A stretch of DNA of 64,000 nt, from contig JAJECO010000003.1 in assembly GCA_022822005.1 (NCBI GenBank), forward strand, positions 62,001 through 126,000, read 5' to 3'. Below the pieces are notes generated by a model. The model saw nothing but the letters and a program-made list of their open reading frames with translations. It was not told where the DNA came from and did not search any database. The stretch comes from Candidatus Poribacteria bacterium. Its GTDB lineage: Bacteria; Poribacteria; WGA-4E; PCPOR2b. Made by a program: the position numbers and the translations under genes. Shown in pieces: positions 1 through 64,000 of this stretch (positions within the stretch are counted from its first letter, which is position 1; each line of letters starts with the position of its first letter).

Positions 1-1
1 T

Positions 2-145
2 GAATCACGTCGTGTTAATATCACTATGCATGAAATTCTGTTAGCATTGATAGACCAACATGCTAAGCAGCATGGCGAGACCCGATCGAAGTTTATCGCA
101 CAAGCAACAATGGAGTTTATCGCAAGTCATAGCACCGTTGAATAA
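2..145 (+). CDS. HicB-like antitoxin, C-terminal fragment (5' end outside window)
   Basis: An open frame enters from the left edge and ends in TAA at 143-145. Its last 47 residues include RRVNITMHEILLALID, then a second helix around HGETRSKFIAQATMEFI. This resembles the C-terminal ribbon-helix-helix of HicB antitoxins (strand RVNI, then helices with TRSxFI). It would bind DNA as a dimer and neutralise a HicA-type RNase encoded outside the window. The family call rests on this short tail only. Another RHH protein is possible. Confidence 0.5.
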   Translation, partial: ESRRVNITMHEILLALIDQHAKQHGETRSKFIAQATMEFIASHSTVE

Positions 146-176
146 ACGTGCCGTGCATGGGTTGAAAGGACATTCT

Positions 177-1286
177 ATGCGTCAGCGGGCTTCGACCGCG
201 CTCTTTCACGGGGCGGGTCAACCATTTGAACTCTCTAAACAGGAAATTATAGCGCCAAATATAGATGAGGTACTGGTTCAGGTGTCGTTGGCGACGATCT
301 GCGGTTCAGACCTGCACACCTTTACAGGACGCCGGACCGCACCCGTTCCGTGCGTATTGGGCCACGAAGCGGTTGGGCGCGTTGCTGCACCGACGCAGGT
401 TCGCGATGCGTATGGCAATCCTTTGCACGAAGGCGACCGTGTGACGTGGAGCATCATGGCGGCATGTGGTACGTGCGAATATTGTAACAAACGAAATCTG
501 CCACAGAAGTGTGAGAAGCTGTTCAAGTATGGACATGCACGAAGTGAGGATCCATATTTCCTCAACGGCGGTTTCGGAGAATGGATTTGCCTTCGATCGG
601 GAACAGCGATCTACCGCATCCCTGATGCGGTAAGCGACATCGAAGCAGCACCGCTCAACTGTGCCCTCGCTACGGTTTTGGGTGGACTGGCAACGCTTGA
701 CCTGACGGACCGAGCCAGCGCGGTTGTTCAAGGCGCAGGCATGTTAGGCATTTACGCTGCGTGCTGTCTACGTGAACGAGGGTTTGAAATTGTCGCATGC
801 GTAGACCGTGTTACCGAGCGGCTTCGCATCGTGGAAGCCTTCGGTGCAACCCACACATTTAATCTCTCCGAAACCTCCACCGTGGAGATCGAGGAAGCCT
901 TATACGGTGTAACGGGTGGGCGCGGTGTCGATCTCGCCGTTGAAGTGAGCGGCTCAGAAGCTGCGTTAGTCAACTCGCTTGATTGGTTGGGAATCGGTGG
1001 GAGCTGCTTGACGCTCGGCTACGTCTTCCCACACGCCGATGTCACGGTAGACGCACATAAGGTTGTGACAAAATGCTTGACGGTGCGAGGGAATCATAAC
1101 TATCATCCGTCCGCGTTAGGAGACGCACTTCGGTTTGTTGAGGAGACGCGGGAACGGTATCCATTTGAGGATTTAGTCGGTGCGGTCTATCCCCTGAAGG
1201 AAATCAATCCTGCATTTGATCGGGCGATGCAGGGAGATTTGATTCGAGTAGGCATTAATCCAAGTTTAGAAGGGAAGCCGTTGTGA
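177..1286 (+). CDS. Zn-dependent alcohol dehydrogenase, phosphonate-catabolism type (TIGR03366-like)
   Basis: Medium-chain dehydrogenase of 369 residues. Catalytic zinc ligands are C42 and the H63-E64 pair (LGHEAVG). Structural zinc cysteines are C97, C100, C103 and C112. The Rossmann motif GAGMLG is at 186-191. ATICGSDLHT, WSIMAACGTC and LPQKCEKLFKYGHA match what I recall of the dehydrogenases found with phosphonate genes. The start at 177 has GAAAGGA just upstream. An upstream in-frame start at 60 would overlap the preceding antitoxin reading frame and adds residues with no family similarity. The stop overlaps the GTG of the next gene (GTGA), so the two are translationally coupled. The substrate is not known; a phosphonate-derived alcohol or aldehyde is inferred from the neighbour. 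Confidence 0.85.
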   Translation: MRQRASTALFHGAGQPFELSKQEIIAPNIDEVLVQVSLATICGSDLHTFTGRRTAPVPCVLGHEAVGRVAAPTQVRDAYGNPLHEGDRVTWSIMAACGTCEYCNKRNLPQKCEKLFKYGHARSEDPYFLNGGFGEWICLRSGTAIYRIPDAVSDIEAAPLNCALATVLGGLATLDLTDRASAVVQGAGMLGIYAACCLRERGFEIVACVDRVTERLRIVEAFGATHTFNLSETSTVEIEEALYGVTGGRGVDLAVEVSGSEAALVNSLDWLGIGGSCLTLGYVFPHADVTVDAHKVVTKCLTVRGNHNYHPSALGDALRFVEETRERYPFEDLVGAVYPLKEINPAFDRAMQGDLIRVGINPSLEGKPL

Positions 1287-2395
1287 GCCATCGCAAGGTT
1301 TTGATTATCTGCATAGACGCCGGGGGACACGACTACCTCGCCGCCAGCGATATACCCAATATCGACAGGTTAGCGGGGGAGGGCTTCTATCAGCATGTAA
1401 GGTCCGTCATTCCTTCGGTCACAAATGTCAACAACGTGAGCCTCGCCACAGGGACTTTCCCAGAAACGCACGGCATCACGACCAACTATCACGTTGACCG
1501 CGAGACAGGCAAGGGAGAGTTCGTAGAGGATAACCGCTTTCTACTCGCACCGACGTTATTTGAGCGTGCAAAACAGTCGGGCTTTGCAGAGAAAACCGCC
1601 CTGCTCGTTACGAAGAAAAAGCTGCTCCGTATGCTTGAGGCTGGAACAGATATCGCTATCGCGGCGGAAGACCCGCCGCCCGAAGACGTTGAGTTAGTTG
1701 GACCGGCTGAGGAGATCTACTCGTCGGAGATCAATTGGTGGTTGCTGCGGGCATTACGCGAGGTTCTACGGGAACATGACCCGCAACTCGCCTACTGTTC
1801 AACAACGGACTGGAATCAGCATAAGTACGCCCCGACCGAGGAACATTCGCTGCAGCATATCGCAGAACTGGATCGACTTATTGGAGAGATTGTGGACGAT
1901 GATCCGGAACGTGAGATTTATATCACCGCAGATCACGCGATGTTGCCGAAGGCACGCGCGCTCGATCCGGGGCGTTGGTTGACCGAGCATGGCATCCCGT
2001 CAAGTGCTATTCCTATCATCAAAGACCGCTATGTCGCACATCACGGCAATTTGGGAGGGGCGGCGTATGTTTTTCTCCAGAAAGCGGGAGATCTTCCGAA
2101 GGCAATTGAAATGTTGGGCGCTGCGCCGGGGGTTGAGGAGGTTTACTCGTCAGACGAAGCGGCGGTTCAATTTCGGCTTCACCCGGATCGGATTGGGGAT
2201 ATTTTTGTCCTCGCAGATCGAGACACCGTTTTTGGCGAACTTACCGAGACAGAGACAGCCGTCGATATCAGATCTCACGGCTCACGGCATGAGAGCGAAG
2301 TGCCCGTCATCGGGTACAATAGCCTGTGGGCAGCAAGCGATTTCGCGTATAACCTTGATGTCGGTCGCTTATTTCTGAAAAGCCTTGCAGATTAA
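1283..2395 (+). CDS. phnA: Phosphonoacetate hydrolase-like alkaline phosphatase superfamily protein
   Basis: A 370-residue alkaline-phosphatase-superfamily enzyme. D12 (IICIDAGG) is the first metal ligand. T47 in PSVTNVNN is the expected threonine nucleophile of the phosphonoacetate hydrolase/nucleotide pyrophosphatase branch. Further D/H ligands lie in STTDWNQH, YITADHAM and SHGSRHE. Phosphonoacetate hydrolase cleaves the C-P bond to give acetate and phosphate. GTG start, overlapping the upstream dehydrogenase stop by 4 nt. Pairing with the phosphonate-type dehydrogenase supports the call, but related pyrophosphatases and phosphodiesterases share the fold, so the exact substrate is inferred. 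Confidence 0.75.
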   Translation: MSHRKVLIICIDAGGHDYLAASDIPNIDRLAGEGFYQHVRSVIPSVTNVNNVSLATGTFPETHGITTNYHVDRETGKGEFVEDNRFLLAPTLFERAKQSGFAEKTALLVTKKKLLRMLEAGTDIAIAAEDPPPEDVELVGPAEEIYSSEINWWLLRALREVLREHDPQLAYCSTTDWNQHKYAPTEEHSLQHIAELDRLIGEIVDDDPEREIYITADHAMLPKARALDPGRWLTEHGIPSSAIPIIKDRYVAHHGNLGGAAYVFLQKAGDLPKAIEMLGAAPGVEEVYSSDEAAVQFRLHPDRIGDIFVLADRDTVFGELTETETAVDIRSHGSRHESEVPVIGYNSLWAASDFAYNLDVGRLFLKSLAD

Positions 2396-2481
2396 CTGGT
2401 ATTTCAGAGGCTGCGCCGAATGCAAGCCGTAATCATACAAAATCGACCTTAGCGTTCATTAGAAAACGGAGAGATAGTAAT

Positions 2482-3843
2482 ATGGCAAGAACTTCAGACC
2501 AACCCAATGTCATCGTGTTTTTCACAGACCAGCAGCGGTGGGACACAACCGGTGTCCATGGCAACCCGCTGGACCTGACACCCAATTTCGATCGGATGGC
2601 GCAACGGGGTACACACCTCCATCGCTCGTTCACATGCCAACCCGTCTGTGGTCCTGCACGTTCCTGCTTGCAGACCGGACTTTACGCCACGGAAACGGGG
2701 TGTCACCGAAACGGCATTCCGCTGTCGCCAGATCTGAAGACGCTCGCCCACCATTTTGGTGAGAACGGCTATAGGACCGGTTATATCGGCAAGTGGCATC
2801 TCTACGACAGAGGTGTTGAGGGTGCCGTTCCTGAATCTGCACGCGCCGGTTATGAATATTGGCTCGCCTCTAACGTGCTTGAGTTTACCTCTGATGCGTA
2901 TCACACCGTCCTCTACGATAATGACAACAATGCCGTCAAACTCCCCGGCTATCGCGTGGATGCTGTCACTGACGCGATGATTCGGTATATTGACGCGCAC
3001 CAAGGCGATCCATTTTACCTTTTCACCTCATATATCGAACCGCACCACCAGAATCACCTCGACGATTATCCGCCGCCAGATGGGTACCGTGAACGTTACG
3101 CGGGGAGATGGATTCCGCCAGATCTCGCTGCGTTGGGCGGCTCAACGCATCAGCATATCGCTGGCTATTACGGCATGGTCAAACGCCTTGATGAGGCACT
3201 TGGTCGGGTGTTGGACGCGCTTAAAAGCCTCGACCTGCTCGACGACACAATTTTGCTCTTTACATCGGATCACGGCTGCCACTTCAAGACGCGAAATGCG
3301 GAATACAAACGCTCCTGTCACGAGAGTTCAATCCGTGTTCCAACAGCGTTGCACGGTCCCGGTTTCAATGGCGGAGGACAACTTGAACAGTTGGTTAGTC
3401 TCGTTGACCTGCCGCCAACACTTCTGGATGCTGCAGGGATTCCCGTGCCGGACGAGATGCAAGGCCGTTCAATCCTTCCACTAACGCGAGGTGAGACGGA
3501 AGGGTGGCCTGAAGAGGTCTTCGTTCAGATAAGTGAGTCACAGGTGGGACGTGCTGTACGCACCGAGCGATGGAAGTATGGCGTTACTGCGCCGGGCGGA
3601 CGTAGCGCACAAGGTGCGGGGTCGGACCGGTATGTCGAGGAGTACCTGTACGACTTGCAGGCGGACCCGTATGAGTTGGCAAACTTGATTGGACGGGAAT
3701 CGCATCAGGAGGTCTCCGCGGTGATGCAGGATCGTCTCATCCGTCGTATGGTAGCGGCAGGGGAAACGGCACCGACCATTGAAGCGGCGTCGACGCAAGC
3801 GAGCGGACAGCGTCGGGTATCTCCTGAAGAGGCGCGTGCTTAA
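2482..3843 (+). CDS. Sulfatase (type I, formylglycine-dependent)
   Basis: A 453-residue arylsulfatase-family protein. The N-terminal metal site is VIVFFTDQQRW. The active-site signature C-x-P-x-R is at 56-60 (CGPAR), followed by the usual S-x-x-T-G-like stretch. C56 would be converted to formylglycine by a maturase not present in this window. FTSDHGCHFKTRN supplies the second metal-binding D-H pair. No signal peptide is visible, so it may act in the cytoplasm or be exported another way. Likely removes sulfate from a glycan or small ester; the substrate cannot be read from sequence. Its TAA overlaps the convergent stop of the next gene. Confidence 0.88.
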   Translation: MARTSDQPNVIVFFTDQQRWDTTGVHGNPLDLTPNFDRMAQRGTHLHRSFTCQPVCGPARSCLQTGLYATETGCHRNGIPLSPDLKTLAHHFGENGYRTGYIGKWHLYDRGVEGAVPESARAGYEYWLASNVLEFTSDAYHTVLYDNDNNAVKLPGYRVDAVTDAMIRYIDAHQGDPFYLFTSYIEPHHQNHLDDYPPPDGYRERYAGRWIPPDLAALGGSTHQHIAGYYGMVKRLDEALGRVLDALKSLDLLDDTILLFTSDHGCHFKTRNAEYKRSCHESSIRVPTALHGPGFNGGGQLEQLVSLVDLPPTLLDAAGIPVPDEMQGRSILPLTRGETEGWPEEVFVQISESQVGRAVRTERWKYGVTAPGGRSAQGAGSDRYVEEYLYDLQADPYELANLIGRESHQEVSAVMQDRLIRRMVAAGETAPTIEAASTQASGQRRVSPEEARA

Positions 3844-5285
3844 CGCAACCCAGCTAGATCTGCGTAGACTTTTCGCCCTTCATTGAACAGGTGTAGGACT
3901 TCCTCCCGCTGTGTGTCCTTTGTGAACCGCCAATCCCGGTTCACTATCTCCATTGCATTGTCAATCGAGCGGACAAAGAACGTCGCGGACTCCTGTGCTA
4001 TGCTGTCCGGCCGACCTGTGCCGATGTAGATAGGGCTGGTGTGGGCGTAGACCGGTTGTGCAAAGCTATCACGTGCCTCGCCGAAAGCGCGAGCGGCGAC
4101 CCACCCATCGGATTCGATTTGGAGGTCAAATCCCCATTCCCCGTCCTGTTTCTTCCCGTCCAGCGGCACAGTTTGCGTGACTGCCCCGTTCTGAACCAAC
4201 TCGACACGGGTGAGCGGATAGTGCGAACCCCACCTAATTTGCCCTGACACGGTGCGAGGCTGACCATTCGGCGATTCGATAGTGCTGCCGGGCGCTTGAC
4301 CGTCGAGGTTCAGGAACAGCGCCGGTCCGTTTGTGATAAAGGTACGTCCCGCCTGCAACCCTTTCAACCAACTTTCATAGGTAAAATCGCCATCGGTTTG
4401 GACATAGACGCGGTTGTTCGCGCAGATGAACCAATCTGTCCCGGTCGACGCGGGCAGCGGAATACCGCAGTTGAGCAGGTGATACCAGATGTCGTATTCG
4501 AGGTCTTTCCATGCAGGATCGAACAGGTTGAAGGCATCCAACTTCCCCAACGCTGCTGCCACCGGTGCTTCCATTCCCCGTCCATTATGGCACCACAGCA
4601 CAACGCCTCCCTGCCGTTTGGCATCATCGCAGGCGTAACAGATGGGCGGGTAGTCGGGATCGAAGTCGCTGACCAGCTTGCCGCGACTGACAGGCTCGAC
4701 CAGATTCTCAATGTGGAGAAACATGACGTGCCCGGACCCACCGCCGTAAGAGGAGTTATGGCGGTTCTCCTCGCCGCAATCGACAAGATGGTGGGCGGTC
4801 GAGTAGTCGGTCATGAATCCGAGCGGATACTTATTGCTGGCGTACGGGATTTCGCCCCGCTGCAGGAGGCTGATAACGGTTACGCTGAGATCGTGGACCT
4901 TGGGATCGAGATGCAATCGCGCATCGGGCTGCGCCTCATCCTCATTGTAGTGCAGATGGGTATTTCCCGGATACCACCCCTGCGAGGGAAGGTCTGCCCA
5001 CCGTTTGAGATGCAGCTCGACCTCGACCGCCCCTTTCGCAGGCATCGAGACAACCTTGCGAAGGGGTTCGTACTCCGTGCCACGCTCAACCACGATGTCT
5101 GTTGAGCCACGGGGCACGTCCACCGTGAACTCGCCCGGACAATAGAAAAACGGGTCGCCCGGTCCGATCTTCAGGATACTGTCTGCGGGATGGACAAAGC
5201 GCCCACTACTGGTCAGCACGTGGACCTTCGCCTCAACGGACGCACCGGAAACACTGTCTCGAATGATCCCTTTGAGGGTTGCCAT
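3840..5285 (-). CDS. CehA/McbA-family metallohydrolase (PHP-like)
   Basis: 481 residues. An N-terminal beta-domain (about 1-95) precedes a PHP-like metallohydrolase domain starting GWYPGNTHLH, with metal ligands H110 and H112. Further candidate ligands are in TAHHLVDCGEE, VLWCHNGRG and TGTDWF. CehA/McbA proteins are known as carbamate/ester hydrolases, but most members are uncharacterised. The start at 5285 follows AGGAG with good spacing. The frame stays open 16 codons further upstream, into a palindromic repeat, which I regard as leader. It lies between two sulfatases, so a role in processing the same substrate is plausible but unproven. Convergent stop overlap with the left sulfatase. Confidence 0.75.
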   Translation of the reverse strand: MATLKGIIRDSVSGASVEAKVHVLTSSGRFVHPADSILKIGPGDPFFYCPGEFTVDVPRGSTDIVVERGTEYEPLRKVVSMPAKGAVEVELHLKRWADLPSQGWYPGNTHLHYNEDEAQPDARLHLDPKVHDLSVTVISLLQRGEIPYASNKYPLGFMTDYSTAHHLVDCGEENRHNSSYGGGSGHVMFLHIENLVEPVSRGKLVSDFDPDYPPICYACDDAKRQGGVVLWCHNGRGMEAPVAAALGKLDAFNLFDPAWKDLEYDIWYHLLNCGIPLPASTGTDWFICANNRVYVQTDGDFTYESWLKGLQAGRTFITNGPALFLNLDGQAPGSTIESPNGQPRTVSGQIRWGSHYPLTRVELVQNGAVTQTVPLDGKKQDGEWGFDLQIESDGWVAARAFGEARDSFAQPVYAHTSPIYIGTGRPDSIAQESATFFVRSIDNAMEIVNRDWRFTKDTQREEVLHLFNEGRKVYADLAGLR

Positions 5286-5321
5286 GATCCTGCTCCTCTT
5301 CGGAGTTACGTAGTACAGTTT

Positions 5322-5373
5322 GTAGTAGCGCAATTCATTGCGCGTTCGGACGGGCGATAAATCGCCCTACTAC
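5322..5373. repeat. Nested palindromic repeat in leader of the CehA-like gene
   Basis: GTAGTAG at 5322-5328 and CTACTAC at 5367-5373 enclose two perfect hairpins, GCGCAATTCATTGCGC (5328-5343) and GGGCGATAAATCGCCC (5352-5367). A degenerate partial copy is visible at about 5470-5500. It lies between the CehA-like gene and the next sulfatase, both on the minus strand. Confidence 0.75.
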
Positions 5374-5534
5374 AAACCTACCGATTTACTGTAGTTGCCC
5401 GTTTCTTAATCCCGCCTGTCCCGATTTATCGGGGATTTATCGGGGACTCATCGGGCGTTGGAAATAGTGTCCAGCAGCGATAAATCACCGCACTACAAAG
5501 TTTTGAGCGTTCAAGTGCGTAAGTCCTTACCTTT

Positions 5535-7001
5535 TTACGCTTCGTCACGCAGCGCATCGGCGGGACCCCACGGCGCAAATGCCACCGTTGCGTAGGGGTT
5601 AAAGATGATATCGTCCTCACGTCCTGCGAACCGCCACATCCGACGCACAAGATCACGCTTTACATCCTGGTAATCGGGGTGGTCACTGAGGTTCACCATC
5701 TCGTGTGGGTCGTTCCGCAAATCGTACACCTCATCGAAGTCAAAGCCGTTGTAGACGTACTTGAATTCTTTGGTGTTCACGACGCGCTGGCTGTAATACA
5801 ACTCGACACCGTTGAACTGCGTGTGGAATGCGTCCGTCCAGTCGGAAGGCGTTTCGTCTCTCAGGAACGGCACGAGACTCCTACCCGTCAGGTTCTCCGG
5901 CACGGATTCGCCAGCCAACTCGATGAAGGTGGGTGCAAAATCGGCGAGACTGACAAATTCATCGACCTCGCGGTTGGGGTTGGCGATCCCTTGGGGCCAA
6001 CGGGCAATCGTGGCGATGTTATAAGCCTCACGGAATGCCGGCACCCCTTTGAGGTATAACCCATGCGCGCCGCAGTAATCGCCGTGATCGCTCATCCGTA
6101 GAACGAGGGTATTGTCCGCCTGCCCTGTCTCCTCTAACGCCTCAAGCACCTCGCCGAACATCGCGTCCTCCATTGTGCAGTATCCCCAGTAGTGCTGGAG
6201 GGACTCGCGCACTTCGTCTTCCGAAAGTTGTCCCCAATACTGCTGACGCGCTCGCTGATAGACGCGGGGTTTGTCTTCGAGTGTGTCGTGGAAGTTCGGC
6301 GGCAGTGGAATCTCTTTGGGGTCATACATCTGGGCGAATCGTTCCGGCACGATGAATGGGTCGTGGGGACCGCTCGGTCCGATGTATAGGCACCACGGTG
6401 CGTCCGCTTGTGCCAATCGCCGCAATCCTTCCAACCCGGATTGGACAACCTGATAGTCCCGGTGATCCTCGTAGCCTTTCGGTGTGTCGGTCGGATAGGA
6501 ATTGTATAGCTGGTAGTGTCCCCAGCCGGGACGGAGAATCTGCCCACGCTCCCGTTCCGTTGATTCGGGTTGCTGGGCTTGTTCCTGCCACTGCGCCACG
6601 GAACGGTGCATGTAGCTGCCTTTGCCGCCCGTGATGTGCAGATCTTCCCAACCACGGTCAGAGGGGTTCTCGGCGTCGGTGACGTGCCATTTTCCTGCGT
6701 ACGCTAAATTATAGCCGGAAGATCGGAGTGTCTCACTGAACATCCCAATCCCTTCGTAGAGTTCGTGGTGGATGGCGGTCGGATTGCTGACGTTGTTATA
6801 GATGCCGTGCCGACTGGGATACACGCCGGTCATGAAGGTTGCCCGTGAAGGACAGCAGTGCGCCGTTGGACAGAATGAACGGGGAAAGAGAACCCCTTCC
6901 CGTGCTAATCTCGTAGCGTTTGGCGTGATACACGGATGGTCTGGATGTACGACATCGGCTTGTTCTTGATCGGTCATAAAGATAAGGATGTTGGGCCTCA
7001 T
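5535..7001 (-). CDS. Sulfatase (type I, formylglycine-dependent)
   Basis: 488 residues. The N-terminal metal site is NILIFMTDQEQAD. The formylglycine signature is C49-C50-P51-S52-R53 with C49 as the residue to be modified (C-x-P-S-R), followed by ATFMTG. MSDHGDYCGAHGLYLKG gives the second D-H metal pair. No clear signal peptide. Hydrolyses a sulfate ester of unknown substrate. Together with the sulfatase at 2482-3843 and the metallohydrolase between them it forms a small polysaccharide- or ester-degradation cluster. It reads toward the CehA-like gene, with about 250 bp of repeats between them. Only about 30% of the N-terminal region resembles the other sulfatase by eye, so this is not a recent duplication. 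Confidence 0.88.
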   Translation of the reverse strand: MRPNILIFMTDQEQADVVHPDHPCITPNATRLAREGVLFPRSFCPTAHCCPSRATFMTGVYPSRHGIYNNVSNPTAIHHELYEGIGMFSETLRSSGYNLAYAGKWHVTDAENPSDRGWEDLHITGGKGSYMHRSVAQWQEQAQQPESTERERGQILRPGWGHYQLYNSYPTDTPKGYEDHRDYQVVQSGLEGLRRLAQADAPWCLYIGPSGPHDPFIVPERFAQMYDPKEIPLPPNFHDTLEDKPRVYQRARQQYWGQLSEDEVRESLQHYWGYCTMEDAMFGEVLEALEETGQADNTLVLRMSDHGDYCGAHGLYLKGVPAFREAYNIATIARWPQGIANPNREVDEFVSLADFAPTFIELAGESVPENLTGRSLVPFLRDETPSDWTDAFHTQFNGVELYYSQRVVNTKEFKYVYNGFDFDEVYDLRNDPHEMVNLSDHPDYQDVKRDLVRRMWRFAGREDDIIFNPYATVAFAPWGPADALRDEA

Positions 7002-7300
7002 GTTTCCTCCGATACAAAGATTGCTTGAGGGGTGTGCATGATAATTGCCTGAATCAGGATTCTCAGGTTTCTTAATCCCGATTTATCGGGGATAGAAACC
7101 GGAACGTGAAACGGAACTATTTTAAGACGGGACAGGGTGCATTTAGCCCCAGCGGGGCGACATGTTTATAGAATACAGGAACCACCACGCACCAAAGCCC
7201 CAGCGGGGCGACATGTGTAACCTAAGAAGGATGAATGAACCCATGAAATCCCCGATAAATCGGAATTTTCAACTTGAACAATGTGGAAACAACTTTCTTA
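7002..7300. other. Non-coding spacer with palindromic repeats
   Basis: No credible gene. It holds a CCCGATTTATCGGGG palindrome near 7078, two copies of GCCCCAGCGGGGCGACATGT (near 7146 and 7197), and a further CCCCGATAAATCGG palindrome near 7246. Together with the elements to its right it forms a 700-bp repeat island. Confidence 0.7.
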
Positions 7301-7477
7301 CTAGGGCGTGTTGACATTTTGCTTTTGCTATTGCGAGAAACGGTCAAATGACTGGAAACGCTGCCAGAAACCGAGTTTTTTCTTCAAAACTCGGTTTCTT
7401 TTCTGGGGATTCTACCTCGGTGAACCGATTTATGTTCCTCTATTATCTGGTTATGATGAAATGTCAACAGAACCTAG
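7301..7477. mobile_element. MITE-like element A, copy 1
   Basis: 177-bp non-coding element. Its ends are inverted: CTAGGGCGTGTTGACATTT at the left and AAATGTCAACAGAACCTAG at the right, with 16 of 19 positions complementary and 11 consecutive perfect pairs (TGTTGACATTT). A perfect 14-bp hairpin (AGAAACCGAGTTTT, 6-nt loop TTCTTC) sits at 7366-7399. A second full-length copy in the same orientation is at 59993-60168. No transposase is encoded, so it would be mobilised in trans. The call is my inference from structure. Confidence 0.72.
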
Positions 7478-7651
7478 CTAGCACCAAAGGTTAATAGGTT
7501 TGGTCTTTCGCTCCAGCGGAGCAATATGTCTATAGCAATGCGGATACGCCCAGCCCTTGCGCTCCAGAGGAGCGCAATGTGTATAGCAAAAGCGGTTATG
7601 GCTTGGATATGTCTATCCAAGCCAAGCAGGTCTTACTAGCAACTTAGGTTA
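7477..7651. mobile_element. MITE-like element C, copy 1 (abuts element A)
   Basis: The right end ACTAGCAACTTAGGTTA matches the end of the copy at 35724-35930. A 53-bp internal stretch (7571-7623) is identical to 35847-35899 and includes the hairpin GGCTTGGATATGTCTATCCAAGCC. Two GCTCCAG(C/A)GGAGC hairpins lie upstream of it. The left terminus is poorly preserved, apparently merged with the right end of element A. Confidence 0.65.
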
Positions 7652-7702
7652 TGATAGATGCGGACTGGGGTGATGTCAAGTTTTTATCGGTTTGAGTGGC
7701 TG

Positions 7703-9946
7703 TTAAAACTCGGTGGTGATCCCGAGGTAGGGGATGATCGGGAATTGGTAGATCTCGTCCTTTTCGGAATAGTCGTCGTTGTAGCTGAAATCGAGCAGAT
7801 TCTTGCGATTATAGGCATTCAAGAGTTCAAGAAAGAAACTCATCTCCCAACTGTTAAATCGGAATGCCTTGCTGAGTTTCACGTCCAATCGGTGATAGGG
7901 CGGTAGGCGTGCTGAATTTATCTCCGCGTAATTTGGGATGTAGATCAACTCGTCGTTACGCGGATCGGTTTTCTGAGTGGCGCCTTCTACTGGAGTATAG
8001 GGATTTCCAGTTCGATATTGCCATTTTAGACCGATCTCCCACGTCGGCGTTAGCCTATAAGTCGCCGCCAAAGTCGCAACATGCGTCTGGTCAAACGAAT
8101 AGTATCGATACGGTTCCTCCGGGCGGTCACGCCGTTTAGAAAGCCCATACGTGTAGGATCCCCAACCTAAGAATCGATCTCCGGCACGATGGCGTAGGAA
8201 CACTTCTGTTCCCTGCGCAAATCCAGCGCCTTGGTTAAGATATATCATGTCATCATCGTTGGTCACAAGGTTCGCAAGATCTTTATAGTAGCCTGCGAAT
8301 TTGAACTCTGTCCCCTCCGACACTTGACGTGTGAATTCCAATACATAATGACTGGCTTGGCTTGTGGTCAGATCAGGATTCCCAACGCTTTGGGTCAGTC
8401 GTGGTGGGCCCGGCACCTGATAATAGTTACCGTAAGAGAATTGGAGTTGAGAGCCTTCCATAATATCCAATAGAAGACTTCCGCGCGGTTGGATAGAAAA
8501 GTCGTCAATAAGGTTAAAGTAATCCACCCGTAAACCGAGCACAACTGACAGGAATGGTAACACTTTATATCGGTCTTGTAGATACACTTCCATTCGTCTG
8601 CCAGATACGGATTCATCGAATTCTTGCTTTTCGATGAACCGTGGATCATAGTCAACTTCGCCCTCATCGGGTGGACGGATGAACTTGCCGGTCGCGCTGC
8701 CCGGTTCAAAACCCAGTATCACGCCGGTTTCAAGTTGATGTTTCGGGTTTAAGGTGTAGGTGATGTCCTCGCGGAGCACGTAATCTGGTGCATCAATCTT
8801 TAGAGAAAGCTCAGGACCAACATTCACATCAAATTGGAAATTGGAACGGGTCAAGGACAGAAAGGAGGTTACTCGGTCTGTGAGCCGGGAACGGAGGTGA
8901 ATCCCAGCCCCTTCAAAGCCGCTTCCGAAGCTAATGTTCCCTCTGACATCCTCGTCCACATCCTCACCATCCAGTTTGAGTGCAAAGTTGTCGCCGGAGG
9001 CAAACAGATTCAGAGAGAGTTGATGCTTATCATTAAGGTCATAGCCTCCCTTTACCTGATAATCCCAGAACCGGGGGAAGGCGGTGATTGCACCACTATC
9101 AAACGCCAACGATCCGAGAAACAGATCAATGTAACTTCGTCGTCCAGCAAAATACCAGAAACCCTGATCGCTGATTTGCCCCTCCAACAGTCCTTCCGAG
9201 TACAGCACGTTCAGGTTAAATTTTGCGCGAAATCCGTCTCTGTTTTTATTCCGGGAATAGATGTCGATTACCGCCTGCGAATCGACGCCGAATTCGGCAC
9301 CGTAGCCGCCGGCGTAGACATCGATCCGCTCAATGACTTCGGAACTGAGGGACGAGACGATTCCGCCGAAGTGGTAGGGATAACCGATCGGCACCCGATC
9401 AAAGTAGTAGAGGTTGTCTTCATCAGAACCGCCGCGGATATAGAGCGCACCGCTAAAATCGTTTGCGACACCGATACTGGGCAGGGCTTGTAGGGCGCGC
9501 AGCGCATCGCCTGTGGAGCCGGGCACACGCTGGATCTCTGAGCCACTTAAGGTTTGTCTGCCAACGGGTGCCGCGGCACGTTCTCCGGTCACTTCCACCT
9601 CATCAAGCTCGATTGCTTCCTGTTCAAGGTAAATTTTAAGTTCGGTTGTTTGTCCCGGCTCGATGGTGATGACGACATCCTCCGGCGGCTGATAGCCTGA
9701 AGCGGATACAGTGAGTATGCATTCTCCGGGCGGTAGGTCTCGGACTCGAAATTCGCCGTTCTGGTCGGTTACGGTTCGCTGATTTGTTTCTACGATGCGA
9801 ATCCGTGCGGATGGGACCGGCTGCTCAAGATCACGTTGATAGACTGCACCGAAAATTTCGCCGGTGGGGTCGGGGGCTTGTTGCCCAAATGCTGTAACGG
9901 GGAAGAAGGATAAAACAAGTAAAACGTAGATTGGAAACCGGTTCAC
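7703..9946 (-). CDS. TonB-dependent receptor with carboxypeptidase-regulatory-like N-domain
   Basis: 747 residues. Signal peptide at 1-21. Carboxypeptidase-regulatory-like beta-sandwich at about 27-105 (GAVYQRDLEQPVPSARIRIV). Plug domain at about 110-230, including ALQALPSIGVANDFSGALYI and RGGSDEDNLYYFD. A 22-strand-type outer-membrane barrel follows, ending in the aromatic terminus TTEF. Transports a ligand across the outer membrane using TonB energy. The ligand is unknown; the domain order resembles SusC-like and CarboxypepD receptors, but no SusD partner is adjacent. GTG start at 9946, with AAAGGAG 11 nt upstream, slightly long spacing. It stands alone between repeat islands. Confidence 0.87.
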   Translation of the reverse strand: MNRFPIYVLLVLSFFPVTAFGQQAPDPTGEIFGAVYQRDLEQPVPSARIRIVETNQRTVTDQNGEFRVRDLPPGECILTVSASGYQPPEDVVITIEPGQTTELKIYLEQEAIELDEVEVTGERAAAPVGRQTLSGSEIQRVPGSTGDALRALQALPSIGVANDFSGALYIRGGSDEDNLYYFDRVPIGYPYHFGGIVSSLSSEVIERIDVYAGGYGAEFGVDSQAVIDIYSRNKNRDGFRAKFNLNVLYSEGLLEGQISDQGFWYFAGRRSYIDLFLGSLAFDSGAITAFPRFWDYQVKGGYDLNDKHQLSLNLFASGDNFALKLDGEDVDEDVRGNISFGSGFEGAGIHLRSRLTDRVTSFLSLTRSNFQFDVNVGPELSLKIDAPDYVLREDITYTLNPKHQLETGVILGFEPGSATGKFIRPPDEGEVDYDPRFIEKQEFDESVSGRRMEVYLQDRYKVLPFLSVVLGLRVDYFNLIDDFSIQPRGSLLLDIMEGSQLQFSYGNYYQVPGPPRLTQSVGNPDLTTSQASHYVLEFTRQVSEGTEFKFAGYYKDLANLVTNDDDMIYLNQGAGFAQGTEVFLRHRAGDRFLGWGSYTYGLSKRRDRPEEPYRYYSFDQTHVATLAATYRLTPTWEIGLKWQYRTGNPYTPVEGATQKTDPRNDELIYIPNYAEINSARLPPYHRLDVKLSKAFRFNSWEMSFFLELLNAYNRKNLLDFSYNDDYSEKDEIYQFPIIPYLGITTEF

Positions 9947-10102
9947 GTGGCGCTATTCTCCTTTGATATTTTTATAGTTGCGCTTATAGTAAATACGATA
10001 GAGTTCATCAACGAATTGCACAATCTGGGCGTGATATTCTCCAATATCCCTTGCCACAATGGCACCCTATCCCTCTTAGTGTTGGGTGGACTGAAAAGGT
10101 TC
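9947..10102. other. Spacer upstream of the TonB receptor
   Basis: Contains the leader of the receptor gene and no convincing ORF. No clear sigma-70 promoter was recognised here. Confidence 0.4.
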
Positions 10103-10270
10103 ACTAGTACACTTCAGATAAATGCTAATGACCCTGCTCGTAGTGGATTGACAAATCCACTACACAGATACCTAACACATTGCGCTATAGTCCGGGTATT
10201 TATGGCTTGGATATGCCTATCCAAGCCGAGCGATGGATGACTTGTCACAATTTATTTGACGAAATACTGG
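10103..10270. mobile_element. MITE-like element B, copy 1
   Basis: About 168 bp, non-coding. It aligns in reverse orientation with 24248-24391 over its whole length: GATAAATGCTAATG and CCTGCTCG, then the hairpin GTGGATTGACAAATCCAC, the hairpin GGCTTGGATATGCCTATCCAAGCC, and TGACTTGTCA near the end. The ends are weakly inverted (CTAG...GTCA type). Confidence 0.65.
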
Positions 10271-10787
10271 GTTCCGTTGACATTTCAGCGGAGCCAGATA
10301 AAATCTGACGCGCATCGTTACTATGGTAAATTTTAGCATTAATTAGATGCTGTGAGCGGGTCCCGATAGATCGGGATTCGCGGAGTTACAGCACACGGTG
10401 CCCCGATGAATCGGGATTCAAAGCAATGTGCCTACTACTTTTAATGGCTATTTATTTTTAGAGGTCACCATAGTCTGTTTCTATTTCTATGACGGAAATA
10501 TCTTAATCTGAGTTGACATGTTGGAGCAAAATAAGGGAGCATCCGAACCATGTTTATTTGCAGGGTGGGAACAGATAGGATAGAAGTGGTCCAAAGCAGG
10601 ATTATAAATCGCATGAGATGGATTTCATCCGCTGCTGTTAGCCCCAGCGGGGCGACATGTTTATAGAATATCGGAGCCACCATACACAAAAGCCCCAGTT
10701 TTGAATCCCGCCTGTCCCGATTCATCGGGGATTCAAAGCAACTGGGGCTTTAAGCGGCAACTCAGGTAACCGCATATATTACTGGAA
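10271..10787. repeat. Repeat island with a long nested hairpin
   Basis: No gene is supported. Two CCCGAT-N-ATCGGG palindromes lie near 10361 and 10402. GCCCCAGCGGGGCGACATGT occurs near 10640. A 63-bp nested hairpin occupies 10689-10751: outer arms AAAGCCCCAGTT/AACTGGGGCTTT, middle arms TTGAATCCC/GGGATTCAA, and an inner CCCGATTCATCGGGG. It lies just downstream of the HTH gene, which reads toward it, so it could also stop transcription. Confidence 0.7.
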
Positions 10788-11111
10788 CTAAACGGCTACT
10801 ACTCGCTGTTGTCCCTCTCTATCTTCCGAGGGGATAATGCGGATCTCAACATCATGGTTCAGCCGGTTAGGAAATGTCATTAATCGCTCAACGCTATAAT
10901 GGTTAAACTTCCCCTGCTTTAGCCGGGATATTTCAGGTTGCTTCACGCCTAAAACTTTTGCTGCCGCTGTCTGTGTCAATTCTCGCTTTTCTATAATCTG
11001 AAACACTTCAAATCCCAGTTTTGCCTTGAGAAACAGTTCCTCCGCATTTGGCAAGTCGAGATCCTTAAACACATTGCCGGAACTCTTTTCAAATTGAATT
11101 TTCTTGTTCAT
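10788..11111 (-). CDS. XRE-family HTH protein, HigA-like antitoxin (orphan)
   Basis: 107 residues, start at 11111 preceded by GGAGGCAAATT. The core is a helix-turn-helix, ELTQTAAAKVLGVKQPEISR, as in the HTH_37 type of XRE proteins. These are commonly antitoxins of HigB/RelE-type toxins and repress their own operon. No toxin gene is found on either side: upstream is a repeat-rich 250-bp spacer with an 18-bp tandem duplication, then the PIN toxin gene. It is therefore an orphan antitoxin or stand-alone regulator. A longer start at 11225 would translate the tandem repeat and is rejected. Confidence 0.72.
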   Translation of the reverse strand: MNKKIQFEKSSGNVFKDLDLPNAEELFLKAKLGFEVFQIIEKRELTQTAAAKVLGVKQPEISRLKQGKFNHYSVERLMTFPNRLNHDVEIRIIPSEDREGQQRVVAV

Positions 11112-11136
11112 AATTTGCCTCCAGCCTTCGCCGATA

Positions 11137-11180
11137 AGGGAACCAGGAGGGTGTAGGGAACCAGGGGGGTGTAGGGAACA
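11137..11180. repeat. 18-bp tandem repeat upstream of the HTH gene
   Basis: AGGGAACCAGGAGGGTGT (11137-11154) is followed directly by AGGGAACCAGGGGGGTGT (11155-11172) and a partial third unit, AGGGAAC. It lies between the Shine-Dalgarno of the HTH gene and the neighbouring palindromic repeat. Confidence 0.85.
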
Positions 11181-11244
11181 ATGATCGCTGTTCCCCACGA
11201 TTTCTGTTGCCCGATTTCTTGACATGAGCCATAGAGTTTAGGTG

Positions 11245-11325
11245 CTGTACACATTGCGCCCCTCTGGAGCGCAGGCGTTAGAGGTATGGGCATTCTATAG
11301 ACATATCGCTCCTCTGGAGGCGAAG
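11245..11325. repeat. Palindromic repeat module (GCTCC-GGAGC hairpins), reverse copy
   Basis: The reverse complement carries the same text as the cores at 7508-7590 and 35780-35865: a GCTCCAGAGGAGC hairpin, then ATATGTCTATAG, then a second GCGCTCCAGAGG module followed by GCGCAATGTGTA. Shorter than the full element C copies and lacking recognisable ends. Confidence 0.65.
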
Positions 11326-11360
11326 AAAGATAATCTTCTCTGAACAGTTGGCAAATGGCG

Positions 11361-11849
11361 TCAATGGTTTTCACCGGCAAGTTGCAATGCTTTATCAATG
11401 AGTACTGAACTGAGATACAAACCGCGAGTCCGCAACTCCATTATAAGTGGTTTAATCGCATCAATTAATCCTCTCTCCTTCGCCAATAGTAAAACGCCAA
11501 TTGTTCCAGTAACCTGTAATCCAATCCGTTGGGCATATCTTCGGGCTTTTAGTTCATCAATAATGACCAAACGCGCATTGTATTCTTCAGCCAATGCTAA
11601 AACTGAGGCTTCGCCGTGATGGAGTCCCGCATAAACTGCTCGCTGAGAATGGGGCAAACGAACGGTTTTAATCCAAGGCGCATTATCAAGCGATGCTTGG
11701 CGTACTATTGCCTCGATTTCGAGAAATTCAGTCCTGACCGCTGGCGGAATCCAGATTTCTGTGTAGAGTTCCCGCAACAAAGACAGTTGGTCAAGTGACC
11801 ATAGCGCAACGAGCGGTGTATTATTGACAATGACTGGCTTTTCTTGCAT
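11361..11849 (-). CDS. PIN-domain (DUF3368) toxin, VapC-like
   Basis: 162 residues. DUF3368 PIN-like nuclease: IVNNTPLVAL supplies the first acidic/Asn site, then HHGEASVLALAEE with the second acidic residue and LVIIDELKAR with the third. GLQVTGTIGVLLLAKERGLI is highly typical. The predicted action is RNA cleavage, held in check by the UPF0175 protein encoded just upstream. The start at 11849 overlaps the antitoxin gene by 29 nt, the usual arrangement. The frame is open further upstream but runs through the antitoxin coding region. Confidence 0.83.
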   Translation of the reverse strand: MQEKPVIVNNTPLVALWSLDQLSLLRELYTEIWIPPAVRTEFLEIEAIVRQASLDNAPWIKTVRLPHSQRAVYAGLHHGEASVLALAEEYNARLVIIDELKARRYAQRIGLQVTGTIGVLLLAKERGLIDAIKPLIMELRTRGLYLSSVLIDKALQLAGENH

Positions 11850-12093
11850 TTGCGAGAGATTCTTCGAGTTCGTCAGGTGTTTCTCCAAAGGGCGACAAAC
11901 CGTGCTCACCGAGAAGCGATATGAATGCGGAGCGCGGCATTCCCGCAAGTTGTGCGGCGAGCCCGGTGCTGAGTTTACCTGTTTCGTAATATTTCAACGC
12001 CAATAGCAAACGAGCTTCCTCTTCAAATTCTTCCGCCTCTTTTCCAAGTGCCGATAGGATTTCAGTCGGATATTGAATAGCTTGCATCGCCAT
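11821..12093 (-). CDS. UPF0175-family antitoxin (VapB-like)
   Basis: 90 residues. UPF0175 proteins carry the signature LLLALKYYETGKLSTGLAAQLAGMPRSAFI, here at about 28-57, a helical DNA-binding region. It would bind and inhibit the DUF3368 PIN toxin encoded directly downstream and autoregulate the pair. The upstream leader is short; the divergent-free spacing to the dioxygenase gene is only about 40 bp. Confidence 0.83.
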   Translation of the reverse strand: MAMQAIQYPTEILSALGKEAEEFEEEARLLLALKYYETGKLSTGLAAQLAGMPRSAFISLLGEHGLSPFGETPDELEESLANARKASHCQ

Positions 12094-12135
12094 TTTTTAT
12101 CCCTTCGTTAATTTGGCAATTCTACATCAAACGGT

Positions 12136-12933
12136 TCAGACCCGTCCGGGGAATTCTTTTCCGCGGATGGGCATGAAACGGAATTGTCCGCGTGGCATCC
12201 CACATTCGGTGCCGAGGCGCGCTTCCTCATTTTCGATACCGAGGTATTTGGTCTCGGCGTGGAGGTAGTGCAACGCCAGTCCACGACGCCGATTTGGGGT
12301 TGGGTTCGCACCGGTGCGGTGGAAGTTGAGACCGTGGTGGAACATGCAGTGCCCTGCTTTCAGTTCGACGGGTGTCGGCTTAGCGATTTCTGGATCGTCA
12401 ATGAACCGCTGTTTGTATTCGCGGTTGACGGGTCCCCATTTGTGGCTGCCGGGGATGACGGTCATACAGCCGTTTTCGACGGTGGCATCATCCAAGGCGA
12501 CCCAACAGGTGACGTGGTCTTGCGGGACAAAGAAGGGCCACGCGGGTGAGTCTTGGTGCCAGTCGGTCACTGTGCCGTTATAGCGGGGTTTCATCATGAG
12601 TTGGTCGGTGTAGAGCTTGATGTTGGGACCTAAGAGTTCCTCAATGACATCGACGATTTCAGGCTTCTTTGCAGCCGCTTGGAAAAGGTCGTCGAAGTAG
12701 CAGAGTTGTGTCATTTTGCGGACGGTATCGAGCCGGGGTGTAGTCGGCTCCTCGCCTTCACGGAACTCCGCCTCAAGCTGGATGTAGCGCGATGGGACGT
12801 GGTCTACACGCCCTTCAATGATATCTTCGCTCCGCTGACGGAGGGCTTCTACTTCCTCGTCGGATAGCACCTGCGTATAGGGCAGGTAACCGTATTCTTC
12901 AAAGAACGCTTTCTGATCGGTTGTCAAAGCCAT
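12136..12933 (-). CDS. Phytanoyl-CoA dioxygenase family protein (PhyH)
   Basis: 265 residues, Fe(II)/2-oxoglutarate-dependent dioxygenase fold. Iron ligands are visible as H-x-D in DWHQDSPAW and the distal His in HHGLNFHRTG, with a following Arg region (NRRRGLALHY) that binds 2-oxoglutarate. Family members hydroxylate varied small molecules; the substrate here is unknown. Start supported by AAGGAGACACTAC. PhyH paralogues are abundant in Poribacteria; a second, distinct one is at 42390-43136. Confidence 0.85.
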   Translation of the reverse strand: MALTTDQKAFFEEYGYLPYTQVLSDEEVEALRQRSEDIIEGRVDHVPSRYIQLEAEFREGEEPTTPRLDTVRKMTQLCYFDDLFQAAAKKPEIVDVIEELLGPNIKLYTDQLMMKPRYNGTVTDWHQDSPAWPFFVPQDHVTCWVALDDATVENGCMTVIPGSHKWGPVNREYKQRFIDDPEIAKPTPVELKAGHCMFHHGLNFHRTGANPTPNRRRGLALHYLHAETKYLGIENEEARLGTECGMPRGQFRFMPIRGKEFPGRV

Positions 12934-12980
12934 GTAGTGTCTCCTTCCTTCTCATGTAACAGAAATGGCAAACCACGAAG

Positions 12981-13014
12981 AGAAACCGAGTTTTGAAGAA
13001 AAAACTCGGTTTCT
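12981..13014. repeat. Stand-alone AGAAACCGAGTTTT hairpin
   Basis: Perfect 14-bp stem with loop GAAGAA. This is the reverse complement of the hairpin inside element A at 7366-7399. It lies downstream of the response-regulator gene and may act as a transcription stop, although no T-run follows. Confidence 0.75.
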
Positions 13015-13059
13015 GCTGCATGATTTCTTAACATGAACTTTCAATAAAATGGGGCTAGT

Positions 13060-14529
13060 TCATTCGCTGAGATCGTCTTCTGGGTCGCCTTTGTTTAACC
13101 AGCCGTAAGATTCCAGTTTGCGATACAGTGTCCGCAAACCGATTCCGAGCATTTCCGCCGCTCGCTTTTTGTTATTGCCGGTTTCCGCCAATGTCTTGCG
13201 GATAGCCTCCTTTTCGATATCTTCCATTGTCATTCCAACTGTTCCAACCTTATCGCTCTCCGTATCTACTGAACTCTCCTGATTATCCGGGGTATCGAGG
13301 CCCACTGGAATCCCCATTTGAGTGTCAGGATCAGAATCTATCTCTGAATCTGCGAAACTCGTTTGGAATTCGGAGGAGAAATCGCCGAGATCAAGGGTCT
13401 CCCTTTGCGCTAAGATGATGGCGGTTTCGATGACGTTGCGTAGTTCACGGATGTTTCCATCCCACGCGGCATTTTTCAGGTAATCCATCGCTTGGGGCGT
13501 GATCCCTGAAATGGAGCGTTCATGTTCTCTGCTGAACTCTTTGATGAACGCGCTGGCCAGCAGGGGAATATCCGCGCGTCGTTCTCGCAACGGGGGCACT
13601 CGAATTGGGAAGCGGTTGATACGGTGATATAGATCGGTACGGAATTTGCCGTTTTTTATCGAATCTTCAAGATCTGCGTTGGTCGCAGCGACGATACGGA
13701 CATCGGTTTTGATGGGTTTATCTCCGCCGAGGCGTGTGAACTCCTGCCCTTCGAGTACACGGAGGAATTTCACCTGTGTTTCGGGTCCCATTTCCCCGAC
13801 CTCGTCGAGCAGTAGGGTTCCGCCATTTGCCTGTTCAAACAGCCCCAGCTTGCGGGTCGTTGCGCCGGTGAAGGCACCACGTTCATGACCAAACAGTTCG
13901 CTCTCAAGGAGCTCGCGATAGAGTGCGCCGCAGTTGATTGTCCGATACGGCTTGTCCTTGCGGCGGCTATGGTTGTGGAGCGCATTCGCAATCAATTCCT
14001 TTCCAACGCCACTCTCGCCACGGATGAGGACCGTTGCGTTGGTGGGAGCAACCAGCCGGATCATACGGAAAACCTCTTGCATCGGTTTTGAGGTGCCGAT
14101 TATGTTCGCAAACCCGAACTTGTCATCGAGTTGTTCCCGCAGGTTGACGTTTTGGAGGAAGAGCGACCGCTTTTCGAGTGCGTTTTTCGTTGTTTGGCGC
14201 AGGATGTTGATCTGTATCGGTTTCTCAAGGTAACCATCCGCTCCCGCTCTTGTGGCTTGAACGGCGCTATCGATCGAGCCGTAACCTGTTAAGATGATGA
14301 CCTGTGTGTAGGGATAGTTATCCTTTATATGCTTGAGCAGATCAATCCCGCTTAGGTCGGGCATCTTTTCGTCCGTGATGACCACATCGATGTCTTCAGC
14401 GGCTAAAGTCTCCAACGCCTCGCGCCCGCCCGACGCTGCGAATAGGTCGTAACCTTCGCGTTCAAGCACTTCGCTGGCTGCTTCGATACTTGCCGAGTCA
14501 TCGTCTACAACAAGGATTTTTGAGGGCAT
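13060..14529 (-). CDS. Sigma-54-dependent response regulator (NtrC family)
   Basis: 489 residues. Receiver domain at 1-120, with phospho-acceptor D53 in VVITDEKMP and K103. AAA+ domain with Walker A GESGVGKE (171-178) and the sigma-54-contacting loop GAFTGA (218-223), then LLLDEVGEM as Walker B. A C-terminal Fis-type HTH lies around NNKKRAAEMLGIGLRTLYRK. It would be phosphorylated by the kinase encoded 68 bp upstream and activate sigma-54 promoters. The ATG at 14529 follows AGGTGAT; a TTG five codons earlier is less likely. No -24/-12 promoter was recognised in the window, so targets are unknown. Confidence 0.92.
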   Translation of the reverse strand: MPSKILVVDDDSASIEAASEVLEREGYDLFAASGGREALETLAAEDIDVVITDEKMPDLSGIDLLKHIKDNYPYTQVIILTGYGSIDSAVQATRAGADGYLEKPIQINILRQTTKNALEKRSLFLQNVNLREQLDDKFGFANIIGTSKPMQEVFRMIRLVAPTNATVLIRGESGVGKELIANALHNHSRRKDKPYRTINCGALYRELLESELFGHERGAFTGATTRKLGLFEQANGGTLLLDEVGEMGPETQVKFLRVLEGQEFTRLGGDKPIKTDVRIVAATNADLEDSIKNGKFRTDLYHRINRFPIRVPPLRERRADIPLLASAFIKEFSREHERSISGITPQAMDYLKNAAWDGNIRELRNVIETAIILAQRETLDLGDFSSEFQTSFADSEIDSDPDTQMGIPVGLDTPDNQESSVDTESDKVGTVGMTMEDIEKEAIRKTLAETGNNKKRAAEMLGIGLRTLYRKLESYGWLNKGDPEDDLSE

Positions 14530-14597
14530 CTTATCACCTGACAAGTTGATTCATCAGTTCATTAGTTCATTTGATGAACTTTTAGCGGATGAACGTT

Positions 14598-15380
14598 CTA
14601 CCTGAGGGGCAGCACAATGGAGAATTTTGCACCTTGACCGGGGCTGCTTTCCACGTTTATAGACCCGCCATGACCCTCGATCACCTGCTTTGCGATTGTG
14701 AGCCCGATACCAGTTCCACCCTCTTTTGTGGAGAAGAACAGATCAAAGACTTTATCGAGTTGTTCCGGTTCGACCCCTTGACCTGTATCTTCGACATCAA
14801 TTTGTACCCCCTCATCCAACTGTATTGCGCGAACCGTGAGGGTGCCGCCATCTTCCATCGCCTGAACTCCGTTGATGATGAGGTTAAGTAGCGCCTGCTT
14901 GAACTGCGATTGGTCAAGTTGAACGGGGGGCAGCGCGTCTATTTCTCGGTTGACCTGAACCTTCTGCCTTTGTGCTTCTGGCTCGTTGAAGTCCAAAACC
15001 TCTTCGATCAAGACAGCGAGATCACAGGTTTCGAGCGTCAGTGGCGGCAGATTTGCATAACGACGAAAATCAGTCAATATTCGATTGAGACGTTCCACCT
15101 CCCCGCGGATACGCCGGACACGCTTCCGCAGCTCGCCGGAAGAACGAGGCTCCTCAGCGGATAGATCCTCTTCCAGAATTTGGAGGTTAACGCTAATGCT
15201 ATTTAGCGGATTTCGGATTTCATGGACTAACTCACGGGTGGTGGGATGTGCTGGTTTAGTAGACTCATTATTGAGTGCTTGGGGGCGCAGGTGTCTCCGT
15301 CGCCGAGCCGCGACAATCAGAATGCCAACGACAAGAATCAGAATGAGTCCACTTGGAATCAACCACCAGGTGACGTTCAT
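14598..15380 (-). CDS. Sensor histidine kinase (HisKA/HATPase)
   Basis: 260 residues. One membrane helix at about 5-25, no sizeable periplasmic domain. The HisKA phospho-acceptor is H53 in ELVHEIRNPLNS. The ATP-binding domain has the N-box NLIINGVQAM and the G-boxes DTGQGVEP and GGTGIGLTIAKQVIEGHGG. It probably senses an intracellular or membrane signal, or depends on a partner sensor. It is transcribed with the NtrC-type regulator immediately downstream. No Shine-Dalgarno is obvious before the ATG at 15380. Confidence 0.88.
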   Translation of the reverse strand: MNVTWWLIPSGLILILVVGILIVAARRRRHLRPQALNNESTKPAHPTTRELVHEIRNPLNSISVNLQILEEDLSAEEPRSSGELRKRVRRIRGEVERLNRILTDFRRYANLPPLTLETCDLAVLIEEVLDFNEPEAQRQKVQVNREIDALPPVQLDQSQFKQALLNLIINGVQAMEDGGTLTVRAIQLDEGVQIDVEDTGQGVEPEQLDKVFDLFFSTKEGGTGIGLTIAKQVIEGHGGSINVESSPGQGAKFSIVLPLR

Positions 15381-15471
15381 ACGATTTGACAGGGGAGATA
15401 TTAAGAGAAAGGGCGTTTGTCGTCAGACCCCCGCGGCATCGCCGGGAAAATGTCTATGCAACGCCCGAACG

Positions 15472-15660
15472 ACGAAATTGGTTCATTGGTGTATTGGTTC
15501 ACTGGTAGATTATGGCAGATTTTAGAGTTATTTAGACACACCCAATGTACGGCTAACCCCCTAAATCCCCCAACCCCTAACCCCCCTAGCCCTCCTTCCG
15601 ATTTTATCGGAATCCCGAGTATCGGGACTTGGCAGGGGGACTTATGAGCCAGCTGCGTAA
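15472..15660. repeat. Composite intergenic repeat (TTCATTGG, CCCCCTAAATCCCC, ATCGGG modules)
   Basis: No gene in 15381-15771. Visible parts are TTCATTGGTGTATTGGTTCA, a TTATGGCAGATTTTAGAGTT module shared in altered form with 21393-21415, AACCCCCTAAATCCCCC (15554 onward), and a CCGATTTTATCGG palindrome. Related composites are at 21306-21452 and 60180-60300. Confidence 0.6.
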
Positions 15661-15721
15661 ATCCTACTAATGAACTCAATATGCTCACCAACTCGTACTA
15701 AAGGTTAAAAACATGAGTACG

Positions 15722-15748
15722 AGCCCGGAAGGGGGATTCCTCCGGGCT
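15722..15748 (-). terminator. Stem-loop downstream of secDF
   Basis: AGCCCGGA and TCCGGGCT form an 8-bp stem 23 bp past the secDF stop. No immediate T-run follows on the minus strand, so termination activity is uncertain. Confidence 0.4.
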
Positions 15749-15771
15749 AACACCGATGGATCTATCGGCTG

Positions 15772-18700
15772 CTACACAGTACCTTCTTGGACCTCTTGGA
15801 CTTCTTGGATCTCTCTATTCCGAGTTTTCATGTGCCAGAGATGTATGATTGGACTGGCGATAAAAACAGATGAATAGGTTCCAACGATGACGCCCACAAT
15901 TAACGCCAATGCAAAGGTATTAATCTCTTGCCCCGCAGCCGTTTGAAGGAAAATCACGAGAACAACAAAGAGCGTTGTCAAAGAGGTCACCACGGTCCGG
16001 CTCAACGATTGATTGATGCTTCTGTTGATCACCTCGGCAAAGTCGGTCCCCTTGAGCAGCGTACTGTTCTCACGGATACGATCAAACACAACAATCGTAT
16101 CGTTCAGGGAGTAACCGATAATTGTGAGGAATGCGGCGACCGTCGGCAGGTTAATTTCCTTCACGAAGACCGAAAAGACGCCCAGTGTAATCAACACATC
16201 GTGGATCAGAGCCGCAATCGCACCGATAGCGAAACGGAACTCAAATCGCCAAGAGATATAGAAAAGCAGGATAACTATTGACCAGAGCACAGACCACAGT
16301 GCTGCCCACTTCAGGTCCTTGCCGACGCTGGGTCCGACCTCATTCACACTTATTGCACGCGGCACGGCTTTCCAGTCTCGATCCCCCTGTAACAACGCAT
16401 CAGTAAGGATCTGTCCGACACTCGCTTGGATCTGTATTTGCGCTGCCTGTGTCAGATCCGATCCAATTTCGTTCGCGAGTGCGAAGGTGATTGTGTCCTC
16501 GTCCTCTGTTACCTCACGGATTTCATTTCGCAGTCGGACATCCCCCTCGATAAGCTGAATAGCATCTCCGGGTTGGAACACATGCACCCTCTCCTGCGCG
16601 GAACTCACTTGAACGCTCATGGCGCTTGCGTCCCCAGGATCCGCGGACAACGGCACAACAACCCTCTGACTTTCAAATTCGGTGCTGTAACCGATGTCAA
16701 TTGAGGCTTCCTGCTTTGCGGGGTCTACCTGGACTTTTGAACGCTCATAGCCCAGTTCCGTCAATTTAGCCGAGAGTTCCGGTTGGGTGACCACGCGATT
16801 AAATTTAGCGTAGGTCTTGACGCCGCCCCGAAAGTCAATTCCAAAATTAGGTCCGTTATGCAGAACGAGTGAAACAACGCCGATAGTAATGAGGATTGCA
16901 GATAGAGTGAACCCGATTCGACTCTTACCGAGAAAACCGACGGTTGTGTTTCTGATGGCCTCCCGCCCGATACTTAACCTCTGGACGTTCCGACCGCCAA
17001 GCACCCAGCCGTAAATCTCTCGCGTGACAACGATGGCGGTGAACATACTGGCAAAGATACCGATCCCCAATGTGACGGCAAACCCCTTGATGGGACCCGT
17101 TCCGAAATGGTAGAGCACCGCTGCGACGGCTAACGTCGTTACGTTGGCATCAAGGATTGTCCAGAAGGCTTTTTGGTAGCCGGTCTGGATTGCGGACCAC
17201 ACGGTTTTTCCAGTGCGCAGCTCCTCACGGATACGCTCAAAGATAAGGACATTTGCATCAACTGCCATACCGATGGTTAGCACAAGCCCAGCGAGTCCGG
17301 GCAGGGTCAAGGCGGCACCAAACCCGGCAAGTGCGCCCAGAATGATGAGCATATTAAATGCGAGTGCGATGATCGCAACAATACCCGAAAACCGGTAGTA
17401 GATTAACATAAAGATCAGGACGACACCCATGCCGATAACGGCGGCACGAACACCATCGTCGATCGCTTCTTGACCGAGGGTGGGTCCAACGGTCCGCTCT
17501 TCTGCGATTTTCACGCCGACAGGAAATGCCCCGGCTTTGAGAATGTTCGCCAGATATTGGGCTTCCTCAAAGGTAAAGTCTCCGGAGATTTGGGCATTTC
17601 CACCGAGAATCGGTTCGTTGATTCGGGGCGCAGATTGAACCTTTCCATCCAGCAGAATGGCCAACAGTTCACCGACATGGTTGGTAGTCAGCTGCCCGAA
17701 TTGTCGGGTCCCCTGGGAGTCGAAACTCATAGACACGACAATCTCAAAGCTGGTATTGCCCGGGGTCTCGCGCGCATTCCTGATCCGGTCGCCACTCAGC
17801 AGGACTGGGCTCTGCACAACGTACCAACTATTCGCCAAAGCGGTCCCGTCGTCGTTATGGTATCGAATTTCGGCACCTTCGGGGATTTCATCAGGCGGTG
17901 GGGTAGCCGCGGATCCGAACCAAGCGCCTGTACCGGTAGGACTTTTTTCTACCAGTTTAAATTCGAGTCGTCCCATCGTCTTGACGATCTGGAGCGGTCT
18001 CGATGAATCCTTCGCTCCGGGCAATTCTACGATAATTCGGGGACGATTGGCTTCGCGCCGAATAGACGGTTCAGCAACACCGAACGCATCAATACGGTTG
18101 CGTAGCACCACCATGACTTGGTCGATTGCTTGCTCGCTGTATTGTTCCAAGCCGGATTCATTCAAGCGGATCTGATAGGTGATTTCTGTGTCGGTCCGAT
18201 TAATTTCCTGGGGGGCATCGAAGAACTCTAACTCTTCAAGATTGTCCTGTGCCGTTTTCAGATATTCAGTCAGCTCGTTTGGGCCCGACAGCCGTTTCGG
18301 GATGCCCACAATGACATTCAGGGCATTTTCCTCTAAGATCGGTTCCGCCACCCTGCAATGGATCTTATCCGTCCGCAATCGATCAGGAATCGATGAGGCG
18401 CGTCCCTTCAGCAGTTCAATTTTTGATTCCTCAAGATCCACCTCAAGAACAAGGTGCACCCCACCTCTAAGATCGAGGCCGAGTTTTAAGCGATTATCCG
18501 GTATCAGGCGACGGACGATCGCCGGAATAGTTCCGTATAGATGTAGATTTTCCAGAACCCTTTTGAGGTCAGCTTCGCTCTTTGGGGACAAGAAATTAAC
18601 AAGGAACTCTCCTTCTTCCGTTGTATCAAATTGGTAATCCACCAACTCTTCAAATCCATTAGCCTCTAATCTTTTCGCCAGGATTTCCCTGAGTTCCGTT

Positions 18701-18927
18701 GTTGCATCCTGAAAGTTGATACCTTCCGGGTATTGAACGTCTCGCAGGCTTACCTTTATTGCATTCTCGTCGGTTACTTCAAATTGGGGGAGCCTCTCTT
18801 GCATCCAGAGGGAGAGATTTCCGTATAGTGGATTGTAGAGATTCTCCGGGGTCGGGATGAGGTACAGTACTGAAAACAGGAGTACCACAAGGATTAAAAT
18901 TATTTTCCACACACTAACGCTGTACAT
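15772..18927 (-). CDS. secDF: Protein translocase SecDF fusion
   Basis: 1051 residues. The N-terminal helix is followed by the SecD periplasmic domain, with LGLDLRGGVHLVLEVDLEE marking the SecD D1 motif. Six membrane helices around 480-660 include the loop AVDANVLIFERIREE. A second SecF half begins near 680 (NFGIDFRGG) and ends with GYSLNDTIVVFDRIREN and further helices. SecDF uses the proton or sodium gradient to complete export of preproteins through SecYEG in the inner membrane. Fusion of the two subunits is known in several phyla. The start at 18927 follows AGGAG. It lies just downstream of the tRNA-Arg gene, both on the minus strand. Confidence 0.95.
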   Translation of the reverse strand: MYSVSVWKIILILVVLLFSVLYLIPTPENLYNPLYGNLSLWMQERLPQFEVTDENAIKVSLRDVQYPEGINFQDATTELREILAKRLEANGFEELVDYQFDTTEEGEFLVNFLSPKSEADLKRVLENLHLYGTIPAIVRRLIPDNRLKLGLDLRGGVHLVLEVDLEESKIELLKGRASSIPDRLRTDKIHCRVAEPILEENALNVIVGIPKRLSGPNELTEYLKTAQDNLEELEFFDAPQEINRTDTEITYQIRLNESGLEQYSEQAIDQVMVVLRNRIDAFGVAEPSIRREANRPRIIVELPGAKDSSRPLQIVKTMGRLEFKLVEKSPTGTGAWFGSAATPPPDEIPEGAEIRYHNDDGTALANSWYVVQSPVLLSGDRIRNARETPGNTSFEIVVSMSFDSQGTRQFGQLTTNHVGELLAILLDGKVQSAPRINEPILGGNAQISGDFTFEEAQYLANILKAGAFPVGVKIAEERTVGPTLGQEAIDDGVRAAVIGMGVVLIFMLIYYRFSGIVAIIALAFNMLIILGALAGFGAALTLPGLAGLVLTIGMAVDANVLIFERIREELRTGKTVWSAIQTGYQKAFWTILDANVTTLAVAAVLYHFGTGPIKGFAVTLGIGIFASMFTAIVVTREIYGWVLGGRNVQRLSIGREAIRNTTVGFLGKSRIGFTLSAILITIGVVSLVLHNGPNFGIDFRGGVKTYAKFNRVVTQPELSAKLTELGYERSKVQVDPAKQEASIDIGYSTEFESQRVVVPLSADPGDASAMSVQVSSAQERVHVFQPGDAIQLIEGDVRLRNEIREVTEDEDTITFALANEIGSDLTQAAQIQIQASVGQILTDALLQGDRDWKAVPRAISVNEVGPSVGKDLKWAALWSVLWSIVILLFYISWRFEFRFAIGAIAALIHDVLITLGVFSVFVKEINLPTVAAFLTIIGYSLNDTIVVFDRIRENSTLLKGTDFAEVINRSINQSLSRTVVTSLTTLFVVLVIFLQTAAGQEINTFALALIVGVIVGTYSSVFIASPIIHLWHMKTRNREIQEVQEVQEGTV

Positions 18928-18950
18928 TCATTTCTCCTAAGGATAAAAAA

Positions 18951-19026
18951 TGGTGCGCCTGGGAGGATTCGAACCCCCGACACGAGGCTTAGGAAGCCCC
19001 TGCTCTATCCCCTGAGCTACAGGCGC
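18951..19026 (-). tRNA. tRNA-Arg (anticodon CCU)
   Basis: The reverse complement folds into a full cloverleaf of 76 nt: acceptor GCGCCTG/CAGGCGC, D-arm GCTC/GAGC, anticodon stem GGGGC/GCCTC with loop TTCCTAA (anticodon CCT reading AGG), T-arm GGGGG-TTCGAAT-CCTCC. The 3' CCA is encoded (18951-18953). It sits between apt and secDF on the same strand. Confidence 0.96.
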
Positions 19027-19067
19027 AGCTCGACTAACGACAAAGGGATAGTATAGCATATTGAGGG

Positions 19068-19583
19068 TTAAAATTCAATTAGAGAAAAAATATCGTGATT
19101 CAGGAATTTTTCGCGTCCATTGAGGAAAGTAAGTTCGATAAGAACTGCAATTCCTGCGACTTTACTGCCAAGCTTTTCGACGAGTTCGATCGACGCGGCA
19201 ATTGTCCCGCCGGTTGCAATCACATCGTCACAGATTACTACGCGACTTCCCGGCGAGCAGGCGTCCTGATGAATAGCGAGGGTATCTACGCCGTACTCCA
19301 GTTCATAACTGGCTTCATGTGTAAGGTAGGGGAGTTTTCCCCTCTTGCGAACGGGCACAAAGCTCACACCTAAACGATAGGCAAGTGCGCTGCCAAAGAT
19401 AAATCCACGTGCATCTATTCCGACTATCGTATCAATATCCTTTGATTCGTAGTGGGCTGCCATTGTATCTACCGCATCGCGGAAGGCACCTGGATTTTGG
19501 AGCAGCGGGGTGATATCCTTGAATAGGATTCCGGGCTGCGGAAAATCGGGAACTTCCCGAATAAATTTGGAAAAATCGGTCAT
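19068..19583 (-). CDS. apt: Adenine phosphoribosyltransferase
   Basis: 171 residues, normal for the family. Converts adenine and PRPP to AMP in purine salvage, in the cytoplasm. The PRPP-binding signature VVICDDVIATGGT is at 115-127. The N-terminal REVPDFPQPGILFKDITPLL and VGIDARGFIFG are also typical. The start at 19583 is preceded by GGAGTGA; a further upstream in-frame start would add a phenylalanine-rich tail unlike the family. Confidence 0.94.
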   Translation of the reverse strand: MTDFSKFIREVPDFPQPGILFKDITPLLQNPGAFRDAVDTMAAHYESKDIDTIVGIDARGFIFGSALAYRLGVSFVPVRKRGKLPYLTHEASYELEYGVDTLAIHQDACSPGSRVVICDDVIATGGTIAASIELVEKLGSKVAGIAVLIELTFLNGREKFLNHDIFSLIEF

Positions 19584-19804
19584 AGATTCACTCCGATCTA
19601 TACAAAGTCGAAGAAAAAAGAAAAAGTTTATCAAAGAAAAATGTGCAAAACGTTAAGGGCGTGAAATGTGAAAACCATTTTTTCATTAGTTCATTGGTGC
19701 AATCGGGCAAGATGCCCGACCTACGGGTGTGGTACGCCTTGATACGCATGTCGCCCCGCTGGAGCTTTAGACAACAATTTGAGTTGAAATATAAAGACAG
19801 AGTT

Positions 19805-20650
19805 TTAATACGCTGCTCTTACCTCAAAATCCGCAAGCTGCGTCAAGTAATCGTAGCTTTGCTGTGCGGCATCCTCTGGCTCCATAATTTCGGTGAACGC
19901 TTGATGCACTGTCACATAGCCGTTGTAGCCAATTTCTGCCAATCCCTCAAAGACACTCGAATAGTCAATGCCGCCCTCATCCTGCAAGCGAATCGGATCG
20001 TGTGGAACATCTCCGTGAATCCATGTCTCAAGATGCGTCTTTCCGTCAGGACGACGGATATGGTTTTGGAGGTAGACGTTGAACAGGTAGGGTGAAAAAC
20101 GTTTGAGTGTTTCGGGACCGTAATCCTGCCCACAGAGGTCTAAATTCGCTGGTTCGTAGATGATACCGAAGTTGTTTCTTCCCACCCGTTTGAGGATATC
20201 GACTGAGCCGTCCACCGTTTCAAACAGACTGCGCGTGTGTGACTGATGTGCCAACCGGATGCCTCGCTCGAAAGCTTCGTCGGAAGCCCGTTTCGCCCAG
20301 ATGATGTCCTCCTCTTTTTTCATGGCAATCCGGATCAGATTGGCACCCAACAGTTCGGTCAGATCCAAATAAGGGGTAATATTTCGTAGGGCATCGGGAC
20401 CTTGGTCATTGTTGATTGGAATTGGGAAATCGCCCGTGACCATGGACACAGCGAGATTGAGTTGACGGGCTCTCTGGCGGATAGCGGTGATTTCCTGGAG
20501 CGGTGTCTGTGTCCCCGCCTGTGACGCTCTCATACAGACCGCATGATAACCGAGTTGATCGGCGAGCGTGGCGATTTGATCAAAGGACCGGATGGTATCT
20601 TCTTTGGATCCGGGTGCTTCTGCCACCCGAACCGAGAGTGAAAGTTTCAT
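19805..20650 (-). CDS. Sugar phosphate isomerase/epimerase (TIM barrel, AP-endonuclease-2 fold)
   Basis: 281 residues. Starts MKLSLSVRVAEAPGSKEDTI at 20650 with AAGGAGA upstream. TIM-barrel family shared by xylose isomerase-like epimerases and inosose enzymes. Metal-site-like residues are seen in ANLDLCGQD, QNHIRRPDGK and GYNGYVTVHQAFTE. The substrate is unknown; a hexose or keto-acid sugar is likely given the enolase-superfamily enzyme and FGGY kinase located 1-4 kb away on the same strand. Confidence 0.78.
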   Translation of the reverse strand: MKLSLSVRVAEAPGSKEDTIRSFDQIATLADQLGYHAVCMRASQAGTQTPLQEITAIRQRARQLNLAVSMVTGDFPIPINNDQGPDALRNITPYLDLTELLGANLIRIAMKKEEDIIWAKRASDEAFERGIRLAHQSHTRSLFETVDGSVDILKRVGRNNFGIIYEPANLDLCGQDYGPETLKRFSPYLFNVYLQNHIRRPDGKTHLETWIHGDVPHDPIRLQDEGGIDYSSVFEGLAEIGYNGYVTVHQAFTEIMEPEDAAQQSYDYLTQLADFEVRAAY

Positions 20651-20787
20651 CGTTAGAAACGTCTCCTTTTGAAAATTATAGTGGATCTTAGAATTAATGA
20701 GACACGCCAAACCGGTGCGGTTAGGAAACCGAACCTACCAAGGGCGAAAGTGTCTATTTATTTTTAGAATTCACCATAAATGTTGTT

Positions 20788-21291
20788 TCAGAACTGGAAT
20801 GGCACCCCTCTCATTCGCATTCCAAGCTCGTCATAGGTACGCCTTCTGAGCACCTCTGGCAGTCGGAGCTGGGGCAGTTCCAGATCTTCAAACGCCACCT
20901 GCTGATTAGGCGTCAGGTCTGCCTGAATATCGTGGATGAGCCCAGAGATCTCTTTGGCATATTCTCTCCGTTGCGCGACAAAACTTCTGAGTTTTATTCT
21001 CAGTTGGTGCCATTCATACCGAACGCCCCTGTTCAAACGCCCGCCCTCATATCGGCTCATTGGAGGCAGGTTGGCACGACTGTAGTAACGGCGGTATTCC
21101 GCTTCCACTTCATCCCTTTCGAACTCATAATCCTCAACGATGTCCCGGATGAGCACAATCTTCGGCTCAATGCGCTCCCGTTGCTCTTCCGACAATCTAA
21201 GTGCCGCGGTGGTATCGGGCAGATTAATCAGTTTAACCCCTCCACCACAACCGAGAAGCAGTAGGCTGAAGATAAACAGTTGGAGCCGCAT
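20788..21291 (-). CDS. Small lipoprotein with LTxxQ-like motif, unknown function
   Basis: 167 residues from the ATG at 21291. The N-terminus RLQLFIFSLLLLGCGGG is a lipoprotein signal with lipobox LLGC. The remainder is predicted mainly alpha-helical and charged (RIEPKIVLIRDIVEDYEFER). DLTPNQQVAFEDLELPQL carries an LTxxQ motif as in Spy/CpxP-type periplasmic sensors or chaperones, a weak resemblance. No strong ribosome site supports any of the three possible starts; 21291 is chosen because the signal sequence begins there. I do not know its function. Confidence 0.6.
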   Translation of the reverse strand: MRLQLFIFSLLLLGCGGGVKLINLPDTTAALRLSEEQRERIEPKIVLIRDIVEDYEFERDEVEAEYRRYYSRANLPPMSRYEGGRLNRGVRYEWHQLRIKLRSFVAQRREYAKEISGLIHDIQADLTPNQQVAFEDLELPQLRLPEVLRRRTYDELGMRMRGVPFQF

Positions 21292-21305
21292 GAGGTGTGA
21301 GTTCC

Positions 21306-21452
21306 ATGTGTTCATTGGTTCATTCATTTGGCACATCGGTTCATTAATGAACGAAGTCGGTTTTGTTGCGCGAGTTCCTGGCGTGAACGGTTATTATGGT
21401 AGCTTTTAGGGTTACTTGCACACAACCCCCTAAATCCCCTTGTCAGGGGGAC
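21306..21452. repeat. Composite intergenic repeat (TTCATTGG and CCCCCTAAATCCCC modules)
   Basis: TTCATTGGTTCATTCA-type text, TTATGGTAGCTTTTAGGGTTA, then AACCCCCTAAATCCCC and CAGGGGGACTTG. The same module order is seen at 15472-15660; partial at 60180-60300. Confidence 0.6.
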
Positions 21453-21455
21453 TTG

Positions 21456-22457
21456 TTACACCCGGCAGTTGTCAAGTAGGTCTTCATCGAGTTCAATTCC
21501 CAGTCCCGGTGCATCGGGAACGGTTGCGTAGCCGTTTTCCATCTGGACCGCTGGCGTAACAATGTCGAACGCTCGCAGACAATTGAGTGTAATCGATGAC
21601 ATCGTCGCATTGGGCATTGTGGCAGCGAGATGGATGAGATACGTGGTTGTTATTCCCATCCCGACAATCTGAATCCAGAGCGGCAGATGCGCTGCCTCAG
21701 AAATATCGGCTTCGCGTTTGGCGTTTGCAGCACGTGAGTCTGGGTAGGCGATGATGAAGGAATCGTTCATGCCCGCCTTGATCGCTTCGACGGGATCGGG
21801 ATTGCCAAAGTGGATCGTGATTGGCATATCGCAGCCGCGTCGAATCTCTAAGTATCCGTCGATGTCGCCTTGGGGGATAGGTGATTCAAACGCCTCAATG
21901 TTGTAATCCCGGAGTTGCTTTGCGAACTCAATAGACTTTGCCGGTGTCTCAAATGAGTCGTTAGGATCAACCCGCAGCTTGTAATCGGACGGAACGGCCT
22001 CAGAGATAGCACCCACCTGTTCGACGATATCGTGCCATGGGCGCGCCTTGATTTTGTGGAGTCGGTATCCGAGTGAATAGGCACGTTTGGCTTCTTCTGC
22101 CCATTCTGCGGCCGGCATATCGATCGACCAATATCCGATCGCCACCTTATCTTGCACCTTTTCGCCAACAAGTTGATGCACCGGCACACCGAGTGATTTA
22201 CCCATGATGTCGTATGCGGCTTGCTGAACTGGGGTGGGTGCCAGTCCGTTCATGAATTCAAACGGATCTCTGCCAACGTACTCCTGAAGATTCTCATCGG
22301 GCTGCCCTTCAGCTTCGCCGATACCAACGATTCCTGCGTCGGTGTGGACCTTATAGACGGTGTTCCCTTGGTATAGATTCCGTTCGACCATCATTTCAGC
22401 GATGCCTTCATGGTATGGAACGTTGACCGATATTGCGTCGATTTGGGTGATCTTCAT
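21456..22457 (-). CDS. Mandelate racemase/muconate-lactonizing enzyme (enolase superfamily)
   Basis: 333 residues. N-terminal capping domain (MKITQIDAISVNVPY), then a TIM barrel with K-x-K in LHKIKARPWH. Metal-ligand candidates are D in LRVDPNDSFE, E in EAFESPIPQ, and the HFGNPDP region. These enzymes abstract a proton alpha to a carboxylate, giving racemisation, cycloisomerisation or acid-sugar dehydration. The exact reaction is not readable. Its stop is 165 bp from the lipoprotein gene; upstream is the FGGY kinase (57 bp), so the pair is likely co-transcribed. A second, different enolase-superfamily gene is at 60334-61473. Confidence 0.84.
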   Translation of the reverse strand: MKITQIDAISVNVPYHEGIAEMMVERNLYQGNTVYKVHTDAGIVGIGEAEGQPDENLQEYVGRDPFEFMNGLAPTPVQQAAYDIMGKSLGVPVHQLVGEKVQDKVAIGYWSIDMPAAEWAEEAKRAYSLGYRLHKIKARPWHDIVEQVGAISEAVPSDYKLRVDPNDSFETPAKSIEFAKQLRDYNIEAFESPIPQGDIDGYLEIRRGCDMPITIHFGNPDPVEAIKAGMNDSFIIAYPDSRAANAKREADISEAAHLPLWIQIVGMGITTTYLIHLAATMPNATMSSITLNCLRAFDIVTPAVQMENGYATVPDAPGLGIELDEDLLDNCRV

Positions 22458-22514
22458 GGTGTTTGTCTCCTCTTGTGGTTTATTCGATTTGTGGATGCTT
22501 GATTCACAGGGTTG

Positions 22515-24002
22515 TCAACTACGAAACCAATCTTTGAGTATCGGATACAGTTCGCAATATCGCTGATAACCTGCCTCATATTGGCGAACCCGATCCGCAT
22601 CACATCTGACCGTCTCGCCCAGCACGATTGCTTTTTCACATGCGGACTCGAAGTCCGAAAATATGCCGACACCAACGCCGGCGATGATCGCCGCACCGAT
22701 AGCAGACAGCTCCTGCGTCTCCATTATCCGGACATCTTGACCGAAAACATCAGCTTGAATCCTCCTCCAAAGCGGGGACTTCGCCCCGCCCTCACCGATA
22801 CGGATTTCCTCAATCGGAGATCCCAACCGCTTGAAGCATTCGAGCGAGTGTCGGAGGTCGTAGGCCACCCCCTCCATCAGTGCGCGAACCATGTGCCCCT
22901 TAGTATGATGCAACGTCAAACCGAGCCAGCCGGCACGTGCGTGGGGGTCGGGATTCGGCGTTGCCGCTCCTTGAAACCAAGGCATAAAAAACAGCCCGTC
23001 GCTGCCTACGGGCGTGTTTTCAGCCTGTGCAGTCAGGTCTTCAAAACTTTCACCAAACTGATCGGAGGTCCATGCCAGACTCCCTCCACCCGTATATGTG
23101 CATCCGAGCCAGATGTATTTCCCCGGCACCGCATGGCAGATGGGCCACAGTTGATTGTACCCTTCATCGTTGATAGTTTCGGCAAAAGCCAGCGCGTGAC
23201 CCGCAGTGCCAATTCCAACGTTGGCGACCCCCGGTTTGATAACGCCGCCGCCCACCGCCATACACGCCATATCGCCCCCGCCAGCACATACGGGTGTCCC
23301 TACCGCTAACCCCGTTTCTGCGGACGCCTCCGCTGTGATTTCGCCAACCACGAAAGATGATTCGACGATGGGCGGAAAAAGGTCACGACGAATTTCGAGC
23401 GCATCTAAAATCTCATCGCTCCAATCCCGCGTGTAGATGTCCCCAGCCGCCGATATCGAGGCATCCGAAACGTCTGACGCAAAGCTGCCGGTCAGTCGGA
23501 AGCGGATCCAATCTTTCTGAATGAGGGCATACCGGGCATCGTTATAAAGGTCCGGTTCGTGGTCGCGCAGCCAGAGCACTTTCCCCAACGTGTTGACAGG
23601 GTTCAGCACCTGTAGTACCCGTTTACGAAATAGGTCGCCTGCTCGTTGATTCGCCTCGTCGCACTCTCGCTTCGAGCGCCCGTCCAACCAAGCAATCGCA
23701 CGGCGGATCGGCACCCCACGAGCATCCACAAGCATTGCGCTGTTCATCTGCCCCGAAAGCGATACACTTTTTATGTCGTGGATCGAATACGCGGGATGGT
23801 GGGTCCTGAGTTCTCGGAGCACTTGGCGGCTTGTGTCGCACAGTGCGTTCCACCAATCGTCGGGATTCTGTTCCGCCCAACCGGGGTGCGGTGTCAACAA
23901 CGGATAGTCAGTGCTCGCCATCGACACGATCTGCCCGGCTTCGTCCATCAAGACCGTCTTGGCGTTTGAGGTGCCGAGGTCAATTCCCATAACCAGTGAC
24001 AC
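22515..24002 (-). CDS. xylB: FGGY-family carbohydrate kinase, xylulokinase-like
   Basis: 495 residues, usual length. The N-terminal phosphate-binding loop is GIDLGTSNAKTVLMDE. The FGGY motifs include SVSLSGQMNSAMLVD and AWLDGRS; C-terminal GEGGAKSPLWRRIQADVFG. Phosphorylates a ketose such as xylulose using ATP; a different pentulose or polyol is possible. The start is GTG at 24002 with AGAGGTG upstream; an internal ATG four codons later would remove part of the first strand. It lies with the enolase-superfamily gene and two TIM-barrel isomerases in a sugar-use cluster. Confidence 0.82.
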   Translation of the reverse strand: MSLVMGIDLGTSNAKTVLMDEAGQIVSMASTDYPLLTPHPGWAEQNPDDWWNALCDTSRQVLRELRTHHPAYSIHDIKSVSLSGQMNSAMLVDARGVPIRRAIAWLDGRSKRECDEANQRAGDLFRKRVLQVLNPVNTLGKVLWLRDHEPDLYNDARYALIQKDWIRFRLTGSFASDVSDASISAAGDIYTRDWSDEILDALEIRRDLFPPIVESSFVVGEITAEASAETGLAVGTPVCAGGGDMACMAVGGGVIKPGVANVGIGTAGHALAFAETINDEGYNQLWPICHAVPGKYIWLGCTYTGGGSLAWTSDQFGESFEDLTAQAENTPVGSDGLFFMPWFQGAATPNPDPHARAGWLGLTLHHTKGHMVRALMEGVAYDLRHSLECFKRLGSPIEEIRIGEGGAKSPLWRRIQADVFGQDVRIMETQELSAIGAAIIAGVGVGIFSDFESACEKAIVLGETVRCDADRVRQYEAGYQRYCELYPILKDWFRS

Positions 24003-24247
24003 GGTTTTTCACCTCTTTCGCGTGAAACGTGATGCGTGAAACGTGAAGAAAAACAACTCGTAGATCTGACGAACCTTTCAAACTCGCTCCCAAACATTGA
24101 GATGATTACACACACAATCGCAACTTTAATTGATGAGTGACTGAAGGGGTTAAGATGTTGGCAGGAGCACAAGGTAGACCGTTTTACGGGCAGGGAAACC
24201 CCGCCCCTGCGGGAAGACCGATGGGCTTTGAAATTTAACTGTGATAA

Positions 24248-24391
24248 CCTAGTGCTCTGTCAAGTAAATTATGACAAGTCACTCCCTGCTCGGCTTGGAT
24301 AGCCATATCCAAGCCCGACTTGCGGCGGTGTTGTGGTTTTGTCAATCCACAACGAGCAGGACCATTAGCATTTATCTGACAGTGTCCTAGG
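24248..24391. mobile_element. MITE-like element B, copy 2
   Basis: 144 bp, inverse orientation to 10103-10270. Ends CCTAGTGCTCTGTCA and TGACAGTGTCCTAGG are inverted at 11 of 15 positions. Inside are the GGCTTGGATA...TATCCAAGCC hairpin and a decayed TTGTCAATCCAC hairpin. The rest of 24003-24453 holds no gene, only a GGGCAGGGAAACCCCGCCCC palindrome near 24190. Confidence 0.65.
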
Positions 24392-24453
24392 AATACCGGG
24401 CTGCATGGATTCTAACACCCCCGTGCAGCTCGGCATCCTAAATGTTTCTGGGC

Positions 24454-25245
24454 TTAATATCCCAACCCCTGGAGATATTTCCGATTGACGTCCATCCGGT
24501 CCCGATCAGATCGGTCTTCGATCTGGCCCGGGCAGGCTGTGACCCAGCGATCATATCCGATCTCTTCCAAGGTTGTCATAATTTTTGGAAAATCCATCAC
24601 CGTCCCGCTGCCAACATCAACCCAATTTACGTCATAGGATTCGCCATCGCCGCCGGAGAAGCTGGCGTAGTCTTGCAGGTGAACGTAGATCAACTGATCC
24701 TTGTACCGCTTTATCGACTCGACCGGATCATAACCCCACAACGCTGAGTGCGACACATCAATACACAGCTTGCACTTTCTGAGGAGGCTCATATATTTCG
24801 CCCAATCCTCAATCGAGTCGATCGTCGTATTGGTATGAATGTGGTAACACACCTCAAGGTCGTACTGCCCGGCGTATTCCGCCCATTCCTCTGACACATC
24901 TGCAAGTGCAGCGATGTCGTCGTCATTGACGGGACGGTCCTGCGGTTTGCCCGCGCCCATGAACATGAAACAGTCCGCACCGACTTCAGCGGCGAAGTCC
25001 ATGCGCCGTTTGTTCATCTCCATCTGTTCCCAATCCTTGTCAATCGGCAGTCCCCGCGCGGTGACCACGACGACCGGCATACCAACGTTATCACAGATCT
25101 GTCGGACCCGCTTAGGCGTTCCCACCCAATCAAAGGATTGGCGCATCTCCCATCCGTCCCATCCGGCTTCCTTGAGTTCTAACAGAAGCGGTTCGAGGTC
25201 AGGTGTCTGCCATCGTAATGTGCTGTAACCAAGTTTGAAACCCAT
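24454..25245 (-). CDS. Sugar phosphate isomerase/epimerase (TIM barrel)
   Basis: 263 residues, xylose-isomerase-like TIM barrel. Metal-site residues are suggested by CYHIHTNTT, CIDVSHSALWG, VHLQDYA and the glutamate before DVGSG. KEAGWDGWEMR near the N-terminus is typical of the family. Similar in size to the 19805-20650 gene but clearly divergent. Probably interconverts a ketose or an inosose-type substrate. Separated from the xylulokinase-like gene by element B, so it may have its own promoter. Confidence 0.78.
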   Translation of the reverse strand: MGFKLGYSTLRWQTPDLEPLLLELKEAGWDGWEMRQSFDWVGTPKRVRQICDNVGMPVVVVTARGLPIDKDWEQMEMNKRRMDFAAEVGADCFMFMGAGKPQDRPVNDDDIAALADVSEEWAEYAGQYDLEVCYHIHTNTTIDSIEDWAKYMSLLRKCKLCIDVSHSALWGYDPVESIKRYKDQLIYVHLQDYASFSGGDGESYDVNWVDVGSGTVMDFPKIMTTLEEIGYDRWVTACPGQIEDRSDRDRMDVNRKYLQGLGY

Positions 25246-25340
25246 AATTTAGCCTCCATAATACAATGTGTGAATTGGCTCTGAACGGTCGTGTGTGAGC
25301 CACAACGAGAAGATTGACAAATCAACGAACGAGAGTATAA

Positions 25341-25530
25341 TAACCTGAGTTGCTAGTTGCTAAGCCGGCTCGGCTTGGATAGGCATATCCAAGTCTCGGA
25401 CTCTCGGAACGGAGCCATCTTTGCGCGTGTGCAGTGGATTTGTCAATCCACTGCGAGCAGTGAGGAACTCGATTTCGTTTTCATGCTTCCGCTTTGCGAC
25501 ATTTCACATCAATAGCAACTTGCGTTATAA
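25341..25530. mobile_element. MITE-like element C, copy 2
   Basis: Ends TATAATAACCTGAGTTGCTA and TAGCAACTTGCGTTATAATA are inverted at 16 of 20 positions. It contains both the GGCTTGGATAGGCATATCCAAG hairpin and GTGGATTTGTCAATCCAC, the same modules found in element B. No ORF with coding character. The remainder of 25246-25799 shows no gene. Confidence 0.65.
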
Positions 25531-25799
25531 TAGCCAATTGAGAATCCACGGTAACGTCCTACAGGCTTGTAATTGCGAAGTTTTCTTTGTAGGCGTTCCA
25601 CGAGATTATTATGGAACAGATAGGGGCAGTTGTCAAGGATTTTCTGAGGCTCAAATAGGGTCATTTAGTTTTACTGTAGGAGGGATCTCCGAATCCCGAC
25701 ATCCCACTGTAGGCGTGATCCCCCGGTTGCACCTGTTCAAACAAAATGGTAAAAAAAGCCGAAAACTGAATAGTCCCAGAGGCTCAAAAGGAGGCGGAT

Positions 25800-26582
25800 A
25801 TGCGAGTATTTATTCTTGGTGATTTGGAAGGAACCGCTGGAGTCGTCGACTTTCATCAACAGACCTATAGCGATGCGAAATACTATGAGCAAGCAAAGCG
25901 GCTTGCGACCTTGGAGGTGAATGCACTCGTTGACGGTGTATTGGAAGGCGGAGCGCAGGAGGTGTGGTTTTTAGACGGTCACGGTCCGGGTGGAATCGAC
26001 TATGAACTGATGCATCCGGAAGCACAGATGATCATCGGTCGTCCAATTTCGGCGCCCTGGGGATTGGATGCGTCGTTCGATGCGTTTATGCTTTACGGGC
26101 ACCATTCGATGGGAAACACAGAACGCGGTGTCCTCTGTCACAGCTGGAGTTCGCGCACAATTGCCAACTGCTGGCTTAATGGGGAATTGATAGGGGAGAT
26201 TGGATTTAATGCAGCGGTCGCAGGCTCGTTCGGTATTCCAACGGTATTCATCAGTGGGGACGATACGGCAATTGCTGAAACGCAGAGGTATGTCCCGAAC
26301 ATCGTATCGGTAATGACGAAGAGGGGACTATCGCAGACAAGTGCGTTGTCGCTCGCGCCCGCGAAAGCGAGAGAGCTCTTGCAGACTGGCGGCAGGGAAG
26401 CGATGGGAAAAATTGGAGAAATTAAGCCGTTTAGTATTGATCCGCCTTACGAATTTATCACAGAACTGCTGGACGAAAAGGCGGTTGACGCGAAGGCGAA
26501 ACGGTCGGAGGTTGAACGGTTAGATTCGCATAGATACAAGATTGTTGGCGACACGCTCGTCGAAATTGCACACCACCGGTAG
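25800..26582 (+). CDS. M55-family peptidase (D-aminopeptidase DppA-like)
   Basis: 260 residues. The N-terminal metal-binding strand is FILGDLEGTAGVVD. Further expected ligands are in FLDGHGPGG, YGHHSMGNTERG (two His) and ISGDDTAIAE with GFNAAVAG. DppA is a decameric zinc D-aminopeptidase of the cytoplasm that cleaves N-terminal D-amino acids. A strong ribosome site (AAAGGAGGCGGAT) precedes the ATG. It stands alone; upstream is repeat DNA, and the next gene is convergent. Confidence 0.87.
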   Translation: MRVFILGDLEGTAGVVDFHQQTYSDAKYYEQAKRLATLEVNALVDGVLEGGAQEVWFLDGHGPGGIDYELMHPEAQMIIGRPISAPWGLDASFDAFMLYGHHSMGNTERGVLCHSWSSRTIANCWLNGELIGEIGFNAAVAGSFGIPTVFISGDDTAIAETQRYVPNIVSVMTKRGLSQTSALSLAPAKARELLQTGGREAMGKIGEIKPFSIDPPYEFITELLDEKAVDAKAKRSEVERLDSHRYKIVGDTLVEIAHHR

Positions 26583-26610
26583 TGCTGTTGGTGGCAGCAA
26601 TATGCCCTTC

Positions 26611-27426
26611 CTATCTTCCGAACCGTCGTTCTCGATGGCTATAGTCACGGATTGCCCGAAGGAAGTCAATCTTTCTGAAGCCGGGCCAATAGGTGTCGCA
26701 GAAGTAGTATTCTGAATAGGCGCTCTGCCAGAGCATGAAGCCGCTGAGCCGAATCTCGCCGCTGGTTCGGATAATCAGGTCTGGGTCTGGCAGATTGGAG
26801 GTGTAGAGATGCTCGGTAATCGCATCCGCACTCAGTTCTGCCGCTATCTGGTCCGGTGCTTTACCTTCCGCCGACTCCGATTTTAGGTAACGCCGAAACG
26901 CCTCGACGATCTCCTCACGCCCACCGTACGCTACAGCGACATTGAGAATAAATTTATCGTAGTTCTTTGTCGCTTCCTCCACATCGCGAATAGCTTCTTG
27001 GAGGCTCGGCGGCAGTAATTCGAGCTTGCCCATGGGCCGCACCTGAATCTGGTTGGTATGGAGCCCTTCGATGGTGAGGAGCGATCGCATTTTCGTCTCA
27101 ATGACATTGAAGATCTCCTCCACCTCCTCTTCTTTGCGATTGACAAAGTTATCGAGGGAGCAGATCCAGATTGAGACAATTTTTACCCCCAATTCATCGC
27201 ACCAATGAAGAACTTCTTCCAGCTTGTCCCCGCCTTCAGAGTGTCCGTACTGCCGTTTAGCGGCATCAAAAAAGCCTTCCGTTTTCGCGTACCTCCGGTT
27301 CCCATCCAAGATAATTCCGATATGATAAGGGGTATGCCACTGACTCGCCTCGCGCTCAAGCCGTTTCTGATACAGGAGGTAGAACAGTTGTTTAATCTTC
27401 TTTTTGATGAACTGTAATGGCTGCAT
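26611..27426 (-). CDS. uppS: Cis-prenyl transferase (UppS family), short-chain Z-FPP-synthase-like
   Basis: 271 residues. HIGIILDGNRRYAK carries the catalytic aspartate D41. VGYGGRREI-type NVAVAYGGREEIVEA, the substrate strip RTSGEIRLSGFMLWQSAY, and DYSHRERRFG follow. The N-terminal stretch and GNRRYAK/RLSGFMLWQSAYSE resemble the mycobacterial short-chain Rv1086 type more than classical UppS (HxAIIMDGNGRWA), from memory. It would condense isopentenyl-PP into a cis-polyprenyl diphosphate. ATG at 27426 chosen; it starts 16 bp after the stop of the upstream lipoprotein gene, so they are coupled. Alternative TTG at 27471 lies inside that gene. Confidence 0.85.
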   Translation of the reverse strand: MQPLQFIKKKIKQLFYLLYQKRLEREASQWHTPYHIGIILDGNRRYAKTEGFFDAAKRQYGHSEGGDKLEEVLHWCDELGVKIVSIWICSLDNFVNRKEEEVEEIFNVIETKMRSLLTIEGLHTNQIQVRPMGKLELLPPSLQEAIRDVEEATKNYDKFILNVAVAYGGREEIVEAFRRYLKSESAEGKAPDQIAAELSADAITEHLYTSNLPDPDLIIRTSGEIRLSGFMLWQSAYSEYYFCDTYWPGFRKIDFLRAIRDYSHRERRFGR

Positions 27427-27442
27427 AATGGATAGATGTAAC

Positions 27443-28390
27443 CTAACGTGAGTTGTCTTCAGGGAGTTCAAAGTCGCTCAACTCAAAATCCCCAGAAAAA
27501 AGTAGATTCACGAATACCCCATCCGTTAATTCCCTTTCGGTCAACAGATAGGTATACTGATATTTAACAACACCGAGGTTCGGAACCACCCAATACTTTG
27601 CGGGTTCGTAATTTGCCGCCTCCAACCGCTGGGAATCGTCAGAGAATTTTAACGCTGGCAGTTGTGACAAACCGACGATTTCCTCCTCAACCAGGTAGGC
27701 ATTATTATACGTTCCGGCAGGAACGGTTATTGATACATCCGCATCAATAACACGACGGATCACCCGATGCGCCGGTGATGTTTTAGTTTCAAAGACAGTC
27801 CACTCTTTTCCGACCTGCAAGGGAAAATCCCAGATAAGGCGCGGCGGGAAATGTTTCTGATGCAACACAGGGTTATCAAGAAAGGAAATATAAACATCAA
27901 ATGCCGATTCGGTATAGGTCTGCGGCGTGTTACGGAAATAGGTTGCATACAATGGCAGATCGAAATCCAGAAAATCAGAGTCGATGCGAAAGTAGCGCGC
28001 ATTTGTAGAGAGATGATCGACCGCTGCCCGGAAGACCCGCTCCTCCTCCCCGCGATCTGTGCGAACAATTGATTTGATTTCACTGACAGTTGCCTGACGA
28101 TGGGTAAACCCGCTAATGTCTCGTGTACCCTCAATCCTTATTGTAAACGTCTCCTCCAATAGTGCCTGGATGACTTCCCCCTCACCAGGATTATACAATC
28201 CAAATCCGACGTTAAGATAGGTCCATGCGGATCCGTTGCTTGTAGGGAAATCGGCAGCTTGAAATCCTTCGCTGGAAGGCGGTGAGAGTTCGACTGCACC
28301 GTGAGGGTCGATCAAACCCTCCTCCCCACAACCGAGGCAGGAAAGTAGCACGATAGAAAAAAGAAAAATAACGACTCTGTTTTTTGTCAC
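27443..28390 (-). CDS. Lipoprotein of unknown function
   Basis: 315 residues. N-terminal signal VVIFLFSIVLLSCLGCGEEG with candidate lipobox LLSC or the later LGC. The mature part has beta-rich stretches such as FPTSNGSAWTYLNVG, TFTIRIEGTRDISG and PLQVGKEWTVFE, which resemble the secreted DUF-type beta-sandwich lipoproteins that occur near sorting-domain proteins. I cannot name the family. Its position between the sorting-domain metalloprotease and the cis-prenyl transferase, all on the minus strand with gaps of 16-45 bp, suggests one transcript. Confidence 0.7.
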   Translation of the reverse strand: MTKNRVVIFLFSIVLLSCLGCGEEGLIDPHGAVELSPPSSEGFQAADFPTSNGSAWTYLNVGFGLYNPGEGEVIQALLEETFTIRIEGTRDISGFTHRQATVSEIKSIVRTDRGEEERVFRAAVDHLSTNARYFRIDSDFLDFDLPLYATYFRNTPQTYTESAFDVYISFLDNPVLHQKHFPPRLIWDFPLQVGKEWTVFETKTSPAHRVIRRVIDADVSITVPAGTYNNAYLVEEEIVGLSQLPALKFSDDSQRLEAANYEPAKYWVVPNLGVVKYQYTYLLTERELTDGVFVNLLFSGDFELSDFELPEDNSR

Positions 28391-28435
28391 GTCAAGGAAG
28401 CCTTTATTGTAATGGAAACAATTACGCTTTGCAAT

Positions 28436-30817
28436 CTACTTTAGAATCGCCATTTTGCGCGTGGAGACATAATCGCCGGCTTTCAGGACATAGAAATAGA
28501 CACCGCTGGCGGCGCGCTCCCCCAGTTGGGTGCGTCCATCCCAGTAAGCGGCTTTATCCTTGCTGATGTACCGCCCGCGCGCTTTCATACCGAGACGCAA
28601 TGTTCGTACCACCTGTCCTGATACATTGTAGATTTCAACTGAAACGGATGCGTCGTTCCCTAATTCGTAGGGGATCCAAACGTCTGGATTGAAAGGATTT
28701 GGGTAACTTTGGAGCAGCTGCGTCTGCGCCGGGGCAGCGGGGGTATTCGCAGGGTTAAAGATGGGGGTAATCCCATTTGGGTCAATGCTCGGTGTACCCA
28801 TAATTCCAATTGCATCAACGGGCACAACCGCGTAATAGTAGCGGGTCTCCGCCGGATCGAAACGGCTGTTATCTACCTCGATATCTTGAAATATTGTGGT
28901 GTCCACAAAGTGCGTATCCGTCGCATCGACCCGCCCGACAATATTGATATCATCGTCGGGGATGCCGTCGTCATTCCGATCTGCGGCGTTCAGCACTTCC
29001 GCGGCGGTCTGGAACGGCTGCGGGTCATCGGTTTCGATTAACGATGTATACCGCTTGCGAACGATAACCACTTCACGGATATCCGTCAAATCTTCAAGTT
29101 CCCACTGCACACGCACACCTCTGTCGCCTTCTTGGGAGACTGTGGGCGCCGAAAGAGAGCCGACGGGCGGACGATCTGCCATATAACTGACTGCACCGCC
29201 GAAATAGCCCCCACCGGGGATAACAACCTGCTCGACATCCGGACGTAGATTTATCAGGATGAGTGTGATCTTCTTGATATCGCTCCCGAAATCGTTAAAG
29301 GTGATCTGCCCCTCTTGCGAACGTTGGTAGGTGAACGCCTCCCGGATCTCGTGCGTCCCGTCCTGTTTTTCAACGATAAACTTTGCCCCCCAACCGCGCA
29401 CACCAAAAACATCGAGTCGATCCAATTCGTTCTGAATTTCCGCTCGATCTGTCACGTATAGCGCGCTCATGTCGATTGGAGCGATGTCGGCACCATCAAC
29501 CTTGACGGCGAATTCGTTCATTACAACGCCGGGAGGCGGTTCAAAGACGATATAGCGTGCCGAGAACGGCTCCGGCATCGCCTCTGAATCAAAGTCAACG
29601 CGGATAGGATAGCCGTCATGTATATCGCTCGGGTGGATGGCAACCGGCGGAAAGCGGTGTCCATTGAGGTAGTGCTTCCCATCATCCCGGTCATGCGTAA
29701 AGTAGTTCCACTCGGTAAAGGTCTTAAACGCCTCGACCAAGGTTGTACCGTGGTTGGTAAAGACATCTAAAAAATTGCCGAATTCGCGGTAAGAACCATC
29801 CGTCGAATCCCCAAAAAACTGACGGACAATATCGACATCGAATCGTTCCGCCATATAAAATACCCAGATCACCGCTGCATATTCGCGCAACCCGACCCGA
29901 CTGTCGAGCGCGAGGTCAGGCTGATCCAAAAAGATACCAAGCTGTCTGGGGTAATAGTCGTAGGCATCGGTCTCACCAATCTCGTCGGGATCCGGGATAT
30001 CATCGCGATCATCAATCAGTCCCCCATCGTATACTTTTGACTCAATCCATGTCGCTGACGCTTCCATGAACCAACCCGGCATCCGTGCGTTGTACGCGAA
30101 CTGAATCCCGTGCAGAAATTCATGTGCGGTGGTTGTTTCTATGAAACGGTTGCCCTCTAACTTGCCAAAATAGTCATAGAGGCGGGAATTTATCGCAAAA
30201 TAGGGACCGAAGGTCACGACGGTCGGTCGTATTCGCCCATGATACCAATTGGTCGTTGTAAAGCCGAGCGCCGGAAACTGAAACAGGTACACATCATATT
30301 TATGATTGCCGCCGTTGTACGCGTCCCAAAAATCGTCATAAGGCTTTTTGAACCCCATCAGATTGACCTCGACATGGAACGATTTCTCGTGTGCTTCGGC
30401 ACAAAGATCGACGTAGTCCGGCACACCGTTCAACGGATTGACATCTTCGAGCGGTGGTGCATGTGGACCGACGGTGGTGTAGTGGAGCCGAAAATGGGGC
30501 GTATCAAACTTGTTTGGGAGATGGACGGAACCGTAAGGGCTGCCGGGTTGTCCGGGCCGCAGGAAAATCCCTTGAAACTCGCGCTGATAGATCGCTGGCA
30601 GGCGGTCCCAGTTCTGGGCGAGGATGTTGAAAGTGTCCGTAAAACATTCCTCAATCTCGCTGGGGGCATAACTCGATTTGGGATTGATATATTTTCGGGC
30701 GGATCGGATGGCGCTATACAACGCCGGATCAGGTGGACGTGCGTCAAGAAAGACGGGCGTGGCAGTGAGAATGCCGAAGGCCAATGACAGGGCTAGGATA
30801 AATTTCAGGTAGTTCAC
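28436..30817 (-). CDS. Secreted zinc metalloprotease with C-terminal type-IX-like sorting domain
   Basis: 793 residues. Signal peptide at 1-20. Zinc site H232-E-F-L-H236 (HExxH) with third ligand candidate E253 in WFMEASATW. This matches MXAN_6640-like putative metalloproteases. C-terminal sorting domain at about 700-793: QSYPNPFNPDVWIPYEL, then VSVEIYNVSGQVVRTL and YWDGRTQLGERAASGVYFY, ending MAILK. Such tails direct outer-membrane translocation in T9SS-like systems; here the exporter is not in the window. GTG start at 30817 with GAGGAATG upstream. Shares the C-domain with 31310-33658. Confidence 0.85.
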   Translation of the reverse strand: MNYLKFILALSLAFGILTATPVFLDARPPDPALYSAIRSARKYINPKSSYAPSEIEECFTDTFNILAQNWDRLPAIYQREFQGIFLRPGQPGSPYGSVHLPNKFDTPHFRLHYTTVGPHAPPLEDVNPLNGVPDYVDLCAEAHEKSFHVEVNLMGFKKPYDDFWDAYNGGNHKYDVYLFQFPALGFTTTNWYHGRIRPTVVTFGPYFAINSRLYDYFGKLEGNRFIETTTAHEFLHGIQFAYNARMPGWFMEASATWIESKVYDGGLIDDRDDIPDPDEIGETDAYDYYPRQLGIFLDQPDLALDSRVGLREYAAVIWVFYMAERFDVDIVRQFFGDSTDGSYREFGNFLDVFTNHGTTLVEAFKTFTEWNYFTHDRDDGKHYLNGHRFPPVAIHPSDIHDGYPIRVDFDSEAMPEPFSARYIVFEPPPGVVMNEFAVKVDGADIAPIDMSALYVTDRAEIQNELDRLDVFGVRGWGAKFIVEKQDGTHEIREAFTYQRSQEGQITFNDFGSDIKKITLILINLRPDVEQVVIPGGGYFGGAVSYMADRPPVGSLSAPTVSQEGDRGVRVQWELEDLTDIREVVIVRKRYTSLIETDDPQPFQTAAEVLNAADRNDDGIPDDDINIVGRVDATDTHFVDTTIFQDIEVDNSRFDPAETRYYYAVVPVDAIGIMGTPSIDPNGITPIFNPANTPAAPAQTQLLQSYPNPFNPDVWIPYELGNDASVSVEIYNVSGQVVRTLRLGMKARGRYISKDKAAYWDGRTQLGERAASGVYFYVLKAGDYVSTRKMAILK

Positions 30818-31309
30818 TTACATTCCTCTGAATCGCGATATTTTGGGGTGTGCCAATCGCATTAAGATAGCGTTATATGGGCAATAATAACATCTCGGCT
30901 CTTTTCTTGTCAATAACTTTGGGGAATGGGGTTAGGGGATTGAACTTGGGTTTGTACTTTTCGCCATTTGTTCCTTATGATATACTGGGAGGTGTTGATT
31001 TATTGTTCTCCCGGCAGAAAGTGCATTAACACGAGTTGATAGGTTTTACAGATGCATTGCACATTTAAGGTTAAAAGCGACAACTGGCTTGCACGGTGTC
31101 GGGCAACGATCTTGGTTCATTCGACATTGACCTACCGAAGCATTTATCCACAATCGCTCAAAAAATGAACACTACTGTTCGCTATCAGCACACCGATTTG
31201 AAGCATTTCTGCGCTGCAACAGGTTATACAGGCAGCGTGATTCGGCATGAAAATTGCCCTCCGTTACAGCAATTGAAATTACTCTTCGCAAACGATATGG
31301 AGGGAAACG
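30818..31309. other. Non-coding spacer between divergent secreted proteins
   Basis: 492 bp between the metalloprotease and the IPT/TIG protein, which read away from each other. An open frame at 31096-31309 has no recognisable similarity and no supporting ribosome site. Both promoters are expected here, but I see no clear sigma-70 match. Confidence 0.5.
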
Positions 31310-33658
31310 ATGCAAACCCGACGTTTAATCAAGGTTGCTGTTGCCGTGATCGTTGTGGGAATGGTTGCCGGACTAAAACCGGTATGGGGAGTGAACAACT
31401 GGCTCCAGCTCGATGACGGGCTGGTTATGGGACAGGTTTACGCGCTTGCAGCGCACGAATCTCGACTATACGCCGGCAGCGAGAACGGTGTATTTGTTTC
31501 TGAAGACAGAGGAGAAAGTTGGTTGCCAACTTCGTTCAATAATTCAGTTAGTACACTGACGGTCGATGGAGCCACCGTTTACGCAGGAACCTGGTCCCAA
31601 GGCGTGTTCCGATCCGATGATACCGGGGTGACCTGGAAACCGATTCGGGACGGATTACGCCTTCACGAACATGCGGGAGAACGCTATTATGGCAATGTTC
31701 GTCACATTCTTGCCACTGACAACAATATTATCAATGTGATGTACCATAATGGCACCTATACATCCACCGACCGTGGAGAGACATGGCACGACATTTCAAC
31801 GGAGTGGATGGGGGGCAACAGCATCCACTTGATGACGGAGTTTGACGGCTATCTTTGGAGTGCAGTATCAAACGGTTCTATGTTTCGTTCACCTGACAAC
31901 GGCAAGACATGGGAAAAGCTCCACCGTTTTGCTCATGGTCATGTATACGCCTGGGCGGCACTCAACGGACGACTGTATGTTGGCGGTTACAGGGGGGTTG
32001 GCGTATGGAATGAAACTACGCGGACTTGGGAATATCCCATGACTGGACTTCCAATTGGTAACCTTCACGACCCAGACGCGCTGCCGTACGTCTTCACGCT
32101 TGCCGTTCACGGTGGTCGGCTGTTCGCTGGGTTGCACAACACACACGGCGTTTATGTCTTTGATTTACAATCAGGAACTTGGTCCTCCGTTGGTTTGGAA
32201 GGACGGTCCGTTCTTTCTCTCCTCTCGCACGGATCGGCGCTCTATGCAGTTACGGAGGAGGATGGCATCTATTACTTAGTCCAAGTCAGGACAGTTTCCC
32301 CTCAAGAGGGCAGCGTTGAGGGTGGCGAACCGATCACGATTTTTGGCAGAGATTTTCCGTATAGGACAACTGTTACGATTGGCGGGAAACCAGTGACAGA
32401 CCTTCGGGTGACCAATACACTGATAACAGGGCTCACACCGCCGGGAGTCCTCGGCGAAGCAGATATTGAGGTTCATTTTCCAGATAGCGGCACTTTCCCC
32501 CTTGAAAGGTGGAAATTTTTTTACACAAACGTCCCGTCAATAACGTTGAAAATGGCTCCAACTCATGGTCCTCAGATGGGCGGTGGAACTGGTATTATAA
32601 CTGGCAGCGCTTTCGCCCCTGATGCGACAGTAAAAGTCGGGAATAATCCGGCGTCGGGTGTTGTCGTCACGCCAACGCTGATTCATTTCACAATTCCGTC
32701 CGGCACGATCGGAACGGCAGATGTTACCGTAACTAACCCAGATGGAAGGAAGTGGATTTTGGAGAATGGGTACACTTACGATTCATTTTCTCCCCCTGTC
32801 ATTCGTGAGGTTTACCCGAACAAGGGACCTATCGACGGCGGCACAGAAGTAGTCATCAGAGGGAATTACTTTCTCGAAGGGGTCACAGTTATAATCGGTG
32901 GGATTCAAATAGAGCATTTGGATAGCCTCTCGCCGATCGAAATTCGCTTAAAGACGCCGCCATCACCCCCCGGCCGCACAGAAATTCGTGTGGTCAATCC
33001 CGATGGTCAACAAGTTGTGCAAGAACACGGATTTACCTACAATGCGCCTCTCGATATTACCAGTGTTACCCCCAATGTGGGACCCATGGAAGGCGGAACG
33101 CTGGTGACTATCACTGGAACAGGATTTCACCCCATCGCCCGGAGTACTCAGGTTACAATTGATGGGATACCTGCATCAACCATTATCGACATGTCATTAA
33201 CAAGAGTGATAATCAAGACACCCGCGGCAAAGACCCCCGGTACGAAGGATGTTGCCTTAAGGAACCCCAACGGAGAGGAAGTTACGCTTATAGGCGGGTT
33301 TACCTATAACACTTCATTGGCAGTCGAGTCGAAAGGGAAGTTGTTGACCTCCTTCGGTTACGTGAAACAGACCCGTTTACTGCAAAATTATCCCAACCCG
33401 TTCAACCCAGAAACTTGGATACCGTACCAACTGGCAACGGAAGCGGATGTTACCATCGTTATTTACGATAGCGGAGGACAACGGGTACGGACGCTTAAGT
33501 TAGGGTCTCAACCACCGGGACTATACCTTACTCAAGAGAAAGCAGCGTATTGGGAGGGACGGGATGATACCGGGGAATGGGTGTCCAGTGGTACATACTT
33601 CTACTACCTGCAAGCGGGGAATTACTCGGCAACAAAGAAAATGATTATACTAAAGTAG
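31310..33658 (+). CDS. Secreted multi-domain protein: beta-propeller, IPT/TIG repeats, type-IX-like sorting domain
   Basis: 782 residues. Signal peptide at 1-27. N-terminal BNR/YCF48-like propeller at about 28-320 (ENGVFVSEDRGESW, RSDDTGVTWKP, TSTDRGETWHD, RSPDNGKTWEKL repeats). Four IPT/TIG Ig-like domains follow at about 325-670 (GPIDGGTEVVIRG, GPMEGGTLVTITG). The C-terminal sorting domain is at about 690-782, with QNYPNPFNPETWIPYQL and WEGRDDTGEWVSSGTYFYYL. Likely exported to the surface or medium; binding or adhesion is inferred. Ribosome site GGAGG precedes the ATG. Paralogue tail at 28436-30817. Confidence 0.85.
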   Translation: MQTRRLIKVAVAVIVVGMVAGLKPVWGVNNWLQLDDGLVMGQVYALAAHESRLYAGSENGVFVSEDRGESWLPTSFNNSVSTLTVDGATVYAGTWSQGVFRSDDTGVTWKPIRDGLRLHEHAGERYYGNVRHILATDNNIINVMYHNGTYTSTDRGETWHDISTEWMGGNSIHLMTEFDGYLWSAVSNGSMFRSPDNGKTWEKLHRFAHGHVYAWAALNGRLYVGGYRGVGVWNETTRTWEYPMTGLPIGNLHDPDALPYVFTLAVHGGRLFAGLHNTHGVYVFDLQSGTWSSVGLEGRSVLSLLSHGSALYAVTEEDGIYYLVQVRTVSPQEGSVEGGEPITIFGRDFPYRTTVTIGGKPVTDLRVTNTLITGLTPPGVLGEADIEVHFPDSGTFPLERWKFFYTNVPSITLKMAPTHGPQMGGGTGIITGSAFAPDATVKVGNNPASGVVVTPTLIHFTIPSGTIGTADVTVTNPDGRKWILENGYTYDSFSPPVIREVYPNKGPIDGGTEVVIRGNYFLEGVTVIIGGIQIEHLDSLSPIEIRLKTPPSPPGRTEIRVVNPDGQQVVQEHGFTYNAPLDITSVTPNVGPMEGGTLVTITGTGFHPIARSTQVTIDGIPASTIIDMSLTRVIIKTPAAKTPGTKDVALRNPNGEEVTLIGGFTYNTSLAVESKGKLLTSFGYVKQTRLLQNYPNPFNPETWIPYQLATEADVTIVIYDSGGQRVRTLKLGSQPPGLYLTQEKAAYWEGRDDTGEWVSSGTYFYYLQAGNYSATKKMIILK

Positions 33659-33758
33659 GGCGGTCGGCGGAGATTTTCTTTAACCTATTCATACGTGTGA
33701 TACACATGTCGCCCCACCCCGCTCCCGATTTCATCAAGACAGGCGGGATTCAAAGCAA

Positions 33759-34496
33759 TTAGGGAGTGAATGTCTCAAGAATAGGAGGCGGTTGGCTATT
33801 TTGCAAAAGAGCCAGCGCGGCTGAGATGATTTTATGCTGTAGGACAGGGTTGTTCGGCTCGCCAAGCGGGTAGCCGAAACGGTACGGCACAGCGAGTGCA
33901 CGGGGCGGTTTGACCTGCTCGGTAATTTCCCGAACCAGCGTGATCGAAACGGTTGAGATGCCGACTTCCTCGATCGCACGTTGGATCAGCCCAACGGACT
34001 GATTGCATAGCGGTCAAACGGGTGTCAGAAATACGACATCGACGCCATCTGCCTTGAGGTGCGCCCCAACCTCTGGGGCGGTGCGTTTGATTAAACGTCC
34101 CGGAGCGGACTGCGATCCCATAAAGCTGAAATGCCGGTCGTTGAGCTCCCCGATTTTGTCCGCCCCTTCTAACTCACGAAAGCGATCAAGCGGAAACGCC
34201 AGATTCCGATCCGCAAAGCTGCCGGTCTGATCGTATACAGTGCTGCTGTGTGCAGTCGTCAACGCTTGCACATCAACGGTGTTAGGGATTTCACGATAGG
34301 AGTAATCGCCGCTCATGAAGTGATCATCAAACGGCTCTTGAGACGGTGTATGTAAACCGGCGGTGGTGACCAAGGCAACTCGGCATTCCGTTAGGGGTCG
34401 CTGCAGCGGGGTATGCGGCGTTGTATCGTAACGTCGATAGCGATAGAGTTTCATGAAGATGCGAAGTTTGAAGTCAAGTTCATCAAAGGAGGGCAC
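33759..34496 (-). CDS. GrdB-like selenoprotein (glycine/sarcosine/betaine reductase selenoprotein B family) with in-frame UGA = Sec161
   Basis: The minus strand reads FLTPV, then TGA at 34014-34016, then PLCNQSVGLIQRAIEEVGI and on to TAA at 33759-33761 with no other stop for 84 codons. The family is recognised from VALVTTAGLH, PLDRFREL, HFSFMGS and APEVGAHLKADGVDVVFLTPV. In relatives this strand is followed by a redox motif, Sec or Cys, then P-x-C and a Q-S-V-G-L-type helix, as here (U161-P-L-C164). Conventional calling truncates the gene at 34014. GTG start at 34496 follows AGAAGGA at good spacing; a TTG at 34547 (17 codons longer) has no ribosome site, and 34454 (ATG) is a shorter alternative. 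It is divergent from the Ldh-family gene. No other Grd subunit, selA, selB or selD lies in the window. Physiological reaction unknown; other GrdB/PrdB proteins are reductive. Confidence 0.8.
33985..34003 (-). promoter_or_regulatory. Candidate bacterial SECIS hairpin downstream of the UGA
   Basis: Ten nucleotides after the UGA the mRNA reads AUCAGUCC-GUU-GGGCUGAU: an 8-bp stem (one G-U pair) with a 3-nt loop whose first base is G. The loop begins 18 nt after the UGA, in the usual spacing range for bacterial SECIS elements, which need a G in the first loop positions. Folding by eye only. Confidence 0.55.
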
Positions 34497-34646
34497 GCTG
34501 GGGTCCTTCTCTGCATTGTCTAAGTCATACGCAGATAAATATTTCAACTATATTCTTCATGTCAATTATAGCATAAATTGAGATGATGTCAAATGAGCTC
34601 TTTCTTATCTGAACACGAACTATTTCCGAAACCGAGGTATTCGATA

Positions 34647-35705
34647 ATGGCAGATTCAAAACGAATTGAGCATCATGAACTGATTCAATTCTTCAAAGAG
34701 GCACTGATGGCTGTTGGTACGCCGGCACATGTAGCAGAGGTAGAGGCGGAGATTGGCGCGGAGGTTGATCTTTGCGGCGTACATTCGCACGGCGTGAGAT
34801 TGCTGCCGGTGATGGTCGAAAACATCCGTACTGGACTGACGAACCCAGATCCGAAAGTGGAGGTTCTTTCGGAGCAACCGGCTTCGGTGCTCGCGGAGAC
34901 AGACCGAGGCATCGGGCGTTATGTTTCCGCTGTGGGGATGGATATGGCAATCGAACGCGCCAAGAGTTACGGGATCGGTGCAGCCACCATCCGGGGCGTG
35001 GCACACTGGGGGCGCGGATATAGCTACGCAGCACGGGCGGCGCGAGCCGGTATGATCGGTCTAGCGTACACAAACGCTATCATTAACTTCCCGGCGTGGG
35101 GAACCTCCGCGCCCTCTCTGGGCAACAACCCGATGGCTATCGGCATTCCCGTGGGTGCAGGGGAAGAACCGGTCGTGTTAGACATCGCCATGACGCAGAT
35201 TGCGATCGGCCGGGTCCGTGAAGCCGCCGAAACGGGACAGCGTGTTCCTATTGGATGGGGGTTAGATGCAGCGGGCAAACCCACAACGGATCCGGAAGCA
35301 ATCGTCGAGTCTCAACGCTTTCTGCCGATGGGTGAATACAAGGGATCCGGTTTGGCGTTCATGATCGAGCTGCTGACGGCGGGCTTGGCGGGCGGAATGC
35401 TCTGCTATGAGTTAGGAACCGAGGGGCGCCCAACGGACACCTCCGGAGGTTCATCAAAACTTTTCATCGCTATACGACCTCACGGGGATTGGTTAAACGA
35501 AAGGACCGCGTCGCTCAAATCCTACCTAAAGTCCGCACCGCCGGCAGAAGAACAGGGCGAAGCACAGTGGCCCGGCGAGGGCAGTTATCGCCACCGCACC
35601 GAGTATCTCGCAGAAGGAATTCCAATCCCCCTCAAGTTAGCAGAGGAGATGGAGGAACTCGCACAAGAGTTATCTGTGGCGTTAAATTGGATGGATTGTC
35701 GCTGA
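34647..35705 (+). CDS. Ldh-family (malate/L-lactate-type) NAD(P)-dependent dehydrogenase
   Basis: 352 residues from ATG 34647. The family signature is VHSHGVRLLPVMVENI, then GRYVSAVGMDMAIERAKSYGIG, the substrate region ARAARAGMIGLAYTNA and DIAMTQIAIGRVREAAETGQ, and TTDPEAIVESQRFLPMGEYKGSGLAFMIELL. Oxidises a 2-hydroxy acid or lactone-type compound with NAD(P). A start at 34593 is possible but has no family similarity. Divergent from the selenoprotein gene with about 150 bp between their starts. Confidence 0.85.
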   Translation: MADSKRIEHHELIQFFKEALMAVGTPAHVAEVEAEIGAEVDLCGVHSHGVRLLPVMVENIRTGLTNPDPKVEVLSEQPASVLAETDRGIGRYVSAVGMDMAIERAKSYGIGAATIRGVAHWGRGYSYAARAARAGMIGLAYTNAIINFPAWGTSAPSLGNNPMAIGIPVGAGEEPVVLDIAMTQIAIGRVREAAETGQRVPIGWGLDAAGKPTTDPEAIVESQRFLPMGEYKGSGLAFMIELLTAGLAGGMLCYELGTEGRPTDTSGGSSKLFIAIRPHGDWLNERTASLKSYLKSAPPAEEQGEAQWPGEGSYRHRTEYLAEGIPIPLKLAEEMEELAQELSVALNWMDCR

Positions 35706-35723
35706 TTCGGATCTGTTCTAATT

Positions 35724-35930
35724 TGACGCAAGTTGCTAGTGCTGAAAATCCATCAGTTTTCTGTTAAAACTGAAACTCTACCTTTCGCTCCAGAGGAGCG
35801 ATATGTCTATAGAACCACCATAGAGTTAATCCCTGCGCTCCAGCGGAGCGCAATGTGTATAGCAAAAGCGGTTATGGCTTGGATATGTCTATCCAAGCCG
35901 AGTAGGTTTTACAACTAGCAACTTAGGTTA
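35724..35930. mobile_element. MITE-like element C, copy 3
   Basis: Ends AAGTTGCTAGT (35730-35740) and ACTAGCAACTT (35914-35924) are perfect 11-bp inverted repeats, with weaker complementarity outside (16 of 20 overall). It contains two GCTCCAG(A/C)GGAGC hairpins and the GGCTTGGATATGTCTATCCAAGCC hairpin, 53 bp identical to 7571-7623. It occupies the whole gap between the dehydrogenase and the DUF6785 gene. Confidence 0.7.
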
Positions 35931-35945
35931 ATATAATTCACCATA

Positions 35946-37898
35946 TCACACCCAAAAGCCGTAGGTTGACATCCGTCCCAAGATGCCGAAGAGTGTCCAG
36001 AGGCTGCCGACGGTGAATTCACCGAGAATAAGCCCCAAGAAGAATGGGGCGACGCGACGATGCAGTCCAATCCCACCGTGTCGTAACAACAGCCACTTGA
36101 TGAGCCAACTCACGAAAAGGCAGCTCCATGTCACCCGCATTCCCCAACTGGTCGAGATAGCAAAGCCGGCGGGGTGGAAGGGCCACCACACAAAACGCAT
36201 ACGGAAGAACATCAGCAGGCTGGCGATGATAAAACCACCGACCATGAAGCCACTCTCGACAACTAATGTGTCCGTCGGTGTACTCAGCCAACGGTCAAGC
36301 CGTCGATACGGTTCAAGACCGAACGCGCTCAAGGAGGGGCGGTAGGCACGCGTCTCCATACCGAGTTGATAGCCGCGATCAATCAATGCCCAAAAACCTG
36401 AGAGCGAGCCGAGCAACGCAGCAAGCATCAGTGCAAACGCGAGACCCCGCAGGTTCATCCGCGTCCGCTCTGCCATTTTGAACCCTTCCAGTTGATGCGG
36501 CATTGGGTGGCTGCGGTAGGCACGATTGATGAACCAGAACATTGAAAACATCACCAGATTCCCGCGTCCCAGTTTTCGGGTGCCGATTGTTCGTGTGAGG
36601 ATTTCATCGGGACCGGAATAGTGCAGGTCGTGGACAGGTGTCCCCAACTCCGCCCGCATACGGGTAATGGCAATGGAGATAGCGTAATAGAGGACGAAGA
36701 AGCCGATTGTGATACCCACCGTCGCCCCACCGCGATAGCAGAAACAGACAAGGAACACCATCACACCGATTAGCCCAAGCACCGCTGTGCGATACTGCAT
36801 TGGTTCATCTCTGTCGTCGAGCTCTTCCACGCCACCGAACACCTTTCTGATAACCACCATCAGGTGTCTTCGGCTTGCCCAGAGCGCGATAACTGCAAGC
36901 GCGATATAGCCTCCCGACGCCTGTTCTCTCATGTAGGGGAAGTTCGGCAGGCTTTGCAATCCCATTGCGGCACCGGCAACGCGCATCAATCGCCAGAACC
37001 AGAAGAAAAACCAACACGAAAAGGACAGGTCGAGCGGAATGAAAAATCCGAGCCCGATGGCAAATGGGTAGAACGAGAGTGGCACGCGCCCCATGGCGTC
37101 CCACGGACTCTCTGTGAAAAGATGGAAACTCCGAATCCGAGTCCGAAGTTCAGGGACGATGGGGAAGATGAAATTGAGGCCGTTCAGCAGTGCAAGAGTT
37201 CCCGCGATGGCGAATCCGAGCCACATCACCCGATTCCGAAAGAACGCTTGCCCCCGTGTCTCTGTCATCTGAAGCGGGAGTTGAATAATTGGGTAGCTAA
37301 GTTTCTCGTGCTCAATCCACTGCTTTCGTATGATCACGTTGATGCAGAACATCCCGAAGACCAGTACAAAGATAAACGTTGTCCACCAGAGAACGGGTGA
37401 GATCCAGCCGACCAACTGTTCGGGGGTGTAGAGATTCACCTCGCCCTCATAATATCCGCGGGCAACTTTGCTATCGCTGACGGTCAGCCACTCCGGTAGG
37501 TAGGGCAAAAATAGGTCGCGCCATTCGTTCTCCGGCGTGGCAAAGCGGAAGGCGTGTCCCAGCATCGGCACAAGGATTTCGAGCATGTCGTGCCCTGTGA
37601 TGCCAGACGCGATGGAGAGCATCAGGTAGATGATAATAAACTCCCCCTGATTCAGTGCATAACGGGGCGAAAACCACTTGAGCAGCTGATTAACACCGAT
37701 AACCACAAAAAGGCTGAAGATGACGTTGAAGAAGAGGGAGATGGTGACCGGATGCCCGGAATAGCGGATGACTTCCATCTCGATGACCCAATAGCAGTTA
37801 ATCGGGATGAGCAGGGAGGCAATGAGGAGCGATTTGACGGTGACACCCTCGACCGAGTGCTGCTCCATTTTTGGAAGGGCTGAATCTGATTTTGGCAT
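35946..37898 (-). CDS. DUF6785-family polytopic membrane protein
   Basis: 650 residues, with about a dozen hydrophobic segments. After a short soluble N-terminus: SLLIASLLIPINCYWVIEME, NVIFSLFVVIGVNQLL, MLSIASGITGHDML and others. EHEKLSYPIIQLPLQM resembles a motif of oligopeptide-transporter-like proteins. DUF6785/DUF6784 proteins are widespread in Planctomycetes and Poribacteria with no assigned substrate. Transport is inferred from topology. It starts 35 bp downstream of the M48 protease stop, on the same strand. Conserved and worth functional study. Confidence 0.75.
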   Translation of the reverse strand: MPKSDSALPKMEQHSVEGVTVKSLLIASLLIPINCYWVIEMEVIRYSGHPVTISLFFNVIFSLFVVIGVNQLLKWFSPRYALNQGEFIIIYLMLSIASGITGHDMLEILVPMLGHAFRFATPENEWRDLFLPYLPEWLTVSDSKVARGYYEGEVNLYTPEQLVGWISPVLWWTTFIFVLVFGMFCINVIIRKQWIEHEKLSYPIIQLPLQMTETRGQAFFRNRVMWLGFAIAGTLALLNGLNFIFPIVPELRTRIRSFHLFTESPWDAMGRVPLSFYPFAIGLGFFIPLDLSFSCWFFFWFWRLMRVAGAAMGLQSLPNFPYMREQASGGYIALAVIALWASRRHLMVVIRKVFGGVEELDDRDEPMQYRTAVLGLIGVMVFLVCFCYRGGATVGITIGFFVLYYAISIAITRMRAELGTPVHDLHYSGPDEILTRTIGTRKLGRGNLVMFSMFWFINRAYRSHPMPHQLEGFKMAERTRMNLRGLAFALMLAALLGSLSGFWALIDRGYQLGMETRAYRPSLSAFGLEPYRRLDRWLSTPTDTLVVESGFMVGGFIIASLLMFFRMRFVWWPFHPAGFAISTSWGMRVTWSCLFVSWLIKWLLLRHGGIGLHRRVAPFFLGLILGEFTVGSLWTLFGILGRMSTYGFWV

Positions 37899-37933
37899 AG
37901 AGGATAAAGATTATATCACACAGGTTTGGGAAC

Positions 37934-39181
37934 CTATTGCGATGTGCTTCCGAATTGACGCAAGGCTGCGATACGCTGAAGTATCGGTGGGTGGCTGTAG
38001 TTGAGAAAGACAGTCAAGGGGTGCGGTGTCAAATTGCCGAGGTTGGAGACAGAGAGATTTTTCAAACCGGAAATGAGTGGTTCGGGAGAGGCGATGGTTT
38101 CAGCGGCAAAGGCGTCGGCTTCATATTCGTGTTTCCGAGACATATAGTTGAGACCTATAGAGAGAACCAATTCAATCGGAGCGTAAAGAATAGAGAAGAA
38201 AACAATCCCCGCGTAGATGGACGTTTGTTCCATCCGAAACGCATCGAAGAGCCCCCTGTTTTCAACGAAGTGCGAGAGCAGAAAAAGCAGTAGTCCTGTG
38301 TGGAGGATCGACAGAACGGTGCCTTTCAGGACATGCTTTTTCTTGTGATGTCCCACCTCATGCGCAATGACTGAGACGAGTTCGCCAACGGAATGTTTTT
38401 CTATCAGGGTATCAAAGAGCGCGATCCGCTTTTTTGCCCCGAACCCGCTCAAATAGGCGTTCGAGTGCGTTGAGCGTTTAGAGCCATCCATGACGGACAC
38501 CTCTGTGAGCGGGAATTCCACCTTCGCCGTATATCCCTGGATAGCATCTTTAAGTTCGCCCTCCGCCAACGGCGTAAATTTGTTAAACATCGGCGCTATC
38601 AGGGTGGTAAAAAGTGGCGGCGCAATTACGATGAAAAAGGCTATCAGTCCCCACGCATAGATCCACGCGTAGCTGCCAGTTTTCTCAAAGAAATATAGCA
38701 CCCCGCCGAGTAGGGACACACCCAGAACGATTGCCAGCGCGTAGGTTTTGATATGGTCCAACACAAACGTTTTGACCGTCATTTTATTGAAGCCGAATTT
38801 TTCTTCAATAACAAAATTACTGTAGAGCGAAAACGGGATGGAGATAATATCCCTAGCAAAATAGAGGACGGCAAAGAAAATTAAGCCGGTCAGGATTGGC
38901 GGCAGATTCAACCCGTGGACGAGACCATCCACAGCGTTGAACCCACCCGCCAAGATGAAAGCCAAAATTAGGCATAGATCGAACGCAGACGAAACATAGG
39001 CAAATTTCGCACCGGCTCTGGTGTATTCTTGGGACTGGCGGTATTTATCCCCATCGTAAAACCCTTCAAATTCAGCGGGGAGCTTTGGATCCAGCGCTTT
39101 TAAGTTCAGATAGCGCGCAACACTGCGAAGCGCGAATTCGCCAATCAGGGCAATCAGTATAACCACAAGGTATATGTTCAT
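37934..39181 (-). CDS. M48-family metallopeptidase, CAAX prenyl protease 1-like (Ste24)
   Basis: 415 residues from 39181. N-terminal membrane helices, then the central zinc motif HEVGHHKKKH (HExxH) and the distal ligand in EYEADAFAAE. KEKFGFNKMT-type EEKFGFNKMTVKTFVLDHIK and the overall order match Ste24/CAAX peptidases. Integral-membrane protease, cleaving near a membrane face; the bacterial role is often protein quality control. No clear ribosome site for the start at 39181; an earlier ATG at 39211 is possible. Followed by the DUF6785 gene. Confidence 0.85.
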   Translation of the reverse strand: MNIYLVVILIALIGEFALRSVARYLNLKALDPKLPAEFEGFYDGDKYRQSQEYTRAGAKFAYVSSAFDLCLILAFILAGGFNAVDGLVHGLNLPPILTGLIFFAVLYFARDIISIPFSLYSNFVIEEKFGFNKMTVKTFVLDHIKTYALAIVLGVSLLGGVLYFFEKTGSYAWIYAWGLIAFFIVIAPPLFTTLIAPMFNKFTPLAEGELKDAIQGYTAKVEFPLTEVSVMDGSKRSTHSNAYLSGFGAKKRIALFDTLIEKHSVGELVSVIAHEVGHHKKKHVLKGTVLSILHTGLLLFLLSHFVENRGLFDAFRMEQTSIYAGIVFFSILYAPIELVLSIGLNYMSRKHEYEADAFAAETIASPEPLISGLKNLSVSNLGNLTPHPLTVFLNYSHPPILQRIAALRQFGSTSQ

Positions 39182-39280
39182 AGAATTTAGGAGGTTATTA
39201 TAATTCACCATAAAAAGAAACTGAATTTTCAAGAAAAACTCGGTTTCCCTTATCTGGTCTACACCTTCTTTGAATAGGGA

Positions 39281-42199
39281 TCAATCGACGAAGATATCCT
39301 CCAAGCCGATCTCTATCACCTCGCCTACCGCGGTCAACCTGTCCATGTCCATCCTGTTCCGATCCCCGACGATGGAGATGAGTTTCGGATGCCCCTGAAC
39401 GTGCGCTTTATGGAATTGGAGCATTAGGTCCATATTCGACGCCCGAATCGACTCATAGCGTGCGATGCGCGGATCGATTGGGACACCTAAACGCTCCCAA
39501 GAACGTACGGCGCCGATGACCTGTCGGAAACCGATTTTCGCCGTGCGATACCGAACGATTCTGGATTGACGCGCCTCATCGAATCGTTCAGGCGATTCCG
39601 GCAGATTATCAATGAGGTCGATGAGCGCCTCCACCGCCTCTGGCGTTTTGTCCGCCTGACAGGCGATATATCCCCACATCAGATTTTGCTCATCTTTCCG
39701 GCTGCCGGTCGCGTATCTGGCAAATGTGGAGTAGGCGAGTGCACGTGCCTCGCGCAGTTCCTGGAAGACGATACCGGACATCCCACCGGCAAAGTAGGCG
39801 TTATAAAGCTGAATGGCAGGATTGTTTGCCTCGTTGTAATCCTCACCCCCGAACTCAATATCCACCTGCGATTGCGCCAGTTCCTTTTGAAAAAATAGTA
39901 TCTCGGTCTTTTCAGGCACACGCGTTTTGAGGAAATAGTAAGGTGGCGGTGTCGCTAAGGCCCCCTCGATAGGATGATGCATTTTGAGGGTTGATTGTAT
40001 TTCATCAAGAGGGATTGAACCTGTATAACTGATGGTGTGTTTGTAGCTTAGGAGCCCCCGAATCACTTCGTGGAGTTCGTCCACCGTCAGCTTCTGAACC
40101 GCTTCACTGGGCAACAGCTGCAGATAGCGTGAATCTTTCCCGTGACGGTTGTAATTGACCAGAGCACCTCGGAGGCTACGATAATTTTTCTTGGCATCCT
40201 CCCGATTGGCGAGGATGATTTTGACAAGTTCCTCAAGCGTCGCGGAGTCAGCGGTAGGATGCGTTAGATAATCCATAGCCAAAGCCAGAGATGCACCGAA
40301 GTTTTCGTCAAGCCCCGAAATGGAAATAGTCGTCTCATTGTTCTCAACACTGAGGCCGAAATCGGTGCCGAGTTTATACCACTCCTTCTTTAGATCCTCA
40401 CTACTGTATTCGGACGTGCCGGACTTATCGAGCAGCTGCGCGGCAATATCCAGCTTATTGTTGTGGCGGCTGCCGACATCAACAGAAATCGTGAACACAA
40501 AGAGATCATTGATTGGGTTCTGGGCGTAATAGAGTTTGGCCCCTTCGTGATAATCGCTAATTTGATAGTCTTTCGCAGCATCGACAAAGACCGGCTCAAT
40601 CTCTTCCACAGACATCTCCAAGACCCCTTTGGCAAACTCGGATTGTCGTGTCGCGTCAATCTCAATGGTATCGAGCGCAGGCTTTTCAATGGTAAGGACC
40701 TCGTGTTGCTCATCTATACGATAGCCTGCGACATAGTTAGCACCAAAATAGCGGTTTGCCACAGCGACGATATCCGCTTTAGCCAGCTTCTCCATCCGCG
40801 AGATTTCCCCGACGGTGGTTTTCCAATCCTGATGGGCGAGGAACGATTCGCGCATGATACTCACTCTCGCACGATTTGACTCCAAATCCGCTTTCTGAGA
40901 TTTCTTAAAATCGGTTACGACGGCTGGAATGATCCATTCTTCAAACTCGCCTTTTTTGATTAGCTCAACCTGTTCCAAGAGCAATGCTTCAACCACTTCG
41001 AGGGATTGTCCCTCCTTCGGAATCCCCCACAGATACTGCGCCCCATAATCGTTGTCCAGATACGGATATGAACCTGCCTGTCGGACTTTTTGCCCTTGAT
41101 TGAGGTTCAGGTTGATTAGTCCGGCGGTAGCGTTATCCAAAATCATGTCGAGCAGTCTCAAGGCTTCCGCATCTTGGTGATTACGGCTCGCTGTCCGAAA
41201 CGCAAGTAGGACGTACTCCTCACCTTGATACTTGACCGTCACACGTTCAGCACCTTGGAGCGGTTCCTCCGTCCACGCCTTGGCTTCGGGAAGTTCTTTC
41301 GGTTGCCATCGGGAGAAATGTTCGTCGATAACGCCAATAGTCTCCGCGCTATTGATGTCACCGGAGATGTGGATTGCCATGTTATTGGGTACATAATAGG
41401 TATGGTAGAACTGGTACATCTGCTTCAGAGACGGGTTCTTCAGATGTTCGACTGAGCCGAGGGTGGTCTGTTGTCCATACGGATGCTTTTTATAGAGCAG
41501 ATCTCTGACAGCTTCAGTGATGATACGACCTTTGTTGTCCATCGACCGGTTCTTTTCTTCGTACACGGTTTCCAGTTCTGTCTGAAAGAGGCGGAAAACT
41601 GGGTCGATGAACCTATCGGATTCAATAACCGCCCACTGCTTCAGGCGATTGGCGGGAAGATCGACCTTATACACGGTTTCCTCCACCCACGTATGCGCAT
41701 TCACGCCGCGTCCGCCCATCGCTTTATAGAGCTTGTCAAGTTCATTCGGGATGCCATATTGGGTGGCAAGTTGCGCGGTTTCGTTAATCGCAGCATAGAT
41801 CTCCTTCCGTTTTTCTGGATCAGTTTCGTGGAAATGCTGTTCATAGAAATCCGTAATCTTATCCAGATGTGGCTTTTCTTTCTCGTAGTCGAGCGTGCCG
41901 AAATTTTGCGTGCCCTTAAAGAGCATGTGTTCCAGATAGTGCGCAATACCGGTCGCATCTGAAGGGTCATGTTTGCTGCCGGCACGGACTGAGATCTCCG
42001 CGTAGAACCGGGGTTCCTCACGGTTTTCGGTAAGGTAGACGGTCAAGCCATTGTCCAACTGATAGATCTGAGCAGCCATCGGGTCGTCTGGATTTGGTTC
42101 GTTGATACGTTTATAGCCAGCCCAACCGGTAGACGCGATCAAGCTGAGAATCAAGGCGTAGATGGAGAGTTGAAATAAAATCGGTTTGTTTCGGTACAT
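39281..42199 (-). CDS. M16-family zinc peptidase (insulinase/pitrilysin-like), two-lobed
   Basis: 972 residues from 42199 (GGAAGGA upstream). Signal anchor at 8-27. The inverted zinc motif HYLEH is at 87-91 in ATGIAHYLEHMLFKGT, with the distal glutamate in ELETVYEEKNRSMDN. The C-terminal half is a second M16 lobe lacking zinc ligands. Probably acts in the periplasm on peptides. Located upstream of the M48 peptidase on the same strand, so a proteolysis group with that gene is plausible. Confidence 0.88.
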   Translation of the reverse strand: MYRNKPILFQLSIYALILSLIASTGWAGYKRINEPNPDDPMAAQIYQLDNGLTVYLTENREEPRFYAEISVRAGSKHDPSDATGIAHYLEHMLFKGTQNFGTLDYEKEKPHLDKITDFYEQHFHETDPEKRKEIYAAINETAQLATQYGIPNELDKLYKAMGGRGVNAHTWVEETVYKVDLPANRLKQWAVIESDRFIDPVFRLFQTELETVYEEKNRSMDNKGRIITEAVRDLLYKKHPYGQQTTLGSVEHLKNPSLKQMYQFYHTYYVPNNMAIHISGDINSAETIGVIDEHFSRWQPKELPEAKAWTEEPLQGAERVTVKYQGEEYVLLAFRTASRNHQDAEALRLLDMILDNATAGLINLNLNQGQKVRQAGSYPYLDNDYGAQYLWGIPKEGQSLEVVEALLLEQVELIKKGEFEEWIIPAVVTDFKKSQKADLESNRARVSIMRESFLAHQDWKTTVGEISRMEKLAKADIVAVANRYFGANYVAGYRIDEQHEVLTIEKPALDTIEIDATRQSEFAKGVLEMSVEEIEPVFVDAAKDYQISDYHEGAKLYYAQNPINDLFVFTISVDVGSRHNNKLDIAAQLLDKSGTSEYSSEDLKKEWYKLGTDFGLSVENNETTISISGLDENFGASLALAMDYLTHPTADSATLEELVKIILANREDAKKNYRSLRGALVNYNRHGKDSRYLQLLPSEAVQKLTVDELHEVIRGLLSYKHTISYTGSIPLDEIQSTLKMHHPIEGALATPPPYYFLKTRVPEKTEILFFQKELAQSQVDIEFGGEDYNEANNPAIQLYNAYFAGGMSGIVFQELREARALAYSTFARYATGSRKDEQNLMWGYIACQADKTPEAVEALIDLIDNLPESPERFDEARQSRIVRYRTAKIGFRQVIGAVRSWERLGVPIDPRIARYESIRASNMDLMLQFHKAHVQGHPKLISIVGDRNRMDMDRLTAVGEVIEIGLEDIFVD

Positions 42200-42389
42200 G
42201 TTTGGGATCCTTCCTTTACGAAAAAACGGCTTCACAGTGATGTCATTTTGTGTTAGACTCATCGAATGCTAAGGTTTTGGGTAGAGACTTAGTTATTATA
42301 CCATAACCAACCGTTATGAAATATACTGCAATCCTAAAAAATCCGTGTGTTAGTTGTAACACATCACATTTCATACAAGGAGTCGTGTT

Positions 42390-43136
42390 ATGACCGGTGA
42401 AGAGAGATTTAGCTTCGATCTCGAAGGCTACCTAATAATCAAGAATGTGTTGTCCGCCGATGAAGTTGCGGAGATGAACGAAATCGCAGATCGCGTCTTT
42501 CCCCCCGAAGGCGATGATACGCGCTACCGCCGTGCCAGTCGGGTTTCGTGTTGGGGAGAATCGTACAAAAAACTGATAGATCACCCGAAGGTGCTGCCCT
42601 ACCTAATCGAGTTAATGGGTCCCAAGGTACGTCTCGATCACGACTACTGCATCTTCATGACCGAAGGGGGTCAGAGCGGCAGGCTGCATGGGGGTCCCGA
42701 AGTTGTCGGCGACCATTGGTACAAATATTGGGACGGCGTGATGCGCAATGGGTTGAGTGTCATCACCTACTTCCTGACAGATGCGGCAGAAGGCGACGGC
42801 GGATTTGCGTGCATTCCGGGCAGCCATAAAACCAATTTTCTCTCAAGTCTGCCCGATGATATCCGCAATTATGAGCGGTCGATGCACTATGTTGTCCAAC
42901 CAGCGGTCGAGGCGGGCGATGCCCTGTTCTTCACGGAGGCACTCATCCACGGGACAATGCAGTGGCGCGCCAGCCATGAGCGGCGATCCCTGCTCTACAA
43001 GTATAGTCCGGGACACTCAGCCTGGTCACAAAATTACTACGATCTGGACGAATTCGACGACCTGACAGAGCAGCAGAAGCGAATGTTGGCACCGCCCTCT
43101 ATCGGTCAAAGACCCGATGTGGTTCAGGGGAAGTAA
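42390..43136 (+). CDS. Phytanoyl-CoA dioxygenase family protein (PhyH)
   Basis: 248 residues. Starts with ATG after AGGAGTCGTGTT. Fe(II)/2-oxoglutarate dioxygenase: HGGPEVVGDHW carries the first His, GDALFFTEALIHGTMQWRAS the distal His and RRSLLYKYSPGH the 2-oxoglutarate arginine region. DGGFACIPGSHK is very typical. Differs clearly from the 12136-12933 paralogue. Substrate unknown. It sits alone between the M16 peptidase (divergent) and the permease (convergent). Confidence 0.86.
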   Translation: MTGEERFSFDLEGYLIIKNVLSADEVAEMNEIADRVFPPEGDDTRYRRASRVSCWGESYKKLIDHPKVLPYLIELMGPKVRLDHDYCIFMTEGGQSGRLHGGPEVVGDHWYKYWDGVMRNGLSVITYFLTDAAEGDGGFACIPGSHKTNFLSSLPDDIRNYERSMHYVVQPAVEAGDALFFTEALIHGTMQWRASHERRSLLYKYSPGHSAWSQNYYDLDEFDDLTEQQKRMLAPPSIGQRPDVVQGK

Positions 43137-43147
43137 GCGTCCTCGAA

Positions 43148-46100
43148 TCACGCGTCGTGTTTGAGCGCGGGCAGAAGCGGTCTTCGCAGGGCAAAGTAGA
43201 CAGCGATTGCGCTGGCAGCCACACCGACCAGAAATACCGAAACCAGCGTCATCGCAAGTGAGACCCATGGCACCTGTGCGCCGGGGGTCATCAGGTGTGG
43301 TCCCACTGCGATGAGCGCAGAAATAGTGCCAATCAGGATCCCAATCAGCAAGAGAAATCCGTTTTCGGACAAGAGCATGAACGACAGGGTAGCCCTCCGA
43401 AAACCGAAGGCGCGCAGCGTTGCTAATTCTCCGCTCCGCTCGATGACATTTCTCAGCAGAACAATCCCCAGACCGAGTGTGCCAAGCAGCAACCCAAGCC
43501 CACCGAGGGTTTGAAAGGTTGAGAGATAGGTATTTTCCACGGCTCGATAGCTGGCTAACTTTTCGGTTGTTGATGTCACATCCAAGCCGTAATCGTCCAA
43601 CGTCCTTTCCAGCGTGTGCCCGATCTGTTCTGCCTTTTCGTAGAATCCCTCTGGATCAGGAGTTAGGGGGGTCTGGATTAAAAAATAGCCATATCCGCTC
43701 TGGCTTGGGAAGTGTTTCTTAAAATTGGCTTCGGAGATCAGTAACTCACTTTGAAAAAGGCTGCGCTGTAGAACCCCGACCAAGCGAAGCTTTAATGACG
43801 CTCCCGATTCGTTCTGGACGCCCAGTTCATCGCCAAGTCCGAGGTGCAAAATCCATTGCGCTGAGTTGTAATCCGCAATGGCTGGAATAACGCCCGGCTC
43901 CAACTCGTCTTCCAGCAGTTCCCACGGATTCTCCCTCGCCACAGCGGTTCCCTGAAATTGAAACCCGCCCCGCTCAATAAAATTCGCTGACACACCCAAA
44001 ATGCGAGGCTTTTGGGGGCGATAGAGATTGAGACAACTTGCATCTTCCCCCGGTAGGACGCGGAACGCGAAGGTTTGAACCTGAGATGTAGAATCAGAGT
44101 CAGACTCGGAAAATCCTAACTCAAATCGCCCTTCCTGAGAATTGAGATCGTGATGGAGCGGGATGTCGGACTCAGCAACCAGAGCAAACCCACCTGTCCC
44201 AGAGGTTTTCTGTGGAACCGTCTCCCCTTTTTCTTCGATATGACGGTTCGCACCCACCGCGACGATGACGAAGCAGGCGCAGCCAACCAGCGCGGCACAG
44301 AGCATACTGCGCCCCGGTTGGCGTCCACTATTTTGGACACCCATCTGCACAGTTGTAGCAACCCTCGGCGAACCCGCTACGCTTCCACCTGACCGCAGCC
44401 AGATCGAGAAGCAGGCCAGCCCCGCAATCAGTAACAACACCCCACTCCCGAAAAATAGTCCAGTCGAAGCGGTAGCACTGGAGACGAGGGCAAATGTCGT
44501 TAACCCCAGGGCAACCCCTAAGCTGGCAAAAGCAAGAATTCGGCTCCGAGTGATCGAACCCGAACTTCGATTGGAGAGTCCATCAGCAGTTGATCCGCCG
44601 GCAATTAGTGTAGGGATAGGCATCCTACCGAGTTGCCGAACGGTCCATCCGATTGACAATAGGATGACGACAAGTGCAATCAAATACCCCAGGACCACGC
44701 TTAACGGGTGAACATGTAAAGTTAGGAAAGGGGTGCCCACCGCTGCTAACCACCAAGTCCGCAATCCTGCCATCAGCAACCAAGCGTAAATGACGCCACC
44801 GCCCAGTCCGATTAACCCGCCAATCCCGGCGATTAACCCGCCCTCCTTCATGAAACGTCGGCGCACACTCGAAATGGAATACCCAGCAGCGAGCAGAACG
44901 CCAATCTCACTCGCTCGTTGTTCGACGCCAAGTCTAAAGAGTAAACTCACCAGAAGCGCAGCGGACGCAATGAGAAACAGACTGAATCCGATAAAGAGGG
45001 TACTAAAATCTGTTGATCCGGCAGCGGCTGCTAAACCGTCCGCTTTAACGGGTTGGAATACCAAACCAACTTGCTCTGGCCGGACTTTGTCCAGCAGTCG
45101 TCTCTCAAAGTTAGTGCGGATTGTCTCCAGATCGACACCAAGAATTGTCCGAATCTGAACCGCGGTTAAATCTCCGAACCGGCTATGCCACAACCGTTGT
45201 GCGGTTGCTCCCGATACAAACGCTTTGGGGGTCGCGCGGAAAAGGTCCCAGTAGACCTCATCTTTTGGACGGATACGGCTAAGATCTACCGGAAAGGGCG
45301 CATTCCACTCGGACATGTCAGCCGCTTCATGGATCCCCGGAAAATCTGGCGTCAGTCCTCTATCGGCTGCCAACCCCTCTATTGCAACAACTCCCTTCAA
45401 TCGGAATTGTGCATCTCGTGTTAACAACTTTTCCCTTGGCCCCGCGATGTAATAACTGATATCAATCTGATCTCCAACCTCCGCGCCCAAATCTGTGGCA
45501 GCCCATTCGTTCAGGAGGATTTCGTCATCGGCGAGCGGCGGTGCAGATGAGCCGTCGGTCAACTCAAGGGAAAACGCGCGCTGGGTGTCTAATCCCGTAA
45601 TCGTTGAATACGGAATCGCCCGTCCATTGGCTGTGATGGTATTGGCTAAGTAGGTCAGGACCGGTAGAAACAGCGTCCGGCGTTCAATCGCAACCGCCCT
45701 GGCGACTTCAATGATAGCTGGCTTGAGTAGAAACTGGGTACTTTCAAGGGAGAGGTATCCCACTCCCCTGATCAATTCTGAAGGGACATGGCGGAGTACC
45801 AAGCCGAGGTCTTCTAACTTCAAAGCCTGATGCAACCTATTTTGTAGAGCGGGAAGCGCATCAGTTGCAACGGGATCGGAGGCGTTGGAAGATGCAGCGG
45901 AAACGAAAATTGCGTTGACCTTGGTCTCATTTCCAAGCGCTTTCTGCAGAACTGTTAAAGGGATGTAAGCATTCAACGGTCGGCTCTGGTTGGGGCGCAG
46001 TCCAAAGCTGCCAATACCGTGGTCTGGAAGGATTTTTGTAACGATGAGCCGGAGGGTTTGAAGGACCTCCGATGAATCTCGGTGACCGAGCAAAAATTCG

Positions 46101-46609
46101 CGATGGATCTCGCTGTGTTTTTCAAAGGAGAACAGGACCTGATCGCCAACTTTTATATCCAATTCCTCCTGGAGGGATTGGTTGATATGAACTGGTGGAA
46201 AGAGCTGTCCCGATTGTTTATCCAGAATAGGAACGGATTGGCTGGAAGCCCCGTCCCACATGCCTGCGAATCGCGCATCGACTCCCTGGATCTGGACACG
46301 GGAGGCGCGTGCCTTGGTCTTGGGGTTGACCGCGGTGCCGTTTAGAAGAATAGCCAGTACGGTTTCCGGACGGAATTGTGTTTCCCCCTCCAATCTGCGG
46401 GACAGATCGGCCCCTAACTCTTCGCGAAAAAACCGCTCTGATACGAGCGCGTAGTCGATCCGCCCCAATCGGTCTAAGGTGAGATGGCGCAGGCTGCCCC
46501 GGACAGAGTCACCGACAAGTAACGCGCCTGTGAGTGCCGCCGTCGCAACCGCAGCACCGAGCGACACAGCAAGCTGGATTCGCCAAAAATAGCTTAGACT
46601 TCGGCGCAT
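43148..46609 (-). CDS. Giant FtsX-type ABC transporter permease
   Basis: 1153 residues. An N-terminal helix (SLGAAVATAALTGALLVGDS) is followed by a large MacB-like extracytoplasmic region. A first FtsX cluster lies around 545-680 (LFIGFSLFLIASAALLVSLL, GGLIAGIGGLIGLGGGVIYA). A second extracytoplasmic domain follows, with a final cluster near 1040-1140. This duplicated FtsX layout resembles permeases linked to LolD-type ATPases for lipoprotein or large-substrate handling; the substrate is unknown. GGAGG precedes the ATG and the start overlaps the ATPase gene by 16 nt. Confidence 0.85.
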   Translation of the reverse strand: MRRSLSYFWRIQLAVSLGAAVATAALTGALLVGDSVRGSLRHLTLDRLGRIDYALVSERFFREELGADLSRRLEGETQFRPETVLAILLNGTAVNPKTKARASRVQIQGVDARFAGMWDGASSQSVPILDKQSGQLFPPVHINQSLQEELDIKVGDQVLFSFEKHSEIHREFLLGHRDSSEVLQTLRLIVTKILPDHGIGSFGLRPNQSRPLNAYIPLTVLQKALGNETKVNAIFVSAASSNASDPVATDALPALQNRLHQALKLEDLGLVLRHVPSELIRGVGYLSLESTQFLLKPAIIEVARAVAIERRTLFLPVLTYLANTITANGRAIPYSTITGLDTQRAFSLELTDGSSAPPLADDEILLNEWAATDLGAEVGDQIDISYYIAGPREKLLTRDAQFRLKGVVAIEGLAADRGLTPDFPGIHEAADMSEWNAPFPVDLSRIRPKDEVYWDLFRATPKAFVSGATAQRLWHSRFGDLTAVQIRTILGVDLETIRTNFERRLLDKVRPEQVGLVFQPVKADGLAAAAGSTDFSTLFIGFSLFLIASAALLVSLLFRLGVEQRASEIGVLLAAGYSISSVRRRFMKEGGLIAGIGGLIGLGGGVIYAWLLMAGLRTWWLAAVGTPFLTLHVHPLSVVLGYLIALVVILLSIGWTVRQLGRMPIPTLIAGGSTADGLSNRSSGSITRSRILAFASLGVALGLTTFALVSSATASTGLFFGSGVLLLIAGLACFSIWLRSGGSVAGSPRVATTVQMGVQNSGRQPGRSMLCAALVGCACFVIVAVGANRHIEEKGETVPQKTSGTGGFALVAESDIPLHHDLNSQEGRFELGFSESDSDSTSQVQTFAFRVLPGEDASCLNLYRPQKPRILGVSANFIERGGFQFQGTAVARENPWELLEDELEPGVIPAIADYNSAQWILHLGLGDELGVQNESGASLKLRLVGVLQRSLFQSELLISEANFKKHFPSQSGYGYFLIQTPLTPDPEGFYEKAEQIGHTLERTLDDYGLDVTSTTEKLASYRAVENTYLSTFQTLGGLGLLLGTLGLGIVLLRNVIERSGELATLRAFGFRRATLSFMLLSENGFLLLIGILIGTISALIAVGPHLMTPGAQVPWVSLAMTLVSVFLVGVAASAIAVYFALRRPLLPALKHDA

Positions 46610-47268
46610 CTGCCCGCCTCCAATTCAAAACGCCGTTCAAAGCGAGATGCGAGTTCAAGGCTGTGAGTGACGACGATCAGAATGTTCTGTTCGGCTTGGT
46701 GTAGCTCAAATAGCAAAGACGACACCCCATCTGCGATAGCGCGATCGAGGTTGCCCGTGGGCTCGTCACAGAGAATGAGGCTGGGTGAGTTGATGAGGGC
46801 ACGCGCCACGGCGACCCGCTGCCGTTCGCCGCCGGATAGCTCGCCGGGTCGATGGCTCAAACGGTGTGCCAGCCCAACCCGGTCAAGGAGCCCTTGTGCA
46901 CGATTTTCGGCATCTCCGTCGTGGTTTTTGAACGCCAAGGCAGGAATCAGCACGTTTTCCCATACCGAATACTGTGGCAACAGATGGTGGTCTTGAAAGA
47001 CAAAGCCGATACCCTGATTCCGAAATCTGGCAAGTTGCGGCTCTGCCAGTCCAAACGGATCCTCGCCGTTAATTTCAATCTGTCCCGACGAGGGTCGATC
47101 CAATGTGCCGATCAGGTGCAGCAAGGTACTTTTCCCAGAACCAGAGGGACCGGTGATAGCGAGGGATTCGCCTTGCGCCATTTCAAACGAAACGCCACGC
47201 AGCACTTCAACCGGTTGTGTTTCAGTGCCAAAGTTTTTATAGATGTCGGATACTTTGAGAGAGTTCAT
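46594..47268 (-). CDS. ABC transporter ATP-binding protein (LolD/MacB-like)
   Basis: 224 residues. Walker A is GPSGSGKST, signature [15 protein letters not shown], Walker [35 protein letters not shown] and the [15 protein letters not shown] opening are LolD/MacB-like. Energises the overlapping FtsX permease. The call of LolD-like follows sequence; lipoprotein release is not established. Preceded 42 bp upstream by the thioesterase gene. Confidence 0.9.
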
Positions 47269-47310
47269 TGGTACATTAGTTCACAAGTTCATTAATGGAC
47301 TACATACGTT

Positions 47311-47736
47311 TTATGTTGCGCAGCCCGCTGCTTCGATCTGATCTGCTATAAAATCTGGTATGGGTATGGCTCTCAGCTTTTCGCCGGGGTTGCAGATGCA
47401 GCACACCGCCGTCAGTTGACCATGAGCGATTTCTACATCGTCCTTCATAAAAACAAAGTGATACGTGAGGGATTTGGTCCCTTTTCTGCCAATCGTCAGG
47501 CGGATTTCCAATTCATCTTCAAATTTGACCGGCTTGAGATATTCACATGAGGCTGATAGTCGGGGCCAACCGATTTTGTTTCCACCCCATTCTGTGTCAA
47601 CGCTTGTTCCCAATGAACGGAGGAATTCGTGCTCGGTGGATTCCATAAACAGGAAGAACCGCGCAAAGTGGACGATGCCCGCCATGTCGGTGTCGGAGAA
47701 TTCTATTCGGCGCTTGGTGCGGTATTCGTGTGGCAT
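47311..47736 (-). CDS. YbgC-like acyl-CoA thioesterase (hot-dog fold)
   Basis: 141 residues from the ATG at 47736. The hot-dog core begins FSDTDMAGIVHFARFFLFME, with the catalytic aspartate in the D-T-D-x-x-G-x-V-x-(H/Y) motif. Hydrolyses short acyl-CoA or 4-hydroxybenzoyl-CoA-like thioesters; a link to the Tol-Pal region is not seen here. An upstream extension adds unrelated residues and is not used. Adjacent to the AT-rich R-M locus on its right. Confidence 0.85.
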   Translation of the reverse strand: MPHEYRTKRRIEFSDTDMAGIVHFARFFLFMESTEHEFLRSLGTSVDTEWGGNKIGWPRLSASCEYLKPVKFEDELEIRLTIGRKGTKSLTYHFVFMKDDVEIAHGQLTAVCCICNPGEKLRAIPIPDFIADQIEAAGCAT

Positions 47737-47822
47737 GGTGTTGTAAGATGTGAGACTTAAAAGGTGGCACTTCACTGATTTGTTATGACAACAATCAAAT
47801 CCTCAACCCTATCAGAAAGATG

Positions 47823-47837
47823 TTTAGAATATCTAAA
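47823..47837. promoter_or_regulatory. Inverted repeat operator candidate upstream of the methyltransferase
   Basis: TTTAGA-ATA-TCTAAA, a 6-3-6 inverted repeat, ending five bases before the -35 hexamer of the methyltransferase promoter. A controller-protein binding site is a natural guess, but no matching copy is seen upstream of the controller gene. Confidence 0.45.
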
Positions 47838-47842
47838 ATAAC

Positions 47843-47871
47843 TTGACTGTTGAAAGCAAGTTTTGTATACT
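47843..47871 (+). promoter_or_regulatory. Sigma-70-type promoter of the DNA methyltransferase
   Basis: TTGACT (47843-47848), 17-bp spacer, TATACT (47866-47871). Near-consensus at both hexamers and ideal spacing, about 29 bp before the ATG at 47900. Confidence 0.8.
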
Positions 47872-47899
47872 ATAAGTAACAAAACAAGTGGAGAGTTAT

Positions 47900-48766
47900 A
47901 TGATTCTCAATCAGATTCGTGACATCTTAGGACAACCTTTTTATTATACGGACAACTGTCTTATCTACAATATGGACTGTTTGCAGGCATTGAAAAGACT
48001 GCCGGCAGAGATCGTATGGTTGACAGTGACCAGTCCACCCTATAATATCGGTAAATCGTATGAAAACCCAATGATACTAGACAAATACCTAGATTGGTGT
48101 GAGGCATGGGTTGCGGAGATTTACCGAATCACACGCCCTAACGGGGCTTTCTGGCTTAATCTCGGATACTTTTCAATACCAGGGCGCGCGAAGGCAATAC
48201 CTATTCCTTATTTATTGTGGGACAGGATACCTTTTCATTTGATTCAAGAAATCATCTGGAACTACGGTGCCGGGGTTGCTGGAAAAAAATTCTTCTCGCC
48301 GAGAAATGAGAAATTCCTGTGGTATGTAAAAAATCCAGATGATTATACTTTCAATCTTGATGCAATTCGAGATCCAAATGTCAAATATCCTAATCAGAAG
48401 AAAAATGGAAAACTAAAAGTAAATCCAAATGGAAAAAATCCTACAGACGTCTGGCAATTCTCGAAGGTAACATCTGGTAAGAACCGAGCTTCTAAAGAAC
48501 GGACATCTCATCCGGCTCAATTCCCTATGGCTGTCATAGAACGTATCATCAAAGCCTCATCTAATTCAAGAGAAATAGTTTTAGATCCCTTTATCGGATC
48601 TGGGACCACTGCTGAAGTTGCTCTCAGATTAGGTCGTGCCACAGTTGGTTTTGAAATCAGAGAGGATTATTGTCGTATCGTTGCAGACCGGCTTGATAAC
48701 TTCTTACAGCACCAAACAGACCAAGAAGCACAGTTAGAATTGTTTGGGACAAGTAAAGCGGTTTAG
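47900..48766 (+). CDS. DNA methyltransferase (beta class), R-M modification enzyme
   Basis: 288 residues. Motif IV is TSPPYN (44-49), characteristic of N4-cytosine/N6-adenine enzymes; motif I DPFIGSGTT is at 229-237, late in the protein, so the order is beta-class. The TSPPY form favours N4-cytosine, which suits ScaI-type modification of AGTACT. GGAGAG precedes the ATG; a GTG four codons earlier is possible. Visibly AT-rich compared with flanking genes. Convergent with the restriction endonuclease gene, the two overlapping by 4 nt at the stops. Confidence 0.85.
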   Translation: MILNQIRDILGQPFYYTDNCLIYNMDCLQALKRLPAEIVWLTVTSPPYNIGKSYENPMILDKYLDWCEAWVAEIYRITRPNGAFWLNLGYFSIPGRAKAIPIPYLLWDRIPFHLIQEIIWNYGAGVAGKKFFSPRNEKFLWYVKNPDDYTFNLDAIRDPNVKYPNQKKNGKLKVNPNGKNPTDVWQFSKVTSGKNRASKERTSHPAQFPMAVIERIIKASSNSREIVLDPFIGSGTTAEVALRLGRATVGFEIREDYCRIVADRLDNFLQHQTDQEAQLELFGTSKAV

Positions 48767-49521
48767 TCTAATGTTATTTCAAGACTTTTAGCCTCTTCTC
48801 TGAACCTTTGAATAAGCTGGTTGTTTCCTCCATAAGCCAATAGATCACGAATGGTTTTGATTCCTTCGGAGGCAAATATCTCGATTCGCTTCCCACCCAC
48901 TCCGCTTAACAAACCGATAGGCCCATTCAGTCTATAATCTCCTCGAATTTCCACCAACTTGTATTTGTAAACTTCGTCTCTTAAGGTAGCAGCTTGGCCG
49001 GTTGCCGCCCTTTGAGGCTGCCAATCTTCGTAGTCTATCCAGCCAAACCGCAGCAGGGTCAATGCTGTTTGATAGAAATTGACTGTGATATAGTAACCTG
49101 ATTTTTCAACCTTTGATGTTGATGAATCACGTTTTATTCTTTGTGCATAACTGCGGTTGCCGTATATTTTTGTGCTCAGTTGGCCGGAGGATTTCATTTC
49201 TGTTGAGAAAAATGGATTCGCTAAACAGACTAGATCTTTCTCATCGCCGCTTCGTCCACCACGCCACTGGTCCGGATAGCGGATTCCTAGTTCTCTGGCA
49301 TATAGCTTTTCAAAAAAATATCCAACCACCATCGCAGGTGTATCCATCTCATCAAGACGTATTGCAGACTTTCCGGTGCCGATTCTTGTCTGCCATAAAA
49401 TCTGCCACGTTTGAAGAGCTATATCCCTTAACTCATCCAAATTTAACGGGTATTGTTCGATTAATTCCAGAGTTTTTGGTTTCCAGTTGACCATATCAAG
49501 GTTGTCATAAGGCGACAGCAT
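48763..49521 (-). CDS. Type II restriction endonuclease, ScaI-like
   Basis: 252 residues. Candidate PD-(D/E)xK site: D96 (GDEKDLVCL) and E108-M-K110 (STEMKSSGQ). STEMKSSGQLSTKIYGNRS is what I recall of the ScaI family (AGTACT). The C-terminus (GVGGKRIEIFASEGIKTIRD) has a helix-hairpin-helix look. Family assignment is from memory. The ATG follows directly on the controller gene stop with AAAGGGA upstream, so the two are translationally linked. Confidence 0.75.
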   Translation of the reverse strand: MLSPYDNLDMVNWKPKTLELIEQYPLNLDELRDIALQTWQILWQTRIGTGKSAIRLDEMDTPAMVVGYFFEKLYARELGIRYPDQWRGGRSGDEKDLVCLANPFFSTEMKSSGQLSTKIYGNRSYAQRIKRDSSTSKVEKSGYYITVNFYQTALTLLRFGWIDYEDWQPQRAATGQAATLRDEVYKYKLVEIRGDYRLNGPIGLLSGVGGKRIEIFASEGIKTIRDLLAYGGNNQLIQRFREEAKSLEITLD

Positions 49522-49746
49522 TCAGTCAATCCCTTTCATAAGTTTACTCACAGATACATTTAACGCATTTGCAAGCCGCATAATATTGACCAAGGAGACA
49601 TTCCTTTCTCCACGCTCAATACCGCTAATATAGGTACGATGCATTTCAGCTAGTTCAGCCAACTTTTCTTGAGAAATCCCCGCTTGATTTCGTAATGACT
49701 GAACCCTGTCACCAAATTTTTTGAGAAGGATATAGTTGGTTGCCAT
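49522..49746 (-). CDS. XRE-family controller-type HTH protein of the R-M system
   Basis: 74 residues, essentially a single helix-turn-helix: AGISQEKLAELAEMHRTYIS and GIERGERNVSLVNIMRLANAL. Controller (C) proteins of type II systems have this size and lie upstream of the endonuclease gene, delaying its expression until methylation is established. No ribosome site precedes the ATG, consistent with leaderless C-gene transcripts known in several systems. AT-rich like the other two genes. Confidence 0.8.
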   Translation of the reverse strand: MATNYILLKKFGDRVQSLRNQAGISQEKLAELAEMHRTYISGIERGERNVSLVNIMRLANALNVSVSKLMKGID

Positions 49747-49801
49747 GATGGTTTTTGCCTGGCTGTTTAAGATGGTTAAGTTTTTTGAACTTCTCGCTGG
49801 C

Positions 49802-50707
49802 TCATTTTTTGAACTCTATATTCAATTCCCTTGCTGCTTTCTGCGCCATCTTTGACCCCGGCTGCAGTGCGAGGACCTTCTCATAATCAGCGTGGGCATC
49901 GTCGTAGCGACCGAGCCGTTGATATGCGGACGCTCTACGGAAGTAGATGGGACCCAAAGTTGGGTGCCCCTCTCCCCAGCCCTGAATCTCATCGGTTGAA
50001 AGCTGAACGACCTTCTGATAGTCAGAATCGGCTGCGTCCGATTGATTTAATCGGAGATAGATCTCACCCCGTCGGAGATATGCCTCCGCAAAAGCGGGTT
50101 CAATCTCGATTGATTTGCTGAGATCTGCAAGCGCAAGTTGGTCTTCCACCAGCTGCGTGTAGGCAAGCCCGCGATAATAGTAGGCGGCAGCACCGGGTTT
50201 GTGCTCAATGACCGCTCCGTAGTCCTCAAGTGCGCGTTGCGTGTCTCCCATCTCCAGATAGGTTTCTGCCCGCTTCCATGTTACAAATCCCGCCCATCGT
50301 TTTTCTAACGATGCGGTGTAATCTGCGAGCGCACGCTGATAATCGCCCAAAGCACGATGGGCATCCCCGCGACTGTAGTAGGCATCAGCTGCGTATCGAT
50401 TCAGGCTCAGTGTCTGCGTATAATCGTCGATCGCTTTTCGGTATTCACCCAGACGATAGTGCGCAAGTCCACGTTTAACGAAGGCTTCTGCATATTCTGG
50501 ACTGATCTCAATCGCACGGGTAAAGGCGGACACCGCGCTACGGTTATCACGGTCTGTTTGGGCTCCGAGGAGTTCTGTCCCTTTGACGACGAACTCGCGC
50601 GCTTGGGGATCTTCCCCTTTCAGGCTATCCCAACTCACGAATCGGGAGGCGATGAGGACACAGGCAATAAGCACCGGCACCATGACGTAAACCAATAAAC
50701 GCGACAT
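49802..50707 (-). CDS. TPR-repeat protein, membrane anchored
   Basis: 301 residues from 50707 (AAAGGAT upstream). One N-terminal membrane helix (LLVYVMVPVLIACVLIASRF), then about six tetratricopeptide repeats from residue 40 to 290 (AEAFVKRGLAHYRLGEYRKA, ADAYYSRGDAHRALGDYQRA and others). TPR domains mediate protein-protein contacts; the partner is not known. Downstream of the phosphoesterase gene, 31 bp apart on the same strand. An upstream extension is unsupported. Confidence 0.82.
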   Translation of the reverse strand: MSRLLVYVMVPVLIACVLIASRFVSWDSLKGEDPQAREFVVKGTELLGAQTDRDNRSAVSAFTRAIEISPEYAEAFVKRGLAHYRLGEYRKAIDDYTQTLSLNRYAADAYYSRGDAHRALGDYQRALADYTASLEKRWAGFVTWKRAETYLEMGDTQRALEDYGAVIEHKPGAAAYYYRGLAYTQLVEDQLALADLSKSIEIEPAFAEAYLRRGEIYLRLNQSDAADSDYQKVVQLSTDEIQGWGEGHPTLGPIYFRRASAYQRLGRYDDAHADYEKVLALQPGSKMAQKAARELNIEFKK

Positions 50708-50738
50708 AGATAATCCTTTGCGAGACAGAACTGAATCT

Positions 50739-51719
50739 TTAGGGCTGCAGCGGATGAATCTCCACACCGTATCGCAGTTCAGTAACAGCGTTGTAGCGTT
50801 TGGAGAGGTCGATAGCGAGATAGGATCGTACCCCCGGCGACGCACCATAGCCGGTTGAGAAGATGATTTGGTGCGCTCCGAGTCGTGCCACGCCATCACG
50901 GATCTCCTCCTCAGGGAAAACACTTACCGGCGTGTGTCCAACAGCCAACACTCGGCCTCCGATTCTTTTGAGGAATTCAGCTGTGTGAGATGGGGTGTAT
51001 CCACTGCTCAGCGCGACGGTAGGACGCCCCCAGAGCAATTCGTCAAGCACCTTTTTGCTTGGACGAGCGAGGTCAGCGAGGTTTTTGGCAGAACGCGATG
51101 TCCCTGCATGGACACCGACGAATCCGTTTTTGCCGACAGCAATTGTTGGGAGACTGGTCAGGTAGTTGTAGTGTTCATCGGTCATCCGCTCAATGAAATT
51201 GAACTGCTTGAAATAGGCACCGTGGACAGTCTGATAAAGCTGAGCAATCATATCTCGGCGGTTATCCGGGTTCATACCAGCTTTTTTAAGCATGGCATAC
51301 GCATCAGCGGAGGCAAACTCGTGATTCCCTCTGATATAGATGAGGCGTTCTTCTCCCAACTGGTCCTGGAGTTGCATGATCCGATCAACAATTTTTAGGT
51401 CTCCGTAAGGCTCAAAGATCGGATCGCCCGGTTTATGATCGACTGCATCACCGAGGATCAACCCGTAGACATCTTCCCCTGCTTCAATCCGCTCCACCAG
51501 CTTTGTCTGTGTCAGCCATCGACTGAAATTGCTCCACTGTGCCTGAAAGTCCGTTGCAACATACAGGGTGCCTTTGTCAGGCAGGACAACCAACGCTCCA
51601 TCTCGCGTTACCTGATTCGGATAGTCGGCAAGCGATTTAGCTTCTTCCGCCCCCAAGGCACTAAGATAGAGACTGAAGCAGCTGAACAGAATAAAAAAAA
51701 GGGTTCTTAGCATTTTCAT
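50739..51719 (-). CDS. Calcineurin-like metallophosphoesterase, exported
   Basis: 326 residues, with a signal peptide (MLRTLFFILFSCFSLYLSALG) cleaved near residue 24. Metal-binding motifs: YVATDFQAQW, LGDAVDHK (D), IRGNHEFA (GNHE), GVHAGTSRS (His) and VLAVGHTPVS (GH). Probably a periplasmic phosphoesterase, of PPP or ApaH-like type. Substrate unknown. It starts 9 bp after the cupin gene, with no strong ribosome site, so translational coupling is likely. Confidence 0.82.
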   Translation of the reverse strand: MKMLRTLFFILFSCFSLYLSALGAEEAKSLADYPNQVTRDGALVVLPDKGTLYVATDFQAQWSNFSRWLTQTKLVERIEAGEDVYGLILGDAVDHKPGDPIFEPYGDLKIVDRIMQLQDQLGEERLIYIRGNHEFASADAYAMLKKAGMNPDNRRDMIAQLYQTVHGAYFKQFNFIERMTDEHYNYLTSLPTIAVGKNGFVGVHAGTSRSAKNLADLARPSKKVLDELLWGRPTVALSSGYTPSHTAEFLKRIGGRVLAVGHTPVSVFPEEEIRDGVARLGAHQIIFSTGYGASPGVRSYLAIDLSKRYNAVTELRYGVEIHPLQP

Positions 51720-51727
51720 CAATTTAG

Positions 51728-52546
51728 CTATCGCGTCGTCAAATCATCCCCGAAATTGGTGGCATCAGTCTTGCCGCGTTCAAGGCACACAGCAACCACA
51801 AGCATCTCAAGATCGTCCTGCGTGTGATTATAGATGCCGTGCGATCCTCCAAGTCGATTGGGTATTGCCGCACCCTCGTAAACCTCTTCCGTTTCGTCAT
51901 CGACGGTCATCCGACCGCTACCGTTCAGGATGATGTAGGCTTCCTCAATGCGGTCGTGTCGGTGATAGCCGACGGAGGTGCCGGGTGGCAGGACAGCATG
52001 ACCGACGAAGCCCCAATTGTTGCGAAAATCTTGATGCTGCCACAACATCCGAGCGGCGATCTCGCCTTTGCCCTCGTGTGACCGGCTATACGTCAGCAGA
52101 TCGCGATCCAACCGAGCGACAGGCAGACGATCAATCGACTCCAAGGGTGCATCGACACGGTCATCGCCGAAATCGGTCGAATCTGCGGGCACACCAACCG
52201 CTGTAACATTGAAATTGAACCATCGGGTTTCTTTGTCCGTGTGGTTATAGATGGCGTGGGACTCGCCTTGACGTAACGGAACGGCTGCGCCACCGACAAT
52301 CTCCGCAGTGCGACCGTTATGGGTAAATTGGGCTGCGTTGTCAACCGTGACGAAAACTTCCTCAGCGGTGTCGTGCCGATGGTGACCGATACCACCGCCG
52401 GGTAGAAGGATCGCACTATGGATAAACCGCCATGGGGTTCCAAAATCATCGCTTCCAAAAAGGCTCTTGAACAGGATCGAATTCGCCCCGGCATGGACGC
52501 TACTGATTTCTTCCATCTCCTCGCGTCGAGCATAAGCAATTTTCAT
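51728..52546 (-). CDS. Double-cupin protein
   Basis: 272 residues from 52546 (TAGGAGA upstream). Two cupin domains in tandem: GGGIGHHRHDTAEEVFVTVDN and later GTSVGYHRHDRIEEAYIILNG, each with the H-x-H-x-(3-4)-E metal ligands. RQGESHAIYNHTDKETRWF and RLGGSHGIYNHTQDDLEML complete the folds. Likely an isomerase, dioxygenase or binding protein for a small molecule; unknown. First gene of a three-gene minus-strand run toward the TPR protein. Confidence 0.82.
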   Translation of the reverse strand: MKIAYARREEMEEISSVHAGANSILFKSLFGSDDFGTPWRFIHSAILLPGGGIGHHRHDTAEEVFVTVDNAAQFTHNGRTAEIVGGAAVPLRQGESHAIYNHTDKETRWFNFNVTAVGVPADSTDFGDDRVDAPLESIDRLPVARLDRDLLTYSRSHEGKGEIAARMLWQHQDFRNNWGFVGHAVLPPGTSVGYHRHDRIEEAYIILNGSGRMTVDDETEEVYEGAAIPNRLGGSHGIYNHTQDDLEMLVVAVCLERGKTDATNFGDDLTTR

Positions 52547-52699
52547 TTTCAAGTCTCCTATCAGAAATTAGCAAATCAAGACTTCCGGTTTTCACGTTTC
52601 ACAGCTTGTCCCGATTTATCGGGACATCACGTTTCACTCTCAATCGTTGGAGGGAGAGCATATCATCAACTGCAAACTAGCACCATTGTTTGGTACATT

Positions 52700-53410
52700 T
52701 CAATCCAGAGTTTCGCCCGGCTGGAGTTCGACAATTTCAACGGCTTGATCTTTGGTCAGTTCGCGCAGCGCGTCCGGCGTTCCGGTCAGGAGTGGAAAGG
52801 TTCCGTAGTGCATCGGCACAACAGCAGGCACATTAAGCAACTGTGTAGCATAAGCTGCCTCACGGGGACCCATTGTGAAGTGGTCGCCAATTGGCAAGAG
52901 CGCGAGATCTGGTTGATAGATTTCACCGATAATCCGCATATCGCCAAACACATTGGTGTCGCCTGCATGGTAGATTTTATAGCCGTTTGAAAACTCAAGG
53001 ATAAATCCGGCAGGCTCACCGAGATAGACGATGGTGCCATTCTCCTCCGTGAAGCTGCTGCTATGGTTGGCGGTTACCATAGTTGCGCTGAGTCCGTCGA
53101 TCGAAACGGTGCCCCCTTTGTTCATGCCGATTGTGTTATCAACACCTTTACCCGCGAGCCACGCGCTGACTTCGATCATCGCTACGACGGTTGGGGAATG
53201 CTGCTTCGCAAGCTCAACAGCATCGGCGGTGTGATCGGCGTGCCCGTGTGTAATGAGCATGACATCGAGTTTATCAAATGTTTTAAGCGCATCCGGACAG
53301 ACTGGATTACTGGTTACCCACGGATCTATTAGACAGGTCTGCCCCTCAAATTCGGTTTTAAAGGTTCCGTGTCCAAGCCACGTAAGTTTAATTCCGTTAT
53401 TCAGTTTCAC
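52700..53410 (-). CDS. UPF0173-family metal-dependent hydrolase (metallo-beta-lactamase fold)
   Basis: 236 residues. The metal site HGHADH is in LITHGHADHTADAV, followed by HAGDTNVFGD and PMHYGTFPLLTG, all typical of UPF0173/YtkL-type hydrolases. WLGHGTFKTEFEGQTCLIDPW opens the protein. Start GTG 53410 with GGAGGA just upstream; an ATG at 53422 is alternative. Substrate unknown. Its right flank is an AT-rich promoter-like stretch. Confidence 0.85.
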   Translation of the reverse strand: MKLNNGIKLTWLGHGTFKTEFEGQTCLIDPWVTSNPVCPDALKTFDKLDVMLITHGHADHTADAVELAKQHSPTVVAMIEVSAWLAGKGVDNTIGMNKGGTVSIDGLSATMVTANHSSSFTEENGTIVYLGEPAGFILEFSNGYKIYHAGDTNVFGDMRIIGEIYQPDLALLPIGDHFTMGPREAAYATQLLNVPAVVPMHYGTFPLLTGTPDALRELTKDQAVEIVELQPGETLD

Positions 53411-53612
53411 TGCTTCCTCCATATATGGTTTATGGTTATAGCTAATTGAGCGTATTATACAGAATAGCTCAGTTTCTTTGCAACCATATTGTCGTTGACT
53501 TGAACCATCAAGTTTGCTATAATCCCCTCCGTTGTACTGGCGCACATCGCTCCCTATCCTGCACTTCGGATACCTCCTGTATGAGTCAATTTAGGCATTG
53601 GGCATAGAACAG

Positions 53613-54437
53613 ATGAGTCAAGGTGAAATCGTTCAAAAAACAGACGTTCCTGCTACAATTGGCTCGCTACAGGCTGATTTCAATGCCCTCGGCATCAGAT
53701 CGGGAATGGTATTGCTGGTTCACTCATCTCTGAGCGCGATAGGCTGGGTGTGTGGCGGACCGGTGGCGGTCATAATAGCACTTCAGCAGGTACTGGGCGC
53801 AACCGGAACACTTGTTATGCCCACCCACTCGACCGATTTGACTGAACCGAGCTGGTGGGAAAATCCGCCTGTCCCTGAATCGTGGTGGCCGGTCATACGT
53901 GCGACAATGCCAGCCTATCAGTCGGATCTGACACCCACACGGTCAATGGGGGTTATCGCAGAAACGTTCCGAAAGCAGAAAGGTGTCCGGCGTAGCACAC
54001 ATCCACACCACTCGTTCTGTGCGTATGGAAATCAAGCATCGTATATCACAGATAACCACTCATTGGCGTACGGTCTGGGTGAGGGATCACCACTTGCCAG
54101 AATCTATGATTTGGACGGTTTCGTCCTGCTCCTCGGCGTGGGACATGACAGCAATACGTCAATGCACCTCGCAGAATATCGTGCCACCTTTCCGATCAAA
54201 CGCACGATAGAGGAGGGTGCCCCGATTTCGGAGGCAGGGACAAGGAGATGGACTACCTTTGAAGATATAAACTTGGATAGTTCAGATTTTGAGCAGATTG
54301 GCAAGGATTTTTTGGGGAGTGATTCAGGAAGTGGGGTGCACCGAGGCAGGGTTGGACTTGCGAATTGCCAACTGATACCGCAACGCGCCCTCGTGGACTT
54401 TGCGGTTGATTGGCTTGAGGAGAATAGAGGGAAGTGA
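53613..54437 (+). CDS. AAC(3)-family N-acetyltransferase
   Basis: 274 residues. VHSSLSAIGWVCGGPVAVI and TLVMPTHSTDLTEP match the antibiotic 3-N-acetyltransferase fold. The catalytic His region is LLLGVGHDSNTSMHLAEYRA. Many genomic members do not act on aminoglycosides; resistance cannot be inferred. The ATG at 53613 is in frame with a TTG five codons earlier; no clear ribosome site for either. Gap to next gene 109 bp. Confidence 0.82.
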   Translation: MSQGEIVQKTDVPATIGSLQADFNALGIRSGMVLLVHSSLSAIGWVCGGPVAVIIALQQVLGATGTLVMPTHSTDLTEPSWWENPPVPESWWPVIRATMPAYQSDLTPTRSMGVIAETFRKQKGVRRSTHPHHSFCAYGNQASYITDNHSLAYGLGEGSPLARIYDLDGFVLLLGVGHDSNTSMHLAEYRATFPIKRTIEEGAPISEAGTRRWTTFEDINLDSSDFEQIGKDFLGSDSGSGVHRGRVGLANCQLIPQRALVDFAVDWLEENRGK

Positions 54438-54546
54438 AGCAAATTTTAACTGGTTTATACGCACTTTTGCTGCAAGGATGCGATTTGGTTTCATAGTTTA
54501 CATTTGCAGATAACTTCAACTCACAAAAACAATTAAAGGAGATCTC

Positions 54547-55473
54547 ATGAGATTAGTAAGTTTTCAAAGTTCCGATGGGCCCAAACTGGGCGCTTTCGTT
54601 GATGATAAGGTTTTGGACCTACAAGCGACCTATCAAGCGGCGGTCACAGATGATGCATTGCCCGCGCTCTTGAGCGGTATGATCGCATTTCTCGAAAGCG
54701 GGCAGCGGGGGTTTGACGCCGCCACCCATGCGATTAACGTGGCAGCGGAAAATCCGGAGAAAGCGGTCTGGAGTACAGATCCACTTCTCTCACCGATTCC
54801 CAACCCGAAGAAGCTATTGCTGCTCGCCGGGAACTATGCCTCGCATATTGAAGAAGGGGGCGGGGTTGCGTTGAGCCAGCTGGAAACGACACCACGCGTT
54901 TTCATGAAGCCGCCAACCACGACCATAGTCGCGCATGAAGAATCGATTATCATTCCACCCAACGGCGTCTTTACCGACTGGGAAGCGGAGATCGGTATCG
55001 TTATCGGTAAGCGCGGGAAATTCATCTCCGCCGATGAAGCCTACGATTATGTCGCAGGCTATACGGCGGTCAACGACGTTTCGGAGCGTGAGCTAAAGGT
55101 GAAGGACAGCCGCGTAGACCGAGATGGTGATGAGTGGTTTGATTGGCTCAACGGTAAGTGGTTCGACACCTTCGCCCCGGTGGGTCCCTGCCTCACGACA
55201 AAGGATGAAATCCCGGATCCGGGCACGCTGCGTATCTCCTGTCGCGTCAACGGCGAAACCAAACAGGACGCCAATACGGGACACATGATTTTTGACTGTG
55301 CGCAAATCGTGGAATTCACCTCAACGTTGGTCACGCTTGAGCCGGGCGATATTATCTCAACAGGTACACCCGCAGGCGTTGGACACCCTGATCAGAAACT
55401 GGTGGATGGGGATGTGGTTGAGGTCGAGATCGAGAAGATTGGTGTTTTGAGAAATCCTGTTGTTCAGGGCTGA
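54547..55473 (+). CDS. Fumarylacetoacetate hydrolase family protein
   Basis: 308 residues. Metal ligands E-x-E in TDWEAEIGIVIGKRG, then D in the GYTAVNDVSERELK region, and the loop STGTPAGVGHPDQ. AAAGGAGATCTC precedes the ATG. Members cleave C-C bonds or decarboxylate beta-keto acids (e.g. FahA, HpaG, 2,4-diketo-3-deoxy acid hydrolases). A sugar-acid route is suggested by the nearby dehydratase genes, as inference. Strongly conserved in length and motifs. Confidence 0.88.
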   Translation: MRLVSFQSSDGPKLGAFVDDKVLDLQATYQAAVTDDALPALLSGMIAFLESGQRGFDAATHAINVAAENPEKAVWSTDPLLSPIPNPKKLLLLAGNYASHIEEGGGVALSQLETTPRVFMKPPTTTIVAHEESIIIPPNGVFTDWEAEIGIVIGKRGKFISADEAYDYVAGYTAVNDVSERELKVKDSRVDRDGDEWFDWLNGKWFDTFAPVGPCLTTKDEIPDPGTLRISCRVNGETKQDANTGHMIFDCAQIVEFTSTLVTLEPGDIISTGTPAGVGHPDQKLVDGDVVEVEIEKIGVLRNPVVQG

Positions 55474-55584
55474 TAAAAGCATTCTCGTTCATGTTAAGGA
55501 ATCGTGCGACAGAAACCGAGTTTTTGGCAACTACGGGCGGGGTAAGCCCGCCCCTACGGTTTCTCTCCACGCAAATCAATCTCT

Positions 55585-55695
55585 TGGGCGGACTGGCATG
55601 ATACTGGTTAGCGCATGACAAGTGGGGTTTACTTCTACTACTTCTCGGTGGGAGAGTGTGAGGCGACGAAGCGGCTGGTGATTCGGAGGGAGATT
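55585..55695 (+). pseudogene. Remnant of a type-IX-like C-terminal sorting domain
   Basis: Reading in one frame: W-A-D-W-H-D-T-G-stop-R-M-T-S-G-V-Y-F-Y-Y-F, then GECEATKRLVIR. This matches the end of the sorting domain seen at 28436-30817 and 31310-33658 (WDGRxxxGERxxSGVYFYxL). A TAG at 55609-55611 interrupts it and the upstream part is missing. It is a decayed fragment, not a gene. Confidence 0.65.
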
Positions 55696-56074
55696 AATCG
55701 TCTTTCTCTGATTCTCCCAGTTTTCCCTGTATGAGTATGTGATAGATGTTTCTCACATCTGCACTCAAATCAATGAGCCTTTGATTCATATCATCGAACC
55801 GCTTATTCATATCATCGAACCGTTTATTCATATCGTCGAACCGTTGGTTCATATCATCGAACCGTTGGTTCATATCGGCAATCCTTTCATTGAACTGTTG
55901 GTTTAGATTGGCAATCCTTTCATTGAACTGTTGGTTCATATCAGTGATCCTCTGATTCACATCATCGAACCGCTTATTCATCTCATCTCGACTCGGAAAT
56001 TTCAAGAGAAAGGTGATAATCGTAATCGCAAAGCCAGCAACCATAATTATGATTTGCAGCGTATCTTTATCCAT
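55694..56074 (-). CDS. Membrane-anchored coiled-coil protein with 7-residue repeats
   Basis: 126 residues from 56074, with GGGAGGC upstream. One membrane helix (IIIMVAGFAITIITFLL), then a long coiled coil built on near-identical heptads (FDDMNQR/FNERIAN type), encoded by a 21-bp DNA repeat (e.g. the ATCATCGAACCG unit). Ends in ILIQGKLGESEKDD. Length could vary among relatives by slippage at the repeat. It resembles small haemolysin-XhlA or phage-type coiled-coil proteins, weakly. Function unknown. Confidence 0.72.
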   Translation of the reverse strand: MDKDTLQIIIMVAGFAITIITFLLKFPSRDEMNKRFDDVNQRITDMNQQFNERIANLNQQFNERIADMNQRFDDMNQRFDDMNKRFDDMNKRFDDMNQRLIDLSADVRNIYHILIQGKLGESEKDD

Positions 56075-56259
56075 GTTAGCCTCCCGTGTCGGTTTATGTG
56101 ATATTATAGCACACAATTCCACACTGTTCATGTAAATCTAATACCGTTTCTAAATAATTTTATCACATCATTCGAGGCAATGGACGAGGAGAAGCAATCC
56201 AGTTTTCACGTTTCACGTTTCATTCTTAACATTTCACTTTTGAACGAAGGAGCACCACA

Positions 56260-57456
56260 ATGTCCGAGCGCAAAAAGATAGCAGCCGTTATTACCACATA
56301 CTATCCACTCTCTCACGCAGACGTAATCGCCACAAAGTATATGAAGGGCTTTCCGACTGACGACGGATTGCAGGAACCGCGTGTCGATCTGGTTTCGATC
56401 TATCTGGATCAGGTTGATCCACGGGACATCGGACGTGAACTTGCTGAGCTGCATAGCGTTCCAATGTATCCGAGCATCCGTCAGGCACTGACGCTTGGCG
56501 GGAAGGAGCTCGCTGTTGATGGTGTCCTCCTGATCGGCGAGCATGGAGATTATCCGTACAACGAGCTTGAGCAGCACATGTATCCACGCCGTTACCTGTT
56601 CGAGCAAATCTGTGGTGTTTTCGCATCGAGTGGGCGTTCCGTCCCCGTCTTCTGCGACAAACATCTCTCGTATAATTGGACCGACGCCAAGTGGATGTAC
56701 GACCGCGCCAAGGGGCTCAATGTCCCCTTTATGGCGGGCTCATCCCTGCCAACCTGCTGGCGAAATCCATTCGTTGAATACGATCTTGATACGCCGTTAG
56801 AGGCTGCAATCGGGATCGGCTATGGCGGTATCGAATCCTATGGGTTTCATGCCTTGGAGACGTTACAGTGCATGATTGAGCGACGCACGGGTGGTGAGGC
56901 CGGTGTGGTTGCTGTCCAATGCTTGGAGGGGGAAGCGGTCTGGCAGGCGGGAGCGGAGGGACGTTGGTCCCCTGAATTGGCGACCGCTGCGTGCACGCCG
57001 ATCCCCGATAAGCCGGAAGGGAAACCGGAAGACCATTGCGAGAGCCCTGCTGTTTTTCTCCTTGAACACAGCGATGGATTCAGGTCAGCGGTGCTGATGC
57101 TAAACGGTTACATCAGCGACTTCGCCTATGCGGGACAGACCAACGGTGAGATTCAAGGTGTTCAGTTTCGCCTACAGGGCGGGGGTCCCTACGCACATTT
57201 TAGCTATCTCAGCTTGAATATTGAGGAGATGTTTCTCTCAGGGGTTCCCCAATATCCTCTTGAGCGAACGCTGTTGACGACCGGTGTGTTGGACGCGGCG
57301 ATGCGTTCAAGGCATCAGGGACATATCCGCATCGAAACGCCACACTTGGCGGATCTGTCTTATCGTTCTTACGGGCAGCTGCCAATTCGACCAATGGGAC
57401 CAGAACCCAGCGGATCGACATTAGACTCCTGGCCCCCAGATGCAGCGGAGGGTTAA
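56260..57456 (+). CDS. Conserved protein of unknown function (Planctomycete/Poribacteria-type)
   Basis: 398 residues, start with AAGGAG upstream. I recall close relatives annotated only as hypothetical, in gene clusters with oxidoreductases. Recognisable blocks: ITTYYPLSHADVIATKYMKG, VDGVLLIGEHGDYPYNELEQ, VFCDKHLSYNWTDAKWMYDR, VPFMAGSSLPTCWRNP and IGIGYGGIESYGFHALETLQ. The order suggests a Rossmann-type N-terminal half. No catalytic residues can be assigned. No signal peptide. Well formed and complete. Confidence 0.75.
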   Translation: MSERKKIAAVITTYYPLSHADVIATKYMKGFPTDDGLQEPRVDLVSIYLDQVDPRDIGRELAELHSVPMYPSIRQALTLGGKELAVDGVLLIGEHGDYPYNELEQHMYPRRYLFEQICGVFASSGRSVPVFCDKHLSYNWTDAKWMYDRAKGLNVPFMAGSSLPTCWRNPFVEYDLDTPLEAAIGIGYGGIESYGFHALETLQCMIERRTGGEAGVVAVQCLEGEAVWQAGAEGRWSPELATAACTPIPDKPEGKPEDHCESPAVFLLEHSDGFRSAVLMLNGYISDFAYAGQTNGEIQGVQFRLQGGGPYAHFSYLSLNIEEMFLSGVPQYPLERTLLTTGVLDAAMRSRHQGHIRIETPHLADLSYRSYGQLPIRPMGPEPSGSTLDSWPPDAAEG

Positions 57457-57490
57457 ACTAAATCCGGTTCTTAATTAAAAAAAGAGTTTT

Positions 57491-57526
57491 CTTCAACGTC
57501 CCATAATCCTTCAACGTCCCATAATC
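57491..57526. repeat. 18-bp direct tandem repeat
   Basis: CTTCAACGTCCCATAATC occurs twice in direct succession (57491-57508 and 57509-57526), just upstream of the HNH-TPR gene. It is in the leader of that gene. Confidence 0.9.
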
Positions 57527-57555
57527 ACTGTGTTTTCTATGAAATGGAGATCAAT

Positions 57556-58998
57556 ATGCAAGATGATCGCAATTCAGCGAGATATAGACAGTGGAGACGA
57601 GATGTCTTACAGCGCGATGAGCGTATTTGTCGTGTATGTGAGGAGCATGGTAATTCCCATGTGCATCACATTAAACCGTTAGAAAAATATCCTGATTTAG
57701 CTACTGAAGTTGATAATGGCATCACGCTTTGTGGCAACTGCCACACACGTTTGAAAGGAAAAGAAGAAAGTACCAATCTTCAGACGATTATAGAAGCGGT
57801 TACCAGAAAACCTGACACACGAACCGCCGATCAGTTAAAACGGCTCAACGTTAAATTTTGCGACTATCTGGAACCCCTATTAAAATCAGATGACCTAGAA
57901 AAAAGGAACAATGCGGTTTTCCAACTGTTAGGACACCTCTACGTTTATCCCGATTCATTAAATCAATTTCTTCCTCTTATTAAAAGATTTCTGCTTTTTC
58001 CTCTCACTAACTACTTTGCTGAACGTATGCTATACAACAGAAGAAAAGGATTTGATGAGGAAATTGCCGGACAGATAGTGATTGAATTTCTTAAACACAA
58101 CTCAAGTGAAGCATCTTCACAAGTTGTTGACGAATACAAAAAAGAGTTTGCATTTACGGTTTATTTTGAACGTGGATTAACAAATTATCTGGACGAAGGT
58201 GATTGGGACAACGCTATTATAAACTTTACCAAAGCCACAGAACTGTACCCCAATTTTGCTGAGGCTTATTCTTGGCGTGGTGTGATTTACAAGAAAAAAT
58301 GCAATTATGAGAAAGCCATTGCTGACTTTACTAGTGCTATAGAACTGAAGCCCAATGATGCCCATTTCTATTGTCAGCGCGGAGAAGTTCACTTGGAAAA
58401 GGACAATTTTGAAAGCGTCGCTATTGCAGATTTTACCAGTGCGATAAAACTGAAGCCTGATTATGCTGAGGCTTATTCTTGGCGTGGCCGGGCTCACATG
58501 AGAACATACAGTTATGACCGTGCCATTGCTGACTTTACTAGTGCGATAAAACTGAAGCCCAATGATGTCTTTGCCTATTTTGGACGTGGGAAAGCTTACT
58601 TGGAAATAGACGATAATGATAGTGGCTACGACAACGCCATCGCAGATTTTACCAGTGCGATAAAACTGAAGCCTGATTATGCTGATGTCTATCTAGAGCG
58701 TGGGGAAGTTTACTGGAGAAGGAAAGATTATAACCGTGTTATTGCTGATTGCACCCATGCACTACAAATAATAAAAACCAATACTGCCGAATCTCATCTC
58801 TTGGGCAAAGCCTATCTCTTACGAGGAGAAGCTTATTCTGACAAAGGTGATTATGACCCTGCCATTGCTGACATTACCCAAGTAATACAACTAGAGCCTA
58901 ATAATGCCAATAATTATCTTATCCGCGGGACAATTTACAAGGCAAAAGGCGATTATGCCCGTGCTCAAAAGGATTTTGAAAAAGCGGACCAACTCTAA
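57556..58998 (+). CDS. HNH endonuclease fused to TPR repeats
   Basis: 480 residues. N-terminal HNH domain: C25-x-x-C28, then H37-H38 in HVHHIKP, N54 and C59-x-x-C62-H63 in NGITLCGNCH, complete. The middle (about 85-200) is helical, without a family I know. At least seven tetratricopeptide repeats follow to the end (YDRAIADFTSAIKLKPND type), some nearly identical at DNA level. Start 57556 has GGAGATCAAT upstream; an ATG four codons earlier is possible. The gene is visibly AT-rich, suggesting transfer. Nuclease-TPR pairing suggests a sensor/effector such as a defence protein, inferred only. Confidence 0.8.
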   Translation: MQDDRNSARYRQWRRDVLQRDERICRVCEEHGNSHVHHIKPLEKYPDLATEVDNGITLCGNCHTRLKGKEESTNLQTIIEAVTRKPDTRTADQLKRLNVKFCDYLEPLLKSDDLEKRNNAVFQLLGHLYVYPDSLNQFLPLIKRFLLFPLTNYFAERMLYNRRKGFDEEIAGQIVIEFLKHNSSEASSQVVDEYKKEFAFTVYFERGLTNYLDEGDWDNAIINFTKATELYPNFAEAYSWRGVIYKKKCNYEKAIADFTSAIELKPNDAHFYCQRGEVHLEKDNFESVAIADFTSAIKLKPDYAEAYSWRGRAHMRTYSYDRAIADFTSAIKLKPNDVFAYFGRGKAYLEIDDNDSGYDNAIADFTSAIKLKPDYADVYLERGEVYWRRKDYNRVIADCTHALQIIKTNTAESHLLGKAYLLRGEAYSDKGDYDPAIADITQVIQLEPNNANNYLIRGTIYKAKGDYARAQKDFEKADQL

Positions 58999-59156
58999 AA
59001 AATTAATAAAAAAGTCACAAGTTGCTTGCAACGGCTGCTCATCTTGACCCATCTCACCTCAGCTTTCAACGTCAGCGGTGATTGGCATAATGCAAATTGA
59101 CAAATCAACCCTTAAAGAGGGAAAACAGCCATGCAAACCATTAAAGTAAAAGGTTG

Positions 59157-59852
59157 TTAACCTTCCTTGTTATCTTTTTCCTTCACTGCTCTGAAGACCA
59201 ACACAGCGAGGCCCGCTCCGATAATCTGCATTAGGATAAACACCGCTCCATCGGCGGGCATTACACCCGCTGCTGCGTAGGTGAACATCCGTGCAATAGT
59301 GACCTGCGGATTGGCGAACATAGTGCTTGATGTGGCAATCAACTGTCCCCCAACTAACAGACCAACCACTAAGGAGAGTTTACCCGATTGATTGTGCACC
59401 AAAAGGAGAATCGCGAGGACGAGAATAAAGGTGCCGAGAATCTCGGCGAAATAGTTGCCGCCCGTGCGTGTTACTTCAGCAACAGCGATCAGCTTGGGAA
59501 TTTTATGATAGAACATAAGATGTGAAAAGACTGTTCCTGTCAGTCCACCGGTGATCTGTGCTAAAATATAAATTAACGCTCGCTTCCAACCAATTTTTCC
59601 TCCAAGTACCATTGCGAGGCTTACCGCGGGATTGAAATGGGCACCGCTGATAGGTCCAAATACTTCAATGAGGGCGAAAAGAATAAACCCGACAGCAAGT
59701 GCATCAGCTAGGACCGCCATACCGATCCCGGCTTCTAGTGCTTGATGGAAAAGGATAATCGGTGAGATTGCTGCCATGACGAGGAACAGCGACCCCAAAT
59801 ATTCACTCAGAATTTGAGAACTTATCGTATATTCTGTCTGCTTTGATGTCAT
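59157..59852 (-). CDS. Aquaporin/MIP-family channel with NPQ second motif
   Basis: 231 residues, six hydrophobic segments. First pore motif NPA in GAHFNPAVSLAMV; second is NPQ in MFANPQVTIARMF rather than NPA. EVTRTGGNYFAEILGTFILV and ATSSTMFANPQ flank. This variant is known among MIP channels linked with arsenite and other solutes, so solute specificity may differ from water. Single gene, no co-operon; its downstream flank (58999-59156) carries no gene. Confidence 0.85.
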   Translation of the reverse strand: MTSKQTEYTISSQILSEYLGSLFLVMAAISPIILFHQALEAGIGMAVLADALAVGFILFALIEVFGPISGAHFNPAVSLAMVLGGKIGWKRALIYILAQITGGLTGTVFSHLMFYHKIPKLIAVAEVTRTGGNYFAEILGTFILVLAILLLVHNQSGKLSLVVGLLVGGQLIATSSTMFANPQVTIARMFTYAAAGVMPADGAVFILMQIIGAGLAVLVFRAVKEKDNKEG

Positions 59853-59992
59853 TTGAAACCTCTGTTTGTCGTTTTGGAAATCTTAATCAGATTTGAATCG
59901 GTCCATTGAATTGGGAAAATCTTATCGTACTAAGGTTTCAGCCAAGTTGTCAAAGCAAAAAATGTGTACGGTTCATCAATTTATGCCAGATT

Positions 59993-60168
59993 ATAGAGCG
60001 TATTGACATTTTGATTTTGCTGTCGCGAGAAACCCTTAAATCACTGGAAAAGCTGCCAGAAACCGAGTTTTTTCCTCAAAACTCGGTTTCTTTTCTGGGG
60101 TGTTACGTCAGTGAACCGATTTATGTCTCTCTATTATCCGGTTACAATGAAATGTTAACAGAACCTAG
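59993..60168. mobile_element. MITE-like element A, copy 2
   Basis: 176 bp, same orientation as 7301-7477, similar over the whole length. Left end ATAGAGCGTATTGACATTT, right AAATGTTAACAGAACCTAG; contains the perfect AGAAACCGAGTTTT hairpin (60058-60091). No transposase. The gap 59853-60333 otherwise contains no gene, only a CCCCCTAAATCCCC repeat (60191-60228). Confidence 0.72.
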
Positions 60169-60190
60169 AATTGCTTAAGCGCTACCAGTA

Positions 60191-60228
60191 CACAGCAACC
60201 CCCTAAATCCCCCTTATCAGGGGGACTT
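60191..60228. repeat. CCCCCTAAATCCCC repeat module
   Basis: AACCCCCTAAATCCCCC followed by ATCAGGGGGACTTG. Same module as at 21421-21452 and within 15554-15650. Complementary GGGGGA/TCCCCC arms make a hairpin. Confidence 0.7.
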
Positions 60229-60333
60229 GGGACGTAACCCCCTTATTGACAGGCGAGACCAGGATTGGTGAATGTCTACTTATTGCTCTAATTTACCATA
60301 ACTTAATGAATAGCATATCCAAAGGATCAAAAA

Positions 60334-61473
60334 ATGAAAATTACACAACTCGAAATTCTTCCCGCGCACTATCAGGGGCGGGCGTATATCTACGTTAAGC
60401 TACATACCGATGAAGGTATCACCGGTATTGGTGAATCGGCTTGTTCGGGAAAAGAGGGCGCCTTAATCGGTGCATTGCGAGATGTTGAGCATGCACTGAT
60501 TGGCGAAGACCCATTTCAGATTGAAAAGATTTGGCAGATGATTTATCGCAACGCTTTCTGGCGGGGCGGTCCCGTGCTCATCGGCGCGTTGTCCGGCATC
60601 GAGCACGCGCTCTGGGACATCAAAGGCAAAGCACTAAACGTCCCGGTATATGAGTTGCTGGGCGGAGTGTACCGGCACAAGATAAAAGTCTACTGTTGGA
60701 TTGGCGGAAGTACCCCAGAATCTTGGGCGGAGGCGGCTGTACAACGAATTGAAGCGGGTTGGGGCGGACTGAAATTCACACCATTTGATCCGACAGGACC
60801 CGCCTTTAGCCTCGCCCACGGAAAAAAGGTCGAATCAATAGTCAAGGCCGTTCGCGAAGCGGTGGGGGATGAGGTGCCGATTGCCATTGATGGACATGGG
60901 CGGCTGAACCCCGTGAACGCCATGGAGATGGCAAAACGGATAGAGCCTTACGGTATCCTCTTTTTCGAGGAGGCGATACTCCCAGAGTCGATCGATGCGA
61001 TGGCAACGCTGCGTCGCAATGCGGGGGTTCCAATTGCTACGGGTGAGCGGCTTTATACACGCTATCCTTTCCGCGAGTATCTTGTCAAGGAGGCTGTGGA
61101 TGTTGTCCAGCCGGATATCTGTACCTGTGGCGGTATCATGGAAGCGTTCAAAATTGCGGCGATGGCAGATGCTTTTTTCGCAACGATTGCGCCACACAAT
61201 CCGCTGAGTCCCTTGTCAACGGTGATTTGTCTGCATTTAGATACCGTCGTGCCAAACTTCCTTATCCAAGAAGTTCCCAATGGGCACAATCCAGAACGGA
61301 AGAACCTCATCGTTGGATTTGAGGAGAACCCGGTCGACGGATACCTGACGGTGCCGCAGGGACCAGGGTGGGGCGTTTCGTTAAACGAAGATTATATTCG
61401 GTCGCTTTCATTCGATTCATCGCGTGGGAAATGGGATGCTTTCGATGTTGATGGTTCAATCCTTGATCTGTAA
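60334..61473 (+). CDS. Galactonate dehydratase-like enolase-superfamily enzyme
   Basis: 379 residues. N-terminal cap MKITQLEILPAHYQGRAYIY, then the barrel: GLKFTPFDPTGP, D and H in DGHGRLNP, FFEEAILPE, IATGERLYTRYPFR and QPDICTCGGI, with the catalytic His in APHNPLSP. These positions match D-galactonate dehydratases (acid-sugar dehydration), but related gluconate/arabinonate dehydratases share them. Distinct from 21456-22457 in motif set. Followed after 33 bp by the DUF255 gene on the same strand. Confidence 0.82.
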   Translation: MKITQLEILPAHYQGRAYIYVKLHTDEGITGIGESACSGKEGALIGALRDVEHALIGEDPFQIEKIWQMIYRNAFWRGGPVLIGALSGIEHALWDIKGKALNVPVYELLGGVYRHKIKVYCWIGGSTPESWAEAAVQRIEAGWGGLKFTPFDPTGPAFSLAHGKKVESIVKAVREAVGDEVPIAIDGHGRLNPVNAMEMAKRIEPYGILFFEEAILPESIDAMATLRRNAGVPIATGERLYTRYPFREYLVKEAVDVVQPDICTCGGIMEAFKIAAMADAFFATIAPHNPLSPLSTVICLHLDTVVPNFLIQEVPNGHNPERKNLIVGFEENPVDGYLTVPQGPGWGVSLNEDYIRSLSFDSSRGKWDAFDVDGSILDL

Positions 61474-61506
61474 GGATAAAATAGAAAGAAGTAAGGAAAC
61501 GTTGGT

Positions 61507-63996
61507 ATGCGATTGAACTTAATTTTCTCACTCGTATCTTTCTCCATTATTGCCAGCAGCTTTGGTGTCTTCGTTCACGCCGCTGAGGATTCGCACCCGC
61601 ACGAAGCAGCGCTCAAGAACCCCGATGGCACGTGGAAGTGGACGAATGCGCTTATCCGTGAAACGAGCCCTTACCTGCTGCTGCACGCTCACAATCCGGT
61701 CGACTGGTATCCATGGGGTCCTGAGGCGTTGGAACGGGCGAAGGATGAGAATAAACCGATTTTCCTTTCTGTGGGGTACTCCACCTGCTACTGGTGCCAC
61801 GTGATGGAGCGGAAGGTGTTCTCAGATCCAGAAATAGCCAAGATGATGAACGCGTGGTTCATTAACATCAAAGTGGACAGGGAAGAACGCCCCGATATAG
61901 ATGAGATCTATATGACCGCTACCCAGATTATGACGGGTTCCGGCGGTTGGCCCAACTCTGTTTTTTTAACGCCTGACCTCCTCCCTTTTTTCGGGGGCAC
62001 CTATTTTCCACCAGAGGATAGTCGGGGGCGTCCCGGCTTTCCGAAAATCTTGAACGCACTTCGTGAGGTATGGCTCACACAACAGACGGAGGTCATTGTA
62101 CAGGCAGAGAAGATAACAGAAGTTATTAGACAGGCAACGGCTGCCGCCCCAGCTTCCGTCGAGGAAACGCCGTTAGATCGGCAGCTGATCTCAGCGGCGG
62201 TGAAAGCACTCGAATCAAGGTACGACACCACATACGGTGGATTCAGTAGCGCACCGAAATTTCCTAGCCCCACAAATCTCGAATTGTTGCTGGGTGAGCA
62301 TGAACGTGAGCCTTCCAAATCGGTCATTGAGATGGTTACAAATACTCTTGAAACAATGGCGTATGGCGGGATGTATGATCAGATAGGCGGTGGTTTTCAC
62401 CGCTACTCGGTCGACGCCAAGTGGCTGGTACCACACTTTGAGAAGATGCTTTATGACAATGCACTCCTCGTGAAAGTCTATCTGCACACTTATCAACTCA
62501 CGAAAAATCCGCTCTATCGACGGGTAGCCGAGGAAATTTTCGAGTTTGTGTCGCGGGAGATGACATCTGGAGAGGGTGGATTCTATTCGGCACTCGACGC
62601 GGAAGTAGATGCGGAGGAGGGCAAATCTTACATTTGGACAAAGGGACAGATCCAAAAAGTTCTTGGTCGAAAGGACGCCAAACTGTTCATGCAGGTTTAT
62701 GGGGTGGACAAGGGACCTAACTTTGAAGGTGGAACCAACATTCTCTATCTCCCTGTCCCACTCTCAAGCGCCGCAAAATCGCTGAAAAGGTCGGAGGACG
62801 AGCTCCATAGCCAACTTGAACCGCTCAAAGCGAAACTGCTCTCGGCGCGAGAAGAACGCAAACAACCCTTACTCGACACAAAGGTGATTGCCAGCTGGAA
62901 CGGCTTAATGATTGATGCGTTTGCCTACGGCTACGAAGTTCTCGGCGATAAGCGGTACCGTGATGTGGCGGAGAAAGCTGCCCGGTTTAATTTGAAATAT
63001 CTTCGGACAGCTGAGGGACGGTTGATGCGAACCTATAGGGACGGTGTCGCCAAATATAACGGTTACCTCGATGATTATGCCTTCCTCGTTCGCGGTTTGC
63101 TGGGGCTGTATCAGGCAACGGATGAGGAAACTTGGTTGACCGAAGCAGCGTCCCTGACCGATAGGATGAATTCACTGTTTTGGGATGACAAAAACGGCGG
63201 TTTCTATTTTACCCTTGCCAACCAAAAACATCTGGTTGTGCGTACCAAGAATCCTTACGATTCCGCCCTCCCCTCGGGGAATGCGGTAGCAGCTAATAAC
63301 TTACTCACCCTCGCACAGCACCTTGACAATAAGGAGTATCTGGATAAGGTAGAAAAAACGCTTCAAAATTTCGCTGGGATGATGAAACAGTCGCCCGGCG
63401 CTTTTATGCACATGCTTTTTGCTACCAATCGCTATCTCTCGACGGACTGGACCAAAGTCGGGGAGGCACATCAAGAACGATCATCTCAATTAAGTTTGAA
63501 CAGAGAGGTGCCGGGCGAAATAAATATCTTCGGACTGCCAACAGCCCCGCAGCCCTCCGAGGACGAACTGTTGACGCTTGCAGCTTCCATACCCTCGAAA
63601 AGGGATATCTTGCTTGGAAACCCCTTTGATGTGGAGGTACAACTTGAGCTCGCTGAAGGGTGGCATATCAACGCCAATCCCGCTTCGTGGGATCTGTTGA
63701 TCCCGACAACTGTGTCCGTCAGTCCTGATGCGTCGGTCGAAATCTTGTCGGTCACATACCCTAAAGGGACGCCGCTCCACGCGGATTGGAAGGACACTCC
63801 AATTTCCGTCTATGAAGGGGATGTAACAGTCAAGATGCAATTGAAGTTGAAGCAAGGCGAAACAATCGGAAACGCGTTTCCGTTGAAAATAGATGTCCGC
63901 TATCAGGCGTGCGATGCGGACCGGTGTACCCCACCGTCAACCGCAACGATTCCGCTCTGGGCTGACATTTACGAGGATGCTCATGTTAAGAATTAG
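61507..63996 (+). CDS. DUF255 thioredoxin-like protein fused to DsbD-alpha-like domain
   Basis: 829 residues. Signal peptide at 1-26. N-terminal DUF255/YyaL thioredoxin-like domain (about 40-200) with C-Y-W-C in [15 protein letters not shown] and [19 protein letters not shown]. An alpha-barrel (glucosamine-epimerase-like) region of about 230-640 includes [24 protein letters not shown] and [12 protein letters not shown]. The C-terminal 130 residues look like the DsbD N-terminal (alpha) domain, with the cysteine pair in [20 protein letters not shown]. Fusion suggests thiol redox work in the periplasm. Complete within the window. Confidence 0.85.
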
Positions 63997-64000
63997 TGCA
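63983..64000 (+). CDS. Possible start of the next gene (3' end outside window)
   Basis: An ATG at 63983 overlaps the end of the DUF255-DsbD gene and begins M-L-R-I-S-A. Overlapping starts are common when genes are coupled. Only six codons are visible, so the call is weak. Confidence 0.25.

Follow-up and report, generated by a model that had tools for sequence, protein, structure and literature searches.

A poribacterial gene predicted to encode a PrdB-like selenoprotein across an in-frame UGA codon

Glycine, sarcosine and betaine reductases contain a selenoprotein B (GrdB, GrdF or GrdH) that carries a UxxC motif in its C-terminal half; GrdB is about 435 residues long and works together with GrdE and GrdA. 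PrdB, the subunit of D-proline reductase that is partnered by PrdA, is a protein of about 240 residues (TIGR04483, PF07355) with a UxxC motif of the form UGTC and a second motif, APxHIGFMGGGG. The abundance of PrdB-type UxxC selenoproteins in the sea has been on record since 2005: with 42 genes they ranked third among the families by abundance in the Sargasso Sea (PMC1088965), and the GOS metagenome data contained 235 Sec forms of the PrdB family (PMC2398784). The poribacterial gene described here adds to these PF07355 UxxC selenoproteins of marine samples; the likeness is one of description. The marine family comes from metagenomic reads, was named after PrdB and is given no tie to Poribacteria in the passages of the two reports that describe it. 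A text search of the literature for Poribacteria together with selenocysteine returned just two papers containing both words, each with a single mention of selenocysteine.

The gene lies on the minus strand of the window, by which we mean the whole 64,000-nucleotide stretch of DNA that was analyzed (Table 1). Translation of the window places the TGA at 34016-34014 within one open frame, which reads FLTPV before and PLCNQSVGLIQRAIEEVGI after this codon and continues for 84 codons to a TAA at 33761-33759; the predicted readthrough product across the UGA is FLTPV-U-PLCNQSVGLIQR. The first-pass annotation, which had proposed a selenoprotein at this position, described this arrangement exactly, and its estimate that gene callers would lose one third of the protein agrees with the 85 of 245 residues affected (Sec counted). 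Its outer limit at 34547, on the other hand, falls on a TTG codon that is probably not the start. In the alignment the ATG of relatives coincides with the GTG at 34496 of the window, a stop codon is found just upstream of the aligned start in two of them (TGA in one, TAA in the other), and the putative promoter at 34592-34565 would leave a start at 34547 with a leader of nearly nil, for which reasons we place the start, with good probability, at the GTG. The UGA is then codon 161, as compared to approximately 161 in the order's other family and 151 in clostridial PrdB.

Table 1. Features of the PrdB-like locus, in window coordinates.
Feature	Coordinates	Strand	Description
PrdB-like selenoprotein CDS (predicted)	33759..34496	-	GTG start, TAA stop, 245 aa, Sec161; PF07355 and TIGR04483 matches; conserved on both sides of the UGA
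Predicted Sec codon, in-frame UGA of the U-P-L-C (UxxC) motif	34014..34016	-	TGA in 45/45 loci read; Sec/Cys in relatives
Cys codon of UxxC, putatively resolving	34005..34007	-	C162 of alignment A1, invariant
Bacterial SECIS-like hairpin	33985..34003	-	8 bp, loop GUU at 33995-33993, 18 nt from UGA to loop
Candidate promoter, sigma-70-like TTGACA-16-TATAAT	34565..34592	-	12/12, consensus match only
Ldh_2 family NAD(P)-dependent dehydrogenase, divergent neighbor	34647..35705	+	Position same across the genus

A stop codon in the middle of a gene could in principle be a recent nonsense mutation or a base-call error followed by a decaying remainder, all the more since gene callers would end the gene at this UGA and broken genes are numerous in metagenome-assembled genomes. 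A scan of public genomes yielded 14 poribacterial loci and one actinobacterial locus, the latter encoding a homolog of 46% identity in which the UGA is kept. Across the poribacterial and actinobacterial loci in which the codon was read, some of them representing the same genome reached twice, TGA stands at exactly this column in 45 of 45 cases. When 85 genomes of the phylum were searched, 69 proved to contain the gene, and every match that spans the UGA column has an in-frame TGA; in two genomes the match lacks a TGA and consists of short pieces that do not extend to that column. The UGA is thus shared by independent assemblies, by several genera and by an actinobacterium, and the frame that follows it is conserved at the protein level in all poribacterial homologs, much as the frame before it. 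In pairwise codon comparisons within the genus, silent changes prevail on both sides of the UGA; between the window and one other locus (L012), 30 silent and 9 amino-acid changes were counted after the UGA, and 39 and 23, respectively, before it, a pattern indicating that the post-UGA region is under purifying selection. As silent changes outnumber amino-acid changes after the UGA as they do before it, and the UGA itself is conserved, we consider a pseudogene or sequencing error to be ruled out for practical purposes.

Which residue is inserted does not follow from an open frame alone, and the UGA might be translated as another amino acid or passed by general readthrough, without selenium. The first-pass annotation had suggested aligning the readthrough product with homologs, and in a joint alignment the UGA coincides with the annotated Sec of PrdB from Peptoclostridium acidaminophilum and Terrisporobacter glycolicus (UGTC), while three other relatives carry Cys at this column, namely the proteins of Roseomonas (CPVC) and Haematobacter (CPIC) and a homolog encoded on a Paraclostridium plasmid (CGTC). 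The last of these, at positions 4001-4669 of locus L076 on Paraclostridium bifermentans plasmid CP124691, has no gene listed for it in the record.

The mRNA downstream of the UGA can form a hairpin beginning 10 nt past the codon, which, folded alone, has an energy of -9.8 kcal/mol (z -5.2 versus shuffles). Published limits for bacterial SECIS elements are a loop of 3-9 nt with an early G in most cases followed by G or U, a stem of 4-16 bp, a spacing of 16-37 nt and an energy of at most -7.5 (PMC13188914); with its GUU loop, 8 bp, 18 nt and -9.8 kcal/mol, the hairpin lies within all of them. RNAalifold, applied to 28 distinct sequences, found the 8-bp hairpin as the sole structure. In the alignment, 98.7% of the hairpin cells are paired, with one pair broken in each of three sequences, and in two pairs both positions vary: one changes between G-C, G-U and A-U and joins a silent site of Gln with the first base of Leu, the other between U-A and C-G. 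Shuffled sequences reached this degree of pairing in 3 of 500 cases, and sliding abolished it. A longer, two-stem SECIS was considered and rejected, as the lower stem beyond the 8 bp is not conserved between genera.

The genome also contains the selenocysteine machinery that the first-pass annotation had proposed looking for, with selA, selB, selC and selD all present. A tRNA-Sec (76.2 bits; anticodon TCA, in agreement with ARAGORN) is encoded in the same assembly on contig C78, where it adjoins selB (369 bits) and selA (602 bits), and selD (L041, C66:75130-76050) itself carries an in-frame TGA in a C-G-U motif and is a selenoprotein gene in its own right. In another genome of this genus, which consists of a single contig, tRNA-Sec and selA are located about 2 kb apart on the chromosome, which argues against the cluster being a binning artefact. 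Nearly all genomes of the phylum contain tRNA-Sec, so a comparison with the presence of the gene is uninformative. In the window, TGA terminates 12 of 39 large ORFs; the code is therefore otherwise standard, with no general recoding of this codon. The Sec/Cys column in relatives, the SECIS-like hairpin, the complete Sec machinery and the use of TGA as a normal stop elsewhere all speak against an insertion independent of selenium, which we regard as very unlikely. Screening the window for further UGA readthroughs returned adjacent in-frame genes and no second supportable selenoprotein candidate. One such case, at 48763-49815 (-), consists of an ORF for an HTH-type regulator and a 252-aa ORF in one frame, separated by a TGA directly followed by ATG; by eye, the two resemble adjacent genes for a controller protein and for a type II restriction endonuclease, and not a selenoprotein.

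Taken together, the conservation of the UGA, the Sec or Cys at its column in relatives, the hairpin with its compensatory changes and the Sec machinery bear out the earlier proposal that the UGA encodes Sec in a U-P-L-C motif, and we are highly confident in predicting a PrdB-like selenoprotein of 245 residues in which the UGA at 34016-34014 is read as selenocysteine. In such a mechanism, SelB would bind the hairpin just downstream of the UGA and bring tRNA-Sec, the ribosome would insert Sec at the UGA, and Sec together with the Cys three residues on (U-P-L-C) would form a selenol/thiol redox center.

We next consider the position of the protein within its superfamily. It matches PF07355 (GRDB superfamily) with 46.3 bits, above the gathering cut-off of 22. 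The first-pass annotation had labeled it GrdB-like, which is right as to homology, since the C-terminal half of GrdB with its UxxC is homologous; the GrdB model, however, scores 52 bits against a cut-off of 602 and matches with its second half only, and by both score and length the closest family is PrdB. TIGR04483 is the top NCBIfam model, the length is similar, UxxC with Sec occupies the aligned column and identity over the conserved part reaches 34-37%, all of which would suit a genuine PrdB acting with PrdA. In contrast, the score of 152 bits falls short of the equivalog cut-off of 300, while two annotated PrdBs score 310 and 424, and the poribacterial protein reads UPLC and LNDRHFSFMG where PrdB has its own two motifs. 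Furthermore, the loci read contain no prd genes as neighbors and no prd operon. PF09338, which detects PrdA and also covers GrdE-type pyruvoyl subunits, matched in 0 of 85 genomes of the phylum, some of which may miss genes as incomplete MAGs can, and recovered PrdA from a Terrisporobacter plasmid as the one positive control. We therefore consider it improbable that the protein is PrdB itself and class it as a PrdB-like selenoprotein, not as a proline or glycine reductase. The alphaproteobacterial 'selenoprotein B family' proteins of Roseomonas and Haematobacter resemble it in their aligned CPxC and in having no prd or grd neighbors, and differ in carrying Cys for Sec and a C-terminal extension of their own of about 50 residues.

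A gene that ordinary callers would shorten by a third is thereby corrected, and a sponge-associated phylum is shown to carry a PrdB-type marine selenoprotein in complete genomes. We advise against transferring the name 'proline reductase PrdB' to it, as the search did not detect the partner that this reaction requires; with the family of this obligate subunit missing from the search results, a reductase function is not readable from the name, and the reaction catalyzed by a selenoprotein of a kind common in the sea cannot be taken from PrdB.

Since the genomes searched yielded no pyruvoyl subunit of the PrdA/GrdE type, D-proline or glycine reduction is most likely not performed. The protein could act alone, or with a partner of another type, as a selenol-dependent oxidoreductase, and its neighbors give a hint, though only a hint, of sugar or sugar-acid metabolism. 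The top model for the Ldh_2 neighbor is 3-dehydro-L-gulonate 2-dehydrogenase, with a score under the cut-off. The PrdB-like gene of the order's other family lies between two Gfo/Idh/MocA dehydrogenase genes in one direction at nearly all loci (L013-L022, L049-L072), separated from the upstream one by no more than a few tens of bases in the loci read; this cluster differs from the Ldh_2 neighbor in the genus of the window. A role in sugar or sugar-acid catabolism might conceivably follow from these dehydrogenases, and we put forward tentatively that the protein, reducing neither D-proline nor glycine, is a selenol-dependent oxidoreductase possibly serving such catabolism. Equally tentative is the wider suggestion that the poribacterial PrdB-like selenoproteins, and by extension many marine 'proline reductase' entries, may constitute a separate enzyme without pyruvoyl subunit, an oxidoreductase that depends on its selenol and is linked to NAD(P)-dependent dehydrogenases of sugars or sugar acids. 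A search of PDB sequences with the protein gave chance matches only, and an AlphaFold model (pLDDT 80.5, 15 sequences) had no significant match in the PDB, for which reason we draw no function from the fold. Elsewhere in the vicinity, two large proteins encoded at 31310-33658 (+) and 28436-30817 (-) of the window both end in a YPNPFNP..WIPY-type tail resembling a C-terminal sorting domain, the former with matches to FlgD_ig and Por_Secre_tail.
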